A stretch of 38,001 nt of DNA from Candidatus Methanoperedens sp. (lineage in GTDB: Archaea > Halobacteriota > Methanosarcinia > Methanosarcinales > Methanoperedenaceae): assembly GCA_012026835.1 (NCBI GenBank), contig VEPN01000029.1, forward strand, positions 1 to 38,001, written 5' to 3'. Below the pieces are notes generated by a model. The model was not told the DNA's origin, ran no database searches, and was given only the letters and a program-made list of their open reading frames with translations. Every line of letters starts with the position of its first letter. Position 1 is the first letter of the stretch. Below, piece after piece: positions 1-38,001 of the stretch. A program made the position numbers and the translations under genes.

Positions 1-93
1 TGGGAAAATAAGAGTGAATTAAAACGGCAACTGATTACGGCATTTGAAGAGGGTATCATTATGGTTCCAATCTACGATTACTTGAGAACTTGA
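1..93 (+). CDS. C-terminal end of an unidentified protein (cut by window edge)
   Basis: Frame 1 is open from the first base to a TGA at 91-93 and gives 30 residues ending in EEGIIMVPIYDYLRT. The pattern of a charged helix followed by 'GI..P' faintly recalls the tail of small mechanosensitive channels, but this is too little to name it. Its last 35 bases overlap the 3' end of the lipoprotein gene on the other strand, so the two genes converge. Confidence 0.4.
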   Translation, partial: WENKSELKRQLITAFEEGIIMVPIYDYLRT

Positions 94-358
94 CTATAGT
101 ACTGGGTTTTAATAAATCTACCCTGTCAATCCTCGTTTGCATTTCATCCATCTGCGTTTGCATGGAATTGATCTTTGCTTCAAGCTCATTTATTTTATTT
201 TGTTCATTAGATTGTGAAGCCTGATCTGAAGTAGATGGCGCTCCGGGAGTCTTTGACACCTGCTCGTTCGTCTTTTCGGGCGAATTGCTTACGCAACCTG
301 AAACCAGTATCCCTGTTATAAGGACAGCTAAAATAATGATCTTTCTGTTAATCATCAT
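59..358 (-). CDS. small lipoprotein with coiled-coil
   Basis: Predicted exported lipoprotein of about 100 residues. The N-terminus has a short basic stretch, a hydrophobic segment and a lipobox ending LVSGC, so the cysteine would be lipidated and the protein held on the outer face of the membrane. A Ser/Gln/Asn-rich linker follows, then a heptad-like coiled coil (INELEAKINSMQTQMDEMQ) and a short basic tail. A longer reading from a TTG at 388 exists, but GAGGG lies just before the tandem ATGs at 358 and 355, so one of these is the start. A TATA box (TTTATATA) lies upstream at 389-398. No family recognised; a structural or spacer role is only a guess. Confidence 0.75.
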   Translation of the reverse strand: MMINRKIIILAVLITGILVSGCVSNSPEKTNEQVSKTPGAPSTSDQASQSNEQNKINELEAKINSMQTQMDEMQTRIDRVDLLKPSTIVKFSSNRRLEP

Positions 359-388
359 AATCCCTCTTCGGCGAACTATTTTTTTCAA

Positions 389-427
389 GTATATAAATTT
401 ACCTAAAATGCTTCAAGATATATCATT
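389..427. promoter_or_regulatory. divergent promoter region between lipoprotein gene and gltX
   Basis: On the minus strand an archaeal TATA box reads ATTTATATAC (389-398), placing transcription start about 10-15 nt before the lipoprotein ATG. On the plus strand AGATATATCA (415-424) would start a gltX transcript with a leader of about 15 nt. Both are read from the sequence; neither is tested. Confidence 0.45.
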
Positions 428-460
428 TTAGTCCCCACAGAAGCTTAATATTACAGGGAG

Positions 461-2176
461 ATGATTAAGCCCCAGATGCTAACCACAGATGAGATAAAAC
501 TCCTTATAAAAAAATACGCCCTGCAAAACGCGGTCAAATATAACAAGACACCGCAGTCCGGGGCTGTCATAGGCAAGGTTATGGCAAATCCCGAACTGCG
601 CTCCAGGGCAAAAGAAATTACAGCCCTTACCGGAGAGGTCCTTTCGGAAATCGAGCAGATGGCACCTGCATCAAGGGAAGAAGAGCTGAATAAACTTGCA
701 CCTGAACTCGTTTTGGAGCTTAAGGAAAAGAAAGAACCTGAGAAAGGCTTACCCCCTCTTGAGCTTAATGAACCACTTGTGATGAGGTTTGCACCCAATC
801 CCAACGGCCCTCCTACGATAGGAAGCTCCAGGGGGATAGTGGTAAATTCGGAGTACACAAAGAAATATCACGGCAAGCTCATTATCCGGTTTGATGACAC
901 AGACCCGGCGACCAAGCGCCCGATGCTTGAAGCTTATGACTGGTATCTGGACGACTGCGAGTGGCTGGGGGCAAAACCCGATGAGGTGGTTAAAGCCTCA
1001 GACAGGATTCCCCTGTATTATGAGGTTGCAGAAGAACTCATCAGGAAGGGCGGGGCATATGTGTGTTTCTGCGAACAGGATGTTTTCAAGACTCTCAAGG
1101 ATGCAAAGAGTCCATGTTCTCACAGGGAACAGGGGATAGAGAAAAACCTTGTGTTCTGGGAAAAAATGATCGCAGGCGATTATAAGGAGCAGGAAGCCGT
1201 GCTGCGGATCAAGACCGACATAGCGCACAAAGACCCTGCAATAAGGGACTGGGTAGCTTTCAGAATAATCAAGACCCCGCATCCGAGGCCGCAAGTCGGG
1301 GATAAATACTGTGCCTGGCCTCTCCTTGATTTTGAAGGGGCGGTAGAGGATCACCTTCTTGGGACTACTCTCATTATCCGAGGCAAAGACCTTGCAGATA
1401 GCGAGAAGCGCCAGAGGTATGTATATAAATACATGGGCTGGACATACCCGAAAACGATGCACTGGGGACGCGTGCAGATACACGAGTTCGGGAAGTTGAG
1501 CACAAGCGGCCTCAAGAAAGCGATAGCTGATGGCGTTTATACGGGGTGGGACGATCCTCGTGTGCCAACTATCAGGGCGCTTCGCAGAAGAGGCATAAAA
1601 CCTGAAGCGCTGCGGAAATTCATGATTGACCTTGGCCTTGGAGAAACTGATATCAGCCTCAGCCTTGACACTCTGTATGCAGAGAACAGGAAGATAATAG
1701 ACCCTGTTGCGAACAGGTATTTTTTTGTATGGGAACCTGTCGAATTAGAGATAGAAGGCGCAGAGCCGAAAATCGCAAAGGCCCCGCTCCACCCATCCCG
1801 CGGAGGATTGCGGGAAATACCGGCAGGAACGAAGGTGCTGGTCTGCAAGAACGATGTGGATATACTCAGTGCAGGTGAAAAATTGCGCCTGAAGGATCTC
1901 TATAATATCCAGATAACAAACATCTCACCATTAACTGCGAAGTTCATAGGAACTGATATGGAACTTGTCAAGAAGGAAAAAGCCCGCATAATCCATTGGG
2001 CTCCTCTTGACGGTTTAAAAATCAGGGTTCTTTCTCCCGAAGGTGAATATATCGGTGTTGGAGAGAAGGGGATTGAGAAGGAGCTTAATAAGGTCGTGCA
2101 GTTTGAGAGATTTGGCTTCGTGAGGGTCGACAGTGTTAAAGATAACTGGGTTGTGGCATATTTTACGCACAGGTAA
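461..2176 (+). CDS. gltX: glutamyl-tRNA synthetase, archaeal type
   Basis: Charges tRNA with glutamate in the cytoplasm. Archaeal GluRS belongs to the GlnRS-like branch; in archaea lacking GlnRS it also makes Glu-tRNA(Gln) for amidation. The 571-residue length is normal. Residues about 108-125 hold the class I signature (RFAPNPNGPPTIGSSRG), in which HIGH is replaced by TIGS as in other Methanosarcinales enzymes as I recall them. The ATP loop is KLSTS (about 345) and RFDDTDP follows the first signature. A GGGAG abuts the ATG at 461 with no spacer, so the ATG at 476 (15 nt downstream of that motif) is an alternative start. The gene stands alone and is followed by a T-tract terminator. Confidence 0.95.
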   Translation: MIKPQMLTTDEIKLLIKKYALQNAVKYNKTPQSGAVIGKVMANPELRSRAKEITALTGEVLSEIEQMAPASREEELNKLAPELVLELKEKKEPEKGLPPLELNEPLVMRFAPNPNGPPTIGSSRGIVVNSEYTKKYHGKLIIRFDDTDPATKRPMLEAYDWYLDDCEWLGAKPDEVVKASDRIPLYYEVAEELIRKGGAYVCFCEQDVFKTLKDAKSPCSHREQGIEKNLVFWEKMIAGDYKEQEAVLRIKTDIAHKDPAIRDWVAFRIIKTPHPRPQVGDKYCAWPLLDFEGAVEDHLLGTTLIIRGKDLADSEKRQRYVYKYMGWTYPKTMHWGRVQIHEFGKLSTSGLKKAIADGVYTGWDDPRVPTIRALRRRGIKPEALRKFMIDLGLGETDISLSLDTLYAENRKIIDPVANRYFFVWEPVELEIEGAEPKIAKAPLHPSRGGLREIPAGTKVLVCKNDVDILSAGEKLRLKDLYNIQITNISPLTAKFIGTDMELVKKEKARIIHWAPLDGLKIRVLSPEGEYIGVGEKGIEKELNKVVQFERFGFVRVDSVKDNWVVAYFTHR

Positions 2177-2214
2177 AATGTCATGGATTTATTTACATAC
2201 AGATAATCATTATC

Positions 2215-2234
2215 ATAATAATTATTATTTTTTT
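2215..2234 (+). terminator. A+T palindrome plus T-tract after gltX
   Basis: A 14-nt perfect palindrome (ATAATAATTATTAT, 2215-2228) runs into seven T residues (2228-2234). It lies 40 nt downstream of the gltX stop, where an archaeal T-rich terminator would be expected. Confidence 0.4.
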
Positions 2235-2302
2235 ACTGAGATAATATTATATAGTTAAATCACTATACAAAGCATACTTTAATTGAAAGATAGGTGAGAT
2301 AA

Positions 2303-2743
2303 ATGAGCAAACTTGGTATTGGTGTAAAATGGGGTATAGGAATTGCGGGGATAGTAGTTTTGCTAGTTTCTTTATTGATCAACGGTTCATTTTTCATTGT
2401 TACTAACCCGATTTCGCAGGTTTCAGACTTGAATAACGACCTCCCGGATGGAATAAATCAAATAAATGATAATAACTCGGGTATGGATGAGATATCCGGA
2501 AACATCGCATTAAGCGATTCTGGCAAAGAAAGCGGCCAGGGAAACGAACAAGGATCTGGAGGCGGATTTAATGGAGGAAACACCCAGGGATCAGGATCGA
2601 GATTAAACCTAAAAAGCGACCAGGGAGATGAACAGGAGGAGTTATCAGAAAATACCGTTTCTGTGCCTGAGTTCCCGACAGTGGCAATGCCCATCATCTC
2701 TATTATAGCTATAACTCTTCTAATCCACAGGAGAAAGGGATAA
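2303..2743 (+). CDS. PEF-CTERM sorting-signal surface protein
   Basis: Exported 146-residue protein of unknown role. It has an N-terminal hydrophobic segment (about residues 8-33), then a low-complexity acidic stretch rich in Asn, Gly, Ser and Gln. The C-terminus is a tripartite sorting tail: VPEFPTVAMP (121-130), a hydrophobic helix, then HRRKG. This matches the archaeal PEF-CTERM domain, which is processed by an archaeosortase (ArtC-type in my recollection); none is encoded here. The family usually ends up on the cell surface, often glycosylated. RBS GGTGAG precedes the ATG and TATA-like ATATTATATAG lies near 2245. The low-complexity middle suggests a stalk or matrix protein rather than an enzyme. 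Confidence 0.8.
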   Translation: MSKLGIGVKWGIGIAGIVVLLVSLLINGSFFIVTNPISQVSDLNNDLPDGINQINDNNSGMDEISGNIALSDSGKESGQGNEQGSGGGFNGGNTQGSGSRLNLKSDQGDEQEELSENTVSVPEFPTVAMPIISIIAITLLIHRRKG

Positions 2744-2767
2744 AAGATACCCTTTCCTTTTTATTTT
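2734..2767 (+). terminator. hairpin and T-tract terminator between convergent genes
   Basis: AAAGGG (2734-2739) pairs with CCCTTT (2750-2755), followed by a T-rich run. The stop codon of the PEF-CTERM gene lies in the loop. The element also sits over the 3' end of the helicase gene on the other strand. Confidence 0.6.
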
Positions 2768-5211
2768 TCCATCTTCTCCCTCAACTCCCTCGCCATTCTT
2801 CCCAACTCTTTTTTCCCATATATCCCTGCTATTAATTCCACGGCTTCAAGAGCCCTTGCTGCCTGGTCAAGATACCCGAGCATATCGCCCGTGTATGCAT
2901 AAACACCATACTGCTTCGTAAGCTGCGTGATAATCCCCTCGGGCGATAATCCTTCGGCGCATAACTCAATAACTCTTGCCGAGAACTTCTTCTCGGCGCA
3001 GCCGCAGTACGGCGAATCCTTGCATGTGCATGCCATGAACTCGCGTGCGAAGTCGAGCATGACGCGGCGCAGGTTCTCTTTCAGCTTTGAGAGTCCGTCT
3101 GCCGAGAAAACGATATCAAGACCCGCACCGAAAACTCTTGTTGGGATATCCGTTCCCAGGGAATCCGATAGCTGCGAAGCGTACCTGAAATACACAGCAT
3201 CCAGGGTCTCAAGTTCAATGACAATATCCAGCGGCTTGCGTCCCGCAAGTACAGCGTTTTTTATCAGGAAAGTCTGCTCCACGCTCAAAAAATGCGCGGC
3301 CACGATGCGTCCAAGTTCAGTCGGAGAAAAACCGGAATTTGTTTTTTCAATGAACCCGTACTCTCCAAGCTTATCCAGCATGTAATCAAGGTTCCCCTCG
3401 CCGAGCATCGATCCATTCATTTTTCCAAGATCCGAAAATTTATGGGCAACAACTATGTTGGAAAGGGTCTCTTCAAGCAGTTCATCCTCCCCGTAGTCCA
3501 CACCAAAATGCTCAAGCTCCCCCTTTAGCAGCCTGAATGCTATCTCATCCTCAGAGTCTCCTTTCCCGAACCTCTTTTCAGGGTCTGCAAGCAGTACCAC
3601 CACGCCCCTGTCATGGTAATCAGGCCTTCCCGCCCTCCCGAGCATCTGCTGGAACTCGCGCACCGTAAGCCATTCTATACCCATGGCAAGGGACTCAAAT
3701 ATCACCTGGGATGCAGGAAAATCCACACCTGCCGCAAGCGCCGCTGTGGTAACTACAACCGGAAGCTCCCCTTTTCCGAATTTTTCTTCCACCTTCTTTC
3801 TTTCTTGATATGAAAGCCCTGCATGGTAAGGCATGGCTTTTATCACAAGCCCTTTCGCAAGCACTTCACAATTGCGGCGCGAGTTTGTAAATACGATGGT
3901 CTGCCCCCTGAAACCCTTAGAGGATCTCTTATCGTATTCCTGCTGTGCAAGCCTCTCTATCAATCGTTTCTTCTCGTGTTCGGGCGCAAAGATAAGATGC
4001 CTATCGATAGGTACGGGCCGCTCCTCGAACTCGATAAGACCAGCTCCCAGCTTTTCAGCAAGCCATTGCGGTTTTCCAACAGTAGCTGAAAGATATATGA
4101 ACTGCGCGTCCGGCGCGATGAATTTCAAACGCGCAATAAGGCCATCAAGCCGGTGACCCCTTTCTTTATCTTCAAGCATATGTACTTCATCTATGACAAC
4201 TGTACCGATGCTCCCGAGCGTTTTACTTTTCTCCGACCTGAGGACAAAATCAATCCCTTCGTAGGTGCCTACGATTATATCTGATGATAATGAAGTCCGG
4301 ATTCCTCTTGTACCTTTTATTATCCTGCTTGTCCCGATGCGCAGTGAAGTTGTCGCGATTGAGGAATAGCGCTTCGTGAATTGCTCGTATTTCTGGTTTG
4401 CAAGCGCCACGAGAGGTACTAAGAAAAGCATCCTGCCTTTTTTGTTCATGATATTTTTAAGCCCTGCAAGTTCCCCGACCAGCGTTTTCCCTGTGGCCGT
4501 AGCCGAGACGACCAACTGGTTCTTCCCTTCAAGAAGCCCCGCGTTAATGGAAAGCGCCTGCACCGGCATCAATACTTCAAGCTGGTGGAGAAGTATCTTT
4601 TTAAGTTCATCGTGGACAGGCAGGTCTTTCACTTTAATTGAACAATCAACCCTGCTTGCCTCTATAGTATCAAATCTCGTCAGACCCGAATCCAGTTTTT
4701 CGGGGCTTAGCATTGCAAGCACCCTGTCAAGGTTCCTTGTTTTAAGTAATATATGAATAAGCCTTTCCTGCCCGTGTTTGCCCAGTTTTGCGGATTTTAT
4801 TTCCCTTAAGAGTTCTTTTTTGGCGCATTCTTCACATATATTTTCATTATGAAACCTGATGGAATTGGTATCGACAGTTGTATATCTGCCTGCAAGGAGG
4901 CATATGCGGCAGGTGTTCGCATACCCGTAATCCAGCTGATACGCTGATAAAAGTTCCTTGAATCCTGCTTCCGATACTTCATCCCCCTCTGCAATGAGAA
5001 CCTTGTCCGCAAGGCGCAGAAGTTCAATAAGCTCATCCGGCGCCCTGAATTCTTCTTTCTCTCCCTGTCTTATCCTGAACCTGCCTGCGCGGGCTCCTTT
5101 TGGGGTTTTCTTTAATGTCAGGATACCGTAAAAGATCGGCTCTTTAGAATTATCTTTGATCGGAAGGACTACAATATTTGATTTTTGCGGGTGAATAATT
5201 ACCGAAAGCAT
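2761..5211 (-). CDS. archaeal DEAD/DEAH-box helicase with zinc-binding N-domain
   Basis: Large (816 aa) superfamily 2 helicase, Ski2/Hel308-like in its core, presumably an ATP-driven remodeller of RNA or DNA. The N-terminal region (1-200) carries CRIC (101-104) and CEEC (126-129), a probable zinc site. The helicase core has Walker A SATATGKT (236-243), DEVH (341-344), SAT (375-377) and motif VI QMLGRAGRP (522-530). A C-terminal helical domain contains a second Cys cluster (CTCKDSPYCGC). The layout fits the widespread but uncharacterised archaeal helicases annotated with DUF5814, from memory. No RBS precedes the ATG; a TATA-like AATATTAATA about 35 nt upstream suggests a leaderless or nearly leaderless mRNA. 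The substrate cannot be read from the sequence. Confidence 0.9.
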   Translation of the reverse strand: MLSVIIHPQKSNIVVLPIKDNSKEPIFYGILTLKKTPKGARAGRFRIRQGEKEEFRAPDELIELLRLADKVLIAEGDEVSEAGFKELLSAYQLDYGYANTCRICLLAGRYTTVDTNSIRFHNENICEECAKKELLREIKSAKLGKHGQERLIHILLKTRNLDRVLAMLSPEKLDSGLTRFDTIEASRVDCSIKVKDLPVHDELKKILLHQLEVLMPVQALSINAGLLEGKNQLVVSATATGKTLVGELAGLKNIMNKKGRMLFLVPLVALANQKYEQFTKRYSSIATTSLRIGTSRIIKGTRGIRTSLSSDIIVGTYEGIDFVLRSEKSKTLGSIGTVVIDEVHMLEDKERGHRLDGLIARLKFIAPDAQFIYLSATVGKPQWLAEKLGAGLIEFEERPVPIDRHLIFAPEHEKKRLIERLAQQEYDKRSSKGFRGQTIVFTNSRRNCEVLAKGLVIKAMPYHAGLSYQERKKVEEKFGKGELPVVVTTAALAAGVDFPASQVIFESLAMGIEWLTVREFQQMLGRAGRPDYHDRGVVVLLADPEKRFGKGDSEDEIAFRLLKGELEHFGVDYGEDELLEETLSNIVVAHKFSDLGKMNGSMLGEGNLDYMLDKLGEYGFIEKTNSGFSPTELGRIVAAHFLSVEQTFLIKNAVLAGRKPLDIVIELETLDAVYFRYASQLSDSLGTDIPTRVFGAGLDIVFSADGLSKLKENLRRVMLDFAREFMACTCKDSPYCGCAEKKFSARVIELCAEGLSPEGIITQLTKQYGVYAYTGDMLGYLDQAARALEAVELIAGIYGKKELGRMARELREKMEK

Positions 5212-5322
5212 TCTGGTTTAGAATAAACGCATCATGTTATTAATATTGGCACAGGATAACCTGAACAGATGTTTCACAGCCCCTGGAACAAATAACTATT
5301 ATGGAAACTTTCAAATCCGGTT

Positions 5323-5350
5323 AAAAAAAAGCCTGCAACGGTTTGCAGGC
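5323..5350 (-). terminator. intrinsic-type terminator of the AttH/CrtC-like gene
   Basis: On the minus strand GCCTGCAA (5350-5343) and TTGCAGGC (5338-5331) form a perfect 8-bp stem with a 4-nt loop, followed by eight T residues. It lies 54 nt after the stop codon of the secreted-protein gene. It looks like a bacterial Rho-independent terminator, which is uncommon in such clean form in archaea. Confidence 0.75.
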
Positions 5351-5403
5351 CAAGAGATGCTAAATCGTATCAGCCAGACACTTTGAGACAGGCTATCTAA
5401 ATA

Positions 5404-6501
5404 TCAGGCCACATATTCCAGAAATCCTTTCGTTGTATAGGAGACAGGCTTTCCATCTATATTACCGCTTACTTCATATGACCCTGATAATTCCCATATG
5501 ATCCTGTATCCACCGCTTTCAAGTGGTATTGGAATTGGCGTGAAGCGCTCTGCGGTAAATACGATATTGACTTTATTTTCTCCTGAAACTGCATCCAGCA
5601 CTGTGATCATCGGGAAAGGATACTCTGGATATGAGTTTACCATGATATCCCGTCGAATCTGCATTTCGCTGTCTTCAAATCTCACTATTATTTTTTTGTT
5701 CTTCCATATCTCAAGGACTGATCTATGTGATTCTGTATGGTTTCTATCTGTTGTGTTGCCAAAAACGAAAGAATAAGACCCTGTATCATCTCCTTTCAGG
5801 TTATTCTTTTTTTCGGAGGCCTGTCCCCAGTCCCATCCCACATTATCCTGCCATAGCCAGTATCCCCAATTGTGATCGTGGTAACCTCTAACGTTTTTCA
5901 GTTCGTAGATTTTTTCCAAAGCTGTTCCTTTATTGACAGTTAATGTTCCTGTAACTTTCATCCTGGGCGAAGCTACGAGCCAGTAGATCGACCTGCCGGG
6001 CTTAAAAGATGCATTGAAAACCGGAGCAGGATCAGTTATGGGTTTGAACAATGCGTCGAAAACCGTCTGTGCATCATTTGATTCAACATGTACCGAGTAA
6101 CCTTTTTCTGTCAGTGTAACATAGCTCCCTGATATTCTGACGGCTGGTGTCCTGTTTGACCATTCGGCCATTGTTACAGGATATAAGTCAATCGTGAGAT
6201 TTTCTTTAACAGGAGTGGAATAACTTAGCAGGACAAAGGCGATACTCTTTGAAGGATCATTTATATCCCCCTTTAAAGTAAGTGTAGTAATGAACGAAAG
6301 GTTCTGTTCTTCGTCAATTATATTGAAATAGTGCCATTCGTCGTATAACATGCTTCTTGGATCGCCTTTTTCAGGGGGATGGAATACATCTAAAACTGAG
6401 AGTTCGCGTATCAGGCTACCTTCTTTTGCGATAGCCAGATTTGAGGCTGCTGACAATAGTAATATTGCAGCTATCAGGATCAATATCGGTTTAAGTTTCA
6501 T
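5404..6501 (-). CDS. secreted AttH/CrtC-like lipocalin-fold protein
   Basis: Exported protein of about 365 residues. A Sec-type signal (MKLKPILILIAAILLLSAAS...AIA) is followed by a long beta-rich domain. The motif GYHDHNWGYW in mid-protein is the hallmark of the AttH/CrtC family (carotenoid hydratase-like, double lipocalin fold), and the N-terminal DEWHYFN and C-terminal beta strands agree with it. Known members hydrate carotenoids or bind lipids, but the substrate here is unknown and no carotenoid genes are nearby. A GTG at 6510 also opens the frame, but it lies inside the RBS (AGAGGTGA), so the ATG at 6501, five bases after that motif, is the better start. It lies 18 nt behind a small exported-peptide gene, probably in one transcript, and ends at a strong terminator. 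Confidence 0.75.
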   Translation of the reverse strand: MKLKPILILIAAILLLSAASNLAIAKEGSLIRELSVLDVFHPPEKGDPRSMLYDEWHYFNIIDEEQNLSFITTLTLKGDINDPSKSIAFVLLSYSTPVKENLTIDLYPVTMAEWSNRTPAVRISGSYVTLTEKGYSVHVESNDAQTVFDALFKPITDPAPVFNASFKPGRSIYWLVASPRMKVTGTLTVNKGTALEKIYELKNVRGYHDHNWGYWLWQDNVGWDWGQASEKKNNLKGDDTGSYSFVFGNTTDRNHTESHRSVLEIWKNKKIIVRFEDSEMQIRRDIMVNSYPEYPFPMITVLDAVSGENKVNIVFTAERFTPIPIPLESGGYRIIWELSGSYEVSGNIDGKPVSYTTKGFLEYVA

Positions 6502-6519
6502 TCTATTCACCTCTTAAGT

Positions 6520-6657
6520 TTATTTTATCGCTTCTACAGTATCAAATCCGGGCATTTCAAATATGGTTTCGTGGCTTGCCAGTGCGGGTGCTGTTAATGA
6601 CAGGATTACAGCACACATGATTACACATATTGTTATTATAGTCGCATTTCTGTTCAT
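6520..6657 (-). CDS. 45-residue exported peptide
   Basis: Short gene reading MNRNATIITICVIMCAVILS..., a basic start and hydrophobic core ending TAPALA, then about 17 residues (SHETIFEMPGFDTVEAIK). The A-x-A cut site suggests a Sec signal peptide releasing a tiny acidic product. The stop lies 18 nt before the AttH/CrtC-like start, so the two are probably co-transcribed. On the minus strand CTATAAATC (near 6711-6719) is a likely TATA box, giving a leader of about 30 nt. No RBS is evident. Function unknown; a secreted cofactor or chaperone of the next gene, or a leader peptide, are possibilities. Confidence 0.5.
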   Translation of the reverse strand: MNRNATIITICVIMCAVILSLTAPALASHETIFEMPGFDTVEAIK

Positions 6658-6726
6658 ATTTTATGCTTTTTCGGCCGGTTAGCAGTTCATCATGATAATA
6701 GCGATTATTGATTTATAGTTTTCCGG

Positions 6727-6801
6727 TCATCTAATAATTTTGTCCCATGACCAATTGTAACTGTTTTTGCTGAAACTTTGAATATTCATATCTTTCTTCA
6801 T
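6727..6801 (-). CDS. possible 24-codon peptide (MKKDMNIQSF...)
   Basis: Minus-strand frame MKKDMNIQSFSKNSYNWSWD plus four residues, ending TGA, 65 nt downstream of the radical SAM stop. It is rich in Asn, Ser and aromatic residues and has a weak purine run before the ATG. It could be a second modified-peptide substrate or simply chance in A+T-rich DNA. I lean to chance without homologues. Confidence 0.2.
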   Translation of the reverse strand: MKKDMNIQSFSKNSYNWSWDKIIR

Positions 6802-6855
6802 CTTTCTTATTCGGCGGGCACTCCTCTACTATACCTATGAGGGGCGCAATCCCGA

Positions 6856-6869
6856 AGTATAGCGATTAA
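6856..6869 (-). repeat. 14-bp direct repeat across the maturase stop codon (copy 1)
   Basis: AGTATAGCGATTAA here is identical to 8216-8229. In both places it holds the TAA stop of the minus-strand gene and the next ten bases (TCGCTATACT). A 10-bp part, ATAGCGATTA, recurs at 6698-6707. Confidence 0.7.
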
Positions 6870-8143
6870 GAATAGAAATAAGGAGTAATAGACATATCTT
6901 TACTTGTGCATTTACGCACTCCGGTTTTGGCATAATAACGAGTACATCCGCCATAACAGATTGGTAAATAATAGCAATCCCTGCATTTTTCATCCTTAAA
7001 TGGATTTGATTTTTGATACCATTTTGATATATGTGTTATATTAAATTGTAACATACCTGCCTTATTTATCTGGCCAATATTTGCCGTTTCTGTTGAAATA
7101 TCATTTAAACATTTCCATATTTTCAGATCAGGGGTAACATAAAAAAAATTAACTCCACCAGCAGATTCACAATGTTGCAGGTAATAAGTGCTCTTGACTA
7201 TATTAAATCCATAATTTTTCGCTTCATCATAAAACTTTTTCAAATCAAAAATTGTATTACTATTAGCTTCACCGAAGTGACTGGTTGTATAGATTGGCCT
7301 GAATATAATATTTATTTTTCCCCTCTCTTCCAAATTAAATGACTCTAAAATAGGCCTGATGTGATCAATATTTTGGTTTAATAAATTTACTCGCAAAATG
7401 AAATGAGTATTCGTATGCGTTTTAATGCCATATTGTATTGCTGCTTTAAAATTATTAACTATTATATCAAAGGTTACTCTATTATTATGCAAAATGCGAA
7501 GCTTGTTATGAACTTCCTTATTGCCATCCAATGTAACTTGAAGAGATATACAATTATATTTAAATAATGCGCTTACCGTATCTTTATCCAATAAGAAGCC
7601 ATTTGTTACAATATTAATACTCAAATCATATCCGTAGTTCTTACTTTGCATGGATACATAGTCCAAATAAGAGAACAGTTCGTTCTTTTTTAAAAGTGGT
7701 TCTCCACCAAATAAACTAATATGTACTCTCTTTCTATTACAAAAATTCTCATTAGCAAAATTTCTTAAGATATCAAAATAATCTTTAACTTCATCATCTT
7801 CTTTTTCATATCCTGCTTCAAAACAATATGGGCATTTAAAATTACATTTAAATGTTGGCACTAAAACAACATTGATTTCGTCTGTTCGGAAATAATTTGC
7901 GTTATATAAATATTCAATACGTTCGAGTTCGTTTATATTATCGGATAAAATAAAACCGTTTTTGATCAGAATATCTTGATAATTCTTATTTTCCCCTATA
8001 CAAGGATTTTTTTCATTTAATATGCTCTTTATTCTTTTTAACTCAGTTCTTTTGACTTTGATGCATGCTCTGCTAAATGAATTAAATAAGAATATGGAAT
8101 CATTTTCCCTGAAAAATTTGTTATATCTGCTATCTCTATACAT
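6866..8143 (-). CDS. radical SAM/SPASM peptide maturase
   Basis: Predicted cytoplasmic enzyme (425 aa) that installs thioether or related crosslinks in a ribosomal peptide. An N-terminal region of about 85 residues may bind a leader peptide. The radical SAM core has C100-x3-C104-x2-C107 (CNFKCPYC) and GGEP at 146-149. The C-terminal SPASM domain has C325, C345, then C387-x2-C390-x5-C396-x3-C400 and C412, the complete spacing for two auxiliary Fe-S clusters. SPASM enzymes with such architecture mature sactipeptides, ranthipeptides, PQQ and similar products. GGAG precedes the ATG. A 42-codon Cys-rich gene lies 82 nt upstream on the same strand and is the obvious substrate. Base composition is clearly more A+T-rich than tyrS or the helicase, suggesting transfer. 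No protease or exporter adjoins it, and an enzyme-activating maturase role cannot be excluded. Confidence 0.85.
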   Translation of the reverse strand: MYRDSRYNKFFRENDSIFLFNSFSRACIKVKRTELKRIKSILNEKNPCIGENKNYQDILIKNGFILSDNINELERIEYLYNANYFRTDEINVVLVPTFKCNFKCPYCFEAGYEKEDDEVKDYFDILRNFANENFCNRKRVHISLFGGEPLLKKNELFSYLDYVSMQSKNYGYDLSINIVTNGFLLDKDTVSALFKYNCISLQVTLDGNKEVHNKLRILHNNRVTFDIIVNNFKAAIQYGIKTHTNTHFILRVNLLNQNIDHIRPILESFNLEERGKINIIFRPIYTTSHFGEANSNTIFDLKKFYDEAKNYGFNIVKSTYYLQHCESAGGVNFFYVTPDLKIWKCLNDISTETANIGQINKAGMLQFNITHISKWYQKSNPFKDEKCRDCYYLPICYGGCTRYYAKTGVRKCTSKDMSITPYFYS

Positions 8144-8215
8144 ATCTCCATCTTAATTTTATAGAAATAATGTTAAAGTCAAACGCCGGGCACACCCAAC
8201 CGCACAGAGCTGTGG

Positions 8216-8229
8216 AGTATAGCGATTAA
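8216..8229 (-). repeat. 14-bp direct repeat across the precursor stop codon (copy 2)
   Basis: Same AGTATAGCGATTAA as at 6856-6869, again carrying the TAA stop. Beyond it both flanks reach a similar G+C-rich block (CGCCGGGCAC at 8184-8193; CGGCGGGCAC near 6811-6820), so the whole 3' flank seems duplicated. A 12-nt palindrome CACAGAGCTGTG (8203-8214) lies between the precursor and maturase genes. Confidence 0.65.
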
Positions 8230-8354
8230 TACTTAGGGCAATTTCCTGTACAAGTACACGCGTCCAAAATCAATTTTTGGGTTAGAATAAGTTCAGTTGC
8301 CTCAGTTTTAATCACGGCTTCATTAATAATCTCTATAATACTCTCATCTTCCAT
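8226..8354 (-). CDS. putative Cys-rich RiPP precursor peptide
   Basis: A 42-residue peptide starting MEDESIIEIINEAVIK and ending ACTCTGNCPKY, with all three cysteines (33, 35, 39) in the last ten residues. An acidic/aliphatic amphipathic leader followed by a short Cys/Thr/Gly core is the usual plan of ranthipeptide or sactipeptide precursors. The next gene on the strand is a complete radical SAM/SPASM enzyme, 82 nt away. A TATA box centred 27 nt before the ATG predicts a leaderless mRNA. The region has the same A+T-rich composition as the maturase gene. The pairing is inference from position and composition; the product, crosslink type and function are unknown. A metal-binding or signalling peptide, or a small antimicrobial, would all fit. 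Confidence 0.65.
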   Translation of the reverse strand: MEDESIIEIINEAVIKTEATELILTQKLILDACTCTGNCPKY

Positions 8355-8374
8355 GTATTTAATATACTTTTTTG

Positions 8375-8386
8375 GTTATTTATAGC
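8375..8386 (-). promoter_or_regulatory. TATA box of the RiPP cassette
   Basis: Minus strand reads GCTATAAATAAC with purine-rich AAAAGCAAA just upstream (possible BRE). Its centre is about 27 nt from the precursor ATG at 8354, the distance expected for a leaderless archaeal transcript. Confidence 0.6.
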
Positions 8387-8571
8387 TTTGCTTTTAAAAA
8401 GTTCAAAAGCACAATTGCAGATGCGGTAGCTCCCTGTTTCAATATCTTAGCCATATGCACCAACCGGGCCACGAGTTCCCTTTGCCACAATATACCTGCG
8501 GAATGATTATCTGTGTTTAATTCTTTATAATGCTTTGCATTTTTATCTGTTGCAAGTAAACATATCGCAGG
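8380..8571 (-). pseudogene. open frame without a usable start, possible gene remnant
   Basis: A minus-strand frame is open for about 63 codons and reads protein-like (ATDKNAKHYKELNTDNHSAG, then WQRELVARLVHMAKILKQGA), ending at a TAA inside the precursor's TATA box. Its only ATG would give 24 residues. It may be the decayed 3' end of an older gene. No family recognised. Confidence 0.2.
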
Positions 8572-8630
8572 TTATATGTGTATGCGGAGTCTTAGAGAAC
8601 CGCTGATTTTGAGATTATGGAGTCTTAATT

Positions 8631-9590
8631 ATGGACAGTTTATCGCTAATCACAAGGAATACCGAAGAAATAGTCACAAAAGAAGAAATTGAGGCATTGA
8701 TCGAATCAAATAAACAGCCCTCGGCCTACGTGGGATACGAACCCAGCGGGAAGATACACATGGGCCATGTACTGACAGTGAACAAACTCCTTGACCTCCA
8801 GCAGGCAGGGTTTAAGATAATGGTGCTGCTTGCGGATATCCATGCTTACCTCAATGAAAAAGGGACAATGGATGAAGTGAGGAAAATCGCAGATTATAAC
8901 AAGAGATGCTTTATAGCCCTTGGTCTTGATGAAAAAAAGACAAAATTCGTTCTTGGTTCATCATACCAGCTCAAACCCGAATACATGCTTGATGTCCTGA
9001 AACTTGCCCGCAGTACCACGTTGAACCGGGCGCGGCGCAGTATGGACGAGGTGAGCAGGGACGCCGAGAACCCCAAGGTGTCCCAGATGATATACCCCCT
9101 CATGCAGGCGCTGGATATTGCACATCTTGGCGTGGACGTGGCAGTAGGCGGCATCGACCAGAGAAAAATCCACATGCTTGCGCGTGAAGGGCTGCCTGAG
9201 CTTGGCTACAGGGCGCCTGTATGCATCCATACCCCCATTCTCCTCGGGCTTGATGGCAAGAAAATGTCTTCGAGCAAGGGTAATTACATTTCCGTGGACG
9301 ATACGGCAGAGGGTATCAAAAAGAAAATGAAAGGGGCTTTCTGCACAGAAGGTGAAGTCAAAGATAATCCCGTGTTGAGCCTTTTTAAGTTCCACATCAT
9401 GCCGCGCTATCCGGAAATAGTTATAAAGCGCCCCGAAAAATACGGAGGAGACCTGCATTATGAAAGTTACGAGAAGCTTGAATCCGATTTTGCGGCAAAG
9501 GCACTGCATCCTATGGATTTGAAGGCAGCGGCTGCCGGGTATATGAATGAGATACTTGAGCCAGTCAGGAAACTTATGGTGGAAAAGTAA
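8631..9590 (+). CDS. tyrS: tyrosyl-tRNA synthetase, archaeal type
   Basis: Charges tRNA(Tyr). The 319-residue length is that of archaeal/eukaryotic TyrRS, which lacks the bacterial S4-like tail. Class I signatures are HMGH (43-46) and KMSSS (211-215); YEPSG and the Q/D residues of the tyrosine pocket (MQALDIAHLGVDVAVGG) are present. TATA-like GGTTATATG near 8572 would give a leader of about 30 nt, in which GGAGTCTTA occurs twice (around 8585 and 8619). The gene diverges from the RiPP cassette and is typical in composition for the chromosome. Confidence 0.95.
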   Translation: MDSLSLITRNTEEIVTKEEIEALIESNKQPSAYVGYEPSGKIHMGHVLTVNKLLDLQQAGFKIMVLLADIHAYLNEKGTMDEVRKIADYNKRCFIALGLDEKKTKFVLGSSYQLKPEYMLDVLKLARSTTLNRARRSMDEVSRDAENPKVSQMIYPLMQALDIAHLGVDVAVGGIDQRKIHMLAREGLPELGYRAPVCIHTPILLGLDGKKMSSSKGNYISVDDTAEGIKKKMKGAFCTEGEVKDNPVLSLFKFHIMPRYPEIVIKRPEKYGGDLHYESYEKLESDFAAKALHPMDLKAAAAGYMNEILEPVRKLMVEK

Positions 9591-9600
9591 TTATTTTTGC

Positions 9601-9777
9601 ATGAAAGGCATTCTTTGCTACTATTCAGGCTCAGGTAATACACAATTAGCCTGCCAGTACATCACAGGAAAATTGAAAAATCTGCTACAATCACTGTCCT
9701 GGAAGGGTGATATACACAGCGAAGTACAGGGGCGTCGGGTATTATCCGCAACCTATTAGTCGGTTGAAGGAGAAGTT
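9601..9777 (+). pseudogene. deleted and frameshifted flavodoxin/ferredoxin (EFR1-like) remnant
   Basis: The frame at 9601 begins MKGILCYYSGSGNTQLAC, a flavodoxin FMN-loop start (SGSGNT), then loses sense and stops at 9759. In another frame the following bases read HCPGRVIYTAKYRGVGYYPQ, then PISRLKEKLKV and TGA at 9777. That matches the end of a ferredoxin motif (CP..AI.Y) plus a natural C-terminus. A gene with an N-terminal flavodoxin and C-terminal 4Fe-4S domain (EFR1-type) seems to have lost its middle. It lies 10 nt downstream of tyrS and directly before the Dabb gene. Intact relatives run about 260 residues. Confidence 0.55.
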
Positions 9778-9796
9778 GAAAGTCTGATGGAGGATC

Positions 9797-10087
9797 ATGA
9801 TCACACATATAGTCCTTTTCAAGCTGAAAGACAAAAGTCCGGAGAACATTGAAAAAGCAAGGGATGTCCTGTCGAGCATGAAAGTTAAGATCCCGCAGTT
9901 ACGGCATCTGGAGGTCGGAACTGATGTGCTCCGCTCCGAGCGTTCCTATGATATTGCCCTTGTAACAAAATTCGATTCCCTGGAAGGGCTTACAGCGTAC
10001 CAATCCCATCCTATTCATGTCGAAGTGGCGAAATTCATGATATCAATCAGAGAATCTTCAATAACCGTAGACTACGAATCAAAATAG
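9797..10087 (+). CDS. Dabb (stress-responsive A/B barrel) domain protein
   Basis: A 96-residue single-domain protein. The start [11 protein letters not shown], the central [20 protein letters not shown], and the H-x-x-x-x-HVEVAKF pattern near the end are those of the dimeric alpha-beta barrel Dabb family. Biochemistry is mostly unknown; some relatives are plant stress proteins or polyketide cyclases. RBS GGAGG (9789-9793) sits three bases before the ATG. The last nine bases overlap the end of tsr3 on the opposite strand. Confidence 0.85.
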
Positions 10088-10582
10088 GTAGTCCCCCTGG
10101 ATATTTACGACCTCTGTACTGTTTTTTGCTTTTGAGTACCTCTCCAGCGGCTCCAGGTTCAGGTCAAGAAAAGTCCTTCCCCATTTGAACTTGTCAAGGA
10201 TGAGTCCAGCCTGTTCTTTTTCACCAAGTATGTAAAGTGCAGCAGCAAAAGCTTCAACAGTGCAGAGCTTGAAAGGCTTCCCGTAATTCACAGGGTTGGC
10301 AGCAACAAGGAATGGCAGAGCGCGGTGCTTAAGGTGCAGTTTTAGAATCATCGGGAACACACGCTCCACTTCCTCCCATGAGCAGTCAAGTACTGCAATA
10401 CCCCGGCTTGAATCGTCGGCGGGTGAAAGTGCCTGCTCTGCAAAAGGGTCAAGAAGTATGGCCTCGCGGGGGAGCTTTCCTGGCACATCATGCAATAATG
10501 CAAGCTTGAACCTGGCAAGCTTTTTTCCAGAGCACTTCCTTGGGTCGCACTGGTTTGCATGATACATATGGAGCGTTATCAT
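10079..10582 (-). CDS. tsr3: 16S rRNA aminocarboxypropyltransferase Tsr3 (DUF367)
   Basis: Transfers the 3-amino-3-carboxypropyl group of SAM to a modified base of small-subunit rRNA, a late ribosome maturation step. At 167 residues it is a full archaeal member. Family motifs are present: CDPRKCSG near the start, [18 protein letters not shown], and the SAM-site region [18 protein letters not shown] followed by [11 protein letters not shown]. It starts at an ATG preceded by TTAGGAC. It converges with the Dabb gene and overlaps its stop by nine bases. Confidence 0.9.
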
Positions 10583-10687
10583 GTCCTAATTGATATTGCA
10601 GGCAAATATCAGGTTTTTGGTGAAAATTGTCGGTGAGAACACAAAAACCACAATCATTATTTAATCAAAAATCTATAAATTGGCCGC

Positions 10688-11377
10688 ATGGCAAAAAAGA
10701 AGCAGAAACAGCCCGAAAAAAAATCGAATCCGGCAATAGCATATGCAGTATTTGCACTGCTTGTTATCGCTGCCCTGGTTGTTTTCATATCATTGAACAA
10801 GGCACCTGAAAACCCCAAAGAGAAACTTCCGACTACCGGCGATTTCGTGAAACTTGATAAACCGACAACTTATGAGCCCGGTAAAGTGAAAATAATGGAA
10901 ATAATGAAGTTCGATTGTCCTCATTGTTATGATCTTCACAAAAATATGCCCCAGTTATTGAAAAAATATGGTGATAAAGCAACAATTACCTATGTTCCGA
11001 TAGTATGGCCCAAGCAATCCACAAAGAGCATAGAAGCATACATCATAGCAGAAGAAATGGGAAAGGGCGAGGAAATGCAGGATGCCTTATTTGAATCACA
11101 GGCATTATACCAAGCAAAATCCCCAAATGGAATGGACATAATGGAGAGTGTCCCGGCCATCGAAATTGTCGCTGCAAGGATTGGTCTTGGTGCTGATTTC
11201 AATGCAAAACTTGAGAGCGGTTATGCAAGAAACGCTTCGCTTGAGAATCTCAAGATCATGCGTGGTTATAATGTGGAGGTAGTAGGGACGCCCCTGGTAA
11301 TAATGAACGGAAATTTAAAAGTCAATCACAATCCTGTGACCAATCTGGATACTGTTATCGGTTCCTTATTAAGCTAG
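10688..11377 (+). CDS. membrane-anchored DsbA-like thiol-disulfide oxidoreductase
   Basis: A 229-residue protein with a Lys-rich start, one membrane helix (about 16-36) and an extracytoplasmic thioredoxin-fold domain. The active site is C77-P-H-C80 in MKFDCPHCYDLH, the CPHC dipeptide typical of DsbA; a helical insert follows and the cis-proline is at VGTP (T201-P202). It probably oxidises or shuffles disulfides in exported proteins. TATA-like CATTATTTAATC (near 10655) suggests a leaderless mRNA. It is tail-to-tail with a thioredoxin-CcdA fusion; the two stop codons share CTAG at 11374-11377. The pairing suggests a common redox role, with the fusion as electron donor. Confidence 0.85.
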   Translation: MAKKKQKQPEKKSNPAIAYAVFALLVIAALVVFISLNKAPENPKEKLPTTGDFVKLDKPTTYEPGKVKIMEIMKFDCPHCYDLHKNMPQLLKKYGDKATITYVPIVWPKQSTKSIEAYIIAEEMGKGEEMQDALFESQALYQAKSPNGMDIMESVPAIEIVAARIGLGADFNAKLESGYARNASLENLKIMRGYNVEVVGTPLVIMNGNLKVNHNPVTNLDTVIGSLLS

Positions 11378-13068
11378 ATAATTCCTGCATACATTAAAAC
11401 TGCGATGATAAGCAAAGTCACTCCGGTGGCAAGGCGCATTGCAGACCTTCTTTCTTTCCTGAACTTCTCCACTTTTTCAGGGTTCAAACCAAAAGCTATA
11501 GCCGCACCCAGAATAAGCACAGGAAACACCACACCGAGGTTGTATGCCGCAAGATACAACATTCCCGCGCTATCACCGCTTCTTACCATGTCAAGAATAA
11601 CAAAATAAACGGCTCCCACGCACGGGGCTTTAATAAGTGAGAACAACGCACCCATGAAAAACGATGCCGGAAGGCTGACATTTTTTGTCACGCTCTCGGT
11701 CAGGCGGATGAAAGCTTTGGGGGTGTAGAATGACGATTCCGTATTTCTCCTGAGATGATAGGCATCGTAAACGTGCCACAGCCCAAGAAATCCTATCAGC
11801 ATCACAAGGAAATTCTTAATACCGGACTGCATGCCTGGTGATTGCTCAAGTATCCTGAGAAGGCCTATTCCCACTATTAAATACGTCATGAAAATACCAA
11901 GGCTGAACATGAGAACTATCAGGAGCACATTGCGCCTCCTTCCAGTGGTCGCAAGGGTGACAGATGCGATAAAAGCAAGTATCGCAAGGAGACATGGATT
12001 AAATCCAGCCAGGAAACCCACCACAAAAACAGAGGGTACTGAAAGGATGATTTTATTATCTGCGGAGGCATTCGGAACAGAAATTGAAATATTGGCATTA
12101 TCGATTGCCTCTTTTAGGATCACCTCAAGCTTTGCAGTATTCCCTTCATAACTATCATATGAGATTATTCTCTTCCTATCTTTGTTTATGACCACCGAAG
12201 GCGTACCCGGGATCTTGTATTTTATAGCCAGCTCGCGCCCTTCTTCGTTGGCATTGTACATTGAGAACTTTACCCTGCCACCATAGGATTTTATCACATT
12301 CTCAACCGCAGGTGTTGCTTTTTCACATTTCTGGCATCCGGGGATATAGAAATATTCGACAGTTACTATCTTGTTATCCTGCACGGTATTGCCTGCTGGC
12401 ACATTATCGACCAGTAATTCACTCTTCCCGGAATTATTACCTGTGGTATTTGAAGCGTTCAAACCTTCTCTTTCGAGCGTGATTTTCTTGTAAGCTTCAA
12501 AAGTTTTGCCTGCAATAATCACCGTCGCATTAATATCGTGGATACCGGGCTCAATTGCAGAACATTCCTCACACGATGGGGTCTTGAATTCAAAATCAAA
12601 GCGATTAGAGCCTTTTTCAATGGCAACTTCCCTTTTTTCATTTATTGAAGGCCTGTCAAAAGCATTTTTTATTCCTGATATCTGAATCTCCCCTTTTCCA
12701 TCGTCAGGAGAATTGAAGTATAGCTGTATTTTAAGTGTCTCGTTAGAGTGATAAATATCCTTCTCGGTAGATAACGACAGGATTTGATCTACAGAATCAG
12801 GTTCCAATTTACCGGATCTATATGTTCCGCATACATTTGCAAGGGTTCCGTTTTTATAGTCTCCTGTAAAATTCTGGTTTTTTGCGATCTGTATTCCGGA
12901 AATAATGTTGTTATTTTCAAATATCCCATTAATACATACCTGCTTTCCCTCAAAAGCCCCTGTGTTTGTTAAAAATTCTGATGGAGAGACTGTTTTATAA
13001 GTGGATGATCCAAGGCACCCAAGAACTGCAAAAAACGATATAATAAGAATAATTGGTAAATATTTCAT
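11374..13068 (-). CDS. lipoprotein-thioredoxin-CcdA/DsbD-like fusion
   Basis: A 564-residue composite that should move reducing equivalents across the membrane. It starts with a signal and lipobox (AVLGC, C18). Residues about 25-200 are beta-rich and unassigned, with cysteines at 45, 80, 166 and 169. A thioredoxin domain follows (C245-Q-K-C248; PGTP cis-proline near 287-290). From about 343 comes a six-helix CcdA/DsbD-type domain with its two key cysteines in FNPC (C359) and KAPC (C483). DsbD has thioredoxin domains at both ends; here one is in front and none behind. It lies 15 nt after cca, probably co-transcribed, and converges on the DsbA-like gene. Confidence 0.85.
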   Translation of the reverse strand: MKYLPIILIISFFAVLGCLGSSTYKTVSPSEFLTNTGAFEGKQVCINGIFENNNIISGIQIAKNQNFTGDYKNGTLANVCGTYRSGKLEPDSVDQILSLSTEKDIYHSNETLKIQLYFNSPDDGKGEIQISGIKNAFDRPSINEKREVAIEKGSNRFDFEFKTPSCEECSAIEPGIHDINATVIIAGKTFEAYKKITLEREGLNASNTTGNNSGKSELLVDNVPAGNTVQDNKIVTVEYFYIPGCQKCEKATPAVENVIKSYGGRVKFSMYNANEEGRELAIKYKIPGTPSVVINKDRKRIISYDSYEGNTAKLEVILKEAIDNANISISVPNASADNKIILSVPSVFVVGFLAGFNPCLLAILAFIASVTLATTGRRRNVLLIVLMFSLGIFMTYLIVGIGLLRILEQSPGMQSGIKNFLVMLIGFLGLWHVYDAYHLRRNTESSFYTPKAFIRLTESVTKNVSLPASFFMGALFSLIKAPCVGAVYFVILDMVRSGDSAGMLYLAAYNLGVVFPVLILGAAIAFGLNPEKVEKFRKERRSAMRLATGVTLLIIAVLMYAGII

Positions 13069-13083
13069 AATTTTTTTCTGGCT

Positions 13084-14436
13084 TTATTTTTCGAAAAATC
13101 TCCTGAGGAATTTTCTGAAATCTTCATCCTTGATATTTAAAATCTCATCATCTTCCAGAACATGATACTCTTTTTTAATACTTAAAGCCACGTGCTTCCC
13201 GATACCGCATTTTGTTATCTCGGATTCCAGGAGGTCTTTTGCCCGCGTAAATTTTCTGGGTATCTCGATCATATATTTCCCGTTCCTGATATACACATTG
13301 GAAAAAGTATTTGAATCGTTATATTTGGATTTAAAAGCCTCCGCATGTTTTCCCGAACCTGCCTGCGGGCCTGCATGTTTTTTGACCTGCGGGAGCTTTG
13401 CAGATTCAAGCTCGAATAATACAATGGCCTTGCCATCGGCCCAGACGCCGCTATTATATACATGAAAATCGAATCGTTCGAGAAGTTCCTGGACAGACCC
13501 TTCAAGTTTATGAAGCTGGGGGTACAGCACATCCTCTACCATATCAGGAGGTTCAAATTCGATCGCGAGCAGTGATGTACCCCTTTTGTCCATGATGTCC
13601 CTGAAAGCGTCATCGTTAAGAGATTCGGGAACCCGCTCCCAGAAAAACGTCTCATCAGGCTTTTTCAGGTATTCACATGATCTATCGATAAAAATGCACA
13701 TGTTATCAAGGGACAGCGCTGCTGCCACGTTCCGCGCCGGGTCTGTGGGGTCTATCATTACGAGCGCGTCTTTATGTGTCACATTGCCGTGATTTTCAAT
13801 ATCGATCGTCGCGCCTGGCTTCCATGTACAGGCAGCCTCAATGACGGCCATGAACGAACCGTAATGGATCACCAGCAATTCCGCAAGATAACCTGAAAAA
13901 CCGTGTGTCCTGAGTTCAGAGCCATAGACACCTCCTCCCTTCATGAACTGCTTTAACAGGAGGACCTCATCCTCGAGCCCTTTTATCCTGGATAGCACAT
14001 AACTGTTATGGAAAGGCGTCCTGTCAACTGCTGACTTTATGACCGCAGCGCTCTCCACGCCAAAAGCCGGGACAAGATCGACTTCGAACCCGTCAAATAT
14101 TGCGTTTATATATGGGTGTTCTGCATATCTTTCTTCATAGATTTGTGATTCTTGCGCAATTTTTCGTGCTATGTGAAGCCCTTTCTCTTCAAGATGCTCA
14201 CGTTCGACCTCAGGCGGGAACATTATGAAAATATCAAGATCGCGTTCCCCTGATAGCCATGTCCCGCGTGCGGATGAGCCTACAAGTATCGCTTTGATAG
14301 CAAATCCTTCTGTTTTGCCGATAGTGTTAATCCGGGAAATTATGCTCTCTGCCAGAGCTTGGAGTTTGCGCTTTTCCGGCTCTTTGGGTTTGATGCGGGA
14401 GAGGACACAGGTGCGGATTTTGTCGATTTTGGTCAT
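13084..14436 (-). CDS. cca: CCA tRNA nucleotidyltransferase, archaeal class I
   Basis: Adds or repairs the 3' CCA end of tRNAs. The 450-residue length is typical of archaeal enzymes. The nucleotidyltransferase signature GSSARGTW (53-60) is followed by the catalytic pair D66-x-D68 and a third carboxylate, D120 (EVDLVPAF). The tRNA-binding tail is also family-like. On the minus strand AATTTATAAAC (near 14480) is a TATA box about 45 nt before the ATG. The thioredoxin-CcdA gene follows after 15 nt. Confidence 0.95.
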   Translation of the reverse strand: MTKIDKIRTCVLSRIKPKEPEKRKLQALAESIISRINTIGKTEGFAIKAILVGSSARGTWLSGERDLDIFIMFPPEVEREHLEEKGLHIARKIAQESQIYEERYAEHPYINAIFDGFEVDLVPAFGVESAAVIKSAVDRTPFHNSYVLSRIKGLEDEVLLLKQFMKGGGVYGSELRTHGFSGYLAELLVIHYGSFMAVIEAACTWKPGATIDIENHGNVTHKDALVMIDPTDPARNVAAALSLDNMCIFIDRSCEYLKKPDETFFWERVPESLNDDAFRDIMDKRGTSLLAIEFEPPDMVEDVLYPQLHKLEGSVQELLERFDFHVYNSGVWADGKAIVLFELESAKLPQVKKHAGPQAGSGKHAEAFKSKYNDSNTFSNVYIRNGKYMIEIPRKFTRAKDLLESEITKCGIGKHVALSIKKEYHVLEDDEILNIKDEDFRKFLRRFFEK

Positions 14437-14553
14437 TGTAGTTTATTTCCCAGTTATTGGCATAATACACCAAAAGTTTATAAATTATATTTTAAGTTAT
14501 TTAATGTATATTTTCTACTATTTAAGCTTCCACTATTCGAAAAGTATAAGCAA

Positions 14554-14700
14554 CTAACATAATGTTATTTTGAGGCTTACGCTTTCTGATAATCGGGATG
14601 CAATTCCTTCTTTTATCGTGGGAACTTTTGAAATGTAATCGGATAATTTAAGTTGTACTGAAGCAATACAGTTTTCGAAAGTAGATATTATATGTTGCAT
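14554..14700 (-). CDS. possible 48-residue small protein, leaderless
   Basis: The largest feature of the 350-base gap between cca and folD. The minus strand reads MQHIISTFENCIASVQLKLS, then DYISKVPTIKEGIASRLSES and VSLKITLC with TAG. A TATA box (GATTTAAATATT, 14721-14732) is centred 27 nt before the ATG, the same spacing as the RiPP precursor. Balanced amino-acid use and amphipathic helices make it more gene-like than most random frames. Function unknown; decay product of a larger gene is the main alternative. The rest of the gap is A+T-rich and holds the cca promoter. Confidence 0.4.
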   Translation of the reverse strand: MQHIISTFENCIASVQLKLSDYISKVPTIKEGIASRLSESVSLKITLC

Positions 14701-14783
14701 AAATATTTATTTACTCTCGTAATATTTAAATCTTTCTATTTTAATTTGTCAATAAATAACAAATATTTCAAAAACATTACAGA

Positions 14784-15656
14784 TTAGCTCCTCTGTATCT
14801 TCGCAGCCTGCAACGTGTGTTCCATCAGTATCGCTATCGTCATAGGCCCCACGCCGCCGGGAACGGGTGAGATTAACTTAACCTTTGACAGCACATCATC
14901 GAAATCCACATCACCATATACCCGTTCATCAAGCCATGTTATTCCTACATCAAACACGATAGCCCCCTCTTTCACCATATCGGCTTTTATCAGACCACGC
15001 ACTCCTGTAGCCACGATAAGGATATCAGCTTCTTTTGTGTGGCTCTTCAGGTCTTTAGTAAATACATGGCATATCTTAACAGTTGCATTGCGGTTAAGGA
15101 GCATGATAGCCGCGGGCTTTCCCACAACATTGCTGTGCCCCACGACCACAACTTCCTTTCCCTGGAGATCGATATTGAATTCCGAAAGGGCCCGGACGAT
15201 GCCTTTTGGAGTGCAGGGCACAAATCCCTCTCGCCCGATAAGCATTTTTCCCATGCTTTCGGGGCTGAAGCCGTCCACGTCCTTTTCAGGAGCTATACGC
15301 ATCATCACATCCCGCTCGTCTATGTGCTTCGGGAGGGGCAACTGCACAAGTATCCCATGTATCTCAGGTCGCCTGTTCAGTGTATCGATCAGCCCGATTA
15401 TTTCATCCTGCCGCGTCTCCTGCGGGAACTTGTGGTCTTCGGATAAGATGCCAACGCGTTTGCATGCCCAGTGCTTGAGCTTGACGTATAATTTTGATGG
15501 GGGGTGTTCTCCCACGAGTATTGTTGCAAGGGCGGGCCTGATACCGTGTTCACTGATGAATTTTTCAACCTCTTTTTTGACCTCGCCTTCAATACCCTGC
15601 GCTATTTTCCTCCCGTCTATAACGCGGGGATCAGTGACCTCTGGAAGCGGCTCCAT
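14784..15656 (-). CDS. folD: methylene-H4folate dehydrogenase/cyclohydrolase
   Basis: Bifunctional enzyme interconverting methylene-, methenyl- and formyl-tetrahydrofolate. The 290-residue sequence has QLPLPKHID, KDVDGFSP, the NADP loop VVVGHSNVVGKPAA and the signature PVPGGVGPMTIAIL. Its RBS (GTGAGGT) overlaps the TGA of glyA nine bases upstream, so purN-glyA-folD is one operon. Methanosarcina barkeri is known to keep folate-specific enzymes beside its methanopterin pathway, which fits this set. FolD makes the formyl donor needed by PurN. Confidence 0.95.
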   Translation of the reverse strand: MEPLPEVTDPRVIDGRKIAQGIEGEVKKEVEKFISEHGIRPALATILVGEHPPSKLYVKLKHWACKRVGILSEDHKFPQETRQDEIIGLIDTLNRRPEIHGILVQLPLPKHIDERDVMMRIAPEKDVDGFSPESMGKMLIGREGFVPCTPKGIVRALSEFNIDLQGKEVVVVGHSNVVGKPAAIMLLNRNATVKICHVFTKDLKSHTKEADILIVATGVRGLIKADMVKEGAIVFDVGITWLDERVYGDVDFDDVLSKVKLISPVPGGVGPMTIAILMEHTLQAAKIQRS

Positions 15657-15665
15657 CAGAGAACC

Positions 15666-16901
15666 TCACTCATACGGGATTGGATGCTGCCTGCACATAT
15701 CAAGAATGGTTTTCTTCACTTCTTTCAATCTTTCTTCATCCTTCATGTTGCGAAGGATGTCATCTATCGCCCCGGCAATTATCGACATTTCCCGCTCCTT
15801 CATTCCCCTTGTGGTTGCAGCCGGTGTGCCTATGCGGATGCCGCTTGTGATAAACGGGCTTCTTGTCTCAAAGGGTATTGTGTTCTTGTTAAGAATGATT
15901 CCAGCCTCGCCAAGCCTTGCCTCGGCATCTTTGCCTGTGAGATCAAGAGGATTGAGGTCAACGAGCATCAAATGGTTGTCAGTTCCTCCTGAGACTATCT
16001 CATGACCAGCCGATGAGAGCTCATTTGCAAGCTTCTTGGCGTTTTTCACTATCTGTTTCTGGTAATCTTTAAAATCCCTGTTCATCGCTTCTTTGAATGA
16101 GACCGCTTTTGCAGCGATGATATGCATCAAGGGGCCGCCCTGTATGCCGGGAAAAACCGTTTTATCAATCTCTTTGGCATATTCAGATTTGCACATTATC
16201 ATCCCGCCACGCGGGCCCCTCAGGGTCTTATGCGTCGTCGTTGTAACAAAATCCGCATATGGCACAGGGTCAATATGTACACCAGCAACCACAAGCCCCG
16301 CAATGTGCGCTATATCCGCAAGCAGCAACGCGCCCACCTCATCCGTTATCTCCCGGAACCTCTTAAAATCAAGCTCGCGGGGATAAGCGCTTGCACCGGA
16401 TACGATGAGTTTGGGCTTGTGTTTCCTTGCAAGTTCGGCCAGGTTATCGTAATCTATTGTTTTTGTCTCTTTGGAAACCCCGTAAGGAACTATGTTGAAC
16501 AACTTTCCAGAAAAGTTTACCGGGCTGCCGTGGGAAAGATGGCCCCCGTGAGATAAGTCCATGCTCATAATAGTATCCCCGCACTTTAGCATGGCAAGAT
16601 ACACGGCCATGTTGGCCTGCGACCCTGAGTGGGGCTGCACATTGACATGTTCTGCGCCAAAGAGTTTTTTCGCCCTCTCTATTGCCAGGTTCTCGGCAGC
16701 ATCGACGAACTCGCAGCCGCCGTAATATCTCTTGCCAGGATAGCCTTCGGCATATTTATTTGTCATTACCGAGCCCATGGCCTGGAGGACTGCACGGCTG
16801 GCATAATTCTCTGAGGCTATCAGGTTTAGTTTGTTCCTCTGTCTTTCGGTTTCGTGTCTCATTATTTCATAAATTTCAGGGTCGATTGTTTTTAATGGCA
16901 T
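15666..16901 (-). CDS. glyA: serine hydroxymethyltransferase
   Basis: PLP enzyme converting serine plus tetrahydrofolate (or a related pterin) to glycine and the methylene adduct. Length is 411 residues. The cofactor lysine is K225 in [21 protein letters not shown] and the N-terminal ASENYAS region are intact. It lies between purN (14 nt upstream) and folD. Pterin specificity cannot be read from sequence, but the company of folD and purN argues for folate. Confidence 0.95.
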
Positions 16902-16915
16902 AATGATTCCTTTTT

Positions 16916-17521
16916 TCAGTTTATGATCTTCACTTTCCTTCCTTCTATACGCAACCTGTTTTCGATGACCAATTTCACGGCTTCGGGATAAATCTTGTGT
17001 TCCTGTTCAAGTATCCTGTTCGCAAGGCTCTCAGCAGTATCATTCTCCTTAACTTCAACGCACCGTTGCAGGATAATAGGGCCCCCGTCAAGCTTATCAT
17101 CCACAAAATGAACAGTGCATCCTGCCACCTTTACGCCGTGGTCAAATGCCTGCTTCTGGGCATGGAGACCGGGAAAAGCTGGAAGCAGCGCAGGATGGAT
17201 ATTGAGGATTTGATTCTTATACTTAAGAAGCAAAGTCTTTCCGATTATCCTCATATAACCTGCAAGCAGTACGAGCTGTACATCATGGTCTTTCAGGACC
17301 TTTACTACCTCTTCCTCGTACGATTCTCTTGAAGAAAATTTTTTAGGGTCAACAAAAATAGTTTCTATACTATGGTTTCTTGCCCTTTCCAGCGCATATG
17401 CGCTTCCGACATCGCTTATCACGACAGCGATACGCGCTTTCAGATATCCTTTCTCAATATTATCTATTATAGACTGGAGGTTTGAGCCTCTTCCCGACAC
17501 AAGCACTGCTATGTTAACCAT
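16916..17521 (-). CDS. purN: phosphoribosylglycinamide formyltransferase
   Basis: Transfers the formyl group of 10-formyl-tetrahydrofolate to GAR in purine synthesis. The 201-residue sequence shows the nucleotide loop [11 protein letters not shown], the catalytic block [19 protein letters not shown] and the DGGPIILQ segment with its aspartate. It is first in the folate operon, although a small Cys-rich gene 42 nt upstream on the same strand could share the transcript. Confidence 0.95.
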
Positions 17522-17563
17522 GTGGAGTGCCCTTATATCGTCAGGAATCTAATAGGTTTTGGT

Positions 17564-17749
17564 TTATTTCTGCCTGTAAAATTCAACTAACAGGTCGTTC
17601 GTGCACTTGATTTGCGCTTTTGCCATCCCCACAGGGCAATCTGCCTGATGTTTGTCGCCACAATTTAGGCATGCTTTTTCAAGGGCTCGGAGATAATCAA
17701 TCCTGCATGACATGTTGCTATTCAAAAATTTCACCTTGGGAGCTTTCAT
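17564..17749 (-). CDS. small cysteine-rich protein
   Basis: A 61-residue protein with cysteines at about 15, 28, 31, 39 and 49, including CLNC and DCPVG. It may bind zinc or an Fe-S cluster. No family recognised. CTTTATTTTTATCC upstream (about 17757-17770) is a weak TATA candidate. It lies 42 nt before purN and could be the first gene of that operon. Confidence 0.55.
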   Translation of the reverse strand: MKAPKVKFLNSNMSCRIDYLRALEKACLNCGDKHQADCPVGMAKAQIKCTNDLLVEFYRQK

Positions 17750-17855
17750 GATCTGGATAAAAATAAAGGTTTCGTTCCGTTGTGCATATTTTTGGAATGA
17801 CCATAATCAACTCGCAAGATTTAATATACCCTTTGAGTATTAAGTTGATTGGAAC

Positions 17856-18167
17856 ATGCCTCCTGAATTAAAAAGTGATGAGTACGTATTATCTGCCATC
17901 AATACAAAAAATGAAGTCATAGACGTTGTGGTCTGCAAATGCGGACATTGCAATGAGAACGTTCCTAAAGTGGGATTATGTCCTGACTGCAACACCACGT
18001 ATGAGCATAAAAACACAGTGGAGAACCCCGATACAGGCTTCATCCATTTTGTTTATGAATGTTCTGGGTGTCCCCCGGGAAAGAGGAAAGCCCAGAAAAT
18101 CATCAAAATAAACGACGGTGGCAGTAATAAAACCTCAAGGGACGAGTTGATAAAGAACTTCCTCTAA
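17856..18167 (+). CDS. small zinc-ribbon-like protein
   Basis: A 103-residue protein with CKCGHC near residue 27, CPDC near 42 and CSGC near 70, spacing that suggests one or two zinc sites, and a charged tail. No family recognised. TATA-like TTTAATATACC lies about 30 nt before the ATG, so the mRNA is nearly leaderless. It converges on mqnD: their stops overlap in CTAA at 18164-18167. Confidence 0.6.
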   Translation: MPPELKSDEYVLSAINTKNEVIDVVVCKCGHCNENVPKVGLCPDCNTTYEHKNTVENPDTGFIHFVYECSGCPPGKRKAQKIIKINDGGSNKTSRDELIKNFL

Positions 18168-18991
18168 TCAACGAATAAAGGCTTATCGGAGTGTGGGAAC
18201 AGATTCATCTCCTCAGCTGTTTTGATAAGCTTATCAACCGCCTTGATACCCTCTCCGATATCAAGTGTAAAATCATTCACATACAGGTTGATATGTCGGT
18301 TGATCACGTCATCATCCAGCTCCTGTGCATGTTGCTTTATATACTCCCGTGTAATATCCCTATTCTGGAACGCGTATTCGAGACTCTTTCTAATAAGAAG
18401 GTCGATCTCACGTATCAAGCCTGCGCCCAGGTCCCTTTTTGCAAATATCCCTCCAAGAGGGATGGGAAGACCGGTTTCCTCCTCCCACCATTCCCCCAGG
18501 TCTGCCAGCTTCATAAGTTTGTAATGAGGGTATGTGAACCTGCTTTCATGGATAATCAGGCCCGCATCCACAATTCCAAGGCTGACAGCGTTCATGATGC
18601 GATCAAAAGGCATCTCTACTATATTTTTCACATCAGGCGCATACAATTTGAGGAGAAGATATGCTGTTGTCATCTTCCCCGGAATTGCTATCTTTTTTCC
18701 ACATAACTCATCTTTATTTATGGATTTTTTTGCCACCACAAGGGGCCCGCATCCCCTTCCAAGCGCACTTCCTGAATGAAGAAGGCAGTAATCTTCCCTG
18801 AGATGGCCAAATGCGTGAAAAGATGCCTTGGTGACATCCAGCTCTTTCCTGAAAGCCATACGGTTCAATGTTTCCACGTCTTCCAGTATCTCAGAAAATA
18901 CCATGTCAGCTTTGATTTTTTGATGGACTAAAGCATAGAATATAAAAGTGTCGTTAGGGCATGGGGAATAGCCCAGGGAAATTATTCTCAT
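18164..18991 (-). CDS. mqnD: 1,4-dihydroxy-6-naphthoate synthase
   Basis: Converts cyclic de-hypoxanthinyl futalosine to 1,4-dihydroxy-6-naphthoate in the futalosine route to menaquinone. The 275 residues match MqnD over the whole length: the start LGYSPCPNDTFIFYAL, then KASFHAFGHL, GRGCGPLVV, and IIHESRFTYPHY. The fold is that of periplasmic-binding proteins, without a signal peptide. It overlaps mqnB by four bases (ATGA). MqnA, MqnC and MqnE are not in the window. Confidence 0.93.
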   Translation of the reverse strand: MRIISLGYSPCPNDTFIFYALVHQKIKADMVFSEILEDVETLNRMAFRKELDVTKASFHAFGHLREDYCLLHSGSALGRGCGPLVVAKKSINKDELCGKKIAIPGKMTTAYLLLKLYAPDVKNIVEMPFDRIMNAVSLGIVDAGLIIHESRFTYPHYKLMKLADLGEWWEEETGLPIPLGGIFAKRDLGAGLIREIDLLIRKSLEYAFQNRDITREYIKQHAQELDDDVINRHINLYVNDFTLDIGEGIKAVDKLIKTAEEMNLFPHSDKPLFVD

Positions 18992-19695
18992 TTTAACCTC
19001 CTGACCAGCTCAATTACAGCCTTACTGCAATTTGAGGCAGCTTTATCTATGTCCCATTTTCCAAGGTCCCTGTCTTTAACCATATTACTTATCCCGCGGA
19101 TTTCTATCATTGGAATCCTGTAAAAGGCACACAAATGGGCAACTGCAGCGCCTTCCATGTTCTCACACAGGCCGCTAAAGCGTTTCCTTAACACCTCTCC
19201 GCTCTCGCGCGTGCCTGAACACTGCGATACTGTAATAAAATCCCCTGACATTACATTAAAACCGCAATCTTTTGAAGCCTTTATAGCGAGATTTGATAAT
19301 TCCGCCTCCAAAGGGAAAGTATTGTAATACTCTTTTTCATTTTTTAGTAAAGGTAATCCCATAAACTCCATTGATCTCCAGCCCTCTTTGGTGGATACAC
19401 CTTCTTCTGCGTAGTTCTCACTTTCTGCAACTGCGATATCACCGGTTTTTTGTAGCGTATAAGCGCCTCCGATGCCGAAAAGTATAAGGAAATCTATATC
19501 ATAATTCTCAAGTACCAGAGTTGTAGAATGGGCAGCATTGGCCTTTCCAATACCGCAGTGTGTAAAAACGACGTTTTTCCCATGCAGTTTGCCTTCAAAA
19601 ATTGTTTTCGTCGCCTCTTTCGGCTGGGGAACGATTTTACATCTCAGTTCTTTTGATTCAACAGGCGTCGATGTGATAAGCGCGATACTTGACAT
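18988..19695 (-). CDS. mqnB: futalosine hydrolase
   Basis: Nucleosidase removing hypoxanthine from futalosine. The 235-residue protein has the MTA/SAH nucleosidase-family fold. Visible motifs are THCGIGKANAAHST, FGIGGAY, the long EEGVSTKEGW segment, and CENMEGAAVAHLC with the substrate-binding Glu pair. It is the first gene of mqnB-mqnD, with translationally coupled stop and start. The combination with MqnD makes the call firm over an MTA nucleosidase. Confidence 0.92.
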   Translation of the reverse strand: MSSIALITSTPVESKELRCKIVPQPKEATKTIFEGKLHGKNVVFTHCGIGKANAAHSTTLVLENYDIDFLILFGIGGAYTLQKTGDIAVAESENYAEEGVSTKEGWRSMEFMGLPLLKNEKEYYNTFPLEAELSNLAIKASKDCGFNVMSGDFITVSQCSGTRESGEVLRKRFSGLCENMEGAAVAHLCAFYRIPMIEIRGISNMVKDRDLGKWDIDKAASNCSKAVIELVRRLK

Positions 19696-19764
19696 CTTGT
19701 TATATAATTTGTTTCATGGAATAAAGCTTTAACATACCGGGAGAAGAATTTCGGGATCAAAAAA

Positions 19765-20295
19765 TCAATAGACCGGTTTAGTACCGGTCATGGTAGAGGA
19801 TGATGTCTCGGATTTACGAGTATCAACGAAGTCCCCTATTTCTACAAAGACAAACATCATGCCCAGGTATATGAGCAGGATTTTTTCAGGGCTCATAAAA
19901 GGTAAGCCGGTCGCAGCCTGCAGATTTGCAATGCTTGCCATTGTTCCTGCCAGTGTAAGTGCCATAAGGAACCCATTGACCATCCAGTAGCTTCTGCCCT
20001 GGGAGCGCCAGTATACAAGAAGCGATGCCATAAGGAGGAAGGCTGTAAAAACGATTTTTGCAGTTATGACACCAATCAGGCCACTGCTTGAATACATACC
20101 TGCAAAGAATAAGTTTGATTCAGCACCGATGCCCCTGTTGGCCATCATAACGGCGGCTGTCAGCCCATCGCCTATCCCAAAGGTCAGGAATGCAAGTACG
20201 AACAGAATGTGCATTGCATTTACCCGTCTTGTGATGTACCTTAATAAGAGGCTCATGATATCAAAGTTCGTTTCATTTCTGACGTTTCCTTTCAT
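19765..20295 (-). CDS. four-helix membrane protein (DUF5658-like)
   Basis: About 176 residues with four predicted membrane helices and an N-terminal G-D-x-x-T pattern followed by GAESNLFF, reminiscent of DUF5658-type proteins; function unknown. A GTG nine bases upstream also opens the frame but lies within the RBS (GAGGTGA), so the ATG at 20295 is preferred. A good TATA box (GTATATATATTC) lies near 20380, and a 10-bp inverted repeat brackets the expected start of transcription. Confidence 0.65.
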   Translation of the reverse strand: MKGNVRNETNFDIMSLLLRYITRRVNAMHILFVLAFLTFGIGDGLTAAVMMANRGIGAESNLFFAGMYSSSGLIGVITAKIVFTAFLLMASLLVYWRSQGRSYWMVNGFLMALTLAGTMASIANLQAATGLPFMSPEKILLIYLGMMFVFVEIGDFVDTRKSETSSSTMTGTKPVY

Positions 20296-20320
20296 TTGAA
20301 TCACCTCATTAGTGTAAGAG

Positions 20321-20368
20321 GGAAGTTGCAGAAGGGTGAAGGTGGTGGAGGCGTATTGTGCAACTTCC
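20321..20368 (-). promoter_or_regulatory. inverted repeat over start and leader of the DUF5658-like gene
   Basis: GGAAGTTGCA (20321-20330) and TGCAACTTCC (20359-20368) are perfect 10-bp arms 28 bases apart. The right arm lies between TATA box and start of transcription, the left arm in the leader. They could be two operator half-sites or close a leader hairpin. Confidence 0.5.
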
Positions 20369-20608
20369 TCACAATTGTATATATATTCTCAATAGTACTT
20401 AAATCTTGTGCAAAAAAGTAACAGTTAATTAATATATCGTTATATAATACTCCAAGATACTATTTATACGATACAAATCAGCAGTCATCAAATTAATGCG
20501 TATTTTAGTAACTGATGAGTAGATTTATATACTATTTAAACACTTTATCTACATGTGTAAAGGTTGCTCAGGACTCTATAGCTGCCTTTTACAGTGTACT
20601 GGAGAAAA

Positions 20609-21013
20609 ATGCATCCGAATACCGAAGCTGGCACAAATACATATATAAAAGACCTTGAAAGAAAGCTTCAGTCGCTTGAAAGAAGGGTAGAAGAGATCGA
20701 ATCACGTCTTCATCCCATAATAGAGGACAGGGTGGCTATGTTCCTTACAGTGCCGGACTCTCTTAGAAAATCCCTTTTTGTAGTCTCCGAGCTCTCCAAA
20801 GCCACAGCAGATGAAGTATGCCTGCGTACAGGCCGTCACAGGTCAATAGAGAACAAATACTTAAATGAGCTTGTGCGTGCCGGCTGGCTCACAAGACAGC
20901 GGATCGGGAAAAAAGTCTATTATTCGCCGCGCAAAAGGAAAGAACAGGAATCCTCCCTGGTTGCAGAGACCATAGATGAATTGGATAAGAAACTCGAGAA
21001 AGTTCTTGGATAA
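20609..21013 (+). CDS. coiled-coil winged-helix protein
   Basis: A 134-residue protein. Residues about 10-45 form a coiled coil (LERKLQSLERRVEEIESRL). A winged helix follows (SKATADEVCLRTGRHRSIEN, then LNELVRAGWLTRQRIGKKVYY), ArsR-like in style, and a charged C-terminal helix. It probably binds DNA as a dimer. A GTG at 20594 opens the frame, but GGAG four bases before the ATG at 20609 decides the start. TATA candidates near 20521-20540 precede it. A MinD-like ATPase follows 40 nt later, so the pair is likely an operon. Confidence 0.7.
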   Translation: MHPNTEAGTNTYIKDLERKLQSLERRVEEIESRLHPIIEDRVAMFLTVPDSLRKSLFVVSELSKATADEVCLRTGRHRSIENKYLNELVRAGWLTRQRIGKKVYYSPRKRKEQESSLVAETIDELDKKLEKVLG

Positions 21014-21053
21014 ACATGATGATGGAACATAATTTTTTAATGAAGGTGATGAC

Positions 21054-21794
21054 ATGTGGATAAGCTTTCATTCATATAAAGGCGGTACAGGCAAAACCAA
21101 CATGACAGGCAATCTTGCATGTTATCTTGTAAAGGCGGGCCACAGGGTAGGCCTCGTAGATACCGATGTTTCAGGCCCTGGCATCCACGCCCTTTTCAGC
21201 CTGAAGACTGACAAAACACTGGTGGACTACCTCCAGGGCGGTGCCAGCCTTTCGGACATCGTGTACAGGCGCGAAAAAGAGAATCTTTATATCATACCTT
21301 CTGATGCCACTGAGGAAGACCTTGTAAGTTATGCCAAGGACCCGGCCCAGGCAAAAGAAAAGCTTTCCGCGCTCTTTCGGGAGTTTGAGTCCAGGTACAA
21401 ACTGGATCACATTTTATTTGACTGTAGTCCCGGGCTTAACAGATCAAGCCTCCTTATCATGGGCATGACAGGATTCAGTATAATAGTATGCACTCTGGAT
21501 AAACAGGATATCCGGGGTACCTACGTTATTTCAGGTGTGGCCAGAAAGATGAATATCAAACCATATATTTTATTCAACAAACTCCCTCACGACAAATTTG
21601 AGGTTTCAAAGGAAACATTAGAGGATTTAAGCCGCAAGTTCGGGCTTATGCCTATCGGGGTTATATTGCATGATGAGGCCATGGCAGGCACATGGTCAAG
21701 AAAAATCATGGTGCATGCCTATCCAAACTCAGAATACAGCAGGCAGATAAAAGAGTTCTGGGAACGGATCAGTCATTCCAAAAGTTCTTTATAA
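21054..21794 (+). CDS. MinD/ParA-like ATPase
   Basis: A 246-residue P-loop ATPase. The deviant Walker A KGGTGKT with the signature lysine is at the N-terminus, switch I VDTDVSGPG follows, and the Walker B-like ILFDCSPG comes later. Such proteins position or partition cargo, dimerising on ATP. RBS AGGTGAT precedes the ATG. Upstream is a winged-helix protein; the next gene converges and overlaps its 3' end by 22 bases. Partition without a plasmid context suggests chromosome or complex placement. Confidence 0.85.
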   Translation: MWISFHSYKGGTGKTNMTGNLACYLVKAGHRVGLVDTDVSGPGIHALFSLKTDKTLVDYLQGGASLSDIVYRREKENLYIIPSDATEEDLVSYAKDPAQAKEKLSALFREFESRYKLDHILFDCSPGLNRSSLLIMGMTGFSIIVCTLDKQDIRGTYVISGVARKMNIKPYILFNKLPHDKFEVSKETLEDLSRKFGLMPIGVILHDEAMAGTWSRKIMVHAYPNSEYSRQIKEFWERISHSKSSL

Positions 21795-22519
21795 ATATGC
21801 GCTTTTTCCTCGACTTCGATCTCCAGTTTTTTCTTCTCCTCGGGAGTCAGACTGAATAGCTCTCCTAAATCCTTTCCTACGTCCTCATTGCTCAGGATAA
21901 GCTCACTACCGCTAAACTCATATTGCATTTTCAATTCCATGCTTCCCATATGAGAATGTATCTTATCCCCATTAACGCTGATAACATTGTTAAGCAGCCC
22001 CACAAGTTCTGATTTCGCGCTACCCGGGGTTGTCCTATTCGCCAGGGTCGTCACAAGGCCTCCACCCGAGGTCCGTATCCTGGAATCCAGGTATTTTATA
22101 AAACGAACAGTAGTCTCAAGATGCCCCAGCGCAGCAAGCATACCGATACTATCCAGCATCACAAGCGATCTGGGATATTTCTTCAATATATTGACCACAT
22201 GCATTGTGAGACATACATAATCCAGAGAAGCACACCTGAAAGTGCGTTCATTCACCTGATTATCCCCGGTTATTGTCACATCCACGAACCACAATCCTTC
22301 CTGAATCCCAGCCAGGGGAAGCCCATACTGGGAGAACATGGTAAGGATACTGCTTGGGGGTTCATTCAGGCATACCCATATCACATTCTCACCTGCACGA
22401 AGAGAATCGGAAATAATATGATAGACTATTCTTTCGGCAGGCGCCTCCACTGTGCCTATAAAGACAGTGCTCTTGCCCTGGAGAGCAGCCCTGAGCTCAT
22501 CCTTCATGTCCTTCGCCAT
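21773..22519 (-). CDS. RecA/KaiC-fold protein lacking a P-loop
   Basis: About 248 residues from the ATG at 22519; the frame is open further upstream but that part lies in the promoter region and the ubiB-like 3' end and does not look like protein. The strand order resembles RAD55/KaiC-family domains: FIGTVEAPAERI where GxxGxGKT should be, VIWVCLNEPP, a Walker B-like SLVMLDSIGML, then GGLVTTLANRTTPG. The phosphate loop is thus degenerate, so ATP binding is doubtful. C-terminal helices are acidic and Lys-rich. It converges on the MinD-like gene with 22 bases of overlap. Function unknown; sensing or scaffolding is possible. Confidence 0.65.
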   Translation of the reverse strand: MAKDMKDELRAALQGKSTVFIGTVEAPAERIVYHIISDSLRAGENVIWVCLNEPPSSILTMFSQYGLPLAGIQEGLWFVDVTITGDNQVNERTFRCASLDYVCLTMHVVNILKKYPRSLVMLDSIGMLAALGHLETTVRFIKYLDSRIRTSGGGLVTTLANRTTPGSAKSELVGLLNNVISVNGDKIHSHMGSMELKMQYEFSGSELILSNEDVGKDLGELFSLTPEEKKKLEIEVEEKAHIYKELLE

Positions 22520-22571
22520 AGAGCATAATTTTACATAAACAGCATTAAAGATTACTGTTGATCCCCAGGAC

Positions 22572-24257
22572 TTACCATTTCCCTGAACGCAGGATAGAAA
22601 AAAGAAGTCCAAGTCCGAGGAAGCCCGCAATAAGAAATCCGAGTATCCCGAGCATGGGCACACCAAAAAGACTTGGCGACATCCTGGTATTGATAATAAG
22701 AGACGAACCAACGATCAGCGCGGAGATTATCATGCTGAATGAAAGCCTGTTGCTCATGATATCATTTTCCTCGACAAAGGTATCAAGACCCTGATGCTCA
22801 AGCCTGAATTTAATTGTTCCCTTATCAAGTTTTGTAAGGACGTGATTAATCCTGCGTGGAAAGATTTTGGCCAGATGGACCAAATCCAAGGCTGTCTTTG
22901 AAGTCTCTTTCATTAAGTAAGAAAATTTAATACGCTCTTGTAGCATTTTTTGAACATAAGGCTCAGTATACTCTGCAAAATTATGATCCGGATCAAGTTT
23001 GCGGCTGATTTCATCCCTTATTATCAGCGTTTTTGATAGCAGCATTAAATTCGTGGGGATTTTTTCCCTTGTTCCTGCAAATATATCGATCAGGTCGCGC
23101 AAAAATGTAGTCGGGTCTATGAATTTTGTTGATAAGCTGTAATATTTATTTATAAATTCTTCAAGGTGGATTCTCAACGTGGGATTCTCGCTTCCTGCGT
23201 CGCCGATTAGTCCCATTTCAACCAGGCTTTCGATGAGTAAATCCGTGTCGCTTCTTTTGACCGCGATTATTATATCTGCAAGTTTCTCACGAAGCATTGG
23301 GTCAATATAACCTGCCATCCCGAAATCAAGGAAGATTATAACGCCTTCGTGGGAGACGAGGATATTCCCGGGATGGGGATCTGCATGGTAGAAACTATCT
23401 TCGAATACCATTTTCAAATAAGCATTTGCAAGATCGATAGTGATTTTTCTCCTGTCCAGCCCCGCAGCATCAAGTTGTGCAGTATCCGATATTTTGATAC
23501 CTTCCGAGTATTCCTGGGTCAGGACATGTTTTGTAGTGTACTTCCAGTAGATTTTCGGGATTTTAACTGTGGTGCTTCCTGAAAAATTAATGTAGAACCG
23601 CTCTGCATTCTGGGCTTCGTGCGTATAGTCTACCTCATGTCTTATTATCCTGGCAAATTCGTCCACAAAACCTGCAGGATTATAAAATTTACTTTCTTTT
23701 ATATGCTTCTCTGCAAACTTCGCCAGGCTCTTCAGGATCGCAAGGTCAGTTTCAATAATTTCCTCGACGCCTGGCCTCATAACTTTGACCGCTACTTCTT
23801 CCCCCCCCAGGAGCTTTGCACGATATACCTGTCCTATTGACGCCGCAGCAAGCGGTTTATTGTTAAAGGATAAAAAAATGTCTTCAATTTTCTTGCCCGC
23901 TTCCTTTTCTATTACATTCTTTGCTTGTTCATACTCAAATGGAGGAACGTTATCCTGGAGCTTTGAGAGCTCTTTTATGTATTCTGGGGGGACAAGGTCA
24001 TGTCTGGTGCTCATTATCTGGCCGAACTTGATAAATGTTGGCCCGAGTTCCTGAAGGGCAAGGCGCAGCCTTTCTGCTTCTGATAATATAAGTAATTGTT
24101 CCTTCAGGGGCCCTGGCCTGAAAATGCGTTCGCGGAATGAACGCATGGGTCGAAGGCCGAACCTGTCCATAAGATACCCGAAACCGTGCCGTACCATTAC
24201 GTTAACGATTTCCCGGTATCGTTTAACGTAGGAGTATTCCTTATCCAGCAGGTTCAA
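22572..24257 (-). CDS. ABC1/AarF/UbiB-family atypical kinase
   Basis: A 561-residue protein of the UbiB family, linked elsewhere to quinone synthesis or lipid handling; here menaquinone is the likely client, given mqnB-mqnD some 3 kb away. It has the KxGQ motif (K77-F-G-Q80), the Ala-rich loop AAASIGQ (137-143), ATP lysine K158, HADPHPGN, the DFG motif (FLDFGMAG), and two C-terminal membrane helices. The start is a TTG at 24257 behind AGGA; the conserved YREIVNVMVRHGFG lies just inside, so the ATG at 24197 would be too short. It follows a phasin-like gene by 14 nt. Confidence 0.9.
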   Translation of the reverse strand: MNLLDKEYSYVKRYREIVNVMVRHGFGYLMDRFGLRPMRSFRERIFRPGPLKEQLLILSEAERLRLALQELGPTFIKFGQIMSTRHDLVPPEYIKELSKLQDNVPPFEYEQAKNVIEKEAGKKIEDIFLSFNNKPLAAASIGQVYRAKLLGGEEVAVKVMRPGVEEIIETDLAILKSLAKFAEKHIKESKFYNPAGFVDEFARIIRHEVDYTHEAQNAERFYINFSGSTTVKIPKIYWKYTTKHVLTQEYSEGIKISDTAQLDAAGLDRRKITIDLANAYLKMVFEDSFYHADPHPGNILVSHEGVIIFLDFGMAGYIDPMLREKLADIIIAVKRSDTDLLIESLVEMGLIGDAGSENPTLRIHLEEFINKYYSLSTKFIDPTTFLRDLIDIFAGTREKIPTNLMLLSKTLIIRDEISRKLDPDHNFAEYTEPYVQKMLQERIKFSYLMKETSKTALDLVHLAKIFPRRINHVLTKLDKGTIKFRLEHQGLDTFVEENDIMSNRLSFSMIISALIVGSSLIINTRMSPSLFGVPMLGILGFLIAGFLGLGLLFSILRSGKW

Positions 24258-24271
24258 GGTATCCTGGCCCG

Positions 24272-24583
24272 TTATCTGTTAGACATGGATTTGATAGTTT
24301 CTTCAAGCTCCTCGACTTTCTTCTCAAGGGCGGCAAGATCGCTTTTCATTGCTATCCCGCTATCTTCGACGGTTTTCTTGACCTTTTCATTAATTTTATC
24401 TTCTATTTCCCTGACCTGTTTTTCTTTTTCAGACAGAACTTCACGTACGAATTTTTTTCCTTCTTCCCTGCTCATTTCCCCTTTTTTGATCATATCCTGG
24501 GTGAATTCGTCAAGTTTTTCCTGTGTCAGGGAAATTATCCCGATACCAAACAGTCCCATTTTTCTTAACATTTCTGCTGACAT
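24272..24583 (-). CDS. phasin-like coiled-coil protein
   Basis: A 103-residue protein. A short hydrophobic start (MLRKMGLFGIGIISLTQEKL) is followed by KKGEMSREEGKKFVREVL and a heptad coiled coil. This is the pattern of small phasin-family proteins that often accompany UbiB/AarF kinases in bacteria. RBS AGGAG lies ahead of the ATG. It probably forms an operon with, and acts alongside, the kinase, perhaps at the membrane or on lipid. A role in polyester storage is not implied. Confidence 0.75.
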   Translation of the reverse strand: MSAEMLRKMGLFGIGIISLTQEKLDEFTQDMIKKGEMSREEGKKFVREVLSEKEKQVREIEDKINEKVKKTVEDSGIAMKSDLAALEKKVEELEETIKSMSNR

Positions 24584-24713
24584 TTGTGTTACTCCTGTAT
24601 TTTCAAATTATACAATATAAATAAAACACTAACTTTAAAGGCGCAAGATTTATTATGAGCGCCCAATATGAAATTGTCTTATTGACTGATAATCTTTTTG
24701 ATGAAGGAGAAAA

Positions 24714-25463
24714 ATGAAATTGATTTTTAGCGGCATAATAATCCCGGTATCCACAATAGACTGGTATGGCAGGTCTGTATCTGTTGTTTTCTTCAACGGC
24801 TGTAATTTCAGGTGTCTTTATTGTTCGAATAATAGATTTATCAAAGTTGCAAACCAGAGGCTGGAGCCTCTATACAGGGGAGGGGATGCCATCGCTATTG
24901 AAGATATTGAGAAGCAGGTTCACGATTCAAGAATGTTCATAAGCGCCGTTGTATTCTCAGGCGGGGAACCCACGGCTCATCCACAAGAACTTGAACATCT
25001 TGCCAGGTTCGCAAAAGGGCAGGGTCTGCTTGTGGGAATTGAGACAAATGGCTACTATTCTGAGAGGCTTGCGGGATTAATAGAAAAAAAACTCGTTGAC
25101 AAGATGTTCCTTGATATCAAGGCCCCGCTGGATAATGCGGAACAATACAGGATGATTACGGGAGGCGTGGGGGATGCTGCAGAACGCGTTAAGAAGACAT
25201 TGGATCTGGAGGATATCGATATTGAGGTCAGAACTACTATTTTCCGGTCGTTTGCTGATGTACCGGCGATTGCGAGTTCTCTCTCAGGACGCAACCTTAC
25301 GTATGTTATCCAGCAGGGGAGACCCGAATACGCTCCGGACGAAAAGCTGAAAAAAGAGAAACCTTTCACAAGGGAAGAACTTATGGATTTAGCCAGAAAC
25401 ATGTCTTTTTTAAGGGATGTGAGGATACGGACCAGGGAGAAAGGCGAGGAAAGGATTGTCTGA
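24714..25463 (+). CDS. NrdG-like radical SAM activating enzyme
   Basis: A 249-residue radical SAM protein of the type annotated as anaerobic ribonucleotide reductase activator. The cluster motif is C30-x3-C34-x2-C37 (GCNFRCLYC) and GGEP is at 83-86, with DIKAPL and RTTIF further on. It has no auxiliary-cluster domain. RBS AAGGAG sits five bases before the ATG. No nrdD lies nearby, so the target is inferred from the family only; other glycyl-radical enzymes or an archaeal-specific target are possible. Confidence 0.8.
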   Translation: MKLIFSGIIIPVSTIDWYGRSVSVVFFNGCNFRCLYCSNNRFIKVANQRLEPLYRGGDAIAIEDIEKQVHDSRMFISAVVFSGGEPTAHPQELEHLARFAKGQGLLVGIETNGYYSERLAGLIEKKLVDKMFLDIKAPLDNAEQYRMITGGVGDAAERVKKTLDLEDIDIEVRTTIFRSFADVPAIASSLSGRNLTYVIQQGRPEYAPDEKLKKEKPFTREELMDLARNMSFLRDVRIRTREKGEERIV

Positions 25464-25516
25464 TTTCAAAAATAATATATAGTAGTCGTAAGTACATTAA
25501 TACGGGAGGAAATAAT

Positions 25517-26026
25517 ATGAAATATACATGGCTTGCCGGATTGTTAGTGCTTGTGGTATTAATAAGCGGCTGTACTTCTGAACCGATATCAACACCACAA
25601 CCCACACAACCAGCGCCAACTCGAACAGTAGAAGTGACTATGGGAGTGACTCCGACAGCAGGTGTAACAACGATAGCAACACCAACAGTAACTGCAACAA
25701 TGACAGTAGGTGTAACATCAACAGCACGTGCAACACCAACTGCGACTGCAACACCAACAGCACAGACAGTTTCCGTAGAAATCAAGGATTTTAAGTTTAA
25801 TCCTGCAACTCTGAATATAACCAGAGGAACAACAGTGACCTGGACGCAAAGAGACAGCGCTCCCCACACTGTAACTGCCACAAGCGGGGAAAGCTTTGAT
25901 TCAGGCAGTCTCAATCAAGGGCAGACATACAGTTATACCTTTGATAGAACCGGAACATTTGTATATGGGTGCACAATTCATCCAACAATGAGCGGAACAA
26001 TAAGAGTGACAGAGAGATTAACATAG
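25517..26026 (+). CDS. blue-copper (cupredoxin) lipoprotein
   Basis: A 169-residue exported electron carrier. It starts with a signal and lipobox (LISGC, C19). A Thr/Pro/Ala linker of about 60 residues follows, built from degenerate repeats (TATPTA, TVTA). The plastocyanin/azurin-like domain has ligands H117 (APHTV), C152, H155 and M158 (GCTIHPTM), a full type 1 copper site. TATA-like AATAATATATAG lies near 25470 and RBS GGGAGG before the ATG. Proteins like this carry electrons to oxidases or nitrogen-oxide reductases, unusual equipment for a strict methanogen. Confidence 0.9.
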   Translation: MKYTWLAGLLVLVVLISGCTSEPISTPQPTQPAPTRTVEVTMGVTPTAGVTTIATPTVTATMTVGVTSTARATPTATATPTAQTVSVEIKDFKFNPATLNITRGTTVTWTQRDSAPHTVTATSGESFDSGSLNQGQTYSYTFDRTGTFVYGCTIHPTMSGTIRVTERLT

Positions 26027-26075
26027 TGATATGATGTTTGCGCTCATGAATACCTGAAATTTTATAAAAAGTCCA

Positions 26076-26110
26076 AAAATAAAAAGGATGGCGTGAGAAA
26101 TCATGCCATC
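26076..26110 (-). terminator. ilvC terminator hairpin
   Basis: GATGGCGTGA (26087-26096) and TCATGCCATC (26101-26110) pair over ten positions with one wobble and a four-base GAAA gap. On the minus strand the stem is followed by a T-rich run (26085-26076). It lies five bases after the ilvC stop. Confidence 0.7.
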
Positions 26111-26114
26111 GCAT

Positions 26115-27110
26115 TTAATCTCTCTTAAGCCATGGCATCATGGCGCGCAGTTCCTTTCCGACTTTCTCTATCTGGTGCTCGTTTTCCTGTCTCTCAAGAG
26201 CATTCAGGACTGGTCGGCCTGCCCTGCCTTCAAGCACGAACTCCTTTGCGAATTCGCCACTCTGTATTCGTCGCAGCGCTTCTTTCATCGCCTGGCGGGA
26301 CTGTTCGTTTATTATTTTCGGGCCGACTGTTAAACCGCCGTATTCTGCGGTATTGGATACATAATACCACATCTTGCTGAGGCCGCCTTCATGTATCAGA
26401 TCAACTATGAGCTTTAATTCATGCAGGGTCTCAAAATAAGCCACCTCTGGCTGGTACCCGGCCTCGACAAGCGTCTCGAATGAGGCTTTTATCATGCTTG
26501 TACATCCACCGCACAGGTCAACCTGTTCGCCGAAGAGGTCGGTCTCAGTCTCTTCCTTGAAAGTCGTCTCAAGAACACCCGCGCGTGTGGCGCCTATCCC
26601 CCTGGCATAAGCCATTCCTGTGTCCCTGGCATTTCCGGTTGCATCCTGGTATATTGCAAGAAGCGCCGGCACGCCAATGCCTTCAGTGTATGTGCGCCTG
26701 ACAAGAAAACCAGGCCCTTTGGGTGCGACCATTATGACGTCTATGTCCTTCGGGGGCACTATCTGGTTGAAATGGATATTGAACCCGTGGGAGAAACACA
26801 GCGTCTTACCCTTACTCATGTGCGGGGCTATTTCACTATAATATATGGCGCTCTGGATTTCATCGGGAACAAGCATCTGTACCAGAGTTCCCTTTTTGGC
26901 CGCCGCAGCCATCTCCATGACCGTGAGGCCGTCGTTCTTTGCCTGCTCCCAGGACTCGCCGCCCTTTCTTACGCCAACAATGACATCAAGCCCTGAATCG
27001 TGCAGGTTCTGGGCCTGCCCGGCTCCCTGGCTACCGTATCCGATAACGGCTATCGTTTTACCTTTCAATACATCGAGGTCTGCATCCTTGTCGTAAAATA
27101 TTTTAACCAT
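26115..27110 (-). CDS. ilvC: ketol-acid reductoisomerase
   Basis: Second step of branched-chain amino-acid synthesis, NADPH-dependent. The 331-residue class I protein has [10 protein letters not shown] (24-33), the metal-binding region with ETDLFGEQ, and YETL-type helices ([23 protein letters not shown]). RBS AAGGAG is eight bases before the ATG and a TATA box CATTTATAACTA lies near 27150. It stands alone; ilvB/N are not in view. Confidence 0.95.
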
Positions 27111-27225
27111 AATTGATACTCCTTTCTCCTTTGATTACATTAATAGTTATAAATGTTTCATAAAAACGGGCTTTGGGACAAAAATTTTAGAAAGATTTAG
27201 TTTCGCTAAGAGCAACTATAAAACC

Positions 27226-28641
27226 TTAACTCCGCAATTTTTTAGGGAATATATCCAAATCTAAAGATTCTGCCAACTTTAAAACCCTATTTGGAATCTC
27301 ACTCAATTTCCTCTTTTCACCCAGATGGATTTCATATACTTTTGAAAGTTCCAATAAGACCTCATTTACCGAAACTTTGTCTACGATTTGGGCTTTTCGT
27401 AATAAGTTGAGGATTTTATAATAAAGATAGAGGGATAAGAATGAAATAAATAAATATCCTCTGACAGCATCATCATCATGCAGATATGTTTTATCATTTT
27501 CCAGTTCATTCTTTAGAGCATCAAAAGCAACCTCAATGTTCTCCCTGTCTTTCCACATCAAATATATTGTCTCTCCATCCACATCTCGATTTGAGAGAAT
27601 TGCAATTTTGCCAAATTTTTTTGCCTCCTCTTTATACTCTTCTATGTTTTTCTTTTTTTCGTTCATCAAATGAATGAAAGTTGTTTCTTCTTCAGCCTTT
27701 AATTTCACATCCTCAAACAAATAAAGAAAATTTGTCCCAATTCTTTTTTTGCCCCATTTTATTCCTCTTTTCCTGTATGAAAAAGTGTAATCAAGATTCC
27801 AGCCATAATCTATATCTGTAAAATTTCTTCTCAAGGGAAGAATAAAATTTAGATCGAAATCGGTTAGCATATCGGGAATGACTTGAGAGGCAAAACCTCG
27901 ATCAATAACTACAGTGCTATCCTTAACATTTACCTCATCAATTACTGTTTTTAATGCTTTGATATCCCTTACAGAACCAGGCAATGGTTTTAACAAGACA
28001 GGCAATTGGGTATCCATTGAAAAAAACAACATGAAGTTTATTTGTTTCAAATAAATGTGGTCAGCATTATGCCCTTTTTCTGCATACTGTAAATTTTCGG
28101 AATAAGAAGAAATCGAATTAAGATCGAATATCAAAGTTTTGCTATCAACCATTAATTCATCAAAGAATTCTTTTTGAGCGGCATAGTCTTTGCCAATTTC
28201 CCTCAGAACTTCACTTAATGTATTTGGAGAAAGAGATGCATCAATCTTTTGTGAAATGGCCAATTTTTCCCACCGACTTTTTATCAATCTTAACGGCAAA
28301 GGCTGTATGGTCTTTACTATGGAACATGCGATGATCTCTTTCCATCTGTCATAATAGGATTTTTTCAGGGGTTCTATTATATCCTGTGCTAATAGATGAA
28401 GAAGTTCGGAGTTGCCATATTCGAATATGCTTCTAATGTCATTCGATTTTTTCTTTTCAATGACTCCTTTTGGTGTTATTCTTCCGATATACTCCGAGTC
28501 TTTCTTTACTTTTCTTTCTTTTTTATCCCAATGAGTTGTTGAGCGATATAAATAATAATTTTTATTAAGTTCCTTGACTTCCAAAGGCAGTTTTCTAATT
28601 TCTCTTTCTTTTTTTAGTATTTCTTTTACCCATTCTTCCAT
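27226..28641 (-). mobile_element. DDE transposase, IS4 superfamily (IS1634-like)
   Basis: A 471-residue intact transposase. The N-terminal part has KKDSEYIGRITPKG, common in IS1634 types. Catalytic acidic residues are likely the Asp in IFDLNSIS, the Asp in VVIDRGF and the Glu in DRENIEVAF. A C-terminal helical region closes it. I could not find convincing terminal inverted repeats: AAAACCTT at 27209-27216 and its complement at 28671-28678 are the only match, too short to fix the ends. A perfect 24-nt palindrome overlaps the first base of the ATG. Composition is A+T-rich. Confidence 0.85.
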
Positions 28642-28663
28642 ATAACCCCTATAGGGGTTATAT
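28640..28663. promoter_or_regulatory. 24-nt perfect palindrome at the transposase start
   Basis: Symmetric around CCCCTATAGGGG with AACC/GGTT and ATAT flanks. It lies between the start codon and the TATA-like TATATTTATATA on the minus strand, where a repressor would block transcription. It could be an operator or a leader hairpin limiting transposase expression. Confidence 0.5.
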
Positions 28664-28870
28664 AAATATAAAGGTTTTGGTATGTATTTTATCGATTTAT
28701 CAACAGCAAAAGATGAAATTGATATGTTAATATTTAATTAAATTTAAATATTCCCTATCATTTTGCGGATTTTGGGTTAAAAAATCAACTCGGATTTGAT
28801 GTGGATGAATTAATCAGAAATTCTCATTATTCAAGAATGCAAAGAGATAGCCCCTGGTAAAAAATCTGGC
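28664..28870 (+). other. coding debris upstream of the HNH fragment
   Basis: Short protein-like frames without an intact gene: MYFIDLSTAKDEIDMLIFN ending at TAA (from 28682), and a frame reading PYHFADFGLKNQLGFDVDEL then IRNSHYSRMQRDSPW ending at 28860. Both look like remnants of genes broken by the neighbouring insertion. Confidence 0.3.
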
Positions 28871-29113
28871 ATGTTTTTCGGAAATGAAGTAAGTAATAAC
28901 TTTTCATATCCAGAGAATAATGCGCATCATCTAATCCGCCTTTACAAAGGTGGGAAGAATGAATTGGCTAACTTAATTTGTGTTTGTGATCAATGTCATT
29001 CAATCTTACACCATAACAATTCAAAGTTAGAAAAAAAAGCTGAAATAACTGAGATATTTGAGGATACACAAGACTTTCATTCAATTGAAGATGATATTAT
29101 AGCACCATTTTAG
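28871..29113 (+). pseudogene. HNH endonuclease C-terminal fragment
   Basis: 80 residues with AHHLIRLYKGGKNELANLIC then CDQCHSILHHN, the second half of an HNH domain (HH, N, CxxCH, H). The first zinc pair and any N-terminal domain are missing; the frame is open a little further upstream without an ATG. It may be the surviving end of a gene cut by rearrangement beside the transposase. A short standalone HNH protein is the alternative. Confidence 0.5.
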
Positions 29114-29158
29114 AATATATGAGAATTTATATACCTCTATATACGTGAAATCATAAAA

Positions 29159-29329
29159 TTGCTAAAAGCCGATGGTTGGTATCTCGTTGCATCAAAGGGC
29201 AGCCATCAACAATACAAGCATCCGACCAAATCAGGTAGAGTAACAATAGCAGGTCATCCAAGTGATGATCTGGCGCCAGGAACATTAAACAGTATATTAA
29301 AGCAAGCTCAATTGAAAAAGGTGAAATAA
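29159..29329 (+). CDS. hicA: HicA-like toxin with aberrant start
   Basis: The frame reads REIIKLLKADGWYLVASKGS, then HQQYKHPTKSG and an end GTLNSILKQAQLKK, a clear HicA mRNA interferase with the catalytic His in KGSHQQY. Normal HicA starts a few residues earlier with M-x-x-REI. Here the codon at that place is ATA (29141-29143) and no ATG or GTG exists in frame. The coordinates use a TTG at 29159, which lies about 29 nt after a TATA box (TTTATATA, 29126-29133) and would suit a leaderless mRNA. The toxin may therefore be crippled or expressed weakly. hicB starts one base after its stop. Confidence 0.65.
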   Translation: MLKADGWYLVASKGSHQQYKHPTKSGRVTIAGHPSDDLAPGTLNSILKQAQLKKVK

Positions 29330-29330
29330 T

Positions 29331-29570
29331 ATGTACCGTTTCCTTGTTGTGATCGAAAAAGCAAACAATAACTACTCGGCATATTCGCCAGACTTACCGG
29401 GCTGTGTGGCCACAGGTGCCACCCGTGAAGAGGCTGAAAAAAACATGTATGAAGCTATTGAAATGCATATACAGGGATTAATTGAGGATAATTTACCTAT
29501 TCCAGAATCAAAATCATTTGCAGAGTATGTAGCGGTTGCTGAAAAACCAAGTATAGGACAAACGGCTTAA
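29331..29570 (+). CDS. hicB: HicB-like antitoxin
   Basis: A 79-residue HicB domain: YRFLVVIEKANNNYSAYSPD, then LPGCVATGATREEAEKNMYE and AIEMHIQGLIEDN. This partial-RNase-H-fold domain binds and blocks HicA. There is no added DNA-binding tail, so self-repression would have to act otherwise. It follows hicA after one base, with GGTGAAAT as RBS inside the toxin's end. Confidence 0.85.
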   Translation: MYRFLVVIEKANNNYSAYSPDLPGCVATGATREEAEKNMYEAIEMHIQGLIEDNLPIPESKSFAEYVAVAEKPSIGQTA

Positions 29571-29670
29571 TGACAGATTACAAAGCCGTTATGATATTAC
29601 TTATTCTAAATATCTGCGCCTGAATATAAATACGGAAAGCAGTAAAAACAGACAGAGATGCAAACACATC

Positions 29671-29690
29671 GAGCATGGGCGCCGATGCTC
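29671..29690. repeat. near-perfect palindrome downstream of hicB
   Basis: GAGCATGGGCGCCGATGCTC is symmetric except for one position pair and centred on GGCGCC. It lies 100 bases after hicB in a G+C-richer patch; no T-tract follows directly, so it is not a standard terminator. Nothing else is seen in 29571-29754 apart from G-rich text. Confidence 0.4.
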
Positions 29691-29754
29691 TCTGAATTCA
29701 TTCGGGGGTAGTGACGGAGGGAAGAGCAGTTGGTGTTTTTTAATAATTCAGCCG

Positions 29755-30684
29755 TTATTTGCCGATATAAATCTCAGCGTACTCTTTATTACCCTTTTCC
29801 TCTATCTCCACATCCACACCTGCTTCTTTTGCCCAGAACTGTATATTCTCAGGCGCCGATGGGTCATCGGTTATCACTTTCAGGATATCCCCTGCTTTCA
29901 TTTTATCAAGCTCCTTCTTTGCAATGATAAGAGGATAGGGACACCGCTCATTCCTGAGATCCAGAACACAGGATGGAGTGCGTCTGTCGAGTATATGACC
30001 AAGGGCTCTTACCCTGTGCTTATCAACCCCGTTCAGGAATGCAGACCGCAGAAGAGATATCGTATCAAAAAATAACTGGGAATCGCGATCTATCTTCTGG
30101 GAGAATTTCAATACATCATAATCTCCCTTTCTCAGGACAACGAGCTGGTCTGCCAGATACGTAGCTTCGTATAAGTCATGGGTTACATAAATCACGGTCT
30201 TTCCCTCAAATATCTTCCTTGCCAGTTCCTGAAGCTTCTCCCTGGTCAAATAATCAAGGGCTGAGAACGGCTCATCACAGAGTATGATATCCGCACCGGA
30301 TGCAATCGCCCTTGCAAGCGCAATCCTCTGTACCTGGCCGCCGCTTAAGCTTCGCGCATAGGCATATCTGGAAACGCCATGCAATTCAACCATTTCCAGC
30401 AGGTTATTTATGTCTGCATCTTTATTTGCGATATATATATTCTGCTCAACGTTCAGCCATGGAACCATCTGGTTGGCCTGCGGAATGTAAGCTACCTTGT
30501 CGTTCAATGTGATATTGCCCTGATGATTAACCTCTCCCAGCAGGCATTTTAACAGTGAGGACTTGCCAACGCCGCTTCTTCCGATCACGCATGTGAACTG
30601 GTTATCAGCTTCAAAGGTTATATCTTCCAGGACGCTTTTGTTTCCAAAGCTGACCCTCAGGTTTTCCACTTTCAATTTTGCCAT
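29755..30684 (-). CDS. sulfonate-type ABC ATPase fused to a TusA domain
   Basis: A 309-residue two-domain protein. Residues 1-215 are an ABC ATPase of the SsuB/TauB group: Walker A GRSGVGKS (35-42), signature LSGGQ (113-117), Walker B ILCDEP (134-139). Residues about 238-309 are a TusA/SirA sulfur-carrier domain with C248-P-Y-P251 and the following ELDKMKAGDILKV. TusA proteins carry persulfide sulfur. Fusion to an importer ATPase suggests that uptake of a sulfur compound is tied to sulfur transfer or sensed by it. The frame opens from a TTG at 30693, but the ATG at 30684 fits the ATPase start. It overlaps the permease gene by 13 bases. Confidence 0.85.
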   Translation of the reverse strand: MAKLKVENLRVSFGNKSVLEDITFEADNQFTCVIGRSGVGKSSLLKCLLGEVNHQGNITLNDKVAYIPQANQMVPWLNVEQNIYIANKDADINNLLEMVELHGVSRYAYARSLSGGQVQRIALARAIASGADIILCDEPFSALDYLTREKLQELARKIFEGKTVIYVTHDLYEATYLADQLVVLRKGDYDVLKFSQKIDRDSQLFFDTISLLRSAFLNGVDKHRVRALGHILDRRTPSCVLDLRNERCPYPLIIAKKELDKMKAGDILKVITDDPSAPENIQFWAKEAGVDVEIEEKGNKEYAEIYIGK

Positions 30685-31448
30685 GCATACCAACTCTGTG
30701 CTATTCGCAAAACGAAATCAAAAGCATACCCGGTAAGACCGATAAGAACCATCCCTCCCACCACCTGGGTGGTGTTCAGGAGCATCCTCCCTTCCTCTAT
30801 CATGTATCCAAGCCCGACATCAGAAGCTATAAGCTCGGCGGCCACAAGCGACATCCACGCAACGCCAAATCCCAGCCTGATACTATGAATAAAACCCGGG
30901 GTCAGGCCGAGTACGTAACCATAATAAGCAGCCTTTAATTTCGAACTGGTGTTGATGCTGATGAGCTTCAGGCTCTCTTTCGGGAGGTTCTGGTACGCGC
31001 TAAAAAGGCTCAGGAACATGGGGAAAAAGCCACCATAGATTATGATATAAGCCTTAGAAGATTCTCCTATCCCGAACCAGATAATGGCCAAAGGGATCCA
31101 GGCAATGGGAGGGATGAATCTCAGGGTATTGGCAAGCACGTTCAGGACGCTGTGCGCTTTTGATGATGCTATTCCAGCCACCAGTAAAGAAACAGAGAGA
31201 ACTGTCGCAATTGAAAGTCCAACCATCACTCTTTCAAAACTGATGCTCCAGTGCCTCAAAATATCCGGCTCCCAGAGGTATCGCGCTGTCTTAAGGGGAC
31301 TGGTTACTATAAATTCGGATGACAGCCTGCTCTCATATATACCCTGCCAGGCCGCCAGCAAAAATGTGATTATAACAATTTCAGGGATCAGGTTCTGGAA
31401 TACCGGCTTGATTCTCAGGAGATGTTCCTGATTCCTGCCCTCGCTCAT
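30672..31448 (-). CDS. ABC transporter permease, SsuC/TauC-like
   Basis: A 258-residue membrane subunit with six or so helices and the EAA-like loop SINTSSKLKAAYYGYVLGLT facing the ATPase. The RFIPPIAWIPLAIIWFGIGE segment is typical of sulfonate, taurine, nitrate and pyrimidine-type importers. It overlaps the binding-protein gene upstream by four bases and the ATPase gene by 13, so all three are coupled. Confidence 0.88.
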   Translation of the reverse strand: MSEGRNQEHLLRIKPVFQNLIPEIVIITFLLAAWQGIYESRLSSEFIVTSPLKTARYLWEPDILRHWSISFERVMVGLSIATVLSVSLLVAGIASSKAHSVLNVLANTLRFIPPIAWIPLAIIWFGIGESSKAYIIIYGGFFPMFLSLFSAYQNLPKESLKLISINTSSKLKAAYYGYVLGLTPGFIHSIRLGFGVAWMSLVAAELIASDVGLGYMIEEGRMLLNTTQVVGGMVLIGLTGYAFDFVLRIAQSWYAWQN

Positions 31449-32524
31449 ACAGGTGATTCCTCAAGCCTGTATTTTTTGGGATTTGAGAGAACTTCCTTTA
31501 CGAGCTCACGTTTTATCTTTGCCTTTGCCTCGCTCCATATTGCAGACTGCGGGACTTTTCCAAGAGTTTTTAGCAATTCGAATTCTTCTTTTAATATTCC
31601 ACCATCGTCATAATATTTGTCTTCTATGTAAATTGAGCCGGGCAATCCATCAGAGACTATTTTATCGTACTCTTCAACAGTCAATCCAAGGGAACTGCCT
31701 TTAAGCGCCGTACCTGCATCGATTGCCCATCCGCTGGTTCTGTCCAGGTTTTCCTGGCTTTTCTGGATATATTTTATCGCCCTGATCTCTGACGCTATGA
31801 TATGTTTTAAAGCTTCAGGATTGGCTTTTGCAAAATCTCCTTTGGCATAGAGATAGCCGCTTGAACGCCCGCTGTGTATCCGTTTAAATGAAGGGAAGTT
31901 TTTGATGGCCAGCGTTGGTGTGGGTTCCCATGCGGAAAATGCATCTATCTCATTGTTTTCCAGTGCCTGCGGCATGCTCGGCACGTCAAGCTGGACCAGT
32001 GTTACGTCCTTTTCTGATATATTATTCTGCGAAAGTGTTTTTAAAAGGAAATAATGGGCGTTGGAGCCGAATGCATAGCCTATCTTTTTACCTTTTAACT
32101 GTGCCACAGTGTCATAGTTCTTTGAAATTATCCATACCCTTCCGCCTTCAATCAACGAAAAAACTTCGACATCCAGGTTTGCTATTACTGTAGTAGTTGG
32201 CATGTCGCCTCCAAGCCCAAACTCCAGTCCTTCTTCGCCTCTTGCCTGTAAAGCAACGTTCACATCCGCACCTTTAAGAAACGGACGCCATTTAATTTCA
32301 AGCCCGAGTTTCTTAAATTCTTCTACAAGAGTTTTATCCTTTCTCATAACCTCTGTAATGCTTGCAGGTCCTGTCCAGAGAGGTTGGTAGCCGAAGTCGA
32401 TAGTCTTTAAAGCGACGGGTATTTCTTCTTTTATCTGGGCACCTTTGTTTGCTGCAAAGTATCCAAGCCCTGCAAGGACAATTATGAGTGCAACGCCAAA
32501 TATCTTAATGTTAGAGTTTATCAA
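31445..32524 (-). CDS. ABC substrate-binding protein, SsuA/NMT1-like
   Basis: A 359-residue exported binding protein. Its N-terminal hydrophobic segment lacks a lipobox cysteine, so it may stay as a membrane anchor, as usual in archaea. The sequence shows GYQPLWTGPASITEV, GGDMPTTTVIANLDVEV, KKIGYAFGSNAHYFL and DAFSAWEPTPTLAI, the pattern of the NMT1/SsuA/TauA group. The start is a TTG at 32524 behind AGGTGA. The ligand is not readable; a sulfonate or other organosulfur compound fits the fused TusA domain, but thiamine precursors or nitrate-like ligands occur in relatives. Confidence 0.85.
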   Translation of the reverse strand: MINSNIKIFGVALIIVLAGLGYFAANKGAQIKEEIPVALKTIDFGYQPLWTGPASITEVMRKDKTLVEEFKKLGLEIKWRPFLKGADVNVALQARGEEGLEFGLGGDMPTTTVIANLDVEVFSLIEGGRVWIISKNYDTVAQLKGKKIGYAFGSNAHYFLLKTLSQNNISEKDVTLVQLDVPSMPQALENNEIDAFSAWEPTPTLAIKNFPSFKRIHSGRSSGYLYAKGDFAKANPEALKHIIASEIRAIKYIQKSQENLDRTSGWAIDAGTALKGSSLGLTVEEYDKIVSDGLPGSIYIEDKYYDDGGILKEEFELLKTLGKVPQSAIWSEAKAKIKRELVKEVLSNPKKYRLEESPV

Positions 32525-32835
32525 ATGAAATCACCTGTTACCGCATATTTATTGAACCTGATTAAAAAACAGCAGATTCTGGACATTATTGCCTGTTTAA
32601 TGTGGTTTTTGGCAGGAATATATCAATTTTGGCCTTAATGCAGTACTTCCGTAGGTAATACTTAGATTTGACCTTCTTTCTGCAAAATTTACCATTTAAT
32701 ACTCACATTATAAATATAATTTGATTAAGAGTTACTCAACACAGGTTTTTATGGGTTTTTAATAAAAAAATTCGACAGCTTACGCTATTTCGATTTTCTG
32801 GCGGGTCTGTGATCAGCGTGTCTCGCAGAGTACTA
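32525..32835. other. A+T-rich intergenic region
   Basis: Holds the minus-strand promoter of the ABC operon (TATA-like GCATATTTATTG near 32542-32553). The right part (about 32770-32835) is likely the decayed end of the neighbouring transposase. I see no further gene. Confidence 0.4.
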
Positions 32836-33261
32836 TCAAGATACATCGTGATACGAAAAACCATGAAATAGAACATTCTTATAGTATAGCGTTGGGTTGT
32901 GGTTTTTGCCAGAAAATCTTTTCATCGAATATTTCAGAAAATATCGCTTCTTGTTCGAGTTATCTTTAATTATCTCCTTTATTCTATCATTTTTAGGAAC
33001 AGGCATGATATACTTGAGTTTTAAACTCTCAAGAACTTTTATGATTTCAATTGAGAAAAAACCACGATCGAGAAGCACATATTTAATATGCACATATTTC
33101 ATAGCATGTTCCAGTAACTCTTTCACTACACCTTCATTTTTCGAAAGTGGAGTAAGCGGAATTACTTTCAGGGTGAACCTTTGATTCTTCTCGGCTATGT
33201 CTATGATTGCATATTTGTAACAATAAGAAGTCCCTCTATCGTGTTTACAGCCTTTGTGTGA
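32836..33261 (-). mobile_element. remnant of an IS4-superfamily (ISH3-like) transposase
   Basis: An open minus-strand frame reads HKGCKHDRGTSYCYKYAIID, passes through LLDRGFFSIEIIKVLESLKL and stops after the middle of the protein. The Asp of LLDRGF is the second catalytic residue. The first Asp region is missing upstream (TAA at 33262-33264) and the final Glu domain is missing downstream, so the element is dead. A GTG at 33126 gives the longest start-to-stop frame, but the coding similarity extends beyond it. Confidence 0.65.
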
Positions 33262-33364
33262 TTAACAAAATATTCCTGTAAGGATGGACTTAATATTATC
33301 TTTCACTTGCGGAAGTACTGATCTAAGAAATAGACTTATGAATTGAGACGTAATAGAGAATATT

Positions 33365-33481
33365 ATGCAGGGTCAGAAAGTGCTGAATCGGATGAAGAGA
33401 TTGGAAAAGGAGTTGCAGGAGTTAAAGCGCGATCTATATTGTAAGAAAAGAGCGAAAGCATGGCAGAGGCTATTAACATAA
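33365..33481 (+). CDS. 38-residue coiled-coil protein, possible antitoxin
   Basis: Reads MQGQKVLNRMKRLEKELQEL and ends KAWQRLLT. A basic amphipathic helix of this sort commonly precedes PIN toxins. Its end overlaps the start of the broken PIN-domain frame by 22 bases. No known antitoxin family is certain. Confidence 0.45.
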   Translation: MQGQKVLNRMKRLEKELQELKRDLYCKKRAKAWQRLLT

Positions 33482-33662
33482 GAATAACTCTGGATTATAA
33501 TGTGTTAATCTCTGCGGTCAAAAAGAATGAAGAATACAGCAAGGACGGCATGGAAATAATAAACCTGGTACCACATTTATACTTTATCAACCCACACTGA
33601 GTATTACAGAACTCTACAATGCCATTGGAAAAACAAAAGGTGAACCGGCTGCGAAGTCTTGA
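33460..33662 (+). pseudogene. frameshifted, truncated PIN-domain (VapC-like) toxin
   Basis: The frame from ATG 33460 reads MAEAINIRITLDYNVLISAV, where LD.NVLISA is the first PIN-domain strand with its metal-binding Asp, and stops at 33600. The +1 frame then continues in sense as YQPTLSITELYNAIGKTKGE with the second conserved acidic position, ending at 33662. Normal VapC is about 130 residues; both frames together give about 65, so the C-terminal half is gone. GC-rich repeat A starts about 50 bases later. Confidence 0.6.
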
Positions 33663-33710
33663 AGAATAGGTGCTGGCATAGCGAGTAGAGATATATCTAT
33701 AAGGTTCGAT

Positions 33711-33850
33711 ATTTTCGACCCGCGCCCGGCATCGAGAGAGGGTGCAGCTGGGGAGATGCGTGCGGAGGGGGCGCGGGGATGGAGGGTTTGCAGGTCGCAT
33801 CTTTCGCGTTCCTGTGGGACGGCCAGGGGCTGGAGATAGAGGGCGCGCAA
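33711..33850 (+). repeat. GC-rich structured repeat, copy A
   Basis: Strongly G+C-rich in an A+T-rich setting. The core is GCGCCCGGCATCGAGAGAGG followed by GTGCAGCTGGGG. CCCGCGCCC (33719-33727) pairs with GGGCGCGGG (33769-33777), closing a stem around about 40 bases. It lies downstream of the PIN-domain remnant. Confidence 0.65.
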
Positions 33851-33929
33851 CGGTAAGGTGACCGGAATACTATAGTTCAAGTAGCACAATTTTCAATTAA
33901 CCGCCATTTTCTTAAGCTACCTCAGAAAC

Positions 33930-33962
33930 TTATATTATATCATACGAAAATCATACGTATGA
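33930..33962 (+). promoter_or_regulatory. promoter and operator of the BrnT-like/YgiT unit
   Basis: TATA box TTATATTATAT (33930-33940) is followed by a half-site TCATACGA (33940-33947) and a full 12-nt palindrome TCATACGTATGA (33951-33962) over the expected start of transcription. This is the arrangement of a self-repressing toxin-antitoxin operator. Confidence 0.6.
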
Positions 33963-33967
33963 AATGA

Positions 33968-34240
33968 ATGCTGATACAAAAAATACTTATGTCACAGAAA
34001 ATAGCCGAAAAAATCAAATGCAAGCATGGTCTTGACCCGATTGTGGCAAAAGAGGTCTTAGAAGGTTATAGCACCTGCTATATAGGAAAAGCGGGCGGAG
34101 ACAACTACATGGCTATAGGATTATGTTCTGCCGGATACGTGACTGTGTTTTTCGAATATGAAGCTGGAACTGTCGAGATTAAAACAGCATACACTTCTTC
34201 AAACTGGCAGATTGATCTATATAAGAAAAAGAGAGGATGA
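33968..34240 (+). CDS. BrnT/DUF4258-like toxin
   Basis: A 90-residue RelE-superfamily-like protein: KIKCKHGLDPIVAKEVLEGY, then AIGLCSAGYVTVFFEYEAG and a C-terminal AYTSSNWQIDLYKKK. The order helix, then antiparallel sheet, then short basic tail is that of BrnT or DUF4258 ribonuclease toxins. Two ATGs are possible (33968 and 33989); the TATA position favours a nearly leaderless start at 33968. The last bases overlap the partner's ATG. The ribonuclease role is inferred. Confidence 0.55.
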   Translation: MLIQKILMSQKIAEKIKCKHGLDPIVAKEVLEGYSTCYIGKAGGDNYMAIGLCSAGYVTVFFEYEAGTVEIKTAYTSSNWQIDLYKKKRG

Positions 34241-34668
34241 TTATGAAGACTAAAAAGAAAGAAATCGATTATGAGAATATCCGACCTGAAGATTTAACGC
34301 ACGAAGAAGTTACATTTGAAGTTAAACCGGAGACTAAAGCCCCGGCACATTGCACAGACTGCCGCATTAAGATGGAGCCTGCAAGAATCGATGTTAAAAG
34401 AGGCAATATTATGATAATGAATGTAACTGCTTACAGATGCCCAAAATGCGGCAAAGAGCTTTTGGATGTTGAAACTGCATCCCGGATAGAAAGGGAATTT
34501 GCATTGAGGCATGCCGAGGAGATAAAAGGCTATGAAGTTAAGATATCCTCAGACGGAAGAAATTACCTGATACGGTTTCCAAAAGAGCTTTCCAAAACAC
34601 TGGCAACTAAAAAAATAGCAAAGATACTGCCTGTTGATGCTGATGAATTCGTAGTGAAAGTAGTGTGA
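34237..34668 (+). CDS. YgiT/MqsA-type zinc-finger antitoxin with AbrB-like tail
   Basis: A 143-residue protein. Residues about 38-75 hold CTDC and CPKC, the zinc site of YgiT/MqsA N-domains (YRCPKCGKELLD). The C-terminal part (KISSDGRNYLIRFPKELSKT) resembles an AbrB/SpoVT swapped-hairpin DNA-binding half rather than the HTH of MqsA. The ATG at 34237 overlaps the toxin stop (ATGA); GAGAGG also fits the ATG at 34243. It should neutralise the toxin and bind the palindromic operator. Repeat B starts seven bases after its stop. Confidence 0.6.
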   Translation: MIMKTKKKEIDYENIRPEDLTHEEVTFEVKPETKAPAHCTDCRIKMEPARIDVKRGNIMIMNVTAYRCPKCGKELLDVETASRIEREFALRHAEEIKGYEVKISSDGRNYLIRFPKELSKTLATKKIAKILPVDADEFVVKVV

Positions 34669-34674
34669 AACTCG

Positions 34675-34830
34675 AATTCTTCGAACTGCGCCCCGCATCG
34701 GAGAGGGCGCAGCCGGAGGGGAGGTGTGCGGAGGGGGCATGGGGGACGGATGGCTTGCAGCCGCATCATCCGCATTCTTGGAGGGTGGCGCCGGGGCAGG
34801 ATAAGGAAGGTGCGCAGGTACGATTGGGGG
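34675..34830 (+). repeat. GC-rich structured repeat, copy B
   Basis: Shares GCGCCCCGCATCGGAGAGGG, GCGCAGCCGGAGGGG and GTGCGGAGGGGGCATGGGG with copy A, in the same orientation. The closing stem is weaker here. It begins seven bases after the zinc-finger antitoxin stop. Confidence 0.65.
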
Positions 34831-34939
34831 TGAGAGATTGTGACTCACAGGAGGGCAATAAATTTAAATTTTAACCACAACCCGTTACGTAATTATGAAA
34901 GATAAGTTTTAACTAATTACAAAACTAAGAGTATATATT

Positions 34940-35239
34940 ATGTCATCGGTAGAATCTGTATCATCAGTCACCACAGAACTCAGTCATATGATAGGTTTAC
35001 CTGAGGATGTATTGATTCACAAAGGCTTGATATCTTTGATCGAGAAAGAGATCCGACTCGCAGAGATGGATATTGCTGACCTGATGGATAGATATAATGT
35101 TGCTTCGAAGGAAGAGTTGTATAAAGCAATAAAATTTAAAAAAATACCAAGCCATCCAGCCTGGGAAGATTATATTATCTGGAAAAATAAGGAGAAATAC
35201 ATCGCGGATCTGAAGGTGCATCTGGGCAGGGTTCAATAA
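34940..35239 (+). CDS. TumA-like antitoxin partner of a TumE-type toxin
   Basis: A 99-residue helical protein (LPEDVLIHKGLISLIEKEIR, then DLMDRYNVASKEELYKAIK, EDYIIWKNKEKYI), the usual shape of antitoxins beside DUF6516/TumE proteins. GTATATATT directly before the ATG would, if it is the TATA box, favour the internal ATG at 34988, giving 83 residues. Its stop abuts the toxin start. Confidence 0.55.
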   Translation: MSSVESVSSVTTELSHMIGLPEDVLIHKGLISLIEKEIRLAEMDIADLMDRYNVASKEELYKAIKFKKIPSHPAWEDYIIWKNKEKYIADLKVHLGRVQ

Positions 35240-35605
35240 ATGCTTTTGACCTATCAGGAACTTGAAAGAATAGCAAAGACGGAGTTTTCGGACATCATTA
35301 AAGAAACAAGATTTATTGGAGGCAGGTCTGTTCAACCCAACAAGCTAAGGGTATATTTTATAGATGATAGCTTCCTTGATGTATGGTTGAGCGATGAGGG
35401 AGATTACTCATATCATTGGGAGCAGAGGGCTTGCAGGGGTTTGATTCATCGGTGGGATAATGCACCGGATCATCCAGAAATTGAATCTTTTCCGCACCAT
35501 TTTCATGATGGAGAGGAGATCAACGTTGTTTCGAGTAATCTTGATATCAGTATAAAAGGGGCATTCAGAGAAGTTCTTGAATTTATCGCGAATAAATTAA
35601 AATAA
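35240..35605 (+). CDS. TumE-type toxin (DUF6516)
   Basis: A 121-residue protein with DSFLDVWLSDEGDYSYHWEQ, LIHRWDNAPDHPEIESFPHH and FHDG, the family pattern of His/Asp-rich TumE proteins known as toxins paired with a helical antitoxin. The ATG follows the upstream stop without a gap, so translation is coupled. Mechanism unproven; the conserved His residues suggest a nuclease-like site. Repeat C follows 78 bases later. Confidence 0.7.
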   Translation: MLLTYQELERIAKTEFSDIIKETRFIGGRSVQPNKLRVYFIDDSFLDVWLSDEGDYSYHWEQRACRGLIHRWDNAPDHPEIESFPHHFHDGEEINVVSSNLDISIKGAFREVLEFIANKLK

Positions 35606-35682
35606 TATCATAAAGATTAAAAGAGCGCACATATTAAGGAGGTGCAGAAATCGAGAGTATGAATATTTTTCTGATGCGCCTC

Positions 35683-35775
35683 CCCGACCCGCGCCTGGCA
35701 TCGTGAGAAAGCGCAGCCAGGGGGAATGCATGGGATGAGGGCGCGGGGGGTGCATTCCGCATAATCTCAGGATGG
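35683..35775 (+). repeat. GC-rich structured repeat, copy C
   Basis: GCGCCTGGCATCGTGAGAAA then GCGCAGCCAGGGGG, as in copies A and B and in the same orientation. CCCGCGCC (35688-35695) pairs with GGCGCGGG (35740-35747), as in copy A. It lies between the TumE gene and the 3' end of the TPR gene. Confidence 0.65.
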
Positions 35776-35798
35776 GAGTGTAACTAAATATTGAAGAT

Positions 35799-37430
35799 TC
35801 ACTCAACCAATTTTTTAAATTCATTATCATCCCATAATTTTTCAAAATCTTTATCGGTCTTTGCATTTTCTTTATAAGATCCCTCAAGTTCAATTGCGCG
35901 TTTTAAATTAAAAAGAGCTACCTCTTTTTTTTCAATTAACGAATAAGTACAGCTACGACCATACCATGCTATAGCCAAATTTGAATCGATATCCAGTGCT
36001 TTATTGTAAGATTCTAATGCTTCATCATATCTTTTTAATCTATAGAGAATATTACCTTTAAAATTCCACATAATAGCAACATTAGGTTCTAACTCAAGTG
36101 CCTTAATGATAGTTTCTAAAGATTCATTGTCTCGATTGAGTTTAAAAAGAATACTACTTTTGCTAAACCACGAATCAGCAAAATCAGGTTCAATATCTAT
36201 CACTTTTTCAATGACTTCTAATGCTTCATTATATCTGCCGAACCTAAATAGAATACCGCTTTTGTTAAACAAAATTTCAGGAATATCTGGTTTTATATTG
36301 GCAGCTTTACTATAAGCTTCTAAAGCTTCATCATATTTCTTCAGATAATAAAGCATATTACCTTTCAAATTCCACACTTCAGCTGAATCTGGATTTTTAT
36401 TCAATACTTTATTAATGGCTTCAAGGGCTTCATTATTTCTATCTAATTTTGAAAGAATGTTACCTTTATTGGACAATGCTCCAGCAAAATCTGGATCAAT
36501 ATCCAGTGCTTTTTCAACGGCCTCTAATGCTTCATTATATTTTTTCAATCCAAAAAGAGCATTACTTTTGTTAGACCACGATTCAGCAAGGTTCGGATTA
36601 ATTTCCAGTGCTTTATCAATTGCCTCAAGAGCTTCTTCACATCGATTTAATTTATAAAGAACACTACTTTTATTAGACCATGCACCAATAAAACCGGGAT
36701 CAATCAGCAGTGCTCTATTATAAGCATCTAACGCTTCGATATCTCTATTCAGGTTAGAAAAAATAGTACCTTTAAAATCCCATATAAGAGCAACATTGGG
36801 CTCTATCTCAATGACTTTATCAATTACTTTTGATGCTTCATCATATCGATTTAATTCAAACAGAAGATGAACCTTGTTTAACCAAGCCCAAAGTAAAGAT
36901 GGTTCATTCTTAATAACTTGATCAATCGCCTCTATTGCTTCTTCGAATCTATTTAGTTCAGAAAGTATAGTACTTTTGATTCTCCAACCAACATCAAGAT
37001 TAGGTTCGTTCTTTAGTGCTTTATCTATGGCCTCAAGGGCTTCATGATTTCTTTTTAATTTAGAAAGAATGTTACTTTTATTGGACCATGCTCCAGCAAA
37101 ATTTGGATCAATATCCAGTGCTTTTTCAATGGCCTCTAATGCTTCATTATATTTTTTCAATCCAAAAAGAGCATTACTTTTATTAGACCACGATTCCGAA
37201 AGGTTCGGATTAATTTCCAGCGCCTTATCAATTGCCTCAAGAGCTTCTTCACATCGATTTAATTTAAAAAGAATAGTAGATTTGTTTGACCATGCTTCCT
37301 CAAAATCTGGATCGATTAGTAATGCTTTTCCAATAGCTTCTAACGCTTCATCATATTTATTTAATTTTAGAAGAATATTACTTTTATGAATCCATGCTAA
37401 ATCAAAATCTGGTTCAATAACTAGTGTCAT
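35799..37430 (-). CDS. TPR-repeat protein, 5' end probably lost
   Basis: About 543 residues made of 15 tetratricopeptide repeats of 34 residues (consensus AW.NKS.IL.KL.RYDEALEAIDKALEI.P), then an acidic cap KDFEKLWDDNEFKKLVE seen in other TPR proteins. TPRs are protein-binding scaffolds; partner unknown, no signal peptide. The frame opens inside the IS630 gene (37478); the first ATG outside it is at 37430, one base after that gene's stop. The residues there (MTLVIEPD) look like the end of a preceding repeat, so the original protein was longer and the element has cut it. Repeats 2-4 and 8-10 are nearly identical. Confidence 0.8.
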   Translation of the reverse strand: MTLVIEPDFDLAWIHKSNILLKLNKYDEALEAIGKALLIDPDFEEAWSNKSTILFKLNRCEEALEAIDKALEINPNLSESWSNKSNALFGLKKYNEALEAIEKALDIDPNFAGAWSNKSNILSKLKRNHEALEAIDKALKNEPNLDVGWRIKSTILSELNRFEEAIEAIDQVIKNEPSLLWAWLNKVHLLFELNRYDEASKVIDKVIEIEPNVALIWDFKGTIFSNLNRDIEALDAYNRALLIDPGFIGAWSNKSSVLYKLNRCEEALEAIDKALEINPNLAESWSNKSNALFGLKKYNEALEAVEKALDIDPDFAGALSNKGNILSKLDRNNEALEAINKVLNKNPDSAEVWNLKGNMLYYLKKYDEALEAYSKAANIKPDIPEILFNKSGILFRFGRYNEALEVIEKVIDIEPDFADSWFSKSSILFKLNRDNESLETIIKALELEPNVAIMWNFKGNILYRLKRYDEALESYNKALDIDSNLAIAWYGRSCTYSLIEKKEVALFNLKRAIELEGSYKENAKTDKDFEKLWDDNEFKKLVE

Positions 37431-37431
37431 G

Positions 37432-38001
37432 TCAACCTTCAAGAGTCGGATAAAGTCTTGATAATTTAATCCTTGCATCTTCGGTTGTAAATCGCCAATT
37501 TACTTTTGCATTTTTGTTGTTTCTAGTTCTCTCCCATGCCAGCACCTCCTTCCTGACAGCCTCAATATTATCGATCCTTCGGTCTAAACACTGTCCTGTG
37601 AGCACATTCAACTCAATTTCAGCAATATTTAGCCAGCTTCCGTGCTTTGGAGTATACACAAACTCGAATCTACTCCATAATGCTTTTGCCTTTTCCGGAG
37701 GAAATGTTTCATAAAATGATCCGGGTTCGTGTGTATTCAGATTATCCATAACTATTGTTATTTTTTCAGCCATTTCATATTGGTGTGCAATATTCTCCAT
37801 AAAAAGAGCCCAATCCTGCTTGGTTTTTCTTTCAGTAACTTTTACCATACGATTTCCCGCCAGAGGTTCACAGGCAATAAAAACATTACACATACCGCAA
37901 CGTTTGTATTCATAATCATGCTTTTCTGGATGCCGGGGTGAAACGGGAACGGGGATTCTTGTCTCTGCAATCAACTGTTTTGGGCATTCATCCATACACA
38001 C
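37432..38001 (-). mobile_element. IS630-family transposase, partial (runs off the window)
   Basis: C-terminal 189 residues of a DDE transposase. Visible motifs: MDECPKQL (first Asp), ITIVMDNLNTHEPGSFYETF (second Asp), FVYTPKHGSWLNIAEIELNV (final Glu), then WRFTTEDARIKLSRLYP. The order and spacing are those of IS630. The 5' part lies beyond base 38001. The stop is followed at once by the TPR gene, so the element's terminal repeat must lie in or near the TPR start. Confidence 0.85.

Follow-up and report, generated by a model that had tools for sequence, protein, structure and literature searches.

A candidate two-gene RiPP cassette with a radical SAM/SPASM maturase in Candidatus Methanoperedens and its counterparts in DPANN archaea

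Introduction

Ranthipeptide maturases are among the described systems closest to the locus studied here. The ranthipeptide maturase CteB links Cys to Thr (PMC8326336), and other members of the group link Cys to Asn or to Asp/Glu at non-alpha carbons (PMC8326336, PMC9413430). Clusters of the ranthipeptide and sactipeptide type have already been predicted in numbers in archaea, DPANN included (PMC12144867). According to the same 2025 survey, functional characterization of archaeal RiPP clusters is still limited, and only lanthipeptides are named as validated (PMC12144867).

Here we analyze a pair of genes in a 38,001-nt stretch of DNA from Candidatus Methanoperedens sp., referred to as a whole as the window. 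Its conservation as a two-gene unit in three archaea of two distant groups makes it very probable that the pair is a genuine modified-peptide (RiPP) system, without a name so far, that has spread by gene transfer. The reading that we prefer combines a leaderless precursor, a SPASM maturase, thioether links of the ranthipeptide type and horizontal acquisition, and we give it as a whole a probability of about 0.72. As the cassette consists of two genes in ~1.5 kb, is complete, is conserved across two archaeal phyla and is easy to express, it would be a convenient system in which to test for thioether peptides in archaea.

Results and Discussion

The precursor gene and its surroundings

The features of the cassette, in the direction of transcription, are:

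8377..8384, minus strand: TATA box TATAAATA, from −30 to −23 relative to the ATG of the peptide
8226..8354, minus strand: precursor peptide gene, 42 aa, MEDESIIEIINEAVIKTEATELILTQKLILDACTCTGNCPKY
8216..8229, minus strand: first copy of the direct repeat TTAATCGCTATACT (14 nt), which overlaps the stop codon of the precursor
8144..8225, minus strand: spacer of 82 nt between precursor and maturase, recognizably similar to the DPANN spacers
6866..8143, minus strand: radical SAM/SPASM peptide maturase, 425 aa, uninterrupted, with an RRE-like N-terminus (residues 1–85)
6856..6869, minus strand: second copy of the 14-nt direct repeat, overlapping the maturase stop codon

The sequence-only reading of this DNA had proposed a 42-codon gene with three Cys in its last ten residues, lying 82 nt upstream of a complete radical SAM/SPASM enzyme on the same strand and preceded by a TATA box 27 nt before its ATG. 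All of these elements were recovered: the Cys are residues 33, 35 and 39, the gap and the intact enzyme frame are as listed, and the TATA box, read from the sequence, is centered ~27 nt before the ATG. Its position suggests a leaderless transcript. Reading further 5′ of the ATG revealed no in-frame start, as a TAA precedes it. The C-terminal end of the peptide, LDACTCTGNCPKY, approximates the core, and we infer a leader of about residues 1–30 that includes the INEA segment.

As the earlier reading had supposed, no known family matched the peptide: the NCBIfam and Pfam models gave none, and the model of the nitrile-hydratase-like (NHLP) leader (TIGR03793) matched neither the window precursor nor its two DPANN homologues. 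Taken alone, such a small Cys-tailed frame in front of a gene is weak evidence and not improbable by chance: among 300 random sequences of 500 nt with matching composition, 14 (~5%) contain one.

Two other candidate elements were rejected. A structured RNA between the two genes found no match in Rfam, and the folding energies are ordinary. Both exact copies of the direct repeat are followed by GTGCCCG(G/C)CG, and a genome-wide element was dismissed because the genome has only these two copies within one mismatch.

The maturase and the choice among chemistries

The enzyme carries the radical SAM motif CxxxCxxC (C100/C104/C107) and seven SPASM Cys (C325, C345, C387, C390, C396, C400 and C412) in the arrangement C..C..CX2CX5CX3C..C, and these ligands are invariant or nearly so among 11 homologues. 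It scores far below the equivalog cut-off of every named NCBIfam maturase family, the best HMMs being CefB, TIGR04463, Clo7bot, geopeptide, PapB and SCIFF. Identity as a viperin was rejected, as the pVip model matches only the radical SAM core, and weakly.

An AlphaFold2 model built from 14 sequences reached a mean pLDDT of 69, a moderate confidence that falls to ~43–61 at the N-terminus; an earlier model (three sequences, pLDDT 50) was discarded. Residues 8–81, within that low-scoring part, are modeled as three strands followed by three helices (b-b-b-a-a-a), as in an RRE. A fold search of the PDB placed the model closest to CteB (5WHY, E 6e-19), followed by SuiB and sulfatase maturases, and a profile search of the PDB likewise gave CteB (5WHY/5WGG) as the best match.

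We infer thioether chemistry from the company that the enzyme keeps, namely its relatives CefB, TIGR04463, Clo7bot, PapB and CteB. The conserved Asp31, Thr36 and Asn38 of the precursor are residues of kinds that have been reported to accept the link in ranthipeptides (PMC8326336, PMC9413430), which is suggestive only. From sequence, thioether formation is indistinguishable from other chemistry of SPASM enzymes. One fold and one SPASM domain carry out several reactions, the structures of SuiB (C–C bond formation) and of sulfatase maturases match too, and the enzyme gives scores with the dynobactin, YhhB and sactipeptide models as well. The pair could thus be genuine and yet make Calpha thioethers (sactipeptide), C–C or cyclophane crosslinks or epimerized residues, with the Cys serving as metal ligands or in disulfides. 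We regard this as unlikely, though plausible enough to keep in mind, since the dynobactin, YhhB and sactipeptide scores are weaker, the top models and the fold are those of thioether-forming or Cys-rich-peptide maturases, and the conserved core is built around Cys.

Orthologous pairs in two DPANN archaea

A scan of ~85,000 species genomes, seeded on exact 8-residue stretches and therefore liable to miss more diverged orthologues, revealed two orthologous maturases, both from DPANN archaea and 73% identical to that of the window: one in a Nanoarchaeota MAG (L013) and one in a Woesearchaeota MAG (L014). Homologous precursors lie directly upstream, in the same position and orientation:

L013, 1760-2002: DPANN precursor
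L014, 5642-5896: DPANN precursor

The pairing of a short precursor gene with an adjacent modifying enzyme is thus kept in three of three orthologous loci. As the two DPANN examples are closely related, this amounts effectively to evidence from two lineages. The DPANN precursors have 80 or 84 codons, and the peptide of the window can be aligned with their C-terminal half (INEA(V/M)V...TIELTPTRRLGLDACGCTGNGSC in DPANN versus INEAVIKTEATELILTQKLILDACTCTGNC in the window; BLASTP of the window precursor against that of L013, 57% over 35 residues, E 1e-13). INEA, EL, T, L and LDAC-x-CTGN are invariant across the three peptides, and the TIELTPTRRLGLDACGCTGNGSC stretch is identical between the two DPANN precursors. 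The last Cys is spaced differently (CxCx3C versus CxCx5C), and the DPANN core has an N-x-x-C motif where that of the window has N-C.

Comparison of the window with the DPANN copies shows strong purifying selection on the maturase (dN/dS ~0.16–0.17) and faster evolution of the precursor (~0.47 against the window copy). The DPANN precursors alone have an N-terminal extension, which between the two DPANN copies shows no sign of purifying selection, so that the start of the precursor is uncertain in either the window or DPANN.

The conservation bears directly on the possibility that the peptide ORF is a chance frame and the enzyme an orphan SPASM protein with another substrate. The gene is very small, and the ~5% of random upstream stretches with a comparable ORF would permit such an accident, but homologous in-frame precursors with the same core stand in the same place in both other loci. 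Their conservation with the enzyme takes the precursor beyond chance and largely refutes this explanation, to which we give hardly any credence. The sequence-only reading had held that homologous maturases without a peptide nearby would speak against it; both orthologues have one, which supports its proposal of an undescribed archaeal RiPP pair.

Distribution beyond the three loci

Neither a sample of 371 genomes from the DPANN phylum nor 353 genomes from the order to which the two DPANN matches belong yielded another orthologue in profile searches, and the precursor profile detected none in 393 Halobacteriota. Of 150 relatives of the window genome, eight, not counting the window's own, have maturases, all of them distant (26–32%). 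Several of these have other Cys-rich peptides next to them, one of which, in the family of the large-genome relatives, is an NHLP-leader precursor that ends GGCIGCDGVGGCGFCECKSSIG. In two congeners other Cys-containing short frames lie beside the distant maturase. No homology was detectable between the window precursor and the one next to the distant maturase of the congener G024.

Six large-genome relatives of the same order (L005, L007–L010 and L012) encode a Clo7bot-like SPASM maturase, the frame of which contains one TAG in L007. Several of these enzymes adjoin NHLP-leader precursors with the conserved core GGCxGCDGVGGCGFCEC, and such pairs are a separate RiPP family.

Carriage by a virus or plasmid was rejected, as viral contigs, plasmids and phages yielded no orthologue. 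Plasmids and phages hold only distant maturases (30% or less) without a precursor match, and the matches to the DAC-x-CTGN pattern in viral contigs are unrelated frames.

Acquisition of the cassette

Two further features mark the surroundings of the cassette:

8407..8408, no strand assigned: TyrRS-side junction of the acquired segment; from 8408 on, the sequence is again homologous to the closest relative (G011)
6756..6793, minus strand: transposon-end relic of 38 nt, 72 nt beyond the maturase stop

The greater A+T-richness of both genes relative to their neighbors, already remarked on in the earlier reading, is borne out by a GC content of 29.6% in the segment 6866-8407 versus 42.1% in the whole window, and by a GC3 of 24.5% in the maturase versus 51–56% in the flanking TyrRS and helicase genes. 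In several congeners ~80 nt separate the DUF5814 helicase from TyrRS, versus 3.4 kb in the window. Next to its TyrRS gene, G011, the nearest relative (TyrRS 91%), carries a small membrane-protein gene (MAKILKQRATASAIVL...) in intact form; the window copy (MAKILK...) ends after ~15 codons at the junction, where the cassette begins, and its remainder was not found elsewhere in the window's genome. The contrast in GC and GC3, the difference in gap length and the gene cut at the junction identify the cassette as foreign, and it was very probably acquired horizontally. The TATA box of the precursor sits within the acquired segment.

The DPANN loci have 32% GC and a GC3 of 15–17%. The resemblance in composition indicates, and does not prove, that the donor was probably an AT-rich DPANN-like archaeon. 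Synonymous divergence between the window and DPANN copies is ~0.9, hence the transfer was not recent. A transfer of the pair between DPANN and a far larger archaeon would be a case in which specialized-metabolite genes crossed from one such group to the other.

The two DPANN copies are 95% alike, versus 87% for a universal protein of the same genomes that, judging from its sequence, we take to be TFS. As they also lie in different contexts, the unit is probably mobile within DPANN too. Their cassettes are circularly permuted, with junctions that agree within 3 nt: in L013 (1676-3772) precursor and maturase are followed by a 65-aa ORF, and in L014 (5184-7292) the 65-aa ORF comes first. This arrangement points to a circular intermediate or to a tandem copy that has since been lost. 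The 65-aa ORF was rejected as a necessary third component, being missing from the window. On either side of each DPANN cassette lie partial duplicates of neighboring genes, which exceed transposon target-site duplications in length:

L013, 1463-1621 / 3846-4113: flanking partial duplicates
L014, 4432-4649 / 7520-7733 and 5190-5268 / 7728-7806: flanking partial duplicates

A bolder version would make the pair a minimal autonomous mobile RiPP module that passes between DPANN and larger archaea, in DPANN possibly through a circular intermediate, and whose thioether peptide serves inter-archaeal signaling or antagonism, possibly between DPANN and host; we consider this a long shot.

The transposon end at 6756-6793, presumably of the IS256 type judging from the sequence of the ORF rather than from a family search, is also found next to a transposase-like ORF in G000 and, in G011, close to the ends of contigs. 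The same inserted block holds a 45-aa ORF with a signal-like N-terminus (6520-6657, minus strand) and a secreted-looking 368-aa protein without a Pfam match (5404-6510, minus strand), which has 57–59% relatives in other genomes of the order. Elsewhere in the window, an ABC transporter ATPase with a fused C-terminal TusA sulfurtransferase domain (29758-30693, minus strand) adjoins permease-like and substrate-binding-protein-like ORFs (30672-32524).

Proposed mechanism

In the mechanism that we propose, a transcript, probably leaderless, would yield the 42-aa precursor, the N-terminal two thirds of which (INEA...EL) would act as the leader and be bound by the RRE-like N-terminal domain of the maturase. 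The enzyme would use SAM and two auxiliary Fe–S clusters, the clusters binding the Cys thiolates, and would join the Cys thiols of the DACxCTGN(x)C core to carbon atoms of neighboring residues. The acceptors would most likely be carbons other than the alpha carbon in the conserved Asp, Thr or Asn, giving thioethers of the ranthipeptide type. Each link would cost 2 Da, and at most three could form. No protease, exporter or immunity gene lies within the locus, and release would depend on a host protease and an exporter encoded outside it.

The near-constant core favors one defined product over a diversifying bacteriocin; a role in signaling or antagonism or as a cofactor-like product is possible. 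The same constancy across phyla, unlike the variable bacteriocins, would also suit a small metal- or redox-binding protein (metallothionein-like) or a PQQ- or mycofactocin-like precursor from which the maturase builds a cofactor, as would the CxC motif and loci devoid of exporter and immunity genes. Against this, the pair is not accompanied by an oxidoreductase or by a partner that uses a cofactor, and the distribution is patchy and mobile, which leaves a metal-binding or cofactor role distinctly unlikely.

Comparison with known systems

By HMM, the maturase is closest to CefB, the Cys-every-fifth peptide maturase (NF038107; 1.2e-53 over residues 5–401), by name an enzyme for Cys-rich peptides, but at 182.6 versus 600 bits it misses the cut-off, and its precursor has a short CxCx3-5C tail instead of a Cys at every fifth residue. 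TIGR04463 and Clo7bot (TIGR04334) score comparably (1.8e-53 and 2.1e-47) and share the domain layout, and their cut-offs are missed as well (181.9 versus 525 and 161.7 versus 600 bits). Clo7bot is also the best HMM for the distant relatives in the same order, whose precursors differ, one (L007) having the NHLP leader.

The closest structural match, CteB of the SCIFF system (TIGR03974), combines an RRE with radical SAM and SPASM parts, a layout that the maturase with its RRE-like N-terminus would resemble, but is only ~20% identical; the SCIFF model gives 84.7 versus 425 bits, and the SCIFF precursor holds six Cys in 45 residues versus three in that of the window. PapB/freyrasin and NxxcA-type systems form thioethers from Cys to Asp/Glu or Asn, and the DPANN core shares their N-x-x-C motif; the window maturase reaches 94 versus 340 bits for PapB, and the core lacks the CX3D/E motif.

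The novelty claimed by the sequence-only reading therefore needs to be narrowed. Radical SAM-modified RiPPs, with DPANN clusters among them, have already been predicted across archaea, so the kind is known (PMC12144867), but the precursor and maturase families appear to be unnamed. By analogy with these systems, precursor and maturase probably represent a new family of thioether-forming RiPPs of the ranthipeptide type.
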